DNA of 51,566 nucleotides. Origin: Nitrosopumilales archaeon. GTDB taxonomy: Archaea > Thermoproteota > Nitrososphaeria > Nitrososphaerales > Nitrosopumilaceae. The number at the start of each line of letters is the position of its first letter. Position 1 is the first letter of the stretch. The stretch spans positions 1 to 51,566 of the forward strand of contig JAEHKU010000005.1 of the NCBI GenBank assembly GCA_016838825.1. Direction: 5' to 3'. Both the position numbers and the translations under genes were made by a program. Shown here piece after piece: positions 1-51,566 of the stretch. Below the pieces are notes generated by a model. The model did no database searches. It was given only the letters and a program-made list of their open reading frames with translations, and had not been told where the DNA came from.

Positions 1-120
1 TCTTTTCCTTCTTGCGTAATTGGAGCTTCAGCTTCTTTTCCTTCTTGCGTAATTGGAGCTTCAGCTTCTTTTCCTTCTTGCGTAATTGGAGCTTCAGCTT
101 CTTTTCCTTCAGCTTTTTCT
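1..120 (-). repeat. 33-bp in-frame tandem repeat in the S3 tail
   Basis: A 33-bp unit occurs at 1-33, 34-66 and 67-99 with no differences, then a partial copy at 100-110. It encodes [11 protein letters not shown] on the minus strand. The array runs to the window edge, so more copies may follow. Identical copies suggest recent slippage or recombination. Confidence 0.95.
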
Positions 121-731
121 GTCTTGGTGGATTTTGGTTTTGATTCTATCAATTCAAACTCTGGGACAAGCTTATCTTTTTGTGCAATTCTAACCTTAAT
201 ACCAATTAACCCCATAGGAGTTCCTACGTATGCAGTATCTACTAACACTACAACATCTGCATGATGTCCTGCCCTCGGTAATACTCCATGCTTATGTTTT
301 TCAAATGCGGAACGATCTCCTCTCAGTTTCCCAGATACAGTTATTTCTACTCCCATGGCCCCGCCCTCCATTATTTGTTGTAAAACATACATTGTGGCAC
401 GTCGAAAAGCAGTACCTCTACGTATATGCCCAGCTAATCTGTTTGCCATCACAGATGGGGAAAACTCTGGTTTTGGAATTTCAAGAACAGATATCTGTGG
501 AGTCTTTAATCCAAAATCCTTCTCGAGTTTTTCAGTCAATTCTCTAATACCACTACCCTTTCTTCCAATAACAATTCCAGGTCTAGTTACATGAAGTGAT
601 ATTTTTGTTCCAGTAGGAGTTTTTTGTATTTCAACATCAGAAAATCCTGCGTCTTTAATTTTTTCTCTCAAATAATCTTTTAGCAGCATTAAGTTATAGT
701 TATCTTTTAGTACATTTTTTACTGCTGACAA
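1..731 (-). CDS. rpsC: Small ribosomal subunit protein uS3, 3' end beyond window
   Basis: This is ribosomal protein S3, which sits at the mRNA entry side of the 30S subunit. The reading frame starts at a TTG (731-729), preceded by GGAGG (complement of 739-743) and followed by residues [13 protein letters not shown] domain is visible through the GRKGSGIRE motif. The start lies 2 bases past the L22 stop, so the genes are coupled. The C-terminus is cut off by the window edge. What remains of the tail is acidic and contains an 11-residue unit ([11 protein letters not shown]) repeated three times plus a partial copy. Archaeal S3 proteins often have variable charged tails, but exact tandem repeats are unusual. 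Identity is secure; the tail's role is unknown. Confidence 0.95.
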
Positions 732-733
732 TC

Positions 734-1192
734 TTAAACCTCCTGTGCTACAATTTCAACATGTGTTAAAATATTATTTTTGGGTGTTGTTCGCCCGAAT
801 GCACGTGGGATAAATCGTTTTATTTTAATTCCTTTGTGCACTGTGACGTTAACAATTTTTAATCTATCCAAGTCCATTCCTTTGTATTCTGCATTAGACT
901 CCAAATTATCTAATAACTTGATATATTCAGTTGCAGCCTTTTGTGGATACCTACCTGACATTACTCCTGGATCAGACTTGTGGCCTACTTGATTTTTGTA
1001 TCTCCTAAATGGAACTGCTCTCCTTAATTTTCTTACATCACCTAAGAAATCTCTGGCTTTATCTAATCTCATTCCATTTATTGTATTTGCAATTTCACGT
1101 GCATGCTTATGTGAGATTTGTTTTTCCCTAATTGCAGAACGAACATGTCGTGTTTTATCATAATTTTGGAATGAATATTTGTAATCAGCCAT
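734..1192 (-). CDS. rplV: Large ribosomal subunit protein uL22
   Basis: Ribosomal protein L22 lines the nascent-peptide exit tunnel of the 50S subunit. The protein of 152 residues starts [16 protein letters not shown] and contains archaeal L22 signatures ([18 protein letters not shown], and [16 protein letters not shown] at the C-terminus). I chose the ATG at 1192 because homologues begin close to this point. An in-frame GTG at 1201 overlaps the S19 stop and would add three residues. The gene is 5 bases downstream of S19 and 2 bases upstream of the S3 start, so translation is probably coupled along the cluster. Confidence 0.93.
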
Positions 1193-1197
1193 GGTTA

Positions 1198-1593
1198 TCA
1201 CTTGAGTGGAACGTATAAGCTTGACCTAGAGGCTCCTACTCCAGGTGCACCATGAGAAACTCGTTTGTTTGTTAAAGCATATTCACCAAAATAATGGCCA
1301 ATCATTTGTTGCACGATCGTAACAGGACGATATTCTTTTCCAGTAAATACATTAATCGAAACTCCCACCATATTAGGAAGAATGATCAAATCTCTAAGAT
1401 GAGTCTTGATTGGATTCTTTAATTTTCCTTCATTTGATAATTTAATTTCTTCAATCACTTTTCTTTTTCCGTCAGTGATACCTCTACTTAACGACCTTCT
1501 TTGCCGCGCATTCAATTTTGCTAGTATTTTATCTAATGATAATTTTTCCAGCTCCGACAAGGACATTCCTCTATAGTTAAATTTTTTAACCAA
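1198..1593 (-). CDS. rpsS: Small ribosomal subunit protein uS19
   Basis: Ribosomal protein S19 is part of the 30S head near the decoding region. This 131-residue protein has the archaeal/eukaryotic N-terminal extension (FNYRGMSLSELEKL) and the conserved C-terminal half (IKTHLRDLIILPNMVG, VFTGKEYRPV, MIGHYFGEYALT). Its start is a TTG codon at 1593-1591, giving MVKKFNYRG. It lies 37 bases downstream of L23 and runs into L22. In the usual archaeal order L2 sits between L23 and S19, but there is no L2 gene here. Confidence 0.94.
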   Translation of the reverse strand: MVKKFNYRGMSLSELEKLSLDKILAKLNARQRRSLSRGITDGKRKVIEEIKLSNEGKLKNPIKTHLRDLIILPNMVGVSINVFTGKEYRPVTIVQQMIGHYFGEYALTNKRVSHGAPGVGASRSSLYVPLK

Positions 1594-1630
1594 TGCTTTT
1601 CACTCGTATGGAAATGAATTTGCGGATCAT

Positions 1631-1897
1631 TTATAGCATTCCGATTTTTGTTGCCAAGTCTCTAGCTTTTTCGATGTCTGCGAACTTGACAAAAGCTTTC
1701 TTACCATAAATGGTTTTAGATGTGTTAACATCAATTGCATCTTTGTTGTAAAGTGTCTTTATTGCATCAGCTATTTTCGATTTTGTTGCTTTAGGATTAA
1801 CAATAAAACAAATCTTGCTTTCATTTTCTACCATAGAAAAAGTCCGTTCAGTGATATGCGGCCTAAGTACGATCTTAGTTGCTTCTTCAGTATTCAT
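1631..1897 (-). CDS. rplW: Large ribosomal subunit protein uL23
   Basis: Ribosomal protein L23 lies at the tunnel exit and is a docking site for SRP and chaperones. The 88-residue length is normal for archaea, with the motifs IVLRPHITERTFSMVE and the C-terminal KTIYGKKAFVKF. The ATG overlaps the L4 stop in an ATGA arrangement, which indicates translational coupling. The next gene downstream is S19 and not the expected L2. Confidence 0.94.
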   Translation of the reverse strand: MNTEEATKIVLRPHITERTFSMVENESKICFIVNPKATKSKIADAIKTLYNKDAIDVNTSKTIYGKKAFVKFADIEKARDLATKIGML

Positions 1898-2706
1898 GTC
1901 AAAGTCGCCAGTAATTCCAGATATGGTGATTTTATTCTGGAAAGCTCACCAATTGCACCTTGCGAAAAAACTGTCAACCGAATAGGTTCTGCACCGGGAG
2001 CTAGATCTAAAACGCTAAGTTCGTTTACGCTTCGAACATCTACTCCCCTAATTGTTCCAGAAGCTAAAACGAGCTTTTTTGGATCTTTTACAACAAATAG
2101 AATGCTTTTACCAATTTTAGCACTTCTACCACGTAAGGCAGATTTTCCTGAACGCATTCTTCGGGTTTTTAATCTATCAAGATCAGTTTCAAGTTTCAGT
2201 GATTGAAGAACTTGGAATAGATCTTTTGATTTTGATATTTTTTCAATATTATCTGAAACTACAATAGGAAATGATTTAATATTTTCAATTTTATGTCCAC
2301 GAGATTTTACAATCTCTTTTGATGCAGTAGCTGCAATTGCAGAACACAAGGCTAGCTTGTTTTCTTTTTTGTTTAATTCCTTGTAGATTACTTTTTCAGA
2401 AATAGGTGGATGCGCTTGTCTCCCGCCTCTAGTTGATGCAACCTGTGCACCTTGACCTTGTCTTCCGCCCCCACCACCACGCATTCTAGCAACCCTAGAT
2501 TGACCATGACCAGTTGGAGGGTGATTTGATCTTGCTACTACATTCATTCCTGCCATAGCATGTCTTCCTTGAGATTGAAATTCGTGAGATTCTAAATGGA
2601 CATAGGCTTTGTGTATCAAATCTTTTCTAAATGGAGTTGAAAATACTAGTGGTAATTCAACTTCACCCTCTTTAGAACCAGTTATAGAATATGTAAGAGT
2701 CTTCAT
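1894..2706 (-). CDS. rplD: Large ribosomal subunit protein uL4
   Basis: Ribosomal protein L4 reaches the exit tunnel with a basic extended loop. This 270-residue protein contains the L4 archaeal/eukaryotic signature in the loop (SRVARMRGGGGGRQGQGAQ, GGRQAHPP) and a conserved C-terminal part (RMRSGKSALRGR, DVRSVNELSVLDLAPGAEP). The start ATG overlaps the L3 stop (ATGA). The Gly-rich loop is long, as in archaeal L4. Confidence 0.95.
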   Translation of the reverse strand: MKTLTYSITGSKEGEVELPLVFSTPFRKDLIHKAYVHLESHEFQSQGRHAMAGMNVVARSNHPPTGHGQSRVARMRGGGGGRQGQGAQVASTRGGRQAHPPISEKVIYKELNKKENKLALCSAIAATASKEIVKSRGHKIENIKSFPIVVSDNIEKISKSKDLFQVLQSLKLETDLDRLKTRRMRSGKSALRGRSAKIGKSILFVVKDPKKLVLASGTIRGVDVRSVNELSVLDLAPGAEPIRLTVFSQGAIGELSRIKSPYLELLATLT

Positions 2707-3695
2707 ACTACCACTTGTAAGATTTTTGGTTGAGTTATTTTAGATGTAAATTTTCTAACGGGTGTTCTTAACTTGATCAAGCGTCGATAAGTTCCAGGAA
2801 CTGAACCAGCTAAAACTACAAAGTCACCATTCACCATTCCAAAATGTTTAAACCCGCTAGCAGGATTAATTTTGTACTGGCTTTTGTCTACATTATCCAT
2901 AATCATAATTCTTTTATTGTATTCAGTTCGTTGATGAAATCCTCGCTGTCCAGCTCTAGGAACAGTAAACATCACGCTTGCAGGACTTATTGGGCCCAAA
3001 CTTGCAACTTCTCTCACACTCTTTCTTGATTTGTGCTGTTTCCTTTTCACACCCCAACGAGTAATTGGGCCTTCCCATCCTTTTCCTTTTGTTATTGCTG
3101 CTACATCAACAGTTGCTCCATTTTCAAATACTTGATCAATTCGAACTTGTTTTCCCAACAACTTTTTTAGATAATCAAATTGTTTCTTTATATCTCCACC
3201 ACTAACTGCTACTTCAAAAACAAATGGTTTCTTTTGTTCTAGTTTTGCATCCCTTGGGCGAAGCAATACTAATGCATAAATTTCATTAATTCTACCCAAA
3301 GTGTTTTCGGCCCGTGCAAGATCACCATCTTTCGATTTTGTCTTAAACAATCTTGTGGTCTCCTTAGGCAAATCTTTTGTATAAACATCAAAAACAACTT
3401 TCAAGCCTTCTCTCGAATTTGTGTAACCTCTAATCCCAATTACAGAAAGTGGTGGTGTTACAATGACTGTTCCTAAACTAACAAGCTGCTTTCCAAAGTT
3501 AGGAGTTTTTTCTTTTTCATCTATACTAACGATTTGTATACATCCCGCTTTAAATCCAGCATGTCCTAAAAGTATGGGTTCTTTAACCTCTTGTTTTGAC
3601 CATGTTCGAATCCTAGCTTCCATACTTTTAGCTCTCCCCCTTGGAAGGTATGCAATACTCCCTCTACGGGGCTGACTGTGTTTTCTATGACCCAT
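2703..3695 (-). CDS. rplC: Large ribosomal subunit protein uL3
   Basis: Ribosomal protein L3 organises the peptidyl transferase region. The 330-residue length and N-terminus MGHRKHSQPRRGSIAYLPR are archaeal/eukaryotic type. The conserved loop that approaches the active site is present (KQHKSRKSVREVASLG, PRAGQRGFHQRTEYNKRI). It is the first gene of the ribosomal run on this strand. L4 follows with an ATGA overlap, so L3, L4 and L23 form a tight operon. Confidence 0.95.
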   Translation of the reverse strand: MGHRKHSQPRRGSIAYLPRGRAKSMEARIRTWSKQEVKEPILLGHAGFKAGCIQIVSIDEKEKTPNFGKQLVSLGTVIVTPPLSVIGIRGYTNSREGLKVVFDVYTKDLPKETTRLFKTKSKDGDLARAENTLGRINEIYALVLLRPRDAKLEQKKPFVFEVAVSGGDIKKQFDYLKKLLGKQVRIDQVFENGATVDVAAITKGKGWEGPITRWGVKRKQHKSRKSVREVASLGPISPASVMFTVPRAGQRGFHQRTEYNKRIMIMDNVDKSQYKINPASGFKHFGMVNGDFVVLAGSVPGTYRRLIKLRTPVRKFTSKITQPKILQVVV

Positions 3696-3773
3696 GATAA
3701 GCGGAAAATGTTCCTAGCCCCATTATAAGTTTATTATGAAAAAACTGGTTTTAACAAACTTTGAATGTTGATC

Positions 3774-3887
3774 TCAGGGATTTAACAAATCGCCAAGCGT
3801 TTTTACTATAATAATAACACCAATTGAAATTCCTACAATTCCAACTAAGATTGCTAAAACTAAGAATTGTTTTTTTCGTAACAACAT
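3774..3887 (-). CDS. 37-residue single-span membrane microprotein
   Basis: A short open frame lies between the SPOUT methylase and L3. It encodes 37 residues: a basic start (MLLRKKQF), a hydrophobic span at about residues 8-28 (VLAILVGIVGISIGVIII) and a short polar end (KTLGDLLNP). It is too well formed (N-terminal Arg/Lys-Lys, one clean transmembrane helix) to look random. Topology would be cytoplasmic basic end and an exported C-terminus by the positive-inside rule. Function is unknown. It lies 21 bases after the methylase gene and 78 bases before L3 on the same strand. Confidence 0.7.
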   Translation of the reverse strand: MLLRKKQFLVLAILVGIVGISIGVIIIVKTLGDLLNP

Positions 3888-3908
3888 AAAGATTGAGATC
3901 AAATTGTA

Positions 3909-4724
3909 TTAAACTTGATTGAAATCATAGGAATTCAAAATTGTAAGTGTACCAAGTATAGCCTCTTCAAGGCGAACTGTTTCGGTACCTTGGTTTGGGA
4001 AAAAATTCAGTATAAGTGAGCGTGGAATTGTCTTAATTGTACTTCCAAGAATTTCAAACAATCCACGTCGTGGAGAGCCAAAAACGATAAGTGTGTGGGT
4101 ATTATTTTGTAGAAGTTTTTTTTCCAGATTAATTGTTTTGCCTTTTTTTGAAGTGAAAATGATGTCAAGATTCCACTTAGAAAGCAATGTTGGAAGACTA
4201 CCAATTTCTTTTACCATATATCCCCAGTATTCTTGAATCTCATTTCGCGGAATTTCTTGTATTGAAAGATTTGGATAATCAGATGTAAATTTAATAGTAG
4301 TTCTTTTTCCAGCCTTTTCCTTTCCAAAATATGGAATTAATTTATTAAAACCAACATGAACGAATCTTTTTCCTTGTGAATTAATGACTAATCCTTCACG
4401 TATGTCACCAGCCTTAACTTTTACAATGTCAGGCGAAACAGAATGATGCGGTGTTTTCAAAGGTTGCGTTATACCAGCAAATTTTAGTGCATCCATTTTT
4501 TGAAAAACTAATTTTCGAAGATATTGTGGAGTTTCAAGATAACGCAAAATAGTACTTAGTAAAAATCTGTCTTTTTTGTTTCCTTCTTTTTCCTGATAAA
4601 TGTAAATCGTATCAGTTCGAAAAATAGAACAGGCTCTGCTTATGAAAGAAATTTTTCTAGTTTTTTCAAGCTGACTAAACTCATCAATTAGTGTTGAGTC
4701 TGGAATTGCGACTGATATTTTCAA
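3909..4724 (-). CDS. SPOUT-superfamily RNA methylase (MTH1/C9orf114-like)
   Basis: Predicted S-adenosylmethionine-dependent RNA methyltransferase of the archaeal SPOUT group related to MTH1 and human C9orf114. Such genes commonly lie beside L3 in archaea. The 271-residue protein starts MKISVAIPDSTL. The trefoil-knot SAM-binding region is at the C-terminus: HTLIVFGSPRRGLFEILG followed by NFFPNQGTETVRLEEAI. A middle stretch (PDIVKVKAGDIREGLVIN) fits the inserted OB-like domain of this family. The target base is not known here; family members have been linked to rRNA modification, which fits the ribosomal neighbourhood. Confidence 0.8.
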   Translation of the reverse strand: MKISVAIPDSTLIDEFSQLEKTRKISFISRACSIFRTDTIYIYQEKEGNKKDRFLLSTILRYLETPQYLRKLVFQKMDALKFAGITQPLKTPHHSVSPDIVKVKAGDIREGLVINSQGKRFVHVGFNKLIPYFGKEKAGKRTTIKFTSDYPNLSIQEIPRNEIQEYWGYMVKEIGSLPTLLSKWNLDIIFTSKKGKTINLEKKLLQNNTHTLIVFGSPRRGLFEILGSTIKTIPRSLILNFFPNQGTETVRLEEAILGTLTILNSYDFNQV

Positions 4725-4755
4725 TAAACGAATTTTATTTGTTTATTATAAAACA

Positions 4756-5499
4756 CTATGCGTCAGGTTTATCGATTTTATATTTTTGCAATGCAACTGA
4801 AGCATATTTTTCAATTTCTTTTTCTTGAATTTTTGTCAATTTCTTTGTGTCTTTTTTAACGTGTGACATCTTGATATGCTTTACACCTTGCTTTTCATCA
4901 CTTGCAAGATATATGGAAGCTGTAGCAAGAGCAGATGCATCCTCAATAGACATATCAGGTTTGTAGTTTTTTTCTAAGAAATCTGTAACTTGGTCTGAAC
5001 CCGAACCAATCGCTACTGCCTCATATGGAATATAGGTTCCACTTGGATCAGTCAGATATAGAGTGCTTCCATGTTGGTCTACGCCTGATATTATCAATGC
5101 AACACCAAACGGTCGTACACCTGCATACTGAGTAAACTGCTGACACTGGTCTGCAAGATGCTTTGCAACAGTCTCCACTTCAACAGGTTCATCATAAATT
5201 AGACGATTACTTTGAGAAAAGAAACGAGCATTGTCAACCTGGCTTCTTGCATCAGGAATATAGCCCGCTGCTGCTATTCCAATATGATCATCAACTTGGA
5301 AAATCTTTTGTGTGACGTCATTACTTTGTAGTTTACGAGGTTTTTCTTCTACTGCTAAAACTACTCCATCTTTACTTCTTATGCCAACCGCAATTGTTCC
5401 TCGTCTAACAGTTTCGATTGCATATTCAACTTGGTACAATCGTCCATCCGGTGAAAATACAGTTATTGCTCTATCATATCCTGCAGCGGCTGGTAACAA
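4756..5499 (-). CDS. psmA: Proteasome subunit alpha
   Basis: Forms the outer rings of the archaeal 20S proteasome and gates entry to the proteolytic chamber. The 247-residue protein has the alpha-type N-terminus (GYDRAITVFSPDGRLYQVEYA) and the GTIAVGIRSKDGVVL strand of the Ntn fold, and it lacks the catalytic Thr, as expected for alpha. A charged C-terminal tail (DTKKLTKIQEKEIEKYASV) is typical. The start is a TTG (5499-5497) with no clear Shine-Dalgarno; the leader is short, so a leaderless transcript is possible. Confidence 0.96.
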   Translation of the reverse strand: MLPAAAGYDRAITVFSPDGRLYQVEYAIETVRRGTIAVGIRSKDGVVLAVEEKPRKLQSNDVTQKIFQVDDHIGIAAAGYIPDARSQVDNARFFSQSNRLIYDEPVEVETVAKHLADQCQQFTQYAGVRPFGVALIISGVDQHGSTLYLTDPSGTYIPYEAVAIGSGSDQVTDFLEKNYKPDMSIEDASALATASIYLASDEKQGVKHIKMSHVKKDTKKLTKIQEKEIEKYASVALQKYKIDKPDA

Positions 5500-5551
5500 T
5501 TCAATTTCACATTCTTTGAACGTTTAATTTAAGTTTAATCAAAGTCCGTAA

Positions 5552-5968
5552 ATGCATTACGAAATCCCATTTTACGGTCACAAAAATATACGTTCAACAC
5601 ACCAGAAAACAATTGAGATTACAACAGATCCAAAGTTGTCGACCAATGGAAATTGTATCATTGGTGTTAAATCAAATTCTGGATGCAATGGAATTCCAAT
5701 AACAATGAAATCGCATTTACGTAATTCAAATTCAGATGTAACCTGTACGATCAGCGTAGATAAGTTTACTTTTAAGATTAAAGGAAAAGGTCATGAAAAT
5801 CTAATTTTATCTCATCCACATGATATTGTTATTAGAAAAAGCTCGTTCACATGTCCTCGTACTTTGGCAATAAAATGTGATAAAGCGTCTAACGATATAC
5901 CAAAAGAAATGATAAACATGTTGCAGAATTCTGACACAAAAGGAATTTTTGCTATTGATGTTACTTGA
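5552..5968 (+). CDS. DUF371-like archaeal protein
   Basis: An uncharacterised archaeal protein of 138 residues that resembles the DUF371 family. Recognisable features are the early GHKNIRSTHQKTIEITTDP stretch, NGNCIIGVKSNSGC, and FKIKGKGHENLILSHPHDIVIRKSSF. The pattern G-H-x-N-I/V-x-x-T/S-H appears twice, near the start and in the middle, which suggests an internal duplication of a beta-rich half. It is divergent from psmA with 52 bases between starts. Function is unknown. Assignment to the family is from memory of its motifs. Confidence 0.7.
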   Translation: MHYEIPFYGHKNIRSTHQKTIEITTDPKLSTNGNCIIGVKSNSGCNGIPITMKSHLRNSNSDVTCTISVDKFTFKIKGKGHENLILSHPHDIVIRKSSFTCPRTLAIKCDKASNDIPKEMINMLQNSDTKGIFAIDVT

Positions 5969-5970
5969 TT

Positions 5971-6507
5971 CTAATTTTTGTTGTAACTAGAAGAGTGATT
6001 ATTTTCTAACACATTTGTTAATGCGCGATTCATAATTTCCATTAAGATAAAGTCAACATAACCTGGTTCTAAGTTCTTCTCTTTGTTTTTTTTCTTCACT
6101 TTGGCTAAGCTTTTTTCTGTAATACTGTTCATCATCTTCTGCATTCTTGTAGTTGTAATAATTATTATTCTTTCAAAGTCGGAGTCAAAGTTAGTAGGAA
6201 TTTTAAAATTTAGCAATTTAGTGGAAGTACTATAAAATTTCATTACTGCACCTCTTACTTCTTTGATTTTAACAATTTCAACTAGACCGGCATTTTTCAA
6301 GAGAAGCAAGTGATGCCGTACTGTGGTCTCTGCTTTATCATAACCTTCCTTTCTCAATTCAGCACATATGTTTTCGATTGCAAGCTTTCTACGATATAGA
6401 ATCTGAAGGATTGCTGAACGAATGGGAGCCTCAATTGCTTTAGCCTCACGAGTCTGCAATGAAAGTATTCTGTTTACTCTAATGGGTTTTTCAAGTAGTA
6501 TTGACAA
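5971..6507 (-). CDS. ArsR-like winged-helix transcriptional regulator
   Basis: A 178-residue protein with an N-terminal winged helix-turn-helix (residues about 20-95): APIRSAILQILYRRKLAIENI is the first helix pair, AETTVRHHLLLLKNAGLVEIV is the recognition helix and following strand. The C-terminal half is helical and Lys-rich (SLAKVKKKNKEKNLEPGYV) and may mediate dimerisation. It lies tail-to-tail with the DUF371-like gene, 2 bases apart. No ligand-binding cysteines are visible, so metal sensing is unlikely. Target genes are unknown. Confidence 0.75.
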   Translation of the reverse strand: MSILLEKPIRVNRILSLQTREAKAIEAPIRSAILQILYRRKLAIENICAELRKEGYDKAETTVRHHLLLLKNAGLVEIVKIKEVRGAVMKFYSTSTKLLNFKIPTNFDSDFERIIIITTTRMQKMMNSITEKSLAKVKKKNKEKNLEPGYVDFILMEIMNRALTNVLENNHSSSYNKN

Positions 6508-6763
6508 TCTTTTTTACAGTTTAAACTTGAGCTAAAAGAATTCAATATCACTTTTTTTTGTCTTAAAGCATCAAATTTGTTATGTTATCAAATTATTGAT
6601 TCTAAAACTATTCTTATTATAATTTATTTATTAATATTGGACCATTACAAAAAACCAAAAAATTTTTTCAAAAAAAGTAATTTTCAGGAAATATACCCAT
6701 TTTTGATAGCAGTGGTGTGTAAATATCCAAAACCGGTTACTTACTTCACTATGAAAACTTGAG
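6508..6763. other. AT-rich intergenic stretch
   Basis: About 256 bases with long A and T runs between the regulator gene and the purC stop. An open frame at 6577-6762 on the plus strand has low-complexity content and no start signal. I see no RNA gene or clear operator here. Confidence 0.5.
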
Positions 6764-7591
6764 TTAAAGTGTATTTCCAGTAATCCGTTGATATGATTCA
6801 ATATATCTCATGGACATTTTTTCTCGTAATTCGATTGGAATCGATGGTGCAATTAGTTCTTTACCGGCTTTTCTATCATCCTCAAATTGTTTTTGATAAC
6901 CATTTTCAGTCAACCAGTCTCGCAATAGTTGTTTATCATAGGCTTCTTGCACTCTCCCTACTTCATACGAGTCTTTTGGCCAAAGCCTGTATTCGTCTGG
7001 ACCTATAGAATCCCCTAATAACATGTCGCCATTATGTTTTCCAAATTCTAGTTTAAGATCAGCTAGAATGTATCCGGCAGAATTAGTAATTGAAGACATT
7101 TTCTTGTATATCTCAATAGTAGTCTTCTCTAACCATTCGTATTCCTCTTCAGTAACAAGATTCTGATTTAGCACTTGTTCTTTTGATATAGGAAGATCAT
7201 GAGTTGCTGATTTTGTAGTTGGATCGAATATTGGTTCAGGTAATTTAGCAGCCATACGAGTATCAACATTTTCTGCCAACAAAGTTTTACCTTCTTGCCA
7301 TCGTTGAATTAGGCTTCCATAAAAATATCCTCTAACAATACATTCAATTGGAATCATTCGCATTTTTTTTACTATCATTTTATCTTTTCCTTCTAAACAA
7401 ACGAAATGATTTGGAACTGATAATTGATTGAACCAAAATTCTGCAAATTTACACAAAACCTCGCCTTTCCTAGATATGTTATCCTTAAACTTAACATCGT
7501 ATGCGGAGACTCTATCACTAAATCGAAATAATAGATTTCCATCTCCGAGTTCATACACGTCCTTTACTTTACCAGAATGAAGGAATTTCAT
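6764..7591 (-). CDS. purC: Phosphoribosylaminoimidazole-succinocarboxamide synthase
   Basis: PurC joins CAIR with aspartate using ATP to give SAICAR in purine synthesis. The 275-residue protein from the ATG at 7591 begins MKFLHSGKVKDVYELG, the typical SAICAR synthetase start. It shows LLFRFSDRVSAYDVK, PIECIVRGYFYGSLIQRW and the second signature LADLKLEFGKHNGDMLLGDSIGPDE. An upstream in-frame start at 7639 would add 16 residues (MPLIKIYPKITHIILI) that homologues lack, so I reject it. The gene is divergent from purK-purE. Confidence 0.95.
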   Translation of the reverse strand: MKFLHSGKVKDVYELGDGNLLFRFSDRVSAYDVKFKDNISRKGEVLCKFAEFWFNQLSVPNHFVCLEGKDKMIVKKMRMIPIECIVRGYFYGSLIQRWQEGKTLLAENVDTRMAAKLPEPIFDPTTKSATHDLPISKEQVLNQNLVTEEEYEWLEKTTIEIYKKMSSITNSAGYILADLKLEFGKHNGDMLLGDSIGPDEYRLWPKDSYEVGRVQEAYDKQLLRDWLTENGYQKQFEDDRKAGKELIAPSIPIELREKMSMRYIESYQRITGNTL

Positions 7592-7688
7592 AATCAAAAT
7601 AATGTGTGTAATTTTAGGATATATTTTTATCAAAGGCAAATTATCATCGAAAGTTAACTATTTTTAATGCAGGAATTATCGTTGGTCG

Positions 7689-8837
7689 TTGGCAATTACT
7701 CTTGGAATCATTGGGGGTGGTCAGTTAGGGATGATGCTAACCGAAGCAGCGAAAACTATGCCTCAACATATTTCTAATGTGATAGTATTGGATCCAACAA
7801 AAAACTGCCCTGCATCAAAAGTAGGTGCAAAGCAAATTGTAGCCAACCTTAAAGATGAAGATGCGATTATCGAACTTTCAAAGAGAACTAGCATATTAAC
7901 ATATGAAATAGAGCTTGGTGATAGTCAAATCTTAAAAGAGATTGAAAAAAATACAAATGTAAATCCATCTCCAGAAACTTTACGAATAATTCAAGACAAA
8001 TTTATTCAAAAAAAATTCTTGAGAGATAATGATCTTCCTGTTGCAGATTTTATTTCAATTGAATCATTTATTGATCTTAAAACAAAGATCACCGAGTTTG
8101 GTTATCCATCATTTCTTAAGGTCAGGAGAGATGCATATGACGGTCGAGGTAATTACAAGATAAAGCAAGAAGATGATTTACAAAGATCCTATAATCAATT
8201 TAAGGGAAAACAAGTTATGCTTGAAAAATTTGTAGACTTTAAAATGGAAGTATCAGTTATTGCTGCACGAAACACCAAAGGTAGTATTATGACATACCCA
8301 TTAGTAGAAAACATTCATGAAGAAAATATACTTGAAATGACTATTGCCCCTGCTAGAGTAAGTAAGCAAATTGTAAATAAAGCTAAAGAAATTGCTGAAA
8401 AAACCATGGAAGTGTTAAGGGGAGCTGGTGTTTTTGGCATTGAAATGTTTGTAACTAAAGATGATACTATTCTTATTAATGAAATTGCTCCAAGAGTGCA
8501 TAACTCTGGTCATCACACACTACAATCGACCAAGACATCCCAATTTGAACAACATCTAAGAGCAATACTTGGCTTAGAACTTGGTGAAACAAAACTATTA
8601 CGTCATACTGTAATGTGTAACATATTGGGTCCAAAGAATTTTCAAGGGAAGTATCACGCAATAGAATTCGAGAACACAAAGGGAGTATATCTTAAAATGT
8701 ATCAAAAAGATGAAGCCAGCCCTCAAAGAAAGTTGGGACACTTTAATGTAGTAGATGTTGACGATACAAAAGATATAAAATCTCTAATTGAAAAAGCTTT
8801 GAAATTCAAAAACTTGATCAAATTCAAACATGTTTGA
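7689..8837 (+). CDS. purK: N5-carboxyaminoimidazole ribonucleotide synthase
   Basis: PurK is an ATP-grasp enzyme that carboxylates AIR with bicarbonate to N5-CAIR. The 382-residue protein has the N-terminal GIIGGGQLGMML motif, an ATP-grasp core (PSFLKVRRDAYDGRGNYKI) and the metal-binding segment INEIAPRVHNSGHHTLQ. The start is a TTG at 7689-7691 (MAITLGIIGGG). It is followed 67 bases later by purE, and its product is the PurE substrate, so the two act in sequence. Confidence 0.94.
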   Translation: MAITLGIIGGGQLGMMLTEAAKTMPQHISNVIVLDPTKNCPASKVGAKQIVANLKDEDAIIELSKRTSILTYEIELGDSQILKEIEKNTNVNPSPETLRIIQDKFIQKKFLRDNDLPVADFISIESFIDLKTKITEFGYPSFLKVRRDAYDGRGNYKIKQEDDLQRSYNQFKGKQVMLEKFVDFKMEVSVIAARNTKGSIMTYPLVENIHEENILEMTIAPARVSKQIVNKAKEIAEKTMEVLRGAGVFGIEMFVTKDDTILINEIAPRVHNSGHHTLQSTKTSQFEQHLRAILGLELGETKLLRHTVMCNILGPKNFQGKYHAIEFENTKGVYLKMYQKDEASPQRKLGHFNVVDVDDTKDIKSLIEKALKFKNLIKFKHV

Positions 8838-8904
8838 TCATACAACTAGAAATATCAATTAAAAACATCGTCACGTTTATTAAAATTCAACACACTGCGA
8901 TATT

Positions 8905-9480
8905 GTGAGTTATAGAAAAAAACCTTTGATTGGAATTATAATGGGTTCTAGCTCAGATAGTAAAATAATGCAAGGCGCTGCAAAGCTCCTAAATGAATTC
9001 AAAGTTAAACACGAAGATCAAATTGTATCAGCCCATAGAACACCTAGTAGATTAACTGATTATGCAATTCATGCAGAAAAAAGTGGTTTCAGGGTAATCA
9101 TTGCTGGTGCTGGTGGTTCAGCACATCTTCCTGGAATGATCGCATCACATACTATCATTCCTGTAATTGGTGTTCCAATAATGGTGTATAATGACAAATC
9201 GGAAAATGCATCCAATTCTTTCAAGTCATCTGCTTTTGGCGGATTAGATTCTCTGTTGTCAATATCTGAAATGCCAACGGGCTCCACTGTTGTAACTGTT
9301 GGAGTAAACAAGTCTACGAATGCAGGACTTTATGCTATAAAAATTCTTTCAAATGAGTTTAGTGATCTGAAAAAAAAATTGAAAACCCATAAAATTAACC
9401 AACACAAATCTGTTATTACCGAATCAGAAAAAATGAAACGCATGGGGCTTACAAAGTTTGCAAAGAAAAAGTTTGGTTAA
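8905..9480 (+). CDS. purE: N5-carboxyaminoimidazole ribonucleotide mutase
   Basis: PurE converts N5-CAIR to CAIR. The protein starts at a GTG (8905) as MSYRKKPLIGIIMGSSSDSK, the phosphate-binding signature. Other class I PurE motifs are SAHRTP, IAGAGGSAHLPGMIA and GVPIMV. At 191 residues it is slightly longer than bacterial PurE because of a basic C-terminal extension (about residues 155-191). It forms a unit with purK, and purC lies divergently, giving three consecutive steps of the pathway. Confidence 0.95.
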   Translation: MSYRKKPLIGIIMGSSSDSKIMQGAAKLLNEFKVKHEDQIVSAHRTPSRLTDYAIHAEKSGFRVIIAGAGGSAHLPGMIASHTIIPVIGVPIMVYNDKSENASNSFKSSAFGGLDSLLSISEMPTGSTVVTVGVNKSTNAGLYAIKILSNEFSDLKKKLKTHKINQHKSVITESEKMKRMGLTKFAKKKFG

Positions 9481-9490
9481 TTTAACAGCC

Positions 9491-10699
9491 TTATGTCATA
9501 ATTTTAAATTGAATATCTCGTTTCTTTAGATGTTCTATGAGTTTTTGAGCATGTTTTTCATCCTCAGTTTCCAAACTAAGAGTGACTCCGGCAGTTCCAG
9601 CAGCTACATTCGAGCTCAATCTATCATGTAAAACTTCAACGATATTAACGCTTAATGATGCTATTTCATCAACTAGCTCCTTCAGTGCACCAGGCTTATC
9701 AGTAAGCATTACAAAGATTTTCAGCATTCTTCCCATATTAGCAAGTCCTTTAGCAACAATCTGTCCTAACAAATACATGTCTACATTTCCACCAGTGAGA
9801 ATTGGAACAACCTTCTTGTTTGGTGATGGTCTTGCTTCTAGAAGATATGCTAAACTTATAGCGCCAGCAGGTTCTACAACCATTTTTGTGCGCTCCATTA
9901 GTAAAAACATAGCCTTGATTATCTGGGTATCGTCGACTAGTACAATATCATCAATTAACTCATTAACAATCTTAAACGTTAACTCTCCAGGAGTTCTAAC
10001 AGCTACACCGTCCGCAATGGTTTGATGGCCCGTCACAGTCTGGAGCTTTCCTGTATCAACTGAATTTTTCATTGCTGGATATGACTTGGATTGAACGCCC
10101 ACTATTTTCACACCAGGTTTCTTTGTCTTAATTGCACGTAAAACTCCAGCAGCAAGACCACCGCCTCCAATTGGCAAATAAATTTCTTCAACATCATCTA
10201 AATCTTCTAAAATTTCAAGTCCAATCACTCCTTGTGCTGCAGTTATTTTTTGATCATCAAATGCATGCACTATTTTTCCACCAGTATTAGCTTCAATTTC
10301 TAATGCTTTTTTCCAAGACTCGTCATAATTTGCACCTTCAAGTATAACCTCTGCTCCATAAGATCTAGTTGCGGCAACCTTTGCTGGAGATGCAGCAACA
10401 GGCATGACGATGGTACATTTAATATTTTCAAGATTAGATGCAAAAGCTACACCTTGCGCATGGTTACCTGCTGAGGCAGCAATGACTCCATTTTTCTTTT
10501 CATCATTCGATAATGATTTAATTTTTGCATAAGCGCCTCTTACCTTGAATGAACCAGTTTTCTGCTGAAATTCTTTTTTAAGATAAACCTTCGAGCCAGT
10601 TAATTTACTAAACGTTTCCGAGTAAACAGTAGGAGTTTTACGTATAACGTCGCCTTGAGCTGACTGCAACTTGATTATTTCATCAATGGTTAATTCCAT
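9491..10699 (-). CDS. ilvA: Threonine ammonia-lyase (threonine dehydratase)
   Basis: A PLP enzyme that deaminates threonine to 2-oxobutyrate and ammonia; 2-oxobutyrate is the isoleucine precursor. The 402-residue protein has the PLP Lys at residue 52 in TGSFKVRGAY, the phosphate-binding GGGGLAAG loop, and a C-terminal ACT-like regulatory domain from about residue 328 (KIFVMLTDKPGALKELVDEIAS). The length matches the shorter form with one ACT domain. It is convergent with purE (10 bases between stops). Allosteric control by amino acids is plausible from the ACT domain. Confidence 0.92.
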   Translation of the reverse strand: MELTIDEIIKLQSAQGDVIRKTPTVYSETFSKLTGSKVYLKKEFQQKTGSFKVRGAYAKIKSLSNDEKKNGVIAASAGNHAQGVAFASNLENIKCTIVMPVAASPAKVAATRSYGAEVILEGANYDESWKKALEIEANTGGKIVHAFDDQKITAAQGVIGLEILEDLDDVEEIYLPIGGGGLAAGVLRAIKTKKPGVKIVGVQSKSYPAMKNSVDTGKLQTVTGHQTIADGVAVRTPGELTFKIVNELIDDIVLVDDTQIIKAMFLLMERTKMVVEPAGAISLAYLLEARPSPNKKVVPILTGGNVDMYLLGQIVAKGLANMGRMLKIFVMLTDKPGALKELVDEIASLSVNIVEVLHDRLSSNVAAGTAGVTLSLETEDEKHAQKLIEHLKKRDIQFKIMT

Positions 10700-10837
10700 C
10701 AGACATTTTCGCCACCATTACAATATATTTTATTTCTCATTAGAATTGTTCCAAAAATTACCAAAATTTATTTCTGTATATGAAAAAAATTTTAAAATCT
10801 GGAAAAGGCTAAATAGTTGAAAGCGATCTTAAAAAAA

Positions 10838-10940
10838 CATGTCTGGGGACCTCCAGATGCCAACTCCCCTTCCGAATTGACATCCTCGCCTCATTAATGA
10901 GGTCCCTTGACAATAATTAATTCTATTGTGCCAGGTCAAA
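10838..10940. other. GC-rich structured non-coding element (sRNA or IS remnant)
   Basis: A stretch clearly richer in G+C than its surroundings, with no coding frame. It has three potential stems: TCTGG/CCAGA at 10842-10857, the 14-bp palindrome CCTCATTAATGAGG near 10890-10904, and ACAAT/ATTGT near 10911-10931. On the minus strand, the palindrome is followed by GCGAGGATGTCAA. That hairpin-plus-GAGGATGTCA arrangement recalls the right ends of IS200/IS605-type TnpB elements as I remember them from archaea, but no tnpB is present. Alternatively it is a small structured RNA. Strand and exact ends are uncertain. Confidence 0.4.
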
Positions 10941-10952
10941 TATAACGATTTC

Positions 10953-11792
10953 TTAAAATTTTATTACTTGTAAGATCGCGTCAAACTTTTGTAATAATTT
11001 TTCTTTTATTCTCTCTGGAATTTTTTTAGGATCAATGACACCTTCCTTTATTTGTTTTCTATATAATAGAATGTCAAAACTACATACAACTCCCTCTTCT
11101 CCTGCAATTAATCGTACGTCATCGATCAAAACAGGAGCTGCTTGATATGTCTCAAGTAGTAAATCATCAAGTTCTTTAAATAAATCTAATTTCCGTTGTG
11201 ATAGTTTTTTAAAATCAATATCTGCTTCAGATTGAATATCTGCATACAGTTTGTCTCGTAACTGATCATTTCTAAAAAAGATTTCAAATAACTGTTCTGG
11301 ATTAACATCTTTGTAGCCCATTTCTTTTAGTTTTTCTAGTATAAGCTTGTCTCCAACTCCAGTAAACTTTTCTTCTTTTGATTTTGTTTTATCAATTATT
11401 TCTGAGAGCTCTTTCTGATATTTGATTACTCGATTTTCTAATTTATAATACAAAACAACGTGATATTGTAAAGAAATGTGCCATGACAAAAAATAGTTTT
11501 CTTCTCTTGCCTCAAATTTGACAAAGAGCCTTCTTAAATCATCATTATTAGAAGTTAATATGCCATCATTTTTCCAATCTGGAAGTTTGTTGATTATTTT
11601 CTGATAGAAATTACGTACGAGTTGAGGGTCAAATGTTTGTTGTTCAGTCACTGTGCTATTCCCTAACATTACTTTGACAAGAGACGTCTTTGTAATTTTT
11701 TTAATATTTTCCATAAAAATATCACAAACTTGGTCCGCTTTGACATTTAGCGATTTTATATACTCATCAGATGACTTTGCAGGTATACGCAT
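10953..11792 (-). CDS. Hypothetical helical protein, 279 residues
   Basis: I do not recognise this protein. It is largely helical and charged, without a signal peptide or membrane segment. It starts at an ATG (MRIPAKSSDEYIKSLNVKADQV). Blocks at about residues 120-200 (LENRVIKYQKELSEIIDKTK, KLILEKLKEMGYKDVNP) look like amphipathic helices and possibly short coiled coils. The C-terminal part returns to a strand-turn pattern (APVLIDDVRLIAGEEG, SFDILLYRK). It stands alone, divergent from the nucleotidyl cyclase gene, with 172 bases between. Confidence 0.8.
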   Translation of the reverse strand: MRIPAKSSDEYIKSLNVKADQVCDIFMENIKKITKTSLVKVMLGNSTVTEQQTFDPQLVRNFYQKIINKLPDWKNDGILTSNNDDLRRLFVKFEAREENYFLSWHISLQYHVVLYYKLENRVIKYQKELSEIIDKTKSKEEKFTGVGDKLILEKLKEMGYKDVNPEQLFEIFFRNDQLRDKLYADIQSEADIDFKKLSQRKLDLFKELDDLLLETYQAAPVLIDDVRLIAGEEGVVCSFDILLYRKQIKEGVIDPKKIPERIKEKLLQKFDAILQVIKF

Positions 11793-11926
11793 GAATTTAA
11801 CCCAACATTACTGCTTAAAATCCTACAATATTTGAGCATCAAAAAACCATATCCAGTTAAAAAACCATAGTTCATATCTAATCTCTATAGGTTCACACCA
11901 CTTGATTGAGCAGAAGATCATGCATA

Positions 11927-11944
11927 AGGATTTAAAGAAATCCT
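11927..11944 (+). promoter_or_regulatory. Inverted repeat over the cyclase promoter
   Basis: AGGATTT-AAAG-AAATCCT is a perfect 7-bp inverted repeat 20 bases upstream of the cyclase ATG. It contains an archaeal TATA-like ATTTAAAG. With a start site about 25 bases downstream of the TATA, the transcript would begin just before the ATG. A protein bound here would block TBP, so this is a candidate operator. Confidence 0.4.
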
Positions 11945-11964
11945 AATTCAGGCAATGCGAGAGA

Positions 11965-12780
11965 ATGTCTGAAAAAGACCAACAAACAAAAGAAAATGGT
12001 AAACCCAAAAATGACTCCAAATCTAATGATCAACGAGTCATCGAAGTTATGCTAGCAGGCAGAAAAACAGTTACAGTAGATTCTGAAACTCTGATTAAAG
12101 AAACTCAAAAAAGAATTTGGGCTTCACTCAAGACTGGCATTGAATATCAAGATATGTTTGAGAATTCTGATAATTTTTTGCGAGAACATGCTTTTGATCG
12201 ATTGCAGATATTCGTACTTTTCGTTGATCTAGTTGGTTCAACTGATTTAACTTTATCATTACCTGCCAAAAAAGTAGCATCGATTATGAGTTCATTTTCT
12301 CAAGAAATGGCTTTTGTATTAAAACATCATCGTGGATACGTCCTAAAATTCGTCGGTGATGCAGTTATAGGATATTTCATTCCAGGAAACAGTCCACTTT
12401 TAATTGCAGACTATGTTGTTAACAGTGCTATTCGTATGCGTGAAGTTGTTGAAAAGGGTATAAATCCAATCCTTAATGAGTATGATTATCCCGAACTTAA
12501 CATAAAAATTGGAATTGATTATGGTGAAAGTGTTGTAGTACAATATGGAAAATCGAAAGTCAAGTCACATGTTGATTTGTTAGGTCCTGCATTAAGCATT
12601 GCCGCAAAAATTCAAAACCTTGCAAAGCCTAATCAGATTTTGATAGGAGAAGATGTATTTACAAAATTACATCCATCATTAAAAAAACTATTTACTGAAA
12701 AGCACTGGCACGGAAATGAATGGCGATATCACGACAGAGAAACTGGAAAGCTTTACCCCGTCTTTGAGATAGTAGATTAG
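11965..12780 (+). CDS. Class III adenylate/guanylate cyclase-like protein
   Basis: A 271-residue soluble protein with a class III nucleotidyl cyclase homology domain at about residues 80-240. The two metal-binding aspartates are present: D88 in FVDLVGST and D132 in FVGDAVIGYF. The segment that normally reads G-x-x-V-N-x-A-A-R reads GPALSIAAK (residues 207-215), so the transition-state Asn is Ser211 and the Arg is Lys215. A polar N-terminus (1-45) precedes the domain. If active it makes a cyclic nucleotide; the two substitutions make activity uncertain. The ATG is 21 bases downstream of an inverted repeat that covers a TATA-like sequence. Confidence 0.85.
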   Translation: MSEKDQQTKENGKPKNDSKSNDQRVIEVMLAGRKTVTVDSETLIKETQKRIWASLKTGIEYQDMFENSDNFLREHAFDRLQIFVLFVDLVGSTDLTLSLPAKKVASIMSSFSQEMAFVLKHHRGYVLKFVGDAVIGYFIPGNSPLLIADYVVNSAIRMREVVEKGINPILNEYDYPELNIKIGIDYGESVVVQYGKSKVKSHVDLLGPALSIAAKIQNLAKPNQILIGEDVFTKLHPSLKKLFTEKHWHGNEWRYHDRETGKLYPVFEIVD

Positions 12781-13067
12781 ACAGTAAAGTTTTCTGGACA
12801 TTCTATATGTTGATAATAATGATCTGAAAATTTTTCTTGTACAACGTATATAATAATCTTGTACAATTCATTTACTGTAATGTTTTTTTTACATTTTATA
12901 CAATTCTTTTGTTGCACACTCATGTTTTATAGACAGCGATCTAGCCCTTGTATAAGGATCTGCGATCAAGAGTTTTTGATGAATTATAACTCATTATTGA
13001 CACAGACCTTTATCAAGTGCGTAAAAGTAAGAACGGAAAAATAGGGGGAAGAGCCTAACAGAAACGA
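12781..13067 (+). other. Intergenic region with possible operator-flanked promoter
   Basis: There is no convincing gene in these 287 bases. A TATATAAT box at 12848-12855 lies between two copies of the palindrome TTGTACAA. A start site about 25 bases downstream falls near an ATG at 12880. That ATG opens a 54-residue Phe- and Cys-containing frame that could be leaderless but looks weak. Near 12935-12970, GATC-type inverted repeats around CCCTTGTATAAGG could fold. A short purine run, GGGGGAAGAG (13044-13053), precedes the next gene. Confidence 0.4.
12837..12866 (+). promoter_or_regulatory. TATA box bracketed by two TTGTACAA palindromes
   Basis: The 8-bp palindrome TTGTACAA occurs at 12837-12844 and 12859-12866, 22 bases apart, with the TATA-like GTATATAATAA between them. 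Two turns of the helix separate the sites, so a dimeric regulator could bind both on one face and cover the promoter. The regulator is unknown. Confidence 0.5.
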
Positions 13068-13454
13068 ATGGAATATTTTGAGATGGAACGGATGCTTGAA
13101 ATTTATGGATTGAACTCAGATAATGGAAATCGAATGATTAACCCACCAATGCTTCCTCCTACTTTAACTAAAGCCGATCAAGGTTTTTCAAAATTTAGTC
13201 AACTCAAGGAAAGTATAATCCGTGATAATGCATTAATGTTATCAAAACTTTATGATTATAATCAAACATTACCTCATGATGCACAAAATCTTTTTAATAT
13301 GAAAACAACTCCACAATTCATACCTGGTCATCCATTAAGTTCAAGAATTCATTCTAGTATTTCATTACAATCTAAAATTGACAAACTTCGACAAGAAAAT
13401 ATTGATCTTAAAAAGCAATTACAAAAATATCATAGTAAAAACATAATTAAATAA
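13068..13454 (+). CDS. Hypothetical protein with C-terminal coiled coil
   Basis: A 128-residue protein I do not recognise. The start (MEYFEMERMLEIYGL) is helical, the middle is Pro-rich (NPPMLPPTLTKAD, and FIPGHPLSSRIHSS) and the last 30 residues (SLQSKIDKLRQENIDLKKQ) form a clear heptad pattern likely to dimerise. It is 16 bases upstream of a member of the Roadblock-like family, probably in the same transcript. No catalytic motif is visible. Confidence 0.65.
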   Translation: MEYFEMERMLEIYGLNSDNGNRMINPPMLPPTLTKADQGFSKFSQLKESIIRDNALMLSKLYDYNQTLPHDAQNLFNMKTTPQFIPGHPLSSRIHSSISLQSKIDKLRQENIDLKKQLQKYHSKNIIK

Positions 13455-13470
13455 AAAATACGATTTTCAT

Positions 13471-13863
13471 ATGACAAAAACTGCTGCACAAAGATGGAAT
13501 GATTCAATATTACTCTACCGCAAAAAATGTAAAAATATTCTAAAAATTTCTAAATCGATAAGATACGTTGGCGTCATTAATGTCTACGGTCGTACGCTTA
13601 CTGGTATAATCAAAAATGGTGTAAATCCCATGCTGCGAAAGGACCAAGCACAAAATGACTTCTTTATTATTTCTACATTATTATCAATGAGAAAACCACA
13701 TTATTCCTCAGTTGGTGAATTAGAGGTTGCTATTGTCAGACATAACAAAGTCACATTATTAATTTTTCAAAGAAAAAATATTACATACTATATTTCTGTG
13801 GATAGAAAGATCCGTAGTGAAAAATTAGATCAAACCATTTCAAAAATTAAAAAAGTTATCTAA
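13471..13863 (+). CDS. Roadblock-like paralogous family protein (divergent member)
   Basis: This 130-residue protein is the most divergent member of the family found repeatedly in this window. It has the N-terminal helix, then IRYVGVINVYGRTLTGIIKNGVNPML (strand-turn-strand), a helix with SMRKP, and three strands ending VTLLIFQRKNITYYISVD, then a last helix. The pattern helix-two strands-helix-three strands-helix resembles Roadblock/LC7 domains. It follows the coiled-coil protein by 16 bases, so the two may act together. The stop overlaps the convergent VOC gene by 4 bases. Function is unknown. Confidence 0.65.
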   Translation: MTKTAAQRWNDSILLYRKKCKNILKISKSIRYVGVINVYGRTLTGIIKNGVNPMLRKDQAQNDFFIISTLLSMRKPHYSSVGELEVAIVRHNKVTLLIFQRKNITYYISVDRKIRSEKLDQTISKIKKVI

Positions 13864-14273
13864 ACAGGAGTAAATCCCTGATAACCACTTGATTGTGTGT
13901 CTTTATCTTTGAAATTTGGTTCAAACAGTGTAATCATGTAAGAATCAGGATCCATCACAATAGCATTTTTTCCTGCATCTCGATCTACAATATCACGATG
14001 TATCTTTACACCCTTTGACTTTAATTCATCTACAGCCGATTTTATGTCACCGACTGTAAGGCCAAGAACAATGCCATTATCAATTGAGCTTCCTATATGA
14101 GGAGCCGAAAGTGATGCGGGGTGCAAACTTATCGTAGCACCTTGTTGACCAAGGTCAATCCAAGTTCTTCTCTGACTACGTATTGGTAAACCTAATATTT
14201 CATGATAAAATTTTAATGACTTGTCAAGATCATTTACTGCTAGTATCACACTACCAAGGCGTTTTATTTGCAT
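13860..14273 (-). CDS. VOC/glyoxalase-family protein
   Basis: A 137-residue vicinal-oxygen-chelate fold protein of glyoxalase or dioxygenase type. Visible repeats are IKRLGSVILAVNDLDKSLKFYHEILGLP (first beta-alpha-beta) and NGIVLGLTVGDIKSAVDELKSKGV (second). The last half ends NAIVMDPDSYMITLFEP, where the Glu is a typical metal ligand. The expected first-strand His is replaced here (SVILAV), so the metal site may be incomplete. Substrate is unknown; it could be a lactoylglutathione-lyase-like or methylmalonyl-CoA-epimerase-like enzyme. Confidence 0.82.
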   Translation of the reverse strand: MQIKRLGSVILAVNDLDKSLKFYHEILGLPIRSQRRTWIDLGQQGATISLHPASLSAPHIGSSIDNGIVLGLTVGDIKSAVDELKSKGVKIHRDIVDRDAGKNAIVMDPDSYMITLFEPNFKDKDTQSSGYQGFTPV

Positions 14274-14310
14274 ACTTACTGGTCAACTCCTTATCGTTAA
14301 AATTGTTTTG

Positions 14311-14529
14311 TCATTGGACTTCTACCATTGTTTCTGTTCGTTCAACACCTGTAATGGACTGAATTTCGGATGTCACGACTCTTATCTTAGAAAGTGAATC
14401 AACTTTGATTAATGCAACTGCGTCGAATTGACCACTTACAGGGAAAGAATCGTAAACTGACTTAACCTTCGCTAGTCTAGCAGCAATTAATTTTTTTGGA
14501 GACTTGACTAGAACAGTTGCCTTTACCAT
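14311..14529 (-). CDS. Stand-alone Lrp/AsnC ligand-binding (RAM) domain
   Basis: A 72-residue protein that consists only of the RAM effector domain of Lrp/AsnC regulators: MVKATVLVKSPKKLIAARLAKV, then VYDSFPVSGQFDAVALIKVD, then GVERTETMVEVQ. There is no DNA-binding helix-turn-helix. Stand-alone RAM proteins form oligomers, bind amino acids and may modulate full-length Lrp regulators. It overlaps the upstream, similar gene by 7 bases, so the two are probably made together and may form a heteromer. Confidence 0.82.
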   Translation of the reverse strand: MVKATVLVKSPKKLIAARLAKVKSVYDSFPVSGQFDAVALIKVDSLSKIRVVTSEIQSITGVERTETMVEVQ

Positions 14530-14771
14530 CCCATGTTTACCTCCACTTCAATCAATGTTTCAGTTGAAACAATTTCTTTAATTTTCTTAAATTCAAAAAC
14601 TGAGTAATTTATGTCATCAATTGTTCCCTGTAAAACTACAATGATGTCAGCTCTACCTGTTACTGGCATAATTTCACGAATTGCTTTTCGTTTCTTTTTC
14701 AAGTTTAGAAGAACTTTATCGAGTTTTGCTGCTTTGACTGTAACTAGGCATAATGCTCGCATACTAACCAT
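14523..14771 (-). CDS. Stand-alone Lrp/AsnC ligand-binding (RAM) domain, second copy
   Basis: An 82-residue RAM-only protein: MRALCLVTVKAAKLDKVLLNLKK, then IREIMPVTGRADIIVVLQGT, then IVSTETLIEVEV. The MPVTGRADIIV segment is the usual ligand-contact hairpin. The start may be the second Met (14762), giving MRALCLV. It is 7 bases overlapping with the next RAM gene. Amino-acid sensing is inferred from the family. Confidence 0.8.
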   Translation of the reverse strand: MVSMRALCLVTVKAAKLDKVLLNLKKKRKAIREIMPVTGRADIIVVLQGTIDDINYSVFEFKKIKEIVSTETLIEVEVNMGW

Positions 14772-14829
14772 TACTCTTCCTATGATGATAAATATTTAGA
14801 ATTAAAAACTGCATTAGTATGCCCAACTG

Positions 14830-15108
14830 TTAATCATCAACTGCTGCATCTTGTGAACGCGCTTCTTCAAGGTACGCCTTTCTTGATTCCATTTCAGATT
14901 TTCGATCTCTATTATCAGAATCTTCTACGACAATTACACCAACATCGTTATCTGAAATAAGCTCTTTGTTTAGTTTCACTTTATCTTTTTTTGATTCAGT
15001 TTTCTTCTTAGGCACAACCTTAGTTTTAGATTTAATAAGTGACTTTTTTGATTTTGTCTTTTTCTTTGTTTTAGTATCCTTAGTATCCTTACTACCCTTT
15101 CTAGCCAA
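14830..15108 (-). CDS. Lys-rich hypothetical protein
   Basis: A highly charged protein of 92 residues with Lys/Thr/Ser-rich blocks (KDTKDTKTKKKTKSKKSL) and an acidic second half (ISDNDVGVIVVEDSDN). I chose a TTG start at 15108 (MARKGSKD). A longer frame starts at an ATG at 15156. However, a TATA box at 15167-15174 places transcription start near 15144, downstream of that ATG, and the added N-terminus would be hydrophobic-neutral and unlike the rest. Function is unknown; a nucleic-acid-associated role is only a guess from charge. Confidence 0.55.
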   Translation of the reverse strand: MARKGSKDTKDTKTKKKTKSKKSLIKSKTKVVPKKKTESKKDKVKLNKELISDNDVGVIVVEDSDNRDRKSEMESRKAYLEEARSQDAAVDD

Positions 15109-15166
15109 GTTTATTCTGAAGGAGACATCTTTGTAGATGTTATTAAGATTTACCATAGAACTGATG

Positions 15167-15174
15167 TATATAAT
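15167..15174 (-). promoter_or_regulatory. TATA box of the Lys-rich protein gene
   Basis: ATTATATA on the minus strand, 10 bases downstream of the tRNA-Phe gene's 3' end. The usual 25-base offset predicts a start site near 15144, which argues for the internal TTG start of the next gene. Confidence 0.55.
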
Positions 15175-15184
15175 AGAAATTTAG

Positions 15185-15258
15185 TGCCACCGGCGGGACT
15201 TGAACGCGCGACAGCTCGGTCTTCAGCCGAGTGCTCTCCCAGGCTGAGCTACAGTGGC
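15185..15258 (-). tRNA. tRNA-Phe (anticodon GAA)
   Basis: A complete tRNA on the minus strand. The acceptor arm is GCCACTG pairing with CGGTGGC with one G-U pair, and the discriminator base is A. The anticodon arm is CTCGG-CTGAAGA-CCGAG, giving anticodon GAA. The T loop is TTCAAGT. The T stem GCGCG/CCCGC has a C-C mismatch at the second-to-last pair. No intron is present and CCA is not encoded. Confidence 0.95.
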
Positions 15259-15298
15259 ACATCAAAATATCCACAGAGTGGGAAATTAAAGTGTGTCT

Positions 15299-15838
15299 TT
15301 ATTTTTTCCAAAATACATCATCAACATGTTTTTGCTTGTTGATAAAACGGGCTAATACGAATAGTAAATCTGATAGTCGATTCATGTAGATTTGGCATGT
15401 TTTATTGATCGGCTCTTTTTCCGATAATGCCACAATAGCAGTTTCCGCTCGCCTACATATTGCTCTAGACATATGAATACGAGAAGCAACTATGTCACCA
15501 CTTGGAAGGATGAAATTAGTTATTGTACTAAGGTCCTTCTGTAATTCATCAATCTTTCCTTCAATATACTGTACCATATCCGGGGTAGCACGATTTGATA
15601 AATTATTTAGATCAGCATCCGATAAATCTGCACCAATTACAAAAAGATCATTTTGTATCTTTGTTAATAAATTTCGTGTATCATCATCGACATCAGATGC
15701 AAGAATAATTCCAACAGATGAATTAGCTTCATCAACTACGCCATATGCTAATATTCTTGCGTTGGATTTAGAGACTCTTTTCCCACTAATGATACCAGTA
15801 GTTCCATCGTCGCCTGTTTTCGTATATATTTTTGTCAA
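15299..15838 (-). CDS. PduO-type cob(I)alamin adenosyltransferase
   Basis: Transfers the adenosyl group of ATP to cob(I)alamin to make coenzyme B12. The 179-residue protein begins MTKIYTKTGDDGTTGIISGKRVSK, the ATP-binding N-terminus of PduO-type enzymes. It has YGVVDEANSSVG, and the conserved helix RAICRRAETAIV with Arg/Glu residues at the active site, followed by YMNRLSDLLFVLAR. The length is normal. A cobalt transporter (CbtAB) is encoded 12 kb away, consistent with cobalamin use. Confidence 0.92.
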   Translation of the reverse strand: MTKIYTKTGDDGTTGIISGKRVSKSNARILAYGVVDEANSSVGIILASDVDDDTRNLLTKIQNDLFVIGADLSDADLNNLSNRATPDMVQYIEGKIDELQKDLSTITNFILPSGDIVASRIHMSRAICRRAETAIVALSEKEPINKTCQIYMNRLSDLLFVLARFINKQKHVDDVFWKK

Positions 15839-15941
15839 CAGGCCTTCAATGATTTGTAGGTTTATAATCTTGTTCGAAATGCTTGGTGATTAACAAGTTA
15901 ACAAACATTTTATTTAATAAGAAATCAGTAATCAATAGCAC

Positions 15942-16064
15942 ATGGCTGACATCGCGTGTCCATATTGTAATTCTATGTTTAAAGACAAGGATGAACTCTC
16001 GAAACATATAGACCGAATTCATCATGGTTCAGGACTTCTTGAAGGCGATACACGAAAATTCTAG
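15942..16064 (+). CDS. 40-residue C2H2 zinc-finger microprotein
   Basis: A short frame, MADIACPYCNSMFKDKDELS and so on, forms one C2H2 finger: C6, C9, then 12 residues, H22, then 4 residues, H27. The rest is a short tail (GLLEGDTRKF). The hydrophobic positions (F13, L19) fit the classical finger fold. It ends 2 bases before the TTG start of the HD-domain gene, so the two are translated from one message. Single-finger proteins of this type are common in archaea and may bind nucleic acid or protein. Confidence 0.82.
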   Translation: MADIACPYCNSMFKDKDELSKHIDRIHHGSGLLEGDTRKF

Positions 16065-16066
16065 GC

Positions 16067-16597
16067 TTGATTGAATTCTTTAATGTCGTTACAGCTCTAA
16101 AAGATGTTAAACGAAAAGGTTGGATTCAAAAAGTCAATATCAAAAATTCTGAATCTGTTGCGGACCATAGTTACAGCATGACGGTAATAGCTATGATACT
16201 TGCAGATTCACTTAACTTGGATACAAATAAGGTTATGAAAATGTCATTATTACACGATCTTACTGAATCTATAACTGGAGATTTAATGCCACATGAAATT
16301 TCTAAACAGGAAAAATTAGAGTTAGAAAATAAAACAATGTCACATATTCTACTAGACTTACCATCAGAACTTAATACATATTACAAAAAAATTTGGAATG
16401 AATACCAAGAAGGAAAAACAAAAGAAGCTGTTTTAGTACATGAAACAGATCATCTTGAGATGGCACTACAAGCAAAAAAATACCAAAAACTTGGTTACTC
16501 ATCAGACTTGCTTGAAGAGTTTTTTGACTCAGCAAAAAAGGGTATTAAAAATCCTGAACTACTAAAAATCTTAGATACATTTCAATTGAAAAAGTGA
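16067..16597 (+). CDS. HD-domain phosphohydrolase (YfbR/HDDC2-like)
   Basis: A 176-residue HD hydrolase related to 5'-deoxynucleotidases of the YfbR/HDDC2 group. The metal ligands are visible: H in SVADHSYSM, the HD pair in LLHDLTES and D in HETDHLEMALQ. The start is a TTG (16067), giving MIEFFNVVTALKDVKRKGW, with a typical first helix (RKGW is conserved in the group). It follows the zinc-finger microprotein by 2 bases. A likely substrate is a (deoxy)nucleoside monophosphate. Confidence 0.88.
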   Translation: MIEFFNVVTALKDVKRKGWIQKVNIKNSESVADHSYSMTVIAMILADSLNLDTNKVMKMSLLHDLTESITGDLMPHEISKQEKLELENKTMSHILLDLPSELNTYYKKIWNEYQEGKTKEAVLVHETDHLEMALQAKKYQKLGYSSDLLEEFFDSAKKGIKNPELLKILDTFQLKK

Positions 16598-16685
16598 ATA
16601 ATCTAGTAGTGAAAGACAAGAATGATTTTTGACATTAATTCCATAATTCTTATCATTTAAGTTAGAAAAGCAAATGTGGTAGCAC

Positions 16686-17033
16686 ATGCAATATTTCACG
16701 GCTTTAAAAATTGGGGAAAAAAGAGTAAAAGAAGCACGTGAATACCTTAACAAATTAGCAAATGGTAGAGCAATGCCTGCTCTTGCTCTTAGAGACAATA
16801 AAACCAATGTATGGGAACCGGTTGGTGAAGAGAATTTTTATGCCGTTATAGATGAGTCAAGTGGTTTTGTTTTAACTGATTCTAGCGGATATATAATGGC
16901 ACTTTGTGACAAAAACGGAATTTCAAAAGCAATTGTACAAGGTGTTTCTAAAGAACAAAAAGATGAGATGGTTAAAGCGTTAAAATTTGACAATATATTA
17001 GAATTTAAGGGTAAAGTTCAACTGCCAGTTTAA
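16686..17033 (+). CDS. Hypothetical protein, 115 residues
   Basis: I do not recognise this protein. It is soluble, with an N-terminal helix (KIGEKRVKEAREYLNKLANG), then strands (ENFYAVIDESSGFVLTDSSG, YIMALCDKNG) and a C-terminal helix. The start codon is ATG at 16688-16690 or slightly upstream (the frame opens MQYFTALKIGEK). It lies in an 88-base gap after the HD gene on the same strand. No motif for catalysis or binding is visible. Confidence 0.7.
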   Translation: MQYFTALKIGEKRVKEAREYLNKLANGRAMPALALRDNKTNVWEPVGEENFYAVIDESSGFVLTDSSGYIMALCDKNGISKAIVQGVSKEQKDEMVKALKFDNILEFKGKVQLPV

Positions 17034-17045
17034 AGAATAAATCAA

Positions 17046-17102
17046 TCTCTCCCGAACGATAATTTTTTCGTATTTTGCTAGCAAAATGAGCAGAAAGAGA
17101 GG
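17046..17102 (+). other. Two-hairpin structured intergenic element
   Basis: CTCTC (17047-17051) and GAGAG (17097-17101) enclose two further inverted repeats: ACGA/TCGT (17055-17070) and the perfect 16-bp palindrome ATTTTGCTAGCAAAAT (17072-17087). The following TATA-like TATTAAAT lies at 17103-17110, so the element is upstream of the promoter of the next gene. It could be a processed RNA or terminator of the previous gene, or an operator. Confidence 0.35.
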
Positions 17103-17133
17103 TATTAAATTACATTTACTAGAGACCTAATAA

Positions 17134-18360
17134 ATGGCAAAATTTACCCATGCAATTGAGATTAAAGGACACCTAATAGACTCCGCTATACTCACTAAGA
17201 TTTTTGACATCATCATGGACATGGGAGGGGATTTTCAAGTACAAGATTTTACAGTCGGCAGACGAAAGAAAGATCTAAGTTACGCAAAATTACTTGTAGT
17301 TGGAAAAAATCAGAAACATCTTGATGGAATGTTAGAATTACTTTATCTTGAGGGTGCAACATCAAAACTACAAAAGAAAGTTAGATTTAAAAAAGCTCTA
17401 AAAAATATGGTGATGCCTGAAGATTTTTACAGTACTACAAACAATCGCACTGAAGTTTTTCATAAGGGACGTTGGATTTCTGTTGAGAATATAATGATGG
17501 ATAAGTGTATTGTAGTAAAATCAAACAAAGCAAAATGCGTTCCTATTCGTGAAATAAAACGTGGTGATTTGATTGTAGTTGGCGAAGAAGGAATTAAAAT
17601 TACACCGCCAGAAAGACCTCGAGAAGGAATGAATGTTTTCCAATTTATGGGGAGTAGTACTTCTAGTGAACGACCAACTCAACATATAGCAAAACGAGTG
17701 GCTGAGGATATTTACAAAACAAAAAACAATGGAGGTAAGATTGTTCTTGTAGGAGGCCCTGCCATTGTGCATACTGGAGCCTCAACTTCAATTGCAACTT
17801 TAATAAGACTTGGATTTATTGACGTGTTATTAGCAGGTAATGCGTTAGCAGTTCATGATATTGAATATGCAACTCTAGGAACATCACTTGGAATGAATGT
17901 AAATGATGGCACCTTAGCTGTGCGAGGACACCGAAACCACATGCAAGCACTAAATTACGTTTTCAATGCTGGTTCAATTTCTCAAATGGTGAAAAAAAAG
18001 ATGCTCAAAAAAGGCATAATGTACGAATGTATTAAGAAAAAGATTCCATTTGTTTTGGCTGGATCATTAAGAGATGATGGTCCCATTCCCGATGTGATTG
18101 AAGATGTAATATTAGCTCAGAAAAAATACAAAGAAGTCCTAAAGGATGCTAAACTAGTCATTATGGTTGCAACTATGTTACATTCAATTGCAACTGGAAA
18201 TATGTTGCCTGCAGACGTTAAAATTATTGTAGTTGACATTAACCAAGCTACAGTGACAAAGCTAATGGATAGAGGAACTTGGCAAGCGTTAGGAATTGTA
18301 TCTGATGTAGGAGCATTTATCCCTCTTGTATTACAAGAAATTAAAAAACTAACAAAGTGA
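17134..18360 (+). CDS. Archaeal LOR/SDH protein, probable ornithine cyclodeaminase
   Basis: A 408-residue protein of the TIGR00300/LOR-SDH family. The N-terminal part (KFTHAIEIKGHLIDSAIL through about residue 100) is the family's lead domain, and the C-terminal part has a nucleotide-binding region (GGKIVLVGGPAIVHTGAST, VLLAGNALAVHDIEYATLG) and a substrate segment (GTLAVRGHRNHMQALNYVF). A methanogen homologue is reported as an ornithine cyclodeaminase, which releases ammonia and makes proline; cyanobacterial fusions carry an arginine dihydrolase domain that is missing here. The ATG is probably leaderless (TATA at about 17103). Confidence 0.85.
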   Translation: MAKFTHAIEIKGHLIDSAILTKIFDIIMDMGGDFQVQDFTVGRRKKDLSYAKLLVVGKNQKHLDGMLELLYLEGATSKLQKKVRFKKALKNMVMPEDFYSTTNNRTEVFHKGRWISVENIMMDKCIVVKSNKAKCVPIREIKRGDLIVVGEEGIKITPPERPREGMNVFQFMGSSTSSERPTQHIAKRVAEDIYKTKNNGGKIVLVGGPAIVHTGASTSIATLIRLGFIDVLLAGNALAVHDIEYATLGTSLGMNVNDGTLAVRGHRNHMQALNYVFNAGSISQMVKKKMLKKGIMYECIKKKIPFVLAGSLRDDGPIPDVIEDVILAQKKYKEVLKDAKLVIMVATMLHSIATGNMLPADVKIIVVDINQATVTKLMDRGTWQALGIVSDVGAFIPLVLQEIKKLTK

Positions 18361-18382
18361 TTGCTGGCACAATAAATTGATG

Positions 18383-19786
18383 TTACTTCAGTTTCTTCTT
18401 TATTATTTCTAGAGTTACTGAAGGATTCGCTTTTCCTTTTGTTTTTTTCATAACTTTTCCTACAAGATAGTTTACTGTTTCTATATTTTGTTTAGCATCT
18501 TCAACTGCCTGTTTTTCTTCCGCAAAGACTTCATCAATAATATTGAGAAGTGAAGATTCGTCATCAACACGGCCTAAATCTAACTCTGAGGTTATTTCAG
18601 ATAATGGCTTACCAGTCTTAGCTATTTCGTGAATAGCAGTCTTTGCAGATATTCTTGTAATTTTGTTATTTAATATCGCATCAGCTAAGTCGGATAGATG
18701 TTGTGGCTTTAATTTCAATTGGTCCCGTTTTTCTTTTGTATCTGCTAGCCCCATTAAATCAGTTGTAATCAAATTAGCTATTTCTTTTGCATTATTTTCG
18801 TTGTGTGCTTTTTCGAATAGATCAGAATAAAATTTGTCAGTTGAAAGCACTTCAGCTACTTGGTTAGGAATACCATATTTCTCAACGTAGCGTTCTCTTT
18901 TCGAGATTATGCTTTCTGGCATATTCTCTTTTAATTTCTCAAGCAATTGGTCTTTTATCAAAACGTGTGGAACGTCTGATTCAGGAAAATAACGATAATC
19001 TTGTTCTTCTTCTTTAGTTCTTGCAGAAATTGTTATTTTTCTTCCTTCATCCCACTGTCTAGTTTCAGATGGGATTGGCATACCTCTTTCAGCAAGACTT
19101 TCTTGTCTTATCAATTCAAAGTGTATTGCTTTTTCTAAATTACGAAATGAGCCTATATTTTTAATTTCAACTTTCTCACCCTTGTCTATTGAAACATTTG
19201 CGTCGACTCTTAACGCACCCTCTAATGATGTATCAGATACTCCCAAGTTATCTAGCAAGTCTGATAAAATGTTAACAAATGTTCTTACTTGTTTTGGGGT
19301 TGTAAAATCTGGTTCTGTTACAATTTCAACTAAAGGAGTTCCAGACCTATTGTAGTCAACAAATGTCGTTAGTGATTTACTTGGATCTCCTTCATAGATT
19401 AATCTGCCAGGATCCTCTTCAATCTGTATGCGGCTTATTCTGATCATTTTATCCTCGATAAGAATTTGGCCCTCACTTCCAATACTTGTAGGTCCATGAA
19501 CATTATACTGAGTTATTTGAAAATTTTTAGGCAAGTCAGGATAAAAATAATTTTTTCTAAAAAAGCCAATTTTTGGTGGAACCTTGCAACCAAGTCTCAT
19601 GGCAATCATTGCAGCTTTTTCTACAGCTTTTTTATTCAACAATGGCAATGAACCAGGTAATCCAACACAAATAGGACAGATGTTTATATTTGGTTCAAAT
19701 CCACGATAATCTGCCTTACAAGAACAAAATAACTTACTTTTGAGTTTTGTAAGCTGACAGTGTATCTCTAAACCTATCTTTGTCAA
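18383..19786 (-). CDS. gatB: Aspartyl/glutamyl-tRNA amidotransferase subunit B
   Basis: GatB is the kinase and transamidase subunit of GatCAB that activates Asp/Glu on the tRNA and adds the amide. The 467-residue protein starts at TTG (19786), MTKIGLEIHCQLTKLKSKLFCSC, with the Zn-binding cysteines (C22, C24 and CPIC at about 37-40). Motifs EDPGRLIYEG, VDYNRSGTPLVEIVTEPD and the C-terminal YqeY-like tail domain are present. The start overlaps the gatA stop by 4 bases (TTGA). It is the last gene of the operon aspS-gatC-gatA-gatB. Confidence 0.96.
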   Translation of the reverse strand: MTKIGLEIHCQLTKLKSKLFCSCKADYRGFEPNINICPICVGLPGSLPLLNKKAVEKAAMIAMRLGCKVPPKIGFFRKNYFYPDLPKNFQITQYNVHGPTSIGSEGQILIEDKMIRISRIQIEEDPGRLIYEGDPSKSLTTFVDYNRSGTPLVEIVTEPDFTTPKQVRTFVNILSDLLDNLGVSDTSLEGALRVDANVSIDKGEKVEIKNIGSFRNLEKAIHFELIRQESLAERGMPIPSETRQWDEGRKITISARTKEEEQDYRYFPESDVPHVLIKDQLLEKLKENMPESIISKRERYVEKYGIPNQVAEVLSTDKFYSDLFEKAHNENNAKEIANLITTDLMGLADTKEKRDQLKLKPQHLSDLADAILNNKITRISAKTAIHEIAKTGKPLSEITSELDLGRVDDESSLLNIIDEVFAEEKQAVEDAKQNIETVNYLVGKVMKKTKGKANPSVTLEIIKKKLK

Positions 19787-21228
19787 ATTGGGGACTCCGG
19801 AAGTTTCGTCAGTTTACTTAATGCGTGTGCTGCCTGAAAAAGTAGTTTTTCTTGAAGATGTCCTGCGAACAACTGTATTCCTATAGGCAAGCCATTTTTT
19901 ACTTCAAATGGAACAGAGATTGCTGGAATATTTGCTAAATTCGCGGTAACAGTATTTACATCTAAACGAAATAAAGCCAGTTCATCATTTATTTTTTCTC
20001 CGAGCTTGAACGGCATACTTGGTACTGTTGGAGAAATTAAAAGATCTACTTTTTGAAATGCTCTCTCAACTTGAGTTTTTATGAGACTTCGAACCTGTTG
20101 TGCCTTCATATAGTATTTGCCAAAATAACCCGATGATAATACGTACGTTCCTAATAACATTCTGCGAATTACTTCATCACCAAAATTTTTCCGTGATCTA
20201 GAAATATATGCATTGAATTCAAATCCCTCAACTCCAAAATCGTATCCATATCTTATGTTATCATAACGAGCTAGGTTACTACTAGCTTCAGCAGCAGTTA
20301 GTGTATAGTAAGCAGCAACTGAATGAAGAACTTCACTAATAGAAATTTCTTCACAATCTGCACCAAGTTCTTCTAGTTTTGAGATAGCGTTTCTAGTACT
20401 CTCTGTCACTTCTTTTTGTTCTCCTTCACCCATCATTTCTGAAACTACTCCTATCTTCTTACCACTTATTCCAACATCAAGGTCATCAACATAATCAACT
20501 GCTCCACTATCAATAGTTGTATTATCATTAGGATCCTGGCCTGCAATAATGTTCATTAAAAAAGCTATATCCTCAACAGTTCGTGCCATAGGCCCGATTT
20601 GCTCTATGCTATTTGCATATGATACCAAACCATATCTGCTCACTAATCCATACGTTGGTTTCAAACCAAAAACAGAACAGAAGCTAGCAGGATTCCTGAC
20701 AGAACCTCCTGTATCCGAACCTAATGATACAATAGACTCACATGCACTCACTGCAGCAGCGCTTCCACCAGATGAACCTCCTGGGACATAATCAATGTTC
20801 CACGGATTTTTGGTTGGACCATAACAGCTAAACTCTGTGGTTAATCCCATTGCAAATTCGTCCAGATTAGTTTTACCAATTATGATAGCATCTTCTGCTT
20901 TTAGCCGTGAAATTACAGTTGCATCATATGGTGCAACAAAATCTTGGAGAAGCTTAGATGCGCATGTAGTTTTAATTCCTTTAGTACAAATGTTATCTTT
21001 TATGGAAATTGGCATGCCAAGACATGCGCCAACTTTTTCTTTTGCTTTTAATTTTTTGTCCAGATTTCTTGCTTGATTTATGGCATCATCGTTTACTGTA
21101 ATAAACGCGTGAATTTGCTCATCAACTTTCTTAATTTTTTCAAGGGTTTTTGATACAAATTCTTCAACAGTAACTGTACCATTACGTATCTGATCACGAT
21201 ATTCAGTAGCAGAAACTGATAATCTCAT
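19783..21228 (-). CDS. gatA: Aspartyl/glutamyl-tRNA amidotransferase subunit A
   Basis: GatA is the amidase that releases ammonia from glutamine or asparagine for GatB. The 481-residue protein carries the amidase-signature triad: Lys77 (MPISIKDN), Ser152 (PGGSSGGSAAAV) and Ser176 (SDTGGSVRNPA). The start is ATG at 21228, 2 bases after the gatC stop. The order C-A-B matches a transcript from aspS. Confidence 0.97.
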   Translation of the reverse strand: MRLSVSATEYRDQIRNGTVTVEEFVSKTLEKIKKVDEQIHAFITVNDDAINQARNLDKKLKAKEKVGACLGMPISIKDNICTKGIKTTCASKLLQDFVAPYDATVISRLKAEDAIIIGKTNLDEFAMGLTTEFSCYGPTKNPWNIDYVPGGSSGGSAAAVSACESIVSLGSDTGGSVRNPASFCSVFGLKPTYGLVSRYGLVSYANSIEQIGPMARTVEDIAFLMNIIAGQDPNDNTTIDSGAVDYVDDLDVGISGKKIGVVSEMMGEGEQKEVTESTRNAISKLEELGADCEEISISEVLHSVAAYYTLTAAEASSNLARYDNIRYGYDFGVEGFEFNAYISRSRKNFGDEVIRRMLLGTYVLSSGYFGKYYMKAQQVRSLIKTQVERAFQKVDLLISPTVPSMPFKLGEKINDELALFRLDVNTVTANLANIPAISVPFEVKNGLPIGIQLFAGHLQEKLLFQAAHALSKLTKLPESPI

Positions 21229-21230
21229 TC

Positions 21231-21494
21231 TCAGATCAACTTAGGAGCCTTAACAAAAGTTCCCTTACTGTTTTTTAATTTTTCAATTAGTTTTTCCTTA
21301 TATGGAATGTGTTCATCCGGTCTTAGATTTTCAAGTGCCAAGTCTTGTGAGAATATTTCTTCAGTTGAACTGATCTTATCAAGAGTATCAAAGTAACGGA
21401 TAACTTTATCAACTTGCTCAACGTATTTTTCAGTTTCATTAATTTCGATTTTTATTAAATTTGCAAGACGTTGAATCTCTTCTTTGGTAACCAA
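21231..21494 (-). CDS. gatC: Aspartyl/glutamyl-tRNA amidotransferase subunit C
   Basis: GatC wraps around GatA and GatB and stabilises the complex. The 87-residue protein has the typical start (MVTKEEIQRLANLIKIEINE), the central VIRYFDTLDKI helix and the extended end (LRPDEHIPYKEKLIE). Length is normal. It sits 9 bases after aspS and 2 bases before gatA. Confidence 0.93.
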   Translation of the reverse strand: MVTKEEIQRLANLIKIEINETEKYVEQVDKVIRYFDTLDKISSTEEIFSQDLALENLRPDEHIPYKEKLIEKLKNSKGTFVKAPKLI

Positions 21495-21503
21495 TTTTTT
21501 CTC

Positions 21504-22814
21504 CTATGGTGAAAGTCTATCTACATCACGTGGATAAAATGTTACATCTCGAATATTTTCTGTGCCAGTAAGTGCCATCATTAATCTTTCAAGACCAATT
21601 CCACAACCAGCATGTGGAGGAACGCCATATTCAAAAATTTTTAGATGGTATTCAAATGAATCGATTTTGAGTCCTTTTATTTTCATTCTTTCTTCTAAAT
21701 CATGCCTTCGTTCAATTCTTGTACTGCCAGATGAAACTTCAAGGTCATTATACATGAAATCAAACGATTCAGAAATTTTGGGATCGTCTTTTTTTGTTTT
21801 TACATAGAATGGCTTTGGTCCAATTGGCCAATCTTTTATGAAATAAAATCCTGTAAGACCAATTTTTTTTAGGTTAGATGGGTATAGATCATCGCCCCAT
21901 TCTACTTTTTCTCCAGCTTTTTGCATCTTCTCTAGTAACTCAGAATAAGTATAGCGTGGTATATTTTCTGGAATATCTGGTACAGCAAAGTCAGAGTCTG
22001 ATTGAGATTTTACAAAGTTACTTACGGTCTCGATTGATTTTTTTGTTATTTCCCCTATTCTCTTCATTATGTCATTGTAATCTACAAATGCTTCTTCGAA
22101 ATCAATTGAGATTGCTTCAGAGAGATGCCTGTTTGTTCTTGATGATTCAGCTCTAAATATTGGCGCAATCTCAAATACTCTTTCAAAACTCATTGTTAAC
22201 TGTTCTTTGTAAAGTTGTGGAGATTGAGCAAGAAAAGCTTCTTTGTTATAATAGAATATTGGAAATAATGCTGCGCCTCCTTCTGTTGCAGTTGCAATCA
22301 TTTTTGGTGTATTAATTTCAAGAAATTTTTTCTCGTAGAAATATTCTCTGATGGACTTTAGAACTGCACTGCGAGCCTTGAATATTTGTTGCAGTACATT
22401 TCTTCTCAGGTCTACTGCCCGTATTTCTAACCTAGTATCAATATTTGGAACAGTTTTTTGTTGTGAGGTAAAAGGCGCGATTTTTTCTACTTCAGAAAAA
22501 ACCTTCATTTCAATTGGAACAATTTCAGCACCATGCGGTGCCTTTTGGGAGGATCTAACCTTTCCTTTGATTGCAATAGAAGAATGTTCCTTAAGCGATG
22601 AGACTTTCTGCCTAATCTCATCAGGACATTCACCTGATTTGGCAATAATCTGAATTTCTCCCACTTGGTCTTGAAGTATAGCAAAGACAATATTTCCATG
22701 TTTACGAATGCTGGATATCCAACCCATAACGGTCACATCGTCCCCTTGTTTTGCAGATTCCAACTCTCGTGAGTATATGGTCCGACGCCAGTCACCAAGA
22801 TTAGTATCAATCAT
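21504..22814 (-). CDS. aspS: Aspartyl-tRNA synthetase (archaeal type, probably non-discriminating)
   Basis: A 436-residue class II synthetase of archaeal/eukaryotic AspRS type: an N-terminal OB fold (VTVMGWISSIRKHGNIVF), motif 2 (IFRAESSRTNRHLSEAISID) and motif 3 (AGCGIGLERLMMALTG). It is directly followed by gatC-gatA-gatB. That linkage suggests AspRS charges tRNA-Asn with Asp, to be amidated by GatCAB. Non-discriminating behaviour is inferred from context, not from specificity residues. It is divergent from purP, with 164 bases between. Confidence 0.95.
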   Translation of the reverse strand: MIDTNLGDWRRTIYSRELESAKQGDDVTVMGWISSIRKHGNIVFAILQDQVGEIQIIAKSGECPDEIRQKVSSLKEHSSIAIKGKVRSSQKAPHGAEIVPIEMKVFSEVEKIAPFTSQQKTVPNIDTRLEIRAVDLRRNVLQQIFKARSAVLKSIREYFYEKKFLEINTPKMIATATEGGAALFPIFYYNKEAFLAQSPQLYKEQLTMSFERVFEIAPIFRAESSRTNRHLSEAISIDFEEAFVDYNDIMKRIGEITKKSIETVSNFVKSQSDSDFAVPDIPENIPRYTYSELLEKMQKAGEKVEWGDDLYPSNLKKIGLTGFYFIKDWPIGPKPFYVKTKKDDPKISESFDFMYNDLEVSSGSTRIERRHDLEERMKIKGLKIDSFEYHLKIFEYGVPPHAGCGIGLERLMMALTGTENIRDVTFYPRDVDRLSP

Positions 22815-22978
22815 TTCCTGCCTTAATTTGAGAAGACTATGGTTATTTAATTAGTAGAATTAAAATAGTTCATAAAAATTAAAAATCAAAATTGAGCTCG
22901 TACAAAGGCCTCTTTAATTTGTAATGTTGAATATGCAACTTTCATATGTAGTTAATTCCACAAAAAACTGAGGATAAA

Positions 22979-24004
22979 GTGGCATCTATAGCGACATTGG
23001 GTTCTCATTGTGCGCTGCAGGTGCTAAAAGGTGCAAAAGATGAGGGTTTTAAAACAATTTTAATTTGTGAAAAAAAACGCGAAAAACTTTATCGTAGATT
23101 TGCATTCATCGATGAACTAGTATTAGTGGATTCTTTCCTTGAATTATTAGAACAAAAATGTTTGTCAGTTTTAAATGAAAATAATTCAATCATAATTCCA
23201 CATGGCACATTCATTTCACAAATGAGCTCAGAGCAAATTGAATCCATAAAAATTCCAACTTTTGGCAACAAATGGATCTTGCGTTGGGAATCTGATAGAG
23301 CCATGAAAGAAAAATTGATACGAGAAGCAAAGCTTGACACACCAAACACCGTATCAAGCCCAAAAGATATTCGAGGATTAACTATTGCAAAACGACATGG
23401 AGCTGCTGGTGGTAAAGGATACTTTCTTACTACAAGTGAAAAAGACTATGTCCAGAAACGTGACAGGTTAATTTCACAGGGACTAATAAAAGGCGATGGC
23501 GACTTGTACTTACAAGAATACCATTCAGGAGTTCTTGCGTATTTGCAATACTTTTATTCACCATTAAAAGACGAGATTGAATTCTTTGGAGTTGACCGAC
23601 GTCATGAATCCGATATTGATGGAATTGCCAGAATACCTGCAGCTCAACAAATGGAAATGGATGGTATTCCATCATTCAATGTTATTTCAAATAGTCCTAT
23701 GGTTCTAAGAGAATCTCTTCTTGACCAAGTCTTTTCTATGGGAGAAAGATTTGTTGAAGCCTCAAAAAAGTTAGTATCACCCGGTATGAATGGTCCTTTT
23801 TGTATAGAAGGAGTGTATGATGAAAATGGAAAATTTACAACATTTGAATTCTCTGCAAGAATCGTAGCAGGAACAAACCTCTACATAGATGGCTCACCAT
23901 ACACTTCTTTGCTTTACAACGAACCTATGAGTATGGGTAGAAGGATAGCTCGAGAAATAAAGCAAGCTGAGAAGAATGGTTCTCTAGATAAGGTCGTTAC
24001 CTAA
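22979..24004 (+). CDS. purP: Formate-dependent FAICAR synthetase
   Basis: PurP is the archaeal ATP-grasp enzyme that formylates AICAR with free formate and ATP. The 341-residue protein starts at GTG (22979), MASIATLGSHCALQVLKGAK, with GAGG six bases upstream. Motifs are IIPHGTFISQMSSE, FGNKWILRWESDRAMKEKL, IAKRHGAAGGKGYFL and the C-terminal FEFSARIVAGTNLYIDGSPY. Together with purC, purK and purE it indicates the archaeal purine route. Its 3' end overlaps the convergent PEF-CTERM gene by 8 bases. Confidence 0.95.
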   Translation: MASIATLGSHCALQVLKGAKDEGFKTILICEKKREKLYRRFAFIDELVLVDSFLELLEQKCLSVLNENNSIIIPHGTFISQMSSEQIESIKIPTFGNKWILRWESDRAMKEKLIREAKLDTPNTVSSPKDIRGLTIAKRHGAAGGKGYFLTTSEKDYVQKRDRLISQGLIKGDGDLYLQEYHSGVLAYLQYFYSPLKDEIEFFGVDRRHESDIDGIARIPAAQQMEMDGIPSFNVISNSPMVLRESLLDQVFSMGERFVEASKKLVSPGMNGPFCIEGVYDENGKFTTFEFSARIVAGTNLYIDGSPYTSLLYNEPMSMGRRIAREIKQAEKNGSLDKVVT

Positions 24005-24485
24005 AAAGCCTGATTCTAAACTTAGTGAGCATTGTAACTGTCGCAATCATCATAATCAAAATCAGAATACTGCCAAAGGGAAACTCAGGAATTACCTTTG
24101 TGCCAATGATTTCAATCTCTTGAGTGCCTTCTAAAAGATAAAAACCGAGCACAACATCATTTTGGTTTATTTCCATTTCATAATTGATTTCCAAGCCGTT
24201 TACAAGAACTGCAAATTCATTACTTTCTGCTAAAATTAATTCATTTGGAAGCTGAATCCAAAACTGGCTTTCTTTAACGTTCTCAATGCCAATCAGCAAC
24301 GATGTAAGTTCAGGATCGATTGCCATTGCAAGCATATCTCCATCTAAACTATATACTAAGTCATACAGGTGTTCATCTACTTCCAAATTATAAGTTTCTT
24401 GAACTCCATAAACAGAGATATTTGAAAAGAGAAAAACTATTGGAAAAAAAATTAATAATGTATTTTTCAAATGTTTACACAGCAA
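23997..24485 (-). CDS. Exported PEF-CTERM-like protein in the phn operon
   Basis: A 162-residue protein with an N-terminal signal (about residues 8-27, TLLIFFPIVFLFSNISVYG), an extracellular beta-rich domain and a C-terminal tripartite signal: VIPEFPFGS, a hydrophobic helix (ILILIMMIATVTML) and basic residues (KFRIRLFR). That end matches PEF-CTERM sorting signals cleaved by archaeosortases. It begins at TTG 24485, overlapping the phnE stop by 11 bases, so it is co-transcribed with the transporter. It may be surface-anchored; a partner role in substrate capture is only inferred. Confidence 0.65.
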   Translation of the reverse strand: MLCKHLKNTLLIFFPIVFLFSNISVYGVQETYNLEVDEHLYDLVYSLDGDMLAMAIDPELTSLLIGIENVKESQFWIQLPNELILAESNEFAVLVNGLEINYEMEINQNDVVLGFYLLEGTQEIEIIGTKVIPEFPFGSILILIMMIATVTMLTKFRIRLFR

Positions 24486-25257
24486 TTTTCATTCCACGTT
24501 GAGCTTTTATTATATATTTATCACGAATCTTTACACTTATCCAATCAATTATCAATACTACAATTAATACTACCAACATAAACACAGCAGCTTTTCCATA
24601 TTCGAAGAACTTTATGTAATTAATAATGTAAAACCCAATTCCCCCTGCACCAACAAGACCTAAGATGGTAGTTTGTCTGACGTTATAATCAAACATGTAT
24701 AATATCTGACTAAGTAAATGCGGAGCAGATTCCGGAATTATTACATGTCGTATGAGTTGCCATTTTGAAACACCAATAGAGCTTACAGCTTCTACAGGAT
24801 CTGAGTCAACTGCTTCTATTGATTCATACTGTAATTTAGCTATGAATCCTACTGTATACATTATAATAGCAAGTATACCTGCAAAGGGACCCAAACCAAC
24901 CATTATCACAAATAAAATTGCCCATAAAATAGACGGAAACGTACGTGTAGCTGCAAGTATTGCCCGAATTGGTGCATAAACAAACTTGCTGTTCAGATTT
25001 CTAGCAGCTAACATACTTAATGGAAGTGCAATTGCAACTCCAACCACTGTTCCTATAAATGCCATCTGTATAGTTTCTAATATTGACCAAAACGCCGTAC
25101 CAAACAAAGCAGGTTCAACTTCAGTCATTTCTTTGGCAATTATAGCCAAATTTGGAATTCCATCTACAAATTGAGCGGGGTCAGCCTCAAGATTATATGA
25201 CATCACAACTACTACTGCGATAACTAATCCAATGATTAGATTGCTCTTAGGATTCAC
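24475..25257 (-). CDS. phnE: Phosphonate-type ABC transporter permease
   Basis: The membrane permease of the phosphonate/phosphate-ester uptake system. From the GTG at 25257 (MNPKSNLIIGLVIAVVVVMS) it has 260 residues and about six membrane helices. The EAA-type loop that contacts the ATPase is ALSSIG-like here (DPVEAVSSIGVSKWQLI, then VIIPESAPHLLSQ). An upstream start at 25308 would overlap phnC by 62 bases; the GTG overlaps by 11. It follows phnC in the operon. Confidence 0.88.
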   Translation of the reverse strand: MNPKSNLIIGLVIAVVVVMSYNLEADPAQFVDGIPNLAIIAKEMTEVEPALFGTAFWSILETIQMAFIGTVVGVAIALPLSMLAARNLNSKFVYAPIRAILAATRTFPSILWAILFVIMVGLGPFAGILAIIMYTVGFIAKLQYESIEAVDSDPVEAVSSIGVSKWQLIRHVIIPESAPHLLSQILYMFDYNVRQTTILGLVGAGGIGFYIINYIKFFEYGKAAVFMLVVLIVVLIIDWISVKIRDKYIIKAQRGMKIAV

Positions 25258-26083
25258 TATACAGCTCCATAATTTCTTGTTGTGAGATATTTCCAGTTTG
25301 AAAATCAACTATTTTATCGCCTTCTACACCAAGTTCAAGAATTTTTTGGCCTTCCTTAATTACTGCAACCCTATCTGCATACTCTAATCCGAGTTTTATG
25401 TCATGATGTACCATAATTGCAGTCAAGTTGAATCTTCGCTTAGCATTCACAACTAAATCCATAATCTCTCTAGCAGTAACATGATCTAATTCGGATACAA
25501 TTTCATCAGCAAGTAAAAGAACTGGTTTTTGCATCAACGCTCGTGCTATAGCCACTCTCCTTTTTTCACCACCGCTTAGCATGTACGTTTTTCTTTCTGC
25601 CTTGTCTTCCAATCCCACAAGTTTTAAAATTTTTTCAGCTTCGCTTGTTTCATTATCTGGAAATATTTTGAAAAATGATTTGAACTTACCAACACGTGGC
25701 AATGCACCGATTAATACATTATCAAGTACCGTGATGTTTCTTACCAATCCCAAGTTTTGTGGTATGTATCCTATTTTGGCCATCGCAAGTTTGAATTGTT
25801 TATTGTTTGTGTTGGGATTCTCATAGTCCACTTTAACTTGACCTTTACTTGGCCTCATCATTCCATTTATGAGTCTAAGCAAAGTCGATTTCCCTGAACC
25901 GGATGGACCAACTATTGCATAATTTGTACCTCTAATAATTGATAGAGTGATTTCTTTTAGTACGTAATTTTTCCCATCATACGATGCCCAAACGTCATTC
26001 ATTTGAATTATAGTTCTAGTTGTAATATTTGATAGACTAGAGAACGACTGATGATGTGAATTACCTCTAGATAGGCTAATCAT
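25247..26083 (-). CDS. phnC: Phosphonate-type ABC transporter ATPase
   Basis: The ATP-binding subunit. It has Walker A GPSGSGKST, the Q-loop IPQNLGLV, the signature LSGGEKRRVAIARAL, Walker B VLLLADEIVSELD and the H-switch VHHDIK. The frame is 278 residues; the first 27 residues (Ser/Thr/His-rich) precede the typical start of ABC domains, so translation may begin at MNDVWASYDG (near 26002). It lies 14 bases after phnD and overlaps phnE. Confidence 0.9.
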   Translation of the reverse strand: MISLSRGNSHHQSFSSLSNITTRTIIQMNDVWASYDGKNYVLKEITLSIIRGTNYAIVGPSGSGKSTLLRLINGMMRPSKGQVKVDYENPNTNNKQFKLAMAKIGYIPQNLGLVRNITVLDNVLIGALPRVGKFKSFFKIFPDNETSEAEKILKLVGLEDKAERKTYMLSGGEKRRVAIARALMQKPVLLLADEIVSELDHVTAREIMDLVVNAKRRFNLTAIMVHHDIKLGLEYADRVAVIKEGQKILELGVEGDKIVDFQTGNISQQEIMELYSES

Positions 26084-26097
26084 ATGAAATCCTATGA

Positions 26098-27177
26098 TTA
26101 TGTTTTATACTTATCCAGTATTTTCTGGTCGATTCCAGTAAGTGAATCAATGAAAGTACCAAATTCGCCGATATGCAATGTAGTAGTAGTTGGAAGTAAA
26201 GCCTCAGCACCATAAATATTGGTCAAAATATGATTGTGTTCATCTTCGTTTAATCCTAGCAACGCCTTAACCAGAAGATCCCTTGTAGGTTTTGACATAC
26301 TTTCACTTACTACAAACACGTGAGATGGTACTGGGCCAATTGTTTCAACTACACGTAGTTGATTACGTTGTTCTGGAGTCAAGTATTTTTGCGGGGCAAT
26401 ATCTGAACCAAATGCAACATCTACATTATCATTTAGCAGTAATTCTAATGCTGCTTTGTATCCACCAGCAAAAGTATAAGCTTCAAATGCATTAGCTAAT
26501 GCCGCTTCAAGTGCAATTAGACCATCACCTTGTATTTGCACATGACCGTTTGTTACTAGGGTTCCCATTGGTCGTATGAAACCAGACGAGCCAGTAATAC
26601 TTGTAAATGCAACTCTTTTTCCTACAGTGTCTTCGATTGTTTGTATTGAATCATTGTCTGCTCTTGTCCACACAGTTGCCTGATAGTTTACTTTACCGTT
26701 AACAACTTCTGCGAGCACAACTTCTGCGCCTGATCTTTGGTGAGCAATCCATCCAGGTCCAGAGTCCATAAATGCCGCATCAATGTGTCCGAATCGCAAT
26801 CCTTCAATTATTGTTTCATAATTAGTAGGAACGACAATCTCTACAGAAGTTCCTATTTCATTTTCTAGATATCTTTTCAACTCTTCAGCCTTTGGTGTTA
26901 ATTCTTCAGCCTTCTCTATCGGAATGAAACCTATGGTAAGCTTTTCTACATCAGTGGTGACAAATTGCATTCTTGGAACTTGGATAGTACCTTTTTCAAT
27001 GAGAAATTCAAGTGCATCGATAAATTCAATGTCAGATATTTGATCATCTGCCCACCATCCAGCGCTGTTTTTAATCCAGCTTGGAATTGATTTAACTTCT
27101 GCTGAAACTGTTAATGGAATAATTGTTATTCCAAGAACAACTATAATACAAATAGCAAGAATTGCTTTGATATTCAA
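26098..27177 (-). CDS. phnD: PhnD-like substrate-binding protein fused to a W-I-K-x-N-A-x-W-W module
   Basis: A 359-residue exported binding protein. Residues 1-27 form a signal segment (AILAICIIVVLGITIIPLTVSA). Residues 31-68 form a thaumarchaeal module (IPSWIKNSAGWWADDQISD ... FLIEKGTIQVP). Residues 75-350 are a PhnD-type periplasmic-binding domain (TIGFIPIEKAEEL, IDAAFMDSGPGWIA, AYTFAGGYKAALELL). It binds phosphonates or related anions and passes them to PhnE. The start is ATG at 27177, about 29 bases from a palindromic TATA sequence shared with the divergent regulator. Confidence 0.9.
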   Translation of the reverse strand: MNIKAILAICIIVVLGITIIPLTVSAEVKSIPSWIKNSAGWWADDQISDIEFIDALEFLIEKGTIQVPRMQFVTTDVEKLTIGFIPIEKAEELTPKAEELKRYLENEIGTSVEIVVPTNYETIIEGLRFGHIDAAFMDSGPGWIAHQRSGAEVVLAEVVNGKVNYQATVWTRADNDSIQTIEDTVGKRVAFTSITGSSGFIRPMGTLVTNGHVQIQGDGLIALEAALANAFEAYTFAGGYKAALELLLNDNVDVAFGSDIAPQKYLTPEQRNQLRVVETIGPVPSHVFVVSESMSKPTRDLLVKALLGLNEDEHNHILTNIYGAEALLPTTTTLHIGEFGTFIDSLTGIDQKILDKYKT

Positions 27178-27202
27178 TCATAAATTAGGTGAAGCTAACT
27201 TT

Positions 27203-27210
27203 ATTTAAAT
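27203..27210. promoter_or_regulatory. Palindromic TATA element between phnD and the HTH gene
   Basis: ATTTAAAT reads the same on both strands. It is about 29 bases from the phnD start codon and 37 from the start of the divergent HTH gene, so it could place TBP for both promoters. Because TATA orientation is set by BRE sequences, use in both directions is an inference. Confidence 0.45.
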
Positions 27211-27220
27211 CACTATCTCA

Positions 27221-27242
27221 TTCTAATTCTATAGAATAAGAA
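27221..27242. promoter_or_regulatory. 22-bp near-perfect palindrome, candidate operator
   Basis: Two 11-base half-sites, TTCTAATTCTA and TAGAATAAGAA, differ by a single mismatch (fifth base). The centre is TTCTATAGAA. The site ends 1 base before the HTH gene's ATG and lies where transcription should start, 15-35 bases beyond the TATA. It is a likely operator for the adjacent regulator or another dimeric factor. Confidence 0.6.
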
Positions 27243-27243
27243 C

Positions 27244-27609
27244 ATGGAATTTAAATATCTAGCAAAGCAACGATGTAAGTTGCCTAAAAAAATTTCACTC
27301 CCTCAATTAAAGAAATATGATGTCACCCAAAAAGTTCTGGAATCTTTAGCAGACACAGAATCAAGAGCGATTTTGTTTTCTATAATTAAGGTAGGTAAAA
27401 CAGCTATGGAGATTTCAATAAAGCACCGAATTCCTCTTAGTTCAGTATACAAGAAGCTTGGAGAGCTTGAAGATCTTACATTAATTTTTGTTGATAAATG
27501 GAAGTTATCTGATAAGGGAAGGAAATTCAAGGTTTACAAAAGCAGAATAAGTCAGGCTGATGTTACTATTAAAAAACCTGAACCTAAAATTAATCTTTAT
27601 CCAAACTGA
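27244..27609 (+). CDS. Small winged-helix regulator divergent from phn operon
   Basis: A 121-residue protein with one winged helix (residues about 28-95): VLESLADTESRAILFSIIKV, TAMEISIKHRIPLSSVYKKL and LTLIFVDKWKLSDKG. The N-terminus is basic (KYLAKQRCKLPKKI). It is divergent from phnD with 66 bases between starts, and a near-perfect 22-bp palindrome sits over its promoter, so autoregulation and control of phnDCE are plausible. It ends 25 bases from the convergent cbtA. Confidence 0.72.
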   Translation: MEFKYLAKQRCKLPKKISLPQLKKYDVTQKVLESLADTESRAILFSIIKVGKTAMEISIKHRIPLSSVYKKLGELEDLTLIFVDKWKLSDKGRKFKVYKSRISQADVTIKKPEPKINLYPN

Positions 27610-27634
27610 ATCAATATTAGTAGAAATTAGGAAC

Positions 27635-28363
27635 TTACACTTTTTTTACTAATGGTTTATGAGGCTGGAATTTTTCCCACAGTAGACCCAAAATCAATGC
27701 GTTTGCAATCCAAAAGACAGTTACTGCTGTCACAGACATCACTCTAAATCCGTTTACTAGTTCCATTGGAGCTGTAATCTCGTCTGGATTTGGAGGCATT
27801 AGTACAAACACTATGCTAATGTAAACTGCAAAGCCGATAAAAGCAAAAATCTTTTTTCTATCTTGTAACTTTTTGTACACTCTGTAAAAGCCTACAGCAC
27901 CAAAGCCAGATAACGCAATAAATGAAAGATACAAAATTGCTCTAAGAACAACTGTATCAGGATCTCCAACTGTTGGAGGATTTGCAGGATACTTCAAAAA
28001 CGGAATTATGAATATAGTAAACCACATTAATCCTGCAAGAACTAGGGATTTCTTGACATGATTTTGCCCTGGCAGTACGTGCCTAGAATACGCAAAGACA
28101 ACTCCAAACAATGAACCTATTGAAAGTCCCAGTATTCCACCAGCTAAGACCTGACCGCCTTTCTGCCAAACTCTGTATGCGTTATACTCAGCCCAAAATA
28201 CAGGAGTATCTTTTTCTTCGCCAGAAGCAAAGAGATTTTGGTTTTCAATTCCTATAGCTTCGTCCAAGAACGGTTCTGTAGTAACAAAGTTAGCCAAACC
28301 ATGAATTGTTCCTGCAGAAAAACCAGAAACTAAAACAATTACGAAAAAGAGAGCAGCCTTCAT
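27635..28363 (-). CDS. cbtA: Cobalt transporter subunit CbtA
   Basis: A 242-residue membrane protein of the CbtA family, with about five to six hydrophobic segments. The first (AALFFVIVLVSGFSAGTIHG) is typical, and later segments include GGQVLAGGILGLSIGSLFG and LMWFTIFIIPFLKYPANPP. The PANPP and VGDPDT loops are family features. CbtAB are predicted cobalt uptake proteins found near B12 genes. It is 9 bases after cbtB. Confidence 0.88.
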   Translation of the reverse strand: MKAALFFVIVLVSGFSAGTIHGLANFVTTEPFLDEAIGIENQNLFASGEEKDTPVFWAEYNAYRVWQKGGQVLAGGILGLSIGSLFGVVFAYSRHVLPGQNHVKKSLVLAGLMWFTIFIIPFLKYPANPPTVGDPDTVVLRAILYLSFIALSGFGAVGFYRVYKKLQDRKKIFAFIGFAVYISIVFVLMPPNPDEITAPMELVNGFRVMSVTAVTVFWIANALILGLLWEKFQPHKPLVKKV

Positions 28364-28372
28364 ACATAAGCC

Positions 28373-28582
28373 CTAATGACAAGGAAAACCAGCAGCGTGT
28401 CTCATATCATGATATAACTCATGAAGATAGAGCGCATCGAATGCTTCTTCTCCAATAACAATGCTGAATAAATGTCCTTGATCAAAACCTACGATAAATA
28501 ACCCAAAACCAAATATTACAAGAAGAACAGCGATTACAAGTTTTGGAACTGATTGACTAGTAATAATTATAGATGAAGACAT
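28373..28582 (-). CDS. cbtB: Cobalt transporter subunit CbtB
   Basis: A 69-residue membrane protein with one transmembrane helix (VIAVLLVIFGFGLFIVGF) and a His-rich C-terminus (HELYHDMRHAAGFPCH) that resembles a metal-binding tail, typical for CbtB. It is translated before cbtA in one operon. The promoter has a TTATTTAAATC sequence about 29 bases upstream of the ATG. Confidence 0.88.
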   Translation of the reverse strand: MSSSIIITSQSVPKLVIAVLLVIFGFGLFIVGFDQGHLFSIVIGEEAFDALYLHELYHDMRHAAGFPCH

Positions 28583-28654
28583 TTTGTGAAAAGTTTGCTT
28601 GCGTATTATTTAAATCGTTGGTTAAATCATCCAATGTTCTAATTACGGAGTTGA

Positions 28655-29299
28655 ATGATTTTGAAAAAATATTATTTGGCAGCACCAATAATTGTTGCTG
28701 TAATTCTAGGAGTTTATGCACTAACTCCCAAAGTTTCCGATCTATCTGATGAAGTAACGAAACAGATGCTTATACAAGATGGCTCTCCAATGTTAGGAAA
28801 TCCTTCAGCAAGCATTACAATAGTAGAGTGGGGCGACTATCAATGTACTTTTTGTTATAAATTTCACATGACAAAACGTGAAATTATTATGAAGGAATAC
28901 ATAAGTACTGAAAAAGCCAATTTTGTTTTCAAGGACTTTCCATTAAATGGCCCAGATTCGGTTTTAGCAGCTGAGGCAAGTTATTGTGCTGATGATCAAG
29001 GAGAATATTGGGAATATCATGATATTTTGTATAATAACTGGGCCGGAGAACAAACTGGCTGGGTAAATAGAGACTCTTTACATCATTTCGCTCAAACTAT
29101 AGGACTCGATGTTGTACAATTCAATGAATGCCTAGATATGAAAAAATATGAAGCCAAAGTTCTTGCAAATGAGGAATTTGCACACCAAATTGGAATTAAT
29201 GCAACTCCATCATTTTTCATATTCAATGAAGAACAATTAGTCAAGATTCGTGGAAACCAGCCACTTGATGTTTTCTTTAGAGTACTAGACGAAATTTGA
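28655..29299 (+). CDS. Membrane-anchored DsbA-like thiol oxidoreductase
   Basis: A 214-residue protein with an N-terminal anchor (AAPIIVAVILGVYALTP, residues 9-25) and an extracytoplasmic thioredoxin-fold domain with inserted helices. The active site is C64-T-F-C67 in GDYQCTFCYKF, and the cis-Pro loop is ATPSFFIF. It likely forms or isomerises disulfides in exported proteins. The start ATG has GGAG about 8 bases upstream. It is divergent from cbtB, sharing the ATTTAAAT at 28607-28614. Confidence 0.88.
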   Translation: MILKKYYLAAPIIVAVILGVYALTPKVSDLSDEVTKQMLIQDGSPMLGNPSASITIVEWGDYQCTFCYKFHMTKREIIMKEYISTEKANFVFKDFPLNGPDSVLAAEASYCADDQGEYWEYHDILYNNWAGEQTGWVNRDSLHHFAQTIGLDVVQFNECLDMKKYEAKVLANEEFAHQIGINATPSFFIFNEEQLVKIRGNQPLDVFFRVLDEI

Positions 29300-29389
29300 G
29301 ATATCATGAAACGAGATTGTGAAATTATTTTACATTAACAGTTCGTATCAAACGTTTAATTTCTAATAGTTACAATTCAATTTCTACGT

Positions 29390-29509
29390 ATGAAAGCGGG
29401 TCTATCATCTGGTGGCAAGGGTAGTAAGATAATCTTCGGTCTAGGAGTAGGATTCGCAATACTTCTTGCACTTTTTTCATTGACTCTCTATACTTTCTCC
29501 CAACATTGA
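29390..29509 (+). CDS. 39-residue single-span membrane microprotein
   Basis: A short frame: polar Gly/Lys start (MKAGLSSGGKGSK), then one hydrophobic helix (IIFGLGVGFAILLALFSLTL) and a short end (YTFSQH). The clear positive-inside pattern supports a real gene. It lies 58 bases before prf1 on the same strand and is not part of it. Its function is unknown. Confidence 0.6.
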   Translation: MKAGLSSGGKGSKIIFGLGVGFAILLALFSLTLYTFSQH

Positions 29510-29567
29510 CTCATTTTCCAACATGTCATAACTAAACTTAATATTTACACTGCCAAGAATTTCAAAC

Positions 29568-30839
29568 ATGGCCAAATTTAAAATCCAAAAGCAAGACTCT
29601 GTCAAACTGTACAAGCTACGAAAAACGTTAGACGAATTATCTGATAAAACTGGGAGAGGGACAGAATTAATATCGCTTTACGTTCCGCCAAAAAAGGCAC
29701 TTTATGATGTGATAAATCAATTACAAAACGAACAAGGAACTGCTTCTAACATAAAATCGGATCTTACTAGAACCCACGTGTTGGATGCGCTAACTAGGGT
29801 CATACAGAAACTAAAATTATACAAAAAATCTCCAGAAAGAGGGCTCGTTATTTTTTGTGGTGCGCTACCTCCAGAAGGAGGAGGGGCACTAGGAAGTGAG
29901 GTTGTCAAAATCTATGAACTAGAACCCCCAAAGGAATTACAGACATTTCTTTACAGATGTGATGATCACTTTCACGTTGACATCTTAAAGGACATGCTCA
30001 AAGATGACAATCTCATCGGATTGCTAGCAATAGATACTAAAGATGCAGGATGGGGTCTTTTACATGGAGATAAGCTAGAAGTATTATCACAATCATCATC
30101 TGGAGTTGCAGGAAAACACAGACAAGGGGGACAGTCACAAAGAAGATTTGAAAGACTACGAGAAATGCAGCTTAATGAATATTTTAATCGAATTGCACAA
30201 ACAACTAGGGAATACTTTGTTGACATTTACAAAATAAAGGGGCTTATAGTAGCTGGTCCAGGTCCAACAAAAGAAGATTTTGTTAAAGATAATTATCTAG
30301 AGTACAGGCTCAAGGATATGATACTAGCAACCCTTGATTGTTCCTACGCAGGAGCCGAAGGCGTGCGGGAGGCTTTTGTAAAAGCAGAAGATGTCTTAGC
30401 AGATTTTAGAATGGTTGAAGAAAAAAAACTAATTGAAAAACTATTTTCGTTAATTAATAATCAAAGTGGTCTTGCTGTATACGGTCTTGATGATATTATC
30501 AAGCTTTTACAAAATAACGTAATTGAAACTTTAATCATAACTGATGATACAAATCTACATAGATTGGAAATAAAATGCAATAGGTGTCAACACGTGCGTT
30601 CTGAAATTCTAGAACGTCAAAAATTAATTCCAAGAAAAACCGAGCTGCTAAATGAACCATGTCCGGAATGTAAGAGTGCTGATCTGCAAAGTTCTGAACG
30701 TGATATTGTAGATTATCTTGCATTGTCGGCATCTGAAACTGGCACTAAAATTGAGGTAGTATCAGGAAAAGCAGAACATGGCGTGATGTTAGGAAGTATT
30801 GGCAAAGCAGGTGCGATACTTAGGTATAAGATAAAATAG
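29568..30839 (+). CDS. prf1: Peptide chain release factor aRF1
   Basis: aRF1 recognises all three stop codons and triggers peptide release. The 423-residue protein has the stop-codon motif NIKS (residues 61-64) and YxCxxxF (YRCDDHF), the catalytic GGQ (187-189, in GKHRQGGQSQRR), and the C-terminal zinc-like pairs CNRC and CPEC at about 350-385 in the minidomain. The length is normal for archaea. A TATA-like ACTTAATATTTAC precedes the start by about 33 bases. Confidence 0.97.
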   Translation: MAKFKIQKQDSVKLYKLRKTLDELSDKTGRGTELISLYVPPKKALYDVINQLQNEQGTASNIKSDLTRTHVLDALTRVIQKLKLYKKSPERGLVIFCGALPPEGGGALGSEVVKIYELEPPKELQTFLYRCDDHFHVDILKDMLKDDNLIGLLAIDTKDAGWGLLHGDKLEVLSQSSSGVAGKHRQGGQSQRRFERLREMQLNEYFNRIAQTTREYFVDIYKIKGLIVAGPGPTKEDFVKDNYLEYRLKDMILATLDCSYAGAEGVREAFVKAEDVLADFRMVEEKKLIEKLFSLINNQSGLAVYGLDDIIKLLQNNVIETLIITDDTNLHRLEIKCNRCQHVRSEILERQKLIPRKTELLNEPCPECKSADLQSSERDIVDYLALSASETGTKIEVVSGKAEHGVMLGSIGKAGAILRYKIK

Positions 30840-30911
30840 TTTTGTAAAATGTGATTATTCATTTTACCACCCGTAGTTAGATTCAATTAGATTTAATATT
30901 TCAGCAATGAT

Positions 30912-31025
30912 ATGGGTTTCAAAGAAAAAATTGTGATAATTCCAATTGCCATTTTTGCTATTATTATATTAACTTTAACTGTTTATGGTGTAGTATGCAA
31001 AAGTAGTCTAACTTCCTTCTGTTAA
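30912..31025 (+). CDS. 37-residue membrane microprotein
   Basis: A short frame with a basic start (MGFKEK), one hydrophobic helix (IVIIPIAIFAIIILTLTVYGV) and a short tail with two Cys (VCKSSLTSFC). The pattern resembles the other microproteins in this window. The start is an ATG, with no strong Shine-Dalgarno. Its function is unknown. Confidence 0.5.
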   Translation: MGFKEKIVIIPIAIFAIIILTLTVYGVVCKSSLTSFC

Positions 31026-31070
31026 CAATTGATAGTAATTGGTTGATGTTTACTATATAGGACATCCATT

Positions 31071-31178
31071 TTATTGTACAATGGTGACTATCTTTTCTCC
31101 ACTGTGCTCACAGCAAGAACATAAACCACACTGATCAGCATAGTAACATACACACAATTTACAATTGCAGATGTTCAT
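31071..31178 (-). CDS. 35-residue Cys-rich microprotein
   Basis: An ATG-started minus-strand frame encodes MNICNCKLCVCYYADQCGLC and 15 further residues. It has eight Cys in the first 23 residues (C4, C6, C9, C11, C17, C20, C22, C23), an arrangement suited to binding a metal cluster like metallothionein or a small zinc knuckle. A TGTCCA-N6-TGGACA inverted repeat lies about 42 bases upstream. It has no recognised family. The Cys density makes chance coding less likely, but this is only a short frame. Confidence 0.5.
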   Translation of the reverse strand: MNICNCKLCVCYYADQCGLCSCCEHSGEKIVTIVQ

Positions 31179-31219
31179 TTTACATCATTGAAATCATAAA
31201 TTAATTACTTTTAAGACAA

Positions 31220-31237
31220 TGTCCAAATTTGTGGACA
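31220..31237. promoter_or_regulatory. Inverted repeat TGTCCA-N6-TGGACA
   Basis: A perfect 6-bp inverted repeat with a 6-base spacer, about 42 bases upstream of the Cys-rich frame and 80 bases before the TATA of the RNA candidate. The spacing of half-sites is right for a dimeric regulator. Confidence 0.4.
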
Positions 31238-31315
31238 ATCAATTTAAGATTCTTCACCTCCTTTCTGTAATGAACTAGTTTTAGGATTTAGGAACGATTT
31301 GGAAAAATACCTTTA

Positions 31316-31325
31316 TTCTATAAAG
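31316..31325 (+). promoter_or_regulatory. TATA box before the 31340 RNA candidate
   Basis: TTCTATAAAG, centred about 20-25 bases upstream of the first base of the GC-rich element, matches an archaeal promoter position. Confidence 0.45.
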
Positions 31326-31339
31326 CAGATTTTTTTCTT

Positions 31340-31404
31340 GGCTCGATCGAAGTGGTCAGGTATTGTTTTCGTCAAGAGCTCCCGTCTCCCCCTGTGGTCG
31401 AGCC
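31340..31404 (+). ncRNA. Candidate small structured RNA, about 65 nt
   Basis: This GC-rich island in AT-rich DNA starts with GGCTCGA and ends with TCGAGCC, a perfect 7-bp terminal stem. Inside, CAGG (31357-31360) could pair with CCTG (31391-31394). A TATA box lies at the right distance upstream, and a T-rich stretch (TATCTTTTCATTTT) follows. It lacks a TTCRA T-loop, so it is not an ordinary tRNA, and it has no C/D boxes. It might be a single-hairpin guide RNA or an unclassified sRNA. It overlaps no gene; the plus strand is chosen because of the promoter. Confidence 0.45.
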
Positions 31405-31415
31405 AGAATATCTTT

Positions 31416-31763
31416 TCATTTTCCAATTAGTTCCAAGATTTTAAACGCGGTTTTAGAAAAATCAATTTCCTTTTCCGCTGTTACAAATAATACATCATCA
31501 TCAAGTGGGAAACTAAAAATTACGATATCCCTATATGACATTGAAAATTTCACTGGTCCTAATTCTTTGTCAAACTCACGGCGCATTCTAACTCTTAATG
31601 CAAGTTCCATGTATAGCATCTCATCTTTTTTAGTTTCTTCAAGCGCCTTTCTATCTTCCTTCATACCACCAGCAGTGAGATGGCCTTTGTTGTTTATTAT
31701 GCCGGCAAACCTAATCCTGGAATCAAGATTTTTAATTTTGTTGCATAAGTTTTCATAATCCAC
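31416..31763 (-). CDS. Roadblock-like family protein, subgroup A
   Basis: This 115-residue protein is a full-length subgroup A member: helix (DYENLCNKIKNL), strands (RIRFAGIINNKGHLTAGG), a long helix (MLYMELALRVRMRREFDKEL), GPVKFSMSYRD, IVIFSFPLDDDVLFVTAEKE, then the last helix (FSKTAFKILELIGK). The order fits Roadblock/LC7 proteins, which bind small GTPases or form scaffolds. The A subgroup motif R-F-A-G-I/L-I-x-x-x-G and S-x-x-x-x-x-x-V/L-x-x-F-P are shared with 36705-37115 and 37153-37536. The function is unknown. Confidence 0.7.
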   Translation of the reverse strand: MDYENLCNKIKNLDSRIRFAGIINNKGHLTAGGMKEDRKALEETKKDEMLYMELALRVRMRREFDKELGPVKFSMSYRDIVIFSFPLDDDVLFVTAEKEIDFSKTAFKILELIGK

Positions 31764-31864
31764 AGCAAAAGCACTTCCTTTCTGAGATTGCTGTATATTC
31801 TAATTTCAATAGAATACCTGTAACGGAGCGATCTATTTATTGAGATCTCTTCGGTGTTATTAGT

Positions 31865-32449
31865 ATGGCCTCAGAAGTAAATTACAATAAAGCTTTTGAA
31901 CATTACAAACACCTTTCCTTATTTTGGACAGATTTGATATATCTAATGGCCAGCAAGCCTCAGTCACTCACTGCAACTGGGCCTATGCGAAAATTTGCTA
32001 CTAACGCAAAAAAAGTTACGACAGAACTGATTGAATCTAATCAAGATCTAATTGAATTTAATACAAGACTAGCAGAATACTATAAACAATTATCAGATAC
32101 ATGGATAGAATCACAGAAACAAGTTAGTAAAAAAATGCCAGATATACCACAGGATGCAGAACAATTGGATTCATACAAACGAGTCTGGATAGATATATTT
32201 GAAAATTACTTTACTCAGTTATTTGATTCAAAAAAGTTTGGTGAAAATTATGGTAAACTAGTATCAAGTGAGCTCGAACTCTCAAAACACTGGAATGACA
32301 TGGTAAATACATTACTAGAATCTGCAGATTTACCAAGTAAAAAAGAGATTGACGAAATATACAAAGAGTTACAACAGTTACGCAGACGTGTTTCAAAATT
32401 AGAAAAAGAACCAGTAAAAAAAGTGGTAGAAAATACTAATGCAGAGTGA
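31865..32449 (+). CDS. phaE: Class III PHA synthase subunit PhaE
   Basis: The non-catalytic helical partner that activates PhaC. The 194-residue protein is helical throughout, with the segment ATGPMRKFATNAKKVTTELI and the C-terminal coiled coil KKEIDEIYKELQQLRRRVS typical of PhaE. It overlaps phaC by 11 bases. Archaeal PhaE proteins are shorter than bacterial ones, as here. Confidence 0.85.
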   Translation: MASEVNYNKAFEHYKHLSLFWTDLIYLMASKPQSLTATGPMRKFATNAKKVTTELIESNQDLIEFNTRLAEYYKQLSDTWIESQKQVSKKMPDIPQDAEQLDSYKRVWIDIFENYFTQLFDSKKFGENYGKLVSSELELSKHWNDMVNTLLESADLPSKKEIDEIYKELQQLRRRVSKLEKEPVKKVVENTNAE

Positions 32450-33503
32450 ATCAGGGATCAGCCCAAAAATTATTGAAGAGTTTTTAAAATTTAATCGAAA
32501 TATTATAGATGCACCAAACCACGTACCAGCACCTGACGAAATTAATTTGGGAATAACTCCACATGATGTGGTTTATACTGAAGATAATATTCGATTACTT
32601 CATTACAAACCATTAACACAAAAACAAGCTCAAATTCCCCTTGTAATTACATACGCAATTATCAATCGTTATCATATACTAGATATTCAACCTGAAAAAA
32701 GCTGGGTCAGAAATCTTTTACAGCAGGGAATTGATGTTTATATGCTTGATTGGGGAACCCCCTCAAATCTATACAAGTACCTTGGTTTTGATGATTATGT
32801 AAATGGATATCTAGATAACAGCTTGGATTTTGTACGTGATGAAGCTGGGGTTGAACAAGTTTCATTGCAGGGATATTGTACGGGTGGTACAATTGCAACA
32901 ATTTATTCTTCGCTACACCCAGAAAAGATCAAAAATCTAGTTATGACTGCTCCTGTCATTGATGGTTGGCGTGATACTACTGTTGTAAGTAATCTAACGA
33001 AGCATATTGATGTGGATAAAATGGTCGATACTATTGGCAATGTGCCTCCAGAATTCATGTACTATTGTTTCTCTCTTCTCAAGCCGTTCGAGCAGGGAGT
33101 CGACAAATACATTAACTTTTTCAGAAATATAGATAATCAAAAATTTGTAGATAGCTTTTTGCGCATAGAAAAATGGGTTAGTGATACCCCGCCAATTCCA
33201 GGCGAGCTTTTTAGACAATGGGTTAAAGATATTTACCAAGAAAATCTTCTCATACAAAATAAAATGTACGTAGGAGGGCGGCAAGTTTCTCTGGAAAACA
33301 TAACTATGCCAATATTCACACAGGTAGCAGTTGGTGATCATCTCGTTTCTCCGGAATGTAGTATGCCTTTACACTATTCAGTTGCGAGTGAAGATAAAAC
33401 CTTGAGAGTATACCCAAGTGGTCACGTTGGAATGATTGCTAGTTCATTTTCACAAAAAAAGATTCTCCCAGAACTTGGTAAATGGTTAATTGAGAGATCT
33501 TGA
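32439..33503 (+). CDS. phaC: Class III PHA synthase catalytic subunit PhaC
   Basis: Polymerises 3-hydroxyacyl-CoA to polyhydroxyalkanoate. The 354-residue protein has the lipase-like box GYCTGG with the catalytic Cys147, Asp300 (VAVGDHLVSPECS) and His329 (YPSGHVGMI), which lie within two residues of the class III enzyme triad. The fold is alpha/beta hydrolase without a signal. It shares a message with phaE. PHA would serve as carbon store. Confidence 0.95.
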   Translation: MQSESGISPKIIEEFLKFNRNIIDAPNHVPAPDEINLGITPHDVVYTEDNIRLLHYKPLTQKQAQIPLVITYAIINRYHILDIQPEKSWVRNLLQQGIDVYMLDWGTPSNLYKYLGFDDYVNGYLDNSLDFVRDEAGVEQVSLQGYCTGGTIATIYSSLHPEKIKNLVMTAPVIDGWRDTTVVSNLTKHIDVDKMVDTIGNVPPEFMYYCFSLLKPFEQGVDKYINFFRNIDNQKFVDSFLRIEKWVSDTPPIPGELFRQWVKDIYQENLLIQNKMYVGGRQVSLENITMPIFTQVAVGDHLVSPECSMPLHYSVASEDKTLRVYPSGHVGMIASSFSQKKILPELGKWLIERS

Positions 33504-33530
33504 TAAAAAAAAAGAAAAAATAGATTCACA

Positions 33531-33953
33531 CTAGTTTCTAAATTGTGTGAATGCTGATATCCAAGATTGCAGAATGTTCTTGTTTAGATCTGCAAATGCC
33601 TTTGCATTATCATTGAATGTCTTGACATTTTGCTGTGTTGCATCAATTGCTGCTAGTGCTATTTGATTTTGTACTGAGAATGCTTTAATGGCTTCCTCGG
33701 TAGTATCATTGATTACCTTTAGGCTTGCTTGTGGAACGTTTGTGTTTAGTCCACTACGATTTGCATATTCTCGCTGTAGTGTAATAGTGGAGTTAATAGC
33801 GTTCTTCCATGCTTCAAGGTATTCTTGCTGAAGATTTGTGATTGACTGTAGATTTTTTGGTGTTGCTTTCTCTACACCATCAAAGAATCTTTCAACATTT
33901 TGCCTACTAACTGCATAGATATCTTTTGATTCGGTTGGTTTCACTGTACTCAT
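33531..33953 (-). CDS. Phasin-like PHA granule protein
   Basis: A 140-residue helical protein with phasin-like composition: NVERFFDGVEKATPKNLQSI, QQEYLEAWKNAINSTITLQ and a long Ala/Gln-rich helix (VQNQIALAAIDATQQNVKTF). It lies convergent to phaC with 28 bases between. Its start overlaps the stop of the upstream AbrB-domain gene. It likely coats PHA granules. Sequence similarity to characterised phasins is weak, so this rests on position and composition. Confidence 0.75.
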   Translation of the reverse strand: MSTVKPTESKDIYAVSRQNVERFFDGVEKATPKNLQSITNLQQEYLEAWKNAINSTITLQREYANRSGLNTNVPQASLKVINDTTEEAIKAFSVQNQIALAAIDATQQNVKTFNDNAKAFADLNKNILQSWISAFTQFRN

Positions 33954-34375
33954 TTTTTCACCCCCTGATTTTTCAATTTTTTCTCGATAGGCAAAACTAT
34001 AACTTGGACGAGATTACCTTCTTTTATTCCAAGTGCCTCTCTTTCTGCCTCGGGAATCGAAATTCTTCCATTACTACCAACTGATGTCTTGAACGCACCC
34101 CAGGTTGGTAAATTTGGCATCATCTGTGCAAAACCAAACATCTTTTCCATAGCTTTTGACTGAAATGCGCCAACGTTTTCCATAAAATTTGCTTGAGCTT
34201 CAGTTGCCCTCTTTGTCATTTGCTTTAATGTATCCATGGGATCAAATGTTGAACCTGCTTGGTTCATCATCAAAGAACCAAAAGCTTTCACAAATTCAGC
34301 TTGGGACTGGCCACTTTTTTGGATCCAATCTTTGAACATCTCAGTTGGATTATATTGGTTATTATTACCTGTCAT
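33950..34375 (-). CDS. AbrB-domain protein of the PHA cluster (PhaR-like)
   Basis: A 141-residue protein in two parts. Residues 1-100 form a helical segment with a phasin-like pattern (QKSGQSQAEFVKAFGSLM, EAQANFMENVGAFQSKAM). Residues 100-141 form a short AbrB/SpoVT swapped-hairpin DNA-binding domain (VGSNGRISIPEAEREALGIK then GNLVQVIVLPIEKK). The pairing of granule-binding and DNA-binding parts fits a PHA-sensing repressor, as described for haloarchaeal phaR. It overlaps the phasin gene by 4 bases. Confidence 0.78.
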   Translation of the reverse strand: MTGNNNQYNPTEMFKDWIQKSGQSQAEFVKAFGSLMMNQAGSTFDPMDTLKQMTKRATEAQANFMENVGAFQSKAMEKMFGFAQMMPNLPTWGAFKTSVGSNGRISIPEAEREALGIKEGNLVQVIVLPIEKKLKNQGVKK

Positions 34376-34430
34376 TGGTTTTGTCAGGTAATAGTAATTA
34401 TATAAGTGTATTGGTAATAAATGGATTTGA

Positions 34431-35225
34431 TTACCTATTATTGGTTAAAAAACCCCTAACTAATTCATAGAATTCCTTCGGATTATCAACATAAGGTGTG
34501 TGACCAGAACCATCTATTCTATAGAATCTACAATCCTTGATGGCTGAAACAAAACTATCAGCATATTTTATAGGAATTACAGGATCCCGTTCCCCCCAAA
34601 TTATCAAGGTAGGAACGGAAATTTTTGTCAACTTGTTTGTAATTAATTCTGCGTTTTTAAGACTCAACAAAGTTGACATGAAAGCCATCTTTGCATTTGG
34701 CAACGACATCCGTTCAACAAACCCATCGATAATATGACGTTCGATTTTCTTACCTGGTCCCGCCATCATTTGAAATGCATTTTTAGCAGCATCGCGACTG
34801 GGGTAAAGTGCAGCCATGATATATGCATCTAGTGCAGGAGTAGTCATTTTCATCGCTCCTGATGGGGAAACTAGAATGAGTTTTTCTACTTCGGTTTCAT
34901 CCGTTGCACAATATTCTGTCACTATTTGCCCGCCTAAAGATGAGCCAATAATGTTTGATTTTTTGATTCCGAGTTTTTGTAAAAAATTAGAAAAAAATTG
35001 TAAAAAGAATTCTAACGTATAATCTACAGATGGTTTATCGCTATATCCAAAGCCGATCAGATCAGGTACTATTACACGATAGTCATTGTTAAAAAGTGGG
35101 ATTACATGTTCCCATCGTTGTGCTGAGGCACCTAGTCCATGAACCAATATGATAATCTTATTCGAGTTTCCACTTTCCAAATATCTGATCTTATTCCCAT
35201 CTATTTTAACAAATTTTTCATTCAT
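34431..35225 (-). CDS. Alpha/beta hydrolase
   Basis: A 264-residue cytoplasmic hydrolase. The catalytic triad is visible: nucleophile Ser in GSSLGGQI, Asp in WGERDPVIP and His in GSGHTPYVD; the oxyanion region is LVHGLGASAQRW. The substrate is unknown. Its place beside the PHA genes raises the possibility of a PHA depolymerase or 3-hydroxyester hydrolase, but similar sequences occur in many roles. Confidence 0.85.
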   Translation of the reverse strand: MNEKFVKIDGNKIRYLESGNSNKIIILVHGLGASAQRWEHVIPLFNNDYRVIVPDLIGFGYSDKPSVDYTLEFFLQFFSNFLQKLGIKKSNIIGSSLGGQIVTEYCATDETEVEKLILVSPSGAMKMTTPALDAYIMAALYPSRDAAKNAFQMMAGPGKKIERHIIDGFVERMSLPNAKMAFMSTLLSLKNAELITNKLTKISVPTLIIWGERDPVIPIKYADSFVSAIKDCRFYRIDGSGHTPYVDNPKEFYELVRGFLTNNR

Positions 35226-35323
35226 TTATTCAGTCGTGGTGTAACTATCACATAGATATATTTTGTCATGTGAATCATTTTGAAAATTACCGATCAAGTT
35301 AATAAAAAAAATGGATGTTACTT

Positions 35324-35668
35324 TTAGAGTGCAGATATGCCTTTTCTCTTGGTACCTATATCAACAGTTTCGTCTATAGTTGAAATAAAGATTTTTCCGT
35401 CACCATGAGAACCAGTTCCCGCTGCGTTTACTATTGCTGCTATTACTTGGTCAACTTGTGAATCATCAACGACCGTGACGATTGAGTTTATTGAACTAAA
35501 TTCAGCAACAAATTTTGCTGTACCCCTTAAACCTGATACAATTGGTCTCGCTCCTTTTCCTTGACCTCTTGCATCATGAATAGTGATACCAGTTACTCCC
35601 GTTTTCTTAAGCGCTTCCACAACAGGTCTGCATTTTACTATAGGTACAAAAACTTCTATTCGTTTCAT
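35324..35668 (-). CDS. PII nitrogen-regulatory protein (GlnK/GlnB family)
   Basis: A 114-residue signal protein that binds ATP/ADP and 2-oxoglutarate. The start (MKRIEVFVPIVKCRPVVEAL), the T-loop region (GQGKGARPIVSGLRGTAKFV) and the C-terminal GDGKIFISTIDETVDIGTKRKG are conserved. The Tyr that is uridylylated in bacteria (residue 51) is absent. No ammonium transporter gene is adjacent, so its partner is unknown; it sits next to the PHA-linked hydrolase. Confidence 0.92.
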   Translation of the reverse strand: MKRIEVFVPIVKCRPVVEALKKTGVTGITIHDARGQGKGARPIVSGLRGTAKFVAEFSSINSIVTVVDDSQVDQVIAAIVNAAGTGSHGDGKIFISTIDETVDIGTKRKGISAL

Positions 35669-35698
35669 TAGATATTCTATAATATTCTTGAATTTAAG

Positions 35699-36166
35699 CT
35701 AACTCTTCTTTCGCTTTACAACAAAAATTCCAGCACCAATAATTGCAATTATAGCGATAGCGATAAGGTATACACTTGATTCATCATACGAATCTTTGAT
35801 TTTTGTATCTTGGGATTTTTTTGCTTCAAAATCAAACAAACTCGTAACTTCAATGTTCTCATTTATCGCATACACTGTATATGGACCACTTTTCTCCCAT
35901 CCAGAGCCACCTGCTATCAAAAGAGTGGAAAATACACCGCTTGTCTTGTAGGCTAATTCTTCAAAGAAAATTGTATCCCCATCAGAATTTTCTATTATGA
36001 TTAGGACAAATTCACTCTCAGGGGATTCAACGTTTCCAAAGACTGAGATTATATCACTATCATGATATGATTCTTGATCAGTTGATACGTAGATTGAAGT
36101 TGCATCTAATTGATTGATAGTGAATGCTATAAGGCATATCATAATTCCCAGAAAATACAAATTCAC
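35699..36166 (-). CDS. Exported hypothetical with C-terminal membrane anchor
   Basis: A 155-residue protein I cannot assign to a family. It has a signal peptide (about residues 1-22), an extracellular beta-sandwich-like domain (STDQESYHDSDIISVFGNV, FVLIIIENSDGDTIFFEEL, GPYTVYAINENIEV), and a C-terminal helix with basic tail (LIAIAIIAIIGAGIFVVKRKKS). The YVSTDQESYxxxD pattern resembles the domain seen in other thaumarchaeal exported proteins. It lies 30 bases upstream of the PII gene on the same strand. Confidence 0.72.
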   Translation of the reverse strand: MNLYFLGIMICLIAFTINQLDATSIYVSTDQESYHDSDIISVFGNVESPESEFVLIIIENSDGDTIFFEELAYKTSGVFSTLLIAGGSGWEKSGPYTVYAINENIEVTSLFDFEAKKSQDTKIKDSYDESSVYLIAIAIIAIIGAGIFVVKRKKS

Positions 36167-36297
36167 TAGATTAATGATAAATTAGCTGAATAAATTTCAT
36201 CAAGAATTATTTTCACAAATCTTTTCTCAATAAGAGATCATTTGGAGAATTGTGGAATACAATACTGAGGAAAGATCAGCAATACTTTTAAATAATG

Positions 36298-36311
36298 TAT
36301 CGCTAGCGATA
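36298..36311 (+). promoter_or_regulatory. Palindrome TATCGCTAGCGATA before the 36323 gene
   Basis: A perfect 14-bp palindrome is followed by a direct copy of GCGATAT (36306-36312 and 36318-36324), the second overlapping the ATG. The TATA-like TTTAAATAAT lies at 36286-36295, so the repeats occupy the start-site region of the downstream gene. This would be a good place for a repressor. Confidence 0.5.
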
Positions 36312-36322
36312 TCACAAGCGAT

Positions 36323-36700
36323 ATGAACCGAGCAAAATCAGCACAAAAGGTAAAAATGAAAAACTATTCTGGAAGATTACCAGAACAACTAGATCCTGAT
36401 AAGATCGTTATGACAAAAAAGGACATTCTAGAAATAATTGATTTGATCTTGCAACAGTGGAATCAAAACTTTGGTGCTAACTGGAAATTCATACTTGGAT
36501 TACGTGGAATCAAAGCAGGAATAATGCTTCAACCTGAGAGCGTAGTACGAAAGATCTGGACAGCGCTACTTGGATTCATAAATCAAATCCTCTATGAGTT
36601 TACCATAAGAGATGCTGTAAAACAAGACGAAGCATGGGCAAAGGCACTATCAAAAGTTAAACAAAAAATAAAAACTGAAGGATTGGACATAACAGAATAA
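36323..36700 (+). CDS. Hypothetical helical protein, 125 residues
   Basis: A basic, helical protein without recognised domains. It starts at ATG (MNRAKSAQKVKMKNYSGRLP) and has helices TKKDILEIIDLILQQWNQNF and SVVRKIWTALLGFINQILYE. No signal peptide. It is probably expressed from a leaderless or short-leader message under the repeats described at 36298. It is convergent with the following Roadblock-like gene (5 bases). Confidence 0.65.
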   Translation: MNRAKSAQKVKMKNYSGRLPEQLDPDKIVMTKKDILEIIDLILQQWNQNFGANWKFILGLRGIKAGIMLQPESVVRKIWTALLGFINQILYEFTIRDAVKQDEAWAKALSKVKQKIKTEGLDITE

Positions 36701-36704
36701 CTTT

Positions 36705-37115
36705 CTATTTACTCTTTAGAGGTAATTGCGCATCACCGCTGTAAATTTTTACTACTTTACTAGCAATCTCCTCTACATTTACTTCAGGTTCTGCGGATAC
36801 AAGCAAAACATTATGGCTCAACGGTAAAGGAAAACACAATAACACCAATCTATCTCTTCTTGATGCTACATAATTTAATGGTCCAAGCTCTTCGTCAAAT
36901 TCTCTACTTCCAGAATATTTGAAACTAAGTGCAATAAACTCACTTAGTTTCTGACCATCTGACATAAGACGACTTATTCCTTTTTTAAAACCTCCAGCCA
37001 ACAGTTCTCCTTTTTCATCAATTATTCCTGCAAATCTTATCTTATCTTCGTCAAGCAATTTTTTGCATTTTATATTCAGAGTCTGATTTTCAACGGTACT
37101 TTCATTCGAAGTCAT
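36705..37115 (-). CDS. Roadblock-like family protein, subgroup A (longer N-terminus)
   Basis: A 136-residue subgroup A paralogue: KIRFAGIIDEKGELLAGGFK, then a helix, GSREFDEELGPLNYVASRRD, LVLLCFPLPLSHNVLLVSAE, PEVNVEEIASKVVKI. I chose the ATG at 37115; an in-frame TTG at 37169 would add 18 residues that overlap the upstream gene by 17 bases. It follows the paralogue at 37153-37536 directly, so they may be made as a pair. It shares about half of its residues with that neighbour over the core. Confidence 0.68.
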   Translation of the reverse strand: MTSNESTVENQTLNIKCKKLLDEDKIRFAGIIDEKGELLAGGFKKGISRLMSDGQKLSEFIALSFKYSGSREFDEELGPLNYVASRRDRLVLLCFPLPLSHNVLLVSAEPEVNVEEIASKVVKIYSGDAQLPLKSK

Positions 37116-37152
37116 ATCTAAAATATGATAGTTATCTCCATATATTTTCTGG

Positions 37153-37536
37153 TTATGGCCTAGTTCCAATTATCTTTATGACTTTATTTGCAGTTTCTTC
37201 GATGTCAACTTCAGGCTCTGCTGATATTAATAGAACATTATTGTTTATGGGAAAACTCATTACTAATGCTTTTTCCCTTCGAGACGCAGAAAATTTGACG
37301 GGGCCAAGGGTATAATCAAAATCCTTTCTCATTGATACTCTTAAGGCAAGTTCCATGTACATCTTCTGTCTTTCTGCTTCATCTTCTAGAGGTACTAGGC
37401 CTTCTCTGATACCTCCCGCTACTAGCTTTCCCATACTGTTGATCAAACCAGCAAATCTAATTTTTTCTTGTTCAAGTAGTATATCACACATTTGTTGAAA
37501 ATGGCTATACTCATGGGACTTTTCCAATGTTGGCAT
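37153..37536 (-). CDS. Roadblock-like family protein, subgroup A
   Basis: A 127-residue paralogue with KIRFAGLINSMGKLVAGGIR, the helix QKMYMELALRVSMRKDFDYT, GPVKFSASRREKALVMSFPI, NNNVLLISAEPEVDIEETA and a last helix. It is the best match to the 31416 protein. It precedes the 36705 gene on the same strand. Two adjacent paralogues suggest local duplication and perhaps a heterodimer. No catalytic residue stands out. Confidence 0.7.
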   Translation of the reverse strand: MPTLEKSHEYSHFQQMCDILLEQEKIRFAGLINSMGKLVAGGIREGLVPLEDEAERQKMYMELALRVSMRKDFDYTLGPVKFSASRREKALVMSFPINNNVLLISAEPEVDIEETANKVIKIIGTRP

Positions 37537-37623
37537 TTCAATATATCATTACATAATTTCTAATAAAAACCGATCACTTAATTCTGAAAAATTTTTACAT
37601 TAACAAATTCAACCTATCATGGA

Positions 37624-38496
37624 ATGGTTAGTGTCACAAGGCTAATGGAAAAAGCCCTAATGGGCATTGCAAAACAATGGATTGCCGGAGATACAATCAA
37701 CGATGCGCTAAATTCAGCGAGATTATCATACAAGAATAGAATGAATGCAATAATCAACAAACTTGGAGAATATCATACTTCAAAGAAGATTGTATCTAAC
37801 ACAGTAAAAGAATATCAAACGATTCTATCTTCACTCAGAAAATCCCGGGTTGAAGGCGGTGTTTCTATAAAACTTACACAAATAGGACTCACTAGAAATA
37901 GAAAAGAATGTCTTCAAAATCTCAGAGGAATCATAAAAAGTGCATCAACCACACACGAGTTTGTGTGGCTAGATATGGAATCGTCTGATCACACAGACGA
38001 GACAATAGAGATTTACCAACGTCTTTTTACTAGATATGAAAGGTTAGGCATAGCCTTACAAGCAAATCTAAAAAGAACAAAAAACGATCTTGCTGATCTC
38101 ATAAATCATGGCGGAAAAATTCGACTTGTTAAAGGTGCATACAAAGAAAACGCTAGGATAGCTTTCAAATCAAAAAAGGAAGTTGATGACAACTATATTA
38201 GATTAATGAAAGTACTTTTTAAAAAAGGAAATGAGTTTGGTATAGCAACTCATGATTCCGTAATTATTAATGGCGCAATTTCATTATCTAAAAAATACGA
38301 AAAAAAATTTGAGTTTCAAATGTTAAAAGGTATTCGTAATGAATTAAAACCAAAACTTATCCAAAAAGGATTTAATGTTTCTGAATACATTCCATATGGT
38401 ACTAATTGGCTTCCCTATTCAATTCGTAGAATGAAGGAAAGAAAAAGAAATATTTTGTTACTTGGAAGCTCTTTTATTCATTCACAACGAGTTTGA
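37624..38496 (+). CDS. Proline dehydrogenase
   Basis: An FAD enzyme that oxidises proline to P5C. The 290-residue protein shows the TIM-barrel motifs: VSIKLTQIG, FVWLDMESSD, LQANLKRTKNDL, IRLVKGAYKENA, IATHDSV and the final YIPYGTNWLPYSIRRMKERKRN, which binds substrate carboxylate with two Arg. It is a short single-domain form as in many archaea and bacilli. It faces the P5C dehydrogenase gene tail to tail with a 19-base overlap. Confidence 0.9.
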   Translation: MVSVTRLMEKALMGIAKQWIAGDTINDALNSARLSYKNRMNAIINKLGEYHTSKKIVSNTVKEYQTILSSLRKSRVEGGVSIKLTQIGLTRNRKECLQNLRGIIKSASTTHEFVWLDMESSDHTDETIEIYQRLFTRYERLGIALQANLKRTKNDLADLINHGGKIRLVKGAYKENARIAFKSKKEVDDNYIRLMKVLFKKGNEFGIATHDSVIINGAISLSKKYEKKFEFQMLKGIRNELKPKLIQKGFNVSEYIPYGTNWLPYSIRRMKERKRNILLLGSSFIHSQRV

Positions 38497-40055
38497 GTCT
38501 GTGCTCGCATAAATTGTTGCAGATAATTTTCTCCTCCTGCGCTTTTACCAGATATTCCTGAGTCCTTCCAACCACCAAAAGGTTGACTTCTTACAAGTGC
38601 AGCTGTTGTAGCACTCGCAGCTCTATTTGCATAAATTACTCCAGCTTCAATTTTATCAAAAAATTCCTCAATTTGGTTTTTGTCCTCGCTAAAAATACCG
38701 GCTGTTAATCCGTAATTAGTATCATTTGCCAATTTTATTGCTTCATCAAAATTTTCATATTCATCTATACAAAGAATTGGTAAAAACAACTCTTCTTTCA
38801 TTAACTTATGGTTCCGGGGAAGTTTAGTTAGTATAGTTGGCTGAACATAATATCCATGCTCATATTCTGCGCCTTTTTGGATTGAACCGCCTGTGATTAT
38901 TTGTCCATCTTCTTTTGCTTGTTTAATTACTGAATCAAACTTTTTTTGAGCATTTTCGTTTATAACAGGACCTAAGAAGACTTCTTTTTTCCAAGGAAGC
39001 CCTATCTTAAGTGATCTAGTTTTTTCTGCTAATTTTTGAGTAAATTTTTCTGCTATTTCTTTGTGTACATATACTCTAGAACAGGCGCTACATTTTTGAC
39101 CACCATATCCAAAAGATGCCCGCATGACTCCTTCTGTAGCCTTTTCTAAATCTGCTGACTTCGTCACAATGACAGGATTTTTGCCTCCCATTTCAGATAT
39201 GTATGGCTTTGTAGTTTTTTCTGTGAACTTCTTAAAACCTGACATTCCAACATTGTATGAACCTGTAAAAGCAATACCATCTACTAGAGGACTCTCAATG
39301 ATAGCCTTCCCAATAATTCTACCTGGTCCAGTAACAAAGTTGATTGCACCTGCTGGAAGTTTTTGATAAATTGCTTGCACAAATTTGAAGGATGATAATG
39401 GAGAATCACTTGAAGGTTTTAAGATTGCAGTATTCCCTGTTATTAGTGCCCCAGTTGTCATTCCAATTGCAATTGCTGAAGGAAAATTAAATGGAGCTAT
39501 TATCCCCCACACACCATAAGGCTTTAGTACGGTTCTAGTTTTTTCTTTCAAATCAGGATGTTCAGTTTGTTTTGAAAAACCTTCATTGATCTCTAATTGA
39601 TATGCATAAAATCTCATAAAATCAATTGCTTCATCAACATCACCCATAGCTTCTATACGGTTTTTACCATTTTCTAATGACAGTATAGCACTAAGTGCAT
39701 ACTTTTTTTCAGAAAACAAGTCTGCGCATTCTTTAAATATTTTAGATCTTGTTTTATATGAAAATTTACTCCATTCTGAAAAAGATCTCTTTGCAGCTTC
39801 GATTGCGCTAACTGCGTCACTCACAGCTGCCTCTGAGAATCTAGCTATAGTAATTCTAGTATCAGATGGTGATGTTACTTCAAATTTCTTGTCTAAGAAA
39901 ATTTCTTTACCATCAATAATCAGAGGATAGTCCTCATTAAGATTATTTCTTAATTGTTCAACGGCCTTTTCAAATTTCTTATGAAACTCATCTACAGTAT
40001 TTTCACTTACTGCATTTCCCCAAGTAAATTCATTTTTAAACACAAATAATGACAC
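38478..40055 (-). CDS. 1-Pyrroline-5-carboxylate dehydrogenase
   Basis: An NAD(P)-dependent aldehyde dehydrogenase that oxidises glutamate semialdehyde to glutamate. The 525-residue protein has the active-site Asn (GIIAPFNFPSA), NAD-binding GSYNVG, the general base Glu in EMGGKNPVIV and the nucleophile Cys in FGYGGQKCSACSRVY. FGGWKDSGISGKSAGG is near the C-terminus, as in P5CDH. It completes the route from proline dehydrogenase, whose gene overlaps it by 19 bases on the opposite strand. Confidence 0.9.
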   Translation of the reverse strand: MSLFVFKNEFTWGNAVSENTVDEFHKKFEKAVEQLRNNLNEDYPLIIDGKEIFLDKKFEVTSPSDTRITIARFSEAAVSDAVSAIEAAKRSFSEWSKFSYKTRSKIFKECADLFSEKKYALSAILSLENGKNRIEAMGDVDEAIDFMRFYAYQLEINEGFSKQTEHPDLKEKTRTVLKPYGVWGIIAPFNFPSAIAIGMTTGALITGNTAILKPSSDSPLSSFKFVQAIYQKLPAGAINFVTGPGRIIGKAIIESPLVDGIAFTGSYNVGMSGFKKFTEKTTKPYISEMGGKNPVIVTKSADLEKATEGVMRASFGYGGQKCSACSRVYVHKEIAEKFTQKLAEKTRSLKIGLPWKKEVFLGPVINENAQKKFDSVIKQAKEDGQIITGGSIQKGAEYEHGYYVQPTILTKLPRNHKLMKEELFLPILCIDEYENFDEAIKLANDTNYGLTAGIFSEDKNQIEEFFDKIEAGVIYANRAASATTAALVRSQPFGGWKDSGISGKSAGGENYLQQFMRAQTQTRCE

Positions 40056-40145
40056 ATTGATAATAATTTAAACCAGCAAAGGTATTCTCAACTGTAATTT
40101 TCGTGTAAAGAGTTAAATTCAGATATCAAATTGCAATTGACTATA

Positions 40146-40343
40146 ATGGCTAAGAAAAAAAAATCTAAATCTAAGAGCCGAAAATCAAAAGTAAAAAGAA
40201 AACCATTTGGTGGTTATTCAATAAATTTTGCAGGTAGAAATGAAACATTGGAAGATGTTTTTGGAAATGGTAACATTGCGCCTAGCGAAATGACAAAGAA
40301 AATTTGGGCTTTTATAAAGGCAAACGATTTAGCTTCAAAATAA
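40146..40343 (+). CDS. Basic protein with a SWIB/MDM2-like half domain
   Basis: A 65-residue protein with a Lys/Ser-rich N-terminal tail (MAKKKKSKSKSRKSKVKRKP) and a short C-terminal segment (APSEMTKKIWAFIKANDLAS) like the core helix of SWIB/MDM2 domains, where the W-x-F/Y-I-K pattern is typical. It is shorter than a full SWIB domain. A chromatin or rRNA-binding role is possible from the basic tail. I chose the ATG at 40146; an upstream frame start would add five residues. Confidence 0.62.
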   Translation: MAKKKKSKSKSRKSKVKRKPFGGYSINFAGRNETLEDVFGNGNIAPSEMTKKIWAFIKANDLASK

Positions 40344-40378
40344 TAATAGGCTAGATTATCCTTTAACGTCTTTTAATT

Positions 40379-40453
40379 ATGGCAAAAAGAAAAAAAGGAA
40401 AACATCGGAGAAGAGCAGATCAATATGCTGCTCGTAGATGGCGAAAACTTTAG
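40379..40453 (+). CDS. 24-residue very basic micropeptide
   Basis: A tiny frame (MAKRKKGKHRRRADQYAARR plus WRKL) with half of its residues Arg or Lys lies 35 bases after the SWIB-like gene. It resembles very small basic ribosomal proteins such as eL41 in composition but not in motif. Its position behind another basic small protein suggests a real gene. Translation needs proof. Confidence 0.45.
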   Translation: MAKRKKGKHRRRADQYAARRWRKL

Positions 40454-40485
40454 CCTTGCAAAAATTTTTCTTTCTTAATAACTAG

Positions 40486-41391
40486 TTACAACCTGCATGA
40501 TGAAAGTATTTCAGATATCATTCTTGATGCTAGGTGTGAAGTTCTGTCCTTTATGTCATAGTTAGGGCAGACTTCCATAATATCCATACCAGCAATTCCA
40601 TTCTTCACAATAGATTTCATTAGATAAACAGCATCTACGTTTCTTAATCCTAATGGTACGGGTACTGAAACTCCTGGAGCAAAGGAAGGATCAACGCAGT
40701 CCATATCAAATGAGATGTAAACTTTGTTTCCCTTTACTATTTCAGCAATAGACTCTGAGATCTCTTTTACACCTTTTTCTGCAATCTCCATTGGAGTAAA
40801 TACTTTGATGTTAAATTTTTTCAGATTCTCTAACTCTTCTTGTTCTGGTGTTCTTATACCGATTTGTAAACTAGTCTTTATGTCAATATCTTGTAACACT
40901 TCATGAAAGACAGAACCATAGTAACCTGTGGTGGAGCTTACAAAGTCAGGATGCGCATCAAAATAAACAAGTGAGATTGGCCCAATTCTTTTTGATACAG
41001 ACTTGATAGCTTGGGTGGAAATTGAATGGTCACCACCTATTAACAAAGGTATTTTGGATTTTGAGATAATTTTTTCATATACCTCATCTATCTCATCTCT
41101 TTCTATGTTACCATAATCATATAATTTACAATGTCCCAATCCTGAAAATGGAACTCCCAATGACTTTTCCCCGTTACGAATGTACATATCTCGTATGACC
41201 GATATTTCACGAATTCTATCTGGGGCAGCTGAGGTTCCTTTTCTAAGTGCGTGAGATTGTGATTCATCAGGAACGCCAACTAGTACGATGTTAGAATCAT
41301 TAAAATCCTCAGTATTTGCCCAACAAATTTTCTTAACTGCCACACTTGACTTGTCTAAGGCATTATCAGGTATAGTGATCATGGAAAACAT
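40486..41391 (-). CDS. Arginase/agmatinase family ureohydrolase
   Basis: A manganese enzyme that hydrolyses arginine or agmatine to release urea. The 301-residue protein has the metal ligands GGDHS, DAHPD and SFDMDCVDP and the FAPGVSVPVPLG turn. The substrate (arginine, agmatine or another guanidino compound) cannot be decided from the motifs. Neighbouring proline degradation and the LOR/SDH protein elsewhere would fit ornithine metabolism; urea would also supply ammonia. Confidence 0.92.
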   Translation of the reverse strand: MFSMITIPDNALDKSSVAVKKICWANTEDFNDSNIVLVGVPDESQSHALRKGTSAAPDRIREISVIRDMYIRNGEKSLGVPFSGLGHCKLYDYGNIERDEIDEVYEKIISKSKIPLLIGGDHSISTQAIKSVSKRIGPISLVYFDAHPDFVSSTTGYYGSVFHEVLQDIDIKTSLQIGIRTPEQEELENLKKFNIKVFTPMEIAEKGVKEISESIAEIVKGNKVYISFDMDCVDPSFAPGVSVPVPLGLRNVDAVYLMKSIVKNGIAGMDIMEVCPNYDIKDRTSHLASRMISEILSSCRL

Positions 41392-41467
41392 TAGTTATAT
41401 ACACCCTAAAAATGCACGGATGGTAAATTTTCACAAGGTTTTCATTTAGGTACTAGAATTCTTTGGT

Positions 41468-41848
41468 ATGAAGCCTCAGTTTCTGGCCGACAAGCTCTTA
41501 CATTCAGATTCACACATTCGATTTGTAGCAATATCTAATATGGATGGAAACATACTTGCCTCAATTAATCGTGAGGGTATGAATAATATTCTTACTGAAG
41601 ACGAGACTGAAAAGTCACTTCAACGTGCAATAAGCTCATGGAATTCACGTCGTGAGCTTTTCGATAAGACAGGTGAGGGAAAGTATGCACTTGTTGTGTA
41701 TGAAAAACTAAAACGCATCACAATACCTATTGACAAGGAACATCTCATTTACATTACATTTGATTCTGATGGTAATAATAGAGACGTTGTGCAAGCTGTT
41801 CTAAATTCAAAACCAGGTCAAACATCCGAAGGCTTGAGTACAAGTTAA
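41468..41848 (+). CDS. Roadblock-like family protein, subgroup B
   Basis: A 126-residue subgroup B member: HIRFVAISNMDGNILASINR, EDETEKSLQRAISSWNSRRE, GEGKYALVVYEKLKRITIPI, EHLIYITFDSD. Subgroup B differs from A by the R-I-T-I/M-P motif in the fourth strand, the S-W-N-S-R-R/A-W-K-V-R helix end and G-K-Y before it. It is divergent from the arginase-like gene. Function unknown. Confidence 0.7.
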   Translation: MKPQFLADKLLHSDSHIRFVAISNMDGNILASINREGMNNILTEDETEKSLQRAISSWNSRRELFDKTGEGKYALVVYEKLKRITIPIDKEHLIYITFDSDGNNRDVVQAVLNSKPGQTSEGLSTS

Positions 41849-41856
41849 AAATTTAA

Positions 41857-41880
41857 GTTACATTTTATATAAAATGTAAC
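41857..41880. promoter_or_regulatory. 24-bp perfect palindrome with central TATA
   Basis: The half-site GTTACATTTTAT is repeated perfectly inverted over 24 bp, with the centre TTTATATAAA. It follows the stop of the subgroup B gene by 8 bases. It could be a strong hairpin terminator or a promoter with an operator overlapping TBP. The next 60 bases (41881-41945) are GC-richer with an imperfect inverted repeat around CATGGGCCCGGTCTCATG and could be a short transcript. Confidence 0.5.
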
Positions 41881-42002
41881 ATTGGATCTAGATTCAATTC
41901 GAACATGGGCCCGGTCTCATGGATTCGATTCAAGTAGGATTTGTTAAAATTAACAATTAGTTATACCAAGTAACGATTTTACTTATTCTTGGTTCTTAGG
42001 AT

Positions 42003-42215
42003 TTAGTATCTCGAAAACCTAAATGCCCTTTTTAGGGAATTAAGTCTGCTACCTTCAATTTTCGGTTTGTTTGCGCCCACTATCTTGAATACAGTAATGC
42101 CTGTTTCAGAGCTTTTGCCCTTAATTGCCCATTTACCGTTTTTCATATGATATGACTCTGGGTCAATAACTGATACCATTTTTCGTGCTTTTACATCGTA
42201 TGCTTGTATAGCCAT
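42003..42215 (-). CDS. DUF5679-like small protein lacking all zinc ligands
   Basis: A 70-residue protein starting MAIQAYDVKARKMVSVIDPE. It follows the pattern of a small zinc-ribbon family I know as DUF5679 (A-Y-C-V-K-C-R ... G-K-C-P-x-C-G-T). Here all four Cys positions are other residues: AYDVKAR and GKSSETGITVFKIVG. The strand pattern and the Y-H-M-K-N-G-K-W-A-I-K-G-K core are intact. I chose ATG 42215; a TTG 15 bases earlier would add little. The family link is from memory. Confidence 0.55.
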   Translation of the reverse strand: MAIQAYDVKARKMVSVIDPESYHMKNGKWAIKGKSSETGITVFKIVGANKPKIEGSRLNSLKRAFRFSRY

Positions 42216-42321
42216 TACTTTCCCGTGCAAAAAGGTGTATTACTAGAGTGGTGTAAAAAATTATTGATCTTATTTGGAAAAATTATTGGAGATTACTGAC
42301 TCTAAATGGTTGTCTTAAAGA

Positions 42322-42651
42322 ATGAACATAAGAAATAAAGGACTTGTACTGTCAAAAAATGGATTTAATCCCCACTTAATGTATGCAGAGCCCGAATTTA
42401 ACAAAAGAGCTGTTTTGCAATGCAGGGATAAAAATAAAAAAATAGCTATAAACTTTTGTAAGACTCCAGAAGGGTATATTGAGCTAAATTGGTGTAAAGA
42501 CTGTCTAGTAAAAAGAGCAGACAAAATAATAAAAGACCCATATTTACAACTCTGCACTGTCACATCTGATGATGAAACCATAACAAAGATGAATGTCTTA
42601 TTCACAAAATATGCACCGCCTAAAATAAAAATCAGTATTGTAAACATGTGA
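42322..42651 (+). CDS. Hypothetical protein, 109 residues
   Basis: A soluble protein starting MNIRNKGLVLSKNGFNPHLM with a CxxC pair (NWCKDCLVKRADKII) and single Cys earlier (AVLQCRD, INFCKTPEGY). The Cys and the middle WCKDC could bind a metal, but spacing does not fit a standard finger. It is followed after 3 bases by a very basic 33-residue frame. I do not recognise its family. Confidence 0.6.
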   Translation: MNIRNKGLVLSKNGFNPHLMYAEPEFNKRAVLQCRDKNKKIAINFCKTPEGYIELNWCKDCLVKRADKIIKDPYLQLCTVTSDDETITKMNVLFTKYAPPKIKISIVNM

Positions 42652-42654
42652 TGA

Positions 42655-42756
42655 ATGGGTACAGATTTAGACGATGAAATTAACGAAGATGGTTTTCCAA
42701 AGAAAAAACGTAGATACAAAAGCATTTACAAAAAAAGATACCGAGAGAAATCATGA
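42655..42756 (+). CDS. 33-residue basic microprotein
   Basis: MGTDLDDEINEDGFPKKKRR with a further KSIYKKRYREKS end: acidic first part and strongly basic second part. It starts 3 bases after the preceding gene's stop, which supports co-translation. No family recognised. Confidence 0.45.
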   Translation: MGTDLDDEINEDGFPKKKRRYKSIYKKRYREKS

Positions 42757-42831
42757 ATTGTAAATTCACTAACTAATACTCAAACCTAGATGTTCTGAAA
42801 TAGTAATTAAATAACTAAATAACAAACTGGA

Positions 42832-42859
42832 AAGTAACTTAACTCTTAGTAAGTTACTT
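42832..42859 (+). promoter_or_regulatory. 9-bp inverted repeat upstream of the HxlR gene
   Basis: AAGTAACTT and AAGTTACTT are perfect inverted copies separated by 10 bases. They lie 27 bases upstream of the TATTTAAG box (42886-42893) of the HxlR regulator gene. This position fits an operator for autoregulation or an activator site. Confidence 0.55.
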
Positions 42860-42960
42860 TTTAATATCCACTATAGAAAGGTAAGTATTTAAGTTAGGTT
42901 GAAGCCTTACTGATAGGTATTAAAAAATTGATTCAACCATCCAGCCAGGTATTGTCTCAA

Positions 42961-43335
42961 ATGAAGTGTTGCCCAATTGATAATACGTTCAAGATGATTG
43001 GCAAAAAGTTTACCATTCACATACTCCGAAATATGATGCTCCAAGAACAAACTAGGTTCAACCAATTCTTAGATTCCATTGAGAATATCAATCCGAAGAC
43101 GTTATCTGCGAGACTACGTGAAATGGAAAAAACAGGTCTAATAGAAAGACGAGTCTTTAATGAAACACCGATTCGTATAGAATACTTGTTAACGCAGAAA
43201 GGAAAAGCGTTACGGGCTATTATAGAGCAGATGGCAGCTTTTTCAATAAAGTACGAGTCTAGAACTGTATTTAAGGACAAAAAACCAAGAACACTACATC
43301 AGTTCCTTGGAGAAAATCCAACGGTGTTAAAGTAA
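42961..43335 (+). CDS. HxlR-type winged-helix regulator
   Basis: A 124-residue regulator from the ATG at 42961: MKCCPIDNTFKMIGKKFTIH, with the typical N-terminal CxxD pattern, recognition region ILRNMMLQEQTRFNQFLDSI, NPKTLSARLREMEKTGLIER and the wing VFNETPIRIEYLLTQKGKAL. An in-frame TTG at 42928 would add 11 residues. The CC pair may sense redox or electrophiles as in HxlR/YodB relatives. An inverted repeat upstream could be its site. A Roadblock-like gene follows 42 bases later. Confidence 0.85.
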   Translation: MKCCPIDNTFKMIGKKFTIHILRNMMLQEQTRFNQFLDSIENINPKTLSARLREMEKTGLIERRVFNETPIRIEYLLTQKGKALRAIIEQMAAFSIKYESRTVFKDKKPRTLHQFLGENPTVLK

Positions 43336-43377
43336 GTTTCAGAAAGCTTTATCATATATCGCGATCGCAGACTTTGT

Positions 43378-43725
43378 ATGGGATCTATAAGACTCATAGA
43401 TAAAGTAATGATGGTTAGTCCATCAATTCGCATTGCAACAGTATGTACTATGAATGGCAAGATAATCCACACTGCACGACGCAAAGTTATAAAAAATAGA
43501 CTTTCTCCTAGTGAAAGTAGACGAGCTTTAGCGTCAGCAGTCAAAGCTTGGAAAGTAAGAAACGCAACTTCACGCAAGATTGGTAAAGGCAAGTATGTTA
43601 TTGCTGAATATGAAAAGGTAAAGCGAATTACTATGCCGGTTGGCCGAAATTTACTTTATGTAACTACATCACCCAACGCTGATCACAATAGGATAATACG
43701 AAGACTACGTCAATTAAAGGCATAA
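43378..43725 (+). CDS. Roadblock-like family protein, subgroup B
   Basis: A 115-residue basic paralogue: SIRIATVCTMNGKIIHTARR, LSPSESRRALASAVKAWKVR, IGKGKYVIAEYEKVKRITMP, GRNLLYVTTSPN, then a basic last helix (RIIRRLRQLKA). It is rich in Arg and Lys, unlike the acidic subgroup A members. It lies between the HxlR gene and the next family member on the same strand. Function is unknown. Confidence 0.68.
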   Translation: MGSIRLIDKVMMVSPSIRIATVCTMNGKIIHTARRKVIKNRLSPSESRRALASAVKAWKVRNATSRKIGKGKYVIAEYEKVKRITMPVGRNLLYVTTSPNADHNRIIRRLRQLKA

Positions 43726-43816
43726 AATAATTGCCGTTTCCATTATACTTTTTTTATTTTTGTTCTTAGTGCACAACAATAATTTTAATAATTGATACTT
43801 ACAATATGAACAGTCT

Positions 43817-44218
43817 ATGGATTATAGTAAAATTTGTAATGAAATACTGAAAATCAATCCGAAAATTCGATTTGCCGGCGTGTATGATACTATCAACGGG
43901 GAGGTTTACAATAAGGTACATGATGGAGTTAAAATTCTATTTACCAAGGAACAAAGCAAAACTTCTATGATAAAGGCCTATGGTAGATGGAAAAGTCGTA
44001 GGCACTTGGTAGAAATCATTGGTGAACCGGTTTACACTATGACCAAGTATGCTAAAATAAATCGTATCACTATGCCTTGTGGAAAAAACGGTTTACTAAT
44101 GATAAGTACAGAAGTTGATCTTGAACCTCATGAAATAATTAATGATATTTTGAAAATAGAAGAAAAATTTGCGGACAAAGAAGGATATGCAGCTCGTACG
44201 TCCCAAATGAATTTCTAA
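43817..44218 (+). CDS. Roadblock-like family protein, intermediate member
   Basis: A 133-residue paralogue that joins features of both subgroups: MDYSKICNEILKINPKIRFA resembles subgroup A (MDYENLCNKIKNL then RIRFAG), and AYGRWKSRRHLVEI, TKYAKINRITMPCGKNGLLM resembles subgroup B. A tail of about 25 residues (EEKFADKEGYAARTSQMNF) extends past the fold. It precedes the KaiC-like gene by 64 bases on the same strand, so the two may be co-expressed. Confidence 0.7.
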   Translation: MDYSKICNEILKINPKIRFAGVYDTINGEVYNKVHDGVKILFTKEQSKTSMIKAYGRWKSRRHLVEIIGEPVYTMTKYAKINRITMPCGKNGLLMISTEVDLEPHEIINDILKIEEKFADKEGYAARTSQMNF

Positions 44219-44282
44219 AAAGAAAAATCTGTATTCACATGAGTCGAAAAAATCTTAAAGCGTTTTACCTTTTTAAAAAATA

Positions 44283-45320
44283 ATGGGAAAAACTATATCA
44301 AAATCTATATCCATAGAGGGTGACATAGAATCAGTATATGATTCTGTGTTAAAGAAAATAACAGTACTAGATTACGTTGAGTCATCATCAGTTTGGCCAT
44401 CAAAAATTGAATTCAAGAGAGGAAAAGGCGGTCTGTTTGCTAAGAGTCTTTTAGAAGTTAAAACTACATTGAAAGTTTCACTTGAACAAGTATCAGATCA
44501 TATCAATATTTCGTTTGAGTACAGCTTTTCATTACCTTCTTCCTTTGTTGACAAGGATGATAATGAGATTAATAAAGAGTTCATGAAGATAAAACAAGAA
44601 CTATCGACCACAGATGTTCCAAGCATAGACTTTGATCCTACAAAATTGTCATTTGGAGTAAAGATAATTGATAACACGTTGTATGGTGGAATACCAAAAA
44701 ATTCTGTTACAGTGATTACATCACCTGCATGTAAAGAAAAGGAAATTATGGTAAGCAAGTTTGTTGAAACTGGCCTGAATAAAGACGAGATCGTTGTTTA
44801 TGTTTCTAGCAATGATAAAATTTTACAGGACAAAAATTCAATTCAAAATCAAAAATTTTACACAATCATTTGTAATGCTAAGGTAGAGGTTAGAAGGACT
44901 TCTGAAGTAAGCTCTAAGAATAAAATCAAGGTGGGAAGTGTGGAACAGTTAAACCCACTTTCTTATGCCCTACAAACAGTACTGAATAATATTTCAGATG
45001 CTAATGATGATGAAAAACCAAAAAGATTGATCTTGGATATCGTATCAGATGTATTACTTTTTAATCAATCCTTAACTACGAGAAAATGGCTTGGTGAAAC
45101 AATCACCAAGTTCAATGCGAAAAATTTCACTGTTCTTACAACTCTTAATCCAAAAATGCATTCTACTGAAGATGTACAAGTGCTGCTTGATCTTTTTGAT
45201 GGACAAATTGATCTTTACGAAAAAGATTCTGAAACTAGCTCAAAAATGTACATGAAAATAAAAAGACTCAAAGATAACAAATTCTCCGATAAAGAAATCA
45301 CATTAACTAAAAACTTGTGA
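44283..45320 (+). CDS. KaiC/RecA-like domain protein with degenerate P-loop
   Basis: A 345-residue protein with an N-terminal beta-rich domain (residues 1-105) of unknown type and a KaiC-like domain from about 115. The lead-in FGVKIIDNTLYGGIPKNSVT matches KaiC, but the Walker A is ITSPACKEKE (145-154) in place of ITGxPGTGKT. Lys153 may align with the P-loop Lys while the Gly residues and Thr are lost. Walker B-like RLILDIVSD has Asp251. ATP hydrolysis is unlikely. Placement among Roadblock-like genes suggests a regulatory or scaffold role. Confidence 0.7.
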   Translation: MGKTISKSISIEGDIESVYDSVLKKITVLDYVESSSVWPSKIEFKRGKGGLFAKSLLEVKTTLKVSLEQVSDHINISFEYSFSLPSSFVDKDDNEINKEFMKIKQELSTTDVPSIDFDPTKLSFGVKIIDNTLYGGIPKNSVTVITSPACKEKEIMVSKFVETGLNKDEIVVYVSSNDKILQDKNSIQNQKFYTIICNAKVEVRRTSEVSSKNKIKVGSVEQLNPLSYALQTVLNNISDANDDEKPKRLILDIVSDVLLFNQSLTTRKWLGETITKFNAKNFTVLTTLNPKMHSTEDVQVLLDLFDGQIDLYEKDSETSSKMYMKIKRLKDNKFSDKEITLTKNL

Positions 45321-45343
45321 ATTAATTAGCAGTTGAATTTTCA

Positions 45344-45475
45344 ATGTCGTATAGTGGGAAGGTGAACTTTAGTAGTTTTCCAATGGGCGAAAACATTCTT
45401 CATATATCTAGTGAAAGAGAGATTGATTTCAAAAAAATTCCCTTTGAAATTCTAAAGATAATCAAAAGAATATAA
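45344..45475 (+). pseudogene. Half-length fragment of a Roadblock-like family protein
   Basis: A 43-residue frame, MSYSGKVNFSSFPMGENILH plus ISSEREIDFKKIPFEILKII, aligns without gaps to the last part of the 31416 protein (MSYRDIVIFSFPLDDDVLFV, then TAEKEIDFSKTAFKILELI). No N-terminal half is found upstream, where the KaiC-like gene ends 24 bases away. It is either a remnant of a truncated copy or a stand-alone half domain with an ATG. The intact reading frame leaves both open. Confidence 0.6.
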
Positions 45476-45498
45476 AATCCAGTTTTAATGAAAACTTT

Positions 45499-45792
45499 AT
45501 GACAAGTTCCTTCCAAAAGGTCTTACCAAATCTTTCAGGAGAACCAGGATGTCGTTTAGCTTGGGAGGTTGATGGAGAAGAAAAAGTCATTTACCTACGT
45601 AAGGACGAGTTTGATAAACTCGATGACATGCTTTCTAGTAACACTGATGGTAAGATTGATCTAGAAGGCGAAAATTGCTATATCAAAATAGATTCAAAGT
45701 CTACCCAAATTTTTATTGATGATGAAAAGCCTCTTCTTGTAGATAATAATACCATAAAAGGAAAAATTGCTGAGTTTGTTACAAAAATCTAA
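45499..45792 (+). CDS. Hypothetical acidic protein, 97 residues
   Basis: An acidic, beta-rich protein (GCRLAWEVDGEEKVIYLRKD, GENCYIKIDSKSTQIFIDDE) starting MTSSFQKVLPNLSGE and ending with a helix (IKGKIAEFVTKI). It lies 23 bases after the Roadblock-like fragment and 58 before the J-domain protein, all on the same strand. I do not recognise it. Its last strands faintly recall the family fold but this is not strong enough to count as a member. Confidence 0.6.
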   Translation: MTSSFQKVLPNLSGEPGCRLAWEVDGEEKVIYLRKDEFDKLDDMLSSNTDGKIDLEGENCYIKIDSKSTQIFIDDEKPLLVDNNTIKGKIAEFVTKI

Positions 45793-45850
45793 ACCAAAAT
45801 TCTAAGAACAATATTTAATTACTAATAAGAAAAGAACCAATCCTTAGTCT

Positions 45851-46519
45851 ATGATAAAGATATCTACAATTGTTCTTGTTGTCAGTGCTGTGATGATCAT
45901 AATGTATACTCCAGACCAAATTATGGGCCAAAGTAACGAATCCAATTTACAAATGCCAGAAACTGAAGGTGATACGGGTTTTGTATGGTACGAAAATTAT
46001 ACTAAAGGTTTAATTTTTACTGCTATTTTTATTGGAGTGCTTCTAGCTCTAGAGGTTTTCCCAAAAAGATCCTTCGCAAAAAAACTTGAGTCTTACAAGC
46101 ACTTTGAACATGGTTTTTCAGTGGCAGGTAATTATTACTCAGCGGCAAAAAATAATATTAGTAATACCAAGGATAACGTTGAACATAATTCTGACGAGTT
46201 TGTATATTCCAATGTTCAAGATTTTAAATCGGCAAAAAAAACTTCCCAAAATTATAATCAAGCACGTAGTCACACTTTTGATGAAAGCAAATTCGATGAG
46301 AGTACGTATAGATTGAATCGAGACTTTGATTCTGACATTAAAAGATGTTTTGAAGTCTTGGGTGTACCAGAAACGGCTTCTCCAAATGAGATAAAGATTG
46401 CGCGTGATAAAATGATATTATGTTGGCATCCTGATCGAAATAAATCTGCTATTGCTGAATCTATTGTGATGAAGACCAACGAGGCATACAGCCAGCTGAA
46501 AAAAGCTGGTAGATGTTAA
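45851..46519 (+). CDS. Membrane protein with C-terminal J-domain
   Basis: A 222-residue protein with a signal or first membrane segment (STIVLVVSAVMIIMYTP), a second helix (GLIFTAIFIGVLLALEVFP), a polar Asn/Ser-rich linker and a C-terminal J-domain (about residues 162-222: KRCFEVLGVPETASPNEIKI, HPD at 193-195). A J-domain on the cytoplasmic side would recruit DnaK. The location of the J-domain at the C-terminus is unusual for archaea DnaJ. Function of the linker is unknown. Confidence 0.82.
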   Translation: MIKISTIVLVVSAVMIIMYTPDQIMGQSNESNLQMPETEGDTGFVWYENYTKGLIFTAIFIGVLLALEVFPKRSFAKKLESYKHFEHGFSVAGNYYSAAKNNISNTKDNVEHNSDEFVYSNVQDFKSAKKTSQNYNQARSHTFDESKFDESTYRLNRDFDSDIKRCFEVLGVPETASPNEIKIARDKMILCWHPDRNKSAIAESIVMKTNEAYSQLKKAGRC

Positions 46520-46588
46520 TTTCTTGATTATTTTCCAACCTGTAGAAATTATAGAGTTAATTTGTTCAAAAAAAAAAGAGTAAAGAAT

Positions 46589-46840
46589 CTAGTGTATTAA
46601 TTCGTGTTTTTTCTCTAGATTCATGATTTTTTTTGCAAGACCGTCTATTAACAGTCTGACCTCTTGGTTATCTTGGTCTAGTTCTGCAAAGGTTTTCCCT
46701 GTATTACCTAGCCCTAGTGTTGTTGGATCTTCGCCAAAAAGTGAATACCTTCTAAGTACAGGAAACAAGCCCACTACTGCTGAAATTAGCGCAAGGGCTA
46801 TTCCAGATATCAGAGCTCTTTGTATGAAACCCATTTTCAT
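46589..46840 (-). CDS. Small membrane-anchored hypothetical protein
   Basis: An 83-residue protein with one N-terminal helix (ALISGIALALISAVVGLFPVL) and a soluble part with a heptad-like end (TFAELDQDNQEVRLLIDGLA, KKIMNLEKKHELIH). It lies convergent to the J-domain gene (69 bases). I do not recognise its family. Confidence 0.68.
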   Translation of the reverse strand: MKMGFIQRALISGIALALISAVVGLFPVLRRYSLFGEDPTTLGLGNTGKTFAELDQDNQEVRLLIDGLAKKIMNLEKKHELIH

Positions 46841-46957
46841 ATTGAAATTAAACCAAGTTCTGAATATAAGGCGCGCGTAGAAATGATAAATTGTTCATTT
46901 TTTGATCAAAACTAATTAGAATGGTTTTACAGAATCTTATAAAAAATTAGATCAAGT

Positions 46958-48358
46958 CTATGCAGAAAAATATTCGCTTTGTTCGCAAAGATCAGTTATT
47001 TGGTCATCATCTAAAAGTTGTTCTTCAACTATAACATCATCAACGAGTCCAGAGAAGTAGCCTTTGTAATACAATGTGCCCTTTTTTACATATTGATGTG
47101 CACCAACTACTATCTCATGTTCTGAGGAGAGGTTTTCTACTGATTTAGGTTCATAATATCCAAATGAATTCAATGAAAGAATACCGTCAACTTGTTTTGT
47201 TCCCTCTAATTTACCATCTATGTAAATGCTAATTGAAGAATCAGCTAATGTGGCTGCAATATGCACCCATTCTTCCTCTATCTCAGAACTTGATTCTATA
47301 GTTGTCCATTTAATTCCATCAAATATAGAAAACTCGGCAGTTCTTTTGTAGAACGGATTATTGTTAATTGAAAGAGAAAAAGTATCTGCTGTACTTAGTA
47401 TAGTAAATTTGATAGACCCTTGACCATAATCTGGTTTTACCCATGCAGATAAAGTAAATTCGGATACATTATTCATAGAATCTAAATTAGTCATTACATA
47501 ATTACCACCATCAAGCATTAGCAACGTATCATCAGACTGAAATTCAACAAGACTAAAATCGTTTATGGGGTCTGTTTCAATCGCAAAAATTTCACCTTGT
47601 TGGGATTCAATAATGTCTGAAATTTCAATTGATTGCTCAGGTATTTCTTTAATTAGATTATAATCGAATGTAGTTTTAGTTTTTGGTATTTCATCAGACT
47701 GTGTATTAGTCCAAGAAGCATAGAGTGCTTTTGCTTCATCCGAATAATTACCACCTAAATCAAACTTGCCTGCCATGTTCACAAATCCATATTTTTCATG
47801 CGTCTTGTTTAATACTGCCGTCTTTTCTGACATTGGCATTGCAGCAATGTCAATGAACGCTTGACGTGCCTCTGCATAACTTCCACCATTTCTTATAATT
47901 ACATCTTTAGCATCTCTTGCGTTCTGGATTTTTTCTTGTAGATAATCAAACAATTCCCAATACATCTCGTGATATTTTTCAGGTATTTTATGAGCAAGAT
48001 ATTTTGCAAATGCATTTCGTGGGGTAAAGTCCTCATACTTCTTGAACATTCTGTCTAACTCAACTTGAAGTTTTTCTTGTGAAATTTTTCTTTGTTCATC
48101 TATGAACTTTTCATGCTCAGTTTTAATAAACTGATTTTGTTGCAATTCTGCAATTCTCTGTTTTGAAATTTCGATGTTTTTTAGAATTTTTTCAACAAGT
48201 GGGTTGTTTTTGAGATCATCACCAACTAAAGTAGTCCATTCAAAATCTTCGGTTGATATATCATCTGATTCAGTTGCTTCAGCTGGCAGAATTAACATAG
48301 TAAATAGAATTAAGATAGATGAAAAACTCAATATCAACTCTGATCGTGATGATTTCAT
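46958..48358 (-). CDS. Exported LamG-domain protein with coiled-coil
   Basis: A 466-residue secreted protein. Residues 1-29 form a signal (LILSFSSILILFTMLILPAEA). Residues 45-180 are helical with a long Lys/Glu coiled coil (KNIEISKQRIAELQQNQFIK, EQRKISQEKLQVELDRMFKK). Residues 280-455 form a laminin-G-like domain (LDGGNYVMTNLDSMNNVSEF, TLSAWVKPDYGQGSIKFT, DGIKWTTIESSS, WVHIAATLADSSISIYIDGK). Such domains bind glycans. There is no membrane anchor. It is divergent from the NHL-protein gene. Confidence 0.85.
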   Translation of the reverse strand: MKSSRSELILSFSSILILFTMLILPAEATESDDISTEDFEWTTLVGDDLKNNPLVEKILKNIEISKQRIAELQQNQFIKTEHEKFIDEQRKISQEKLQVELDRMFKKYEDFTPRNAFAKYLAHKIPEKYHEMYWELFDYLQEKIQNARDAKDVIIRNGGSYAEARQAFIDIAAMPMSEKTAVLNKTHEKYGFVNMAGKFDLGGNYSDEAKALYASWTNTQSDEIPKTKTTFDYNLIKEIPEQSIEISDIIESQQGEIFAIETDPINDFSLVEFQSDDTLLMLDGGNYVMTNLDSMNNVSEFTLSAWVKPDYGQGSIKFTILSTADTFSLSINNNPFYKRTAEFSIFDGIKWTTIESSSEIEEEWVHIAATLADSSISIYIDGKLEGTKQVDGILSLNSFGYYEPKSVENLSSEHEIVVGAHQYVKKGTLYYKGYFSGLVDDVIVEEQLLDDDQITDLCEQSEYFSA

Positions 48359-48474
48359 AGAGCCTAATTAGAAAAATGTCTCATTTTATAAAAGATGTTC
48401 GTAGCTTTGATTACAATGCAAACCAATTAAATCTAAATCTGGTAAAATAATTTTATCGTACTTTGCTACAACAA

Positions 48475-50868
48475 ATGCAATTGGAAAATAAATGGTATAT
48501 TATTGCATTATCCACCACTCTGTTATTTGTACCACACCTAGCATATGGATTAGAAATTACTGCTACACCAACAGTTGATAGCTTTGGACCTAATGATTTC
48601 ATAAATATACTAGTTGAAATTGATGGGATCCTTGGAGGCCAAATGCAATGGATAGCACAAATGCCTGATGGTTCCATCGATTCTGGTTTTTTAGATAATT
48701 TCAAGGCAAAAAAGAAAATCCATATTATTACACGCAACGCCTTTGATAATCAATTCGGAACTTGGACAATCACTTACTCTGCAGGAGACGCCTCAGAAAC
48801 TATACCTATAACAGTAATTCCTCTCATACTTGAAATCACAACAGACAAACAAAAGTATCTTCCAGGTGATGAAGCAATGATTACAGTTACTACTAATTAC
48901 TACGAACCATATTCTGCATTAGCTGAACAATTTTTCATTAAATTTCATGATTCTCAAAATGTCTTGCTAGATCATATGGAAAGCTATGTCATAAAGGCAA
49001 GCCAACCAACTACTAACCTAAAGTTCTTGATCAATGAACTTTTAGCTAACTACGCATTTGGACAATACAAGTTAGTAATTCAATATTACAACACCTTTGC
49101 TGATACAACTTTTGAGGTCCCGCGAGACTTCTTTACTACTTCAATCTTTGTTGGAACTGATAAATCTACTTATAACAAAGGGGAAATCGTTGAGCTAAAT
49201 CTTGTAATTCCAAAACTCCTAGATTCAAATGCTGTTGTAAAGATTACAGATCCTTCAGGAAAGATCACAACTAGAAATTTATTTATTGATGTTACATTGA
49301 CTAGAGTATTCCTTGATAATGTCTCCACGACGCTTCCAGGAATTTACTTTATAGAAATAGAATACGCTGGAATAGAAGAGACAAGTACTTTTGTAGTTGA
49401 ATCAGAAGACTCTGAGCCTAAAACTTCTAACATAGAATTTCTAGTGTCTTTAGACAAGCAACAATATAGACCAGGTGAAGTTCTTACAGCAAATGTTAAT
49501 ACTGCTAGCTTAATTGTGGATAAGATTACTTACTGGTTCGAGGATCCTGTTGGAAATAAAGGAATGCAAATTATTATTCCAATGACTTCCGGGACTACTA
49601 GCATTCCTATCAACATTCCAAACAATGCTTTGCAGGGACCTTGGAAGATGTACGTAGAACTTGGAGGAGATGTTGAATTCGCAATATTTTTTGTTGAAGG
49701 TAATCCCATAGAACACACTGAGATTGTTGCTACTGAAGAACAAACAGGTCCAGAACTTTTGATGACAATTGAAGGCGATAACGTGAATCTGAATGAACCA
49801 TATGGAATCGCATTAGATTCAAATCAAGACATCTATGTTGTAGATTCTGGAAACTCGGAGATTAAAAAATTTGATTCTAGTGGATACTTGTTAAATTCAT
49901 GGGGAACATTTGGGTCAGACGAAGGTGAATTCAAAAATCCCATCGGGATCTTTATAGATTCAAATTTTGTTCATATTGCAGATACTGGTAATTCACGAAT
50001 TCAAACATTTGATAATGATGGAACCTTCATCAAGTCTTGGGGATTTTCCACAATTGAATCTCAAACCTTAAGAAACCCTGTTGCAATATCAGTTGACGAT
50101 TCAGGAATTTTTTATGTTGCTGATTTTAACTTAAACAAGATTCCAAAATTTGATTCAGAAGGAAATTACTCTGGTCATATAGAATCATTGCTTACTGCAA
50201 GCGCAAAATTTTCATCATCTGAATTCATTGTATCACATAATAACAGAGATTTTTTCATTCTCGATTCCAATAATAACAGAGTTCTACAATATCGTTTTGA
50301 TGGAAATTTTATCAAATTCTTTGGTGCCACTGGTGAGGACGATGGAAAATTTCTTGACCCATCTGCACTGGCTGTAGATTCTATTGGTAACTTGTATGTT
50401 GCAGATGCAGGAAACCATAGAATTCAGGTTTTTAATTCTAAGGGGAAGTTTGTTGCCAAGTGGGGTTCTTTAGGTACAGGTGCTGGTGAATTCAACAAAA
50501 TAACAGGAATTGCTCTCGATTACTTGAATAATATCTACGTTGTTGATTCAGCAAATAATCGAATCCAGAAATTTGCTCCATTTGTTACAACAAGTGAACT
50601 AAAAATTCCAGACTGGGTGAGAAACAATGCAAAATGGTGGTCGCAAGGAACTATTGATGACAATGAATTTGCAAATGGGCTCCAATTCATGATCAATGAA
50701 AAAATCATTGTAATACCCGATCTTGCTGAGTCAGGCCAATCTTTTGATCAAAAAATTCCTGAATGGATCAAAAGTAATGCAGAGTGGTGGGCAGATGGCC
50801 AGATTTCAGATAAAGAGTTTGCCTCTGGAATTGAATATCTGGTAAAGCAGGGAATCATCAGAATATAA
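48475..50868 (+). CDS. Exported NHL-propeller protein with W-I-K-x-N-A-x-W-W modules
   Basis: A 797-residue secreted protein. After a signal (IIALSTTLLFVPHLAYG), three Ig/MG2-like beta domains (about 20-430: EITTDKQKYLPGDEAMITVT, VGTDKSTYNKGEIVELNLV, VSLDKQQYRPGEVLTANVN) lead to six NHL repeats (about 440-705: PYGIALDSNQDIYVVDSGNS and others), forming a beta-propeller. Two copies of the module IPDWVRNNAKWWSQGTIDD and IPEWIKSNAEWWADGQISD end the protein (711-748 and 761-797). I chose ATG 48475 over the TTG at 48463. It is likely cell-surface, perhaps binding ligand or matrix. Confidence 0.88.
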   Translation: MQLENKWYIIALSTTLLFVPHLAYGLEITATPTVDSFGPNDFINILVEIDGILGGQMQWIAQMPDGSIDSGFLDNFKAKKKIHIITRNAFDNQFGTWTITYSAGDASETIPITVIPLILEITTDKQKYLPGDEAMITVTTNYYEPYSALAEQFFIKFHDSQNVLLDHMESYVIKASQPTTNLKFLINELLANYAFGQYKLVIQYYNTFADTTFEVPRDFFTTSIFVGTDKSTYNKGEIVELNLVIPKLLDSNAVVKITDPSGKITTRNLFIDVTLTRVFLDNVSTTLPGIYFIEIEYAGIEETSTFVVESEDSEPKTSNIEFLVSLDKQQYRPGEVLTANVNTASLIVDKITYWFEDPVGNKGMQIIIPMTSGTTSIPINIPNNALQGPWKMYVELGGDVEFAIFFVEGNPIEHTEIVATEEQTGPELLMTIEGDNVNLNEPYGIALDSNQDIYVVDSGNSEIKKFDSSGYLLNSWGTFGSDEGEFKNPIGIFIDSNFVHIADTGNSRIQTFDNDGTFIKSWGFSTIESQTLRNPVAISVDDSGIFYVADFNLNKIPKFDSEGNYSGHIESLLTASAKFSSSEFIVSHNNRDFFILDSNNNRVLQYRFDGNFIKFFGATGEDDGKFLDPSALAVDSIGNLYVADAGNHRIQVFNSKGKFVAKWGSLGTGAGEFNKITGIALDYLNNIYVVDSANNRIQKFAPFVTTSELKIPDWVRNNAKWWSQGTIDDNEFANGLQFMINEKIIVIPDLAESGQSFDQKIPEWIKSNAEWWADGQISDKEFASGIEYLVKQGIIRI

Positions 50869-50890
50869 CAGCACCATCAGAGATTGTGAT

Positions 50891-50917
50891 ATGTTATAGC
50901 AACATATTGGATTTTTT
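50891..50917 (+). terminator. Hairpin with T-run after the NHL-protein gene
   Basis: ATGTT-ATAGC-AACAT forms a 5-bp stem, and a T-run (50912-50917) follows. It lies 23 bases past the stop of the NHL-protein gene, so it may stop transcription. Confidence 0.45.
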
Positions 50918-50985
50918 AGTATGCGATCAGCTTTAAGTAATTCATTTGACCTTCTATTTTTACGTATCAAAGAATAATTCCCGGT

Positions 50986-51566
50986 TTGATAATAGTTTTT
51001 TTCTTAGCAATACTAGTTTTTACTCCAGCATATGCTCAAAGAGTAAACTGTAGTGTCTTAGCCGAAGGACCTTACGGTGGTCTTACAATAGATGCTGATC
51101 AAAAAATTAGAGTATTTAATATTAAAGCATCGACGACTCTCCAATCTCTTGGAGGAACTGTAACTTTTCGTTATAATGTTGACGGAGGAGGTTGGCAATC
51201 ACCAAGTGGTTCCATTGCCAGTGCTAAGATGATAGGCCTTAGTGCAAGTATCTCACCTTTTCAAATCCAGTTTAATACACCTGGTCAACACATGATTCAA
51301 GTACAATGTGTTCATTCTACTGCGGGAATATCACTTTCAAACAAAATACTTGTAACAGTGGAGGGTACTGGTTTGGAAGGTGGTTTAGGTGATTTAGGTA
51401 GCGGATGTCTCATTGCAACTGCCACCTTTAACTCTGAGCTTTCACCACAAGTTCAAAAGTTGCGAGAGCTACGTGATGGTACACTACTGCAAACAGGATC
51501 TGGTTCTGCATTCATGGAATCATTTAACCAACTTTACTATTCATTCTCTCCAACAATAGCTGATTG
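50986..51566 (+). CDS. Exported protein with CFI-box-like C-terminus, 3' end beyond window
   Basis: A frame open to the window edge. It has a signal (MIIVFFLAILVFTPAYA) and a beta-rich domain (AEGPYGGLTIDADQKIRVFN, GGTVTFRYNVDGGGWQSPSG, TPGQHMIQVQCVH). A Gly-rich linker then leads to GSGCLIATATFNSELSPQVQ and KLRELRDGTLLQTGSGSAF, which resemble the CFI-box C-terminal signal of thaumarchaeal exported proteins. The start is uncertain: the earliest normal start after the in-frame stop (50947) is TTG 50986. A TATA (50930-50939) predicts transcription near 50960, where ATT or ACG codons would give a longer signal. Confidence 0.7.
   Translation, partial: MIIVFFLAILVFTPAYAQRVNCSVLAEGPYGGLTIDADQKIRVFNIKASTTLQSLGGTVTFRYNVDGGGWQSPSGSIASAKMIGLSASISPFQIQFNTPGQHMIQVQCVHSTAGISLSNKILVTVEGTGLEGGLGDLGSGCLIATATFNSELSPQVQKLRELRDGTLLQTGSGSAFMESFNQLYYSFSPTIAD

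Follow-up and report, generated by a model that had tools for sequence, protein, structure and literature searches.

A cysteine-dense 35-residue reading frame in a Nitrosopumilales archaeon: a candidate lineage-restricted metal-binding microprotein

Does a very short, cysteine-dense open reading frame (ORF) in the genome of a Nitrosopumilales archaeon encode a metal-binding peptide, and would such a peptide be new for these organisms? To our knowledge no genetically encoded metallothionein is known in ammonia-oxidising archaea, and the part of the literature that we searched reports none in this group. The ORF occupies positions 31071..31178 on the minus strand of the 51,566-nucleotide stretch of DNA that we analysed (the window), which belongs to a 1.12-Mb assembly of 68 contigs that is 93% complete. 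The Cys-rich frame of 35 residues that a sequence-only reading had described was confirmed: it begins with ATG, encodes 35 amino acids (MNICNCKLCVCYYADQCGLCSCCEHSGEKIVTIVQ) and contains eight Cys, all within residues 4-23 (at 4, 6, 9, 11, 17, 20, 22 and 23). These are arranged as CxCxxCxC-x5-CxxCxCC, the CxCxxCxC cluster covering residues 4-11 (CNCKLCVC) and the CxxCxCC cluster residues 17-23. The start codon is well constrained because an in-frame stop sits 2 codons 5' of the ATG.

The ORF lies in a 576-bp gene-free interval bordered by the aRF1 gene (29568-30839, plus strand) and a DUF6659 gene (PF20364; 31416..31763, minus strand), the latter sharing the ORF's strand and lying next to it on the upstream side; phaE and phaC come after the DUF6659 gene. 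Directly after the aRF1 gene, and convergent with the microprotein ORF, is a hydrophobic 37-residue ORF resembling a one-helix membrane protein (30912..31025, plus strand). A DsbA-like gene (28655-29299) is found about 2 kb away, and the closest metal-related genes, cbtAB (27635-28582), are some 2.5 kb off, with the DsbA-like and aRF1 genes intervening. Within AT-rich DNA just past the DUF6659 stop there is a GC-rich hairpin (31339-31404) with a 9-bp closing stem (GGCTCGATC...GGTCGAGCC), which folds better than its shuffles (z -3.1 on the plus strand, -1.9 on the minus strand). ARAGORN found no tRNA at 31340-31404 and Rfam gave only a sub-threshold chance match there; no Rfam family matched the interval above threshold.

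Whether such a concentration of Cys could arise by chance was assessed by shuffling at several scales. Dinucleotide shuffles of the 576-bp interval never produced eight Cys in 23 residues (0/8000, with seven Cys reached once), and shuffles of positions 31040-31240 did so in 3/8000. When the TG-rich ORF was shuffled alone and no start codon was required, 8/8000, or about 1/1000, reached that density. When 52 kb of this genome's gene-free DNA was shuffled 150 times, ORFs of such density appeared at 0.007 per round (1/150), while the real ORFs with at least six Cys in 23 residues numbered three against 0.15 expected in this sample. At the genome scale, surveyed in a 400-kb sample of stretches from this genome, the 35-aa ORF ranked first in Cys density among 2599 ATG-started ORFs between 20 and 80 aa long in 451 kb, and the next-ranked ORFs include one conserved microprotein, described below. 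These observations indicate that the Cys richness of the ORF exceeds chance expectation. Gene-free DNA of this genome also contains two short Cys-rich ORFs on the minus strand, MNQYECTCSCGCTNLTDDYVCHTCKIGMCKVGMKRD (L153:15747-15857) and MHKIKCSECGCAENCEHECCEDRAKSK (L156:17614-17697), neither of which matches Pfam.

The DNA upstream of the ORF was less informative. An inverted repeat resembling an operator, TGTCCA-N6-TGGACA, is indeed present at 31220..31237, centred some 51 bp before the ATG, and had been taken as a sign of metal or redox regulation. The window, however, contains 24 inverted repeats built alike (6-bp arms around a 6-bp spacer), seven of them with arms of at least three G/C, and a comparable repeat occurs in 22% of random 100-bp segments (5% if the arms are GC-rich), so that its geometry is at chance level. 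The whole genome holds a single exact copy of it, which speaks against its being the operator of a regulon. In Nitrososphaera viennensis, copper limitation is associated with the motif TTCSGSMTTTGWACYANT at -35 to -70 (PMC7785015); its best match upstream of the ORF carries six mismatches, as is typical of random segments. Regulation by metal or redox through this repeat thus found no support. The repeat was additionally marked, on the minus strand, as a weak stem resembling a terminator. Between it and the ATG, an A/T-rich stretch with TTAATTTATGA (31179..31205, minus strand) could weakly suggest a TATA region giving a short-leader transcript. Compared with gene upstreams, the promoter score of the upstream DNA ranks at the 63rd percentile, and compared with random genomic segments at the 91st; this middling value is average for a gene and is compatible with a promoter but is not evidence of one.

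We next turn to conservation. No homologue of the 35-aa peptide was recovered from 151 relatives and 250 genomes of the same family, all of other genera, nor from relatives at the level of the order, and neither plasmid and phage records nor Pfam, NCBIfam or PDB sequences yielded a useful match. The weak BLAST matches that did appear were rejected, their translations being out of frame, interrupted or inside other proteins. At the DNA level the interval matched family genomes over short stretches only. The gene order DUF6659-phaE-phaC is common to many relatives (those with PhaE, found by name, being Nitrosotalea, Nitrosopumilus and other Thaumarchaeota MAGs), aRF1 was not found to adjoin it within the flank examined, and none of 26 related loci in which DUF6659 adjoins phaE had a comparable ATG-started Cys-rich frame. 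Within the region 29568-33503, the break in synteny seems to fall inside the interval that holds the ORF. A genome-wide search for the CxCxxCxC motif returned 13 places, of which the translated forward-strand ones were short or out of frame, and no paralogue was among them.

While the peptide itself stands alone, other Cys-rich microproteins are encoded in these archaea. The most widespread is a 47-aa, 9-Cys microprotein (MVDQACGCEADSGDPTYKCDCEMQAACICSADCTCASKVCKEAVSAL) on contig 3 of the source genome (G000:C3:6562-6705, minus strand, L141), with the motif M(V/T)DQACGCEADSGDP..CDC and no Pfam match. It is kept in 52 of the 91 relatives (L252-L271 among the loci), which cover most genera of the family, and in none outside it. 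In at least one relative (L262) it makes up the C-terminal part of a longer, membrane-like protein of about 460 aa. Like the 35-aa ORF it is small and Cys-rich, with a metallothionein-like composition, and is found in the same genome; unlike that ORF it is conserved across the family, and the two have no sequence similarity to each other. It is a candidate thaumarchaeal metallothionein.

A second family emerged from a search of 250 genomes for the Cys spacing CxCxxCxC, gap, CxxCxC. Nearly all matches in the family and order were repeats of Ala codons or of other low complexity, and those in G040 and G028 lay within longer frames with no obvious small gene. Of the non-repetitive matches, only those in G007 and G050 pointed to a conserved microprotein family with an ATG start (MSYCYYCNCDCYPCCCSVEFCEKCKCINT...), whose third member, in G065, came from a profile search. 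The members (L202, L203 and L204; G050:C25, G007:C145 and G065:C39) represent three genera of the same family as the source, are about 41-46 aa long and share the consensus MS.C.YCNCDCYPCCC.V.FCEKCKCINT. In the closest pair, third codon positions hold 10 of the 11 changes, a pattern of substitution of the coding type. The genes occupy three unrelated neighbourhoods, pointing to a patchy and possibly mobile distribution. The family resembles the 35-aa ORF in having CxCxxCxC followed by CxxCxC, with a gap of four residues rather than five, but this shared spacing is weak evidence of descent because spacing was the search pattern. Beyond the Cys the two cannot be aligned (hhalign probability 0.4%), their neighbourhoods differ, and the profile of the family (A1) matched nothing in the source genome, the 35-aa ORF included. 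Since the family changes mostly at third codon positions in related genera, it does suggest that real proteins here use the CxCxxCxC...CxxCxC arrangement. Overall, the expectation that such a peptide would be new for these archaea fails as to its kind, given the 47-aa microprotein and this second family; the 35-aa peptide, a lineage-restricted orphan that is probably real, is new as a sequence.

What, then, might the ORF be? Our tentative preference, held at somewhat below even confidence, is a real lineage-restricted microprotein that would fold around metal through its two Cys clusters. Soft metal ions, for example Zn(II) or Cu(I), would be bound there in thiolate clusters; like a metallothionein, the peptide would buffer or scavenge metal. 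How the Cys are arranged, how few other residues there are and the fact that these archaea encode further Cys-rich microproteins all point this way, most simply to a metal buffer; the transcription and translation of the ORF, metal binding, the identity of the metal and buffering rather than signalling are inferred. The earlier description of the peptide as metal-binding-like thus holds for its composition and its rarity under shuffling, with metal binding itself an extrapolation from these. An AlphaFold model built without an alignment was of low confidence (pLDDT 66, pTM 0.26), and is uninformative for a peptide folded by metal. Counting against this reading are the lack of homologues, the absence of the frame at syntenic loci, the middling promoter and the distance of metal genes. 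The same lack of conservation, together with the position at a synteny break, would fit an untranslated frame that opened by chance in an interval rich in TG and devoid of genes. Other Cys-rich frames do arise in these genomes, both in antisense and in gene-free DNA, and the rarity of the ORF drops to about 1/1000 once local composition is kept; set against this are the shuffles of the interval and of the genome sample, the ATG start and the promoter-like upstream region, and we regard a chance frame as rather unlikely.

A somewhat less probable alternative is a structural zinc-binding micro-protein, similar to a zinc finger, that would serve protein or nucleic-acid contacts and not metal buffering. 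It is common for archaeal micro-proteins containing Cys pairs to bind zinc and to influence stress, biofilm or transcription (PMC6562870, PMC11241148, PMC2253796), but the spacing here, C-x-C plus an adjacent CC, lacks the C(P)XCG motif, and few residues remain beyond the Cys region for an interaction surface. Eight Cys and a DsbA-like gene in the vicinity might instead bring to mind a secreted or RiPP-like peptide that is modified or carries disulphide bonds; such a product is very improbable, as the ORF has neither a signal sequence nor adjoining maturation genes, and the tight CxC and CC spacings favour metal over disulphides. We give equally little credence to the interval acting as RNA, in which the 3' region of DUF6659, with the hairpin and the terminator-like repeat as terminator, would make the ORF incidental: the hairpin does fold better than its shuffles, but the ORF region does not (z +0.5), and Rfam is silent above threshold.

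If peptides of this sort buffer metal, they would supply a missing part of the metal handling of ammonia-oxidising archaea, which depend on copper enzymes. It is conceivable, though we consider it doubtful, that Nitrosopumilus-like archaea, having no bacterial-type metallothionein, buffer metal through several unrelated and fast-turning-over Cys-rich microproteins, with the 35-aa ORF a lineage-specific member beside the 47-aa core member. The weight of the 35-aa ORF is modest because the claim rests on one genome, and the conserved 47-aa microprotein is the better target.

Among known systems, the bacterial metallothioneins SmtA/BmtA (PF02069, Metallothio_Pro) are likewise very small and Cys-rich and open with a CxCxxCxC module, which in SmtA and its kind serves as the N-terminal signature. 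SmtA also has a central zinc-finger part and a C-terminal Cys/His part, whereas the 35-aa ORF is shorter and has neither. It carries the N-terminal cluster and lies below the curated cut-off of the profile, without a match even at E<=10; that cut-off was reached in 0/200 genomes of the class, the source genome included, while a Synechococcus control was positive. As judged from its sequence, then, the ORF belongs to no metallothionein family among those compared. The haloarchaeal zinc-finger micro-proteins (HVO_2753, HVO_0758, Brz) share with it an archaeal origin, a length below 70 aa and Cys pairs, and many bind zinc, but the C(P)XCG motif, two copies of which define them, does not occur in the ORF. 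The copper storage protein Csp (NVIE_028200) of Nitrososphaera viennensis is also Cys-rich and thaumarchaeal, and has been proposed as a holder of Cu(I) (PMC7785015); it differs from the 35-aa ORF in being a much longer protein with 18 Cys (15% of its residues) and in being upregulated under copper limitation.
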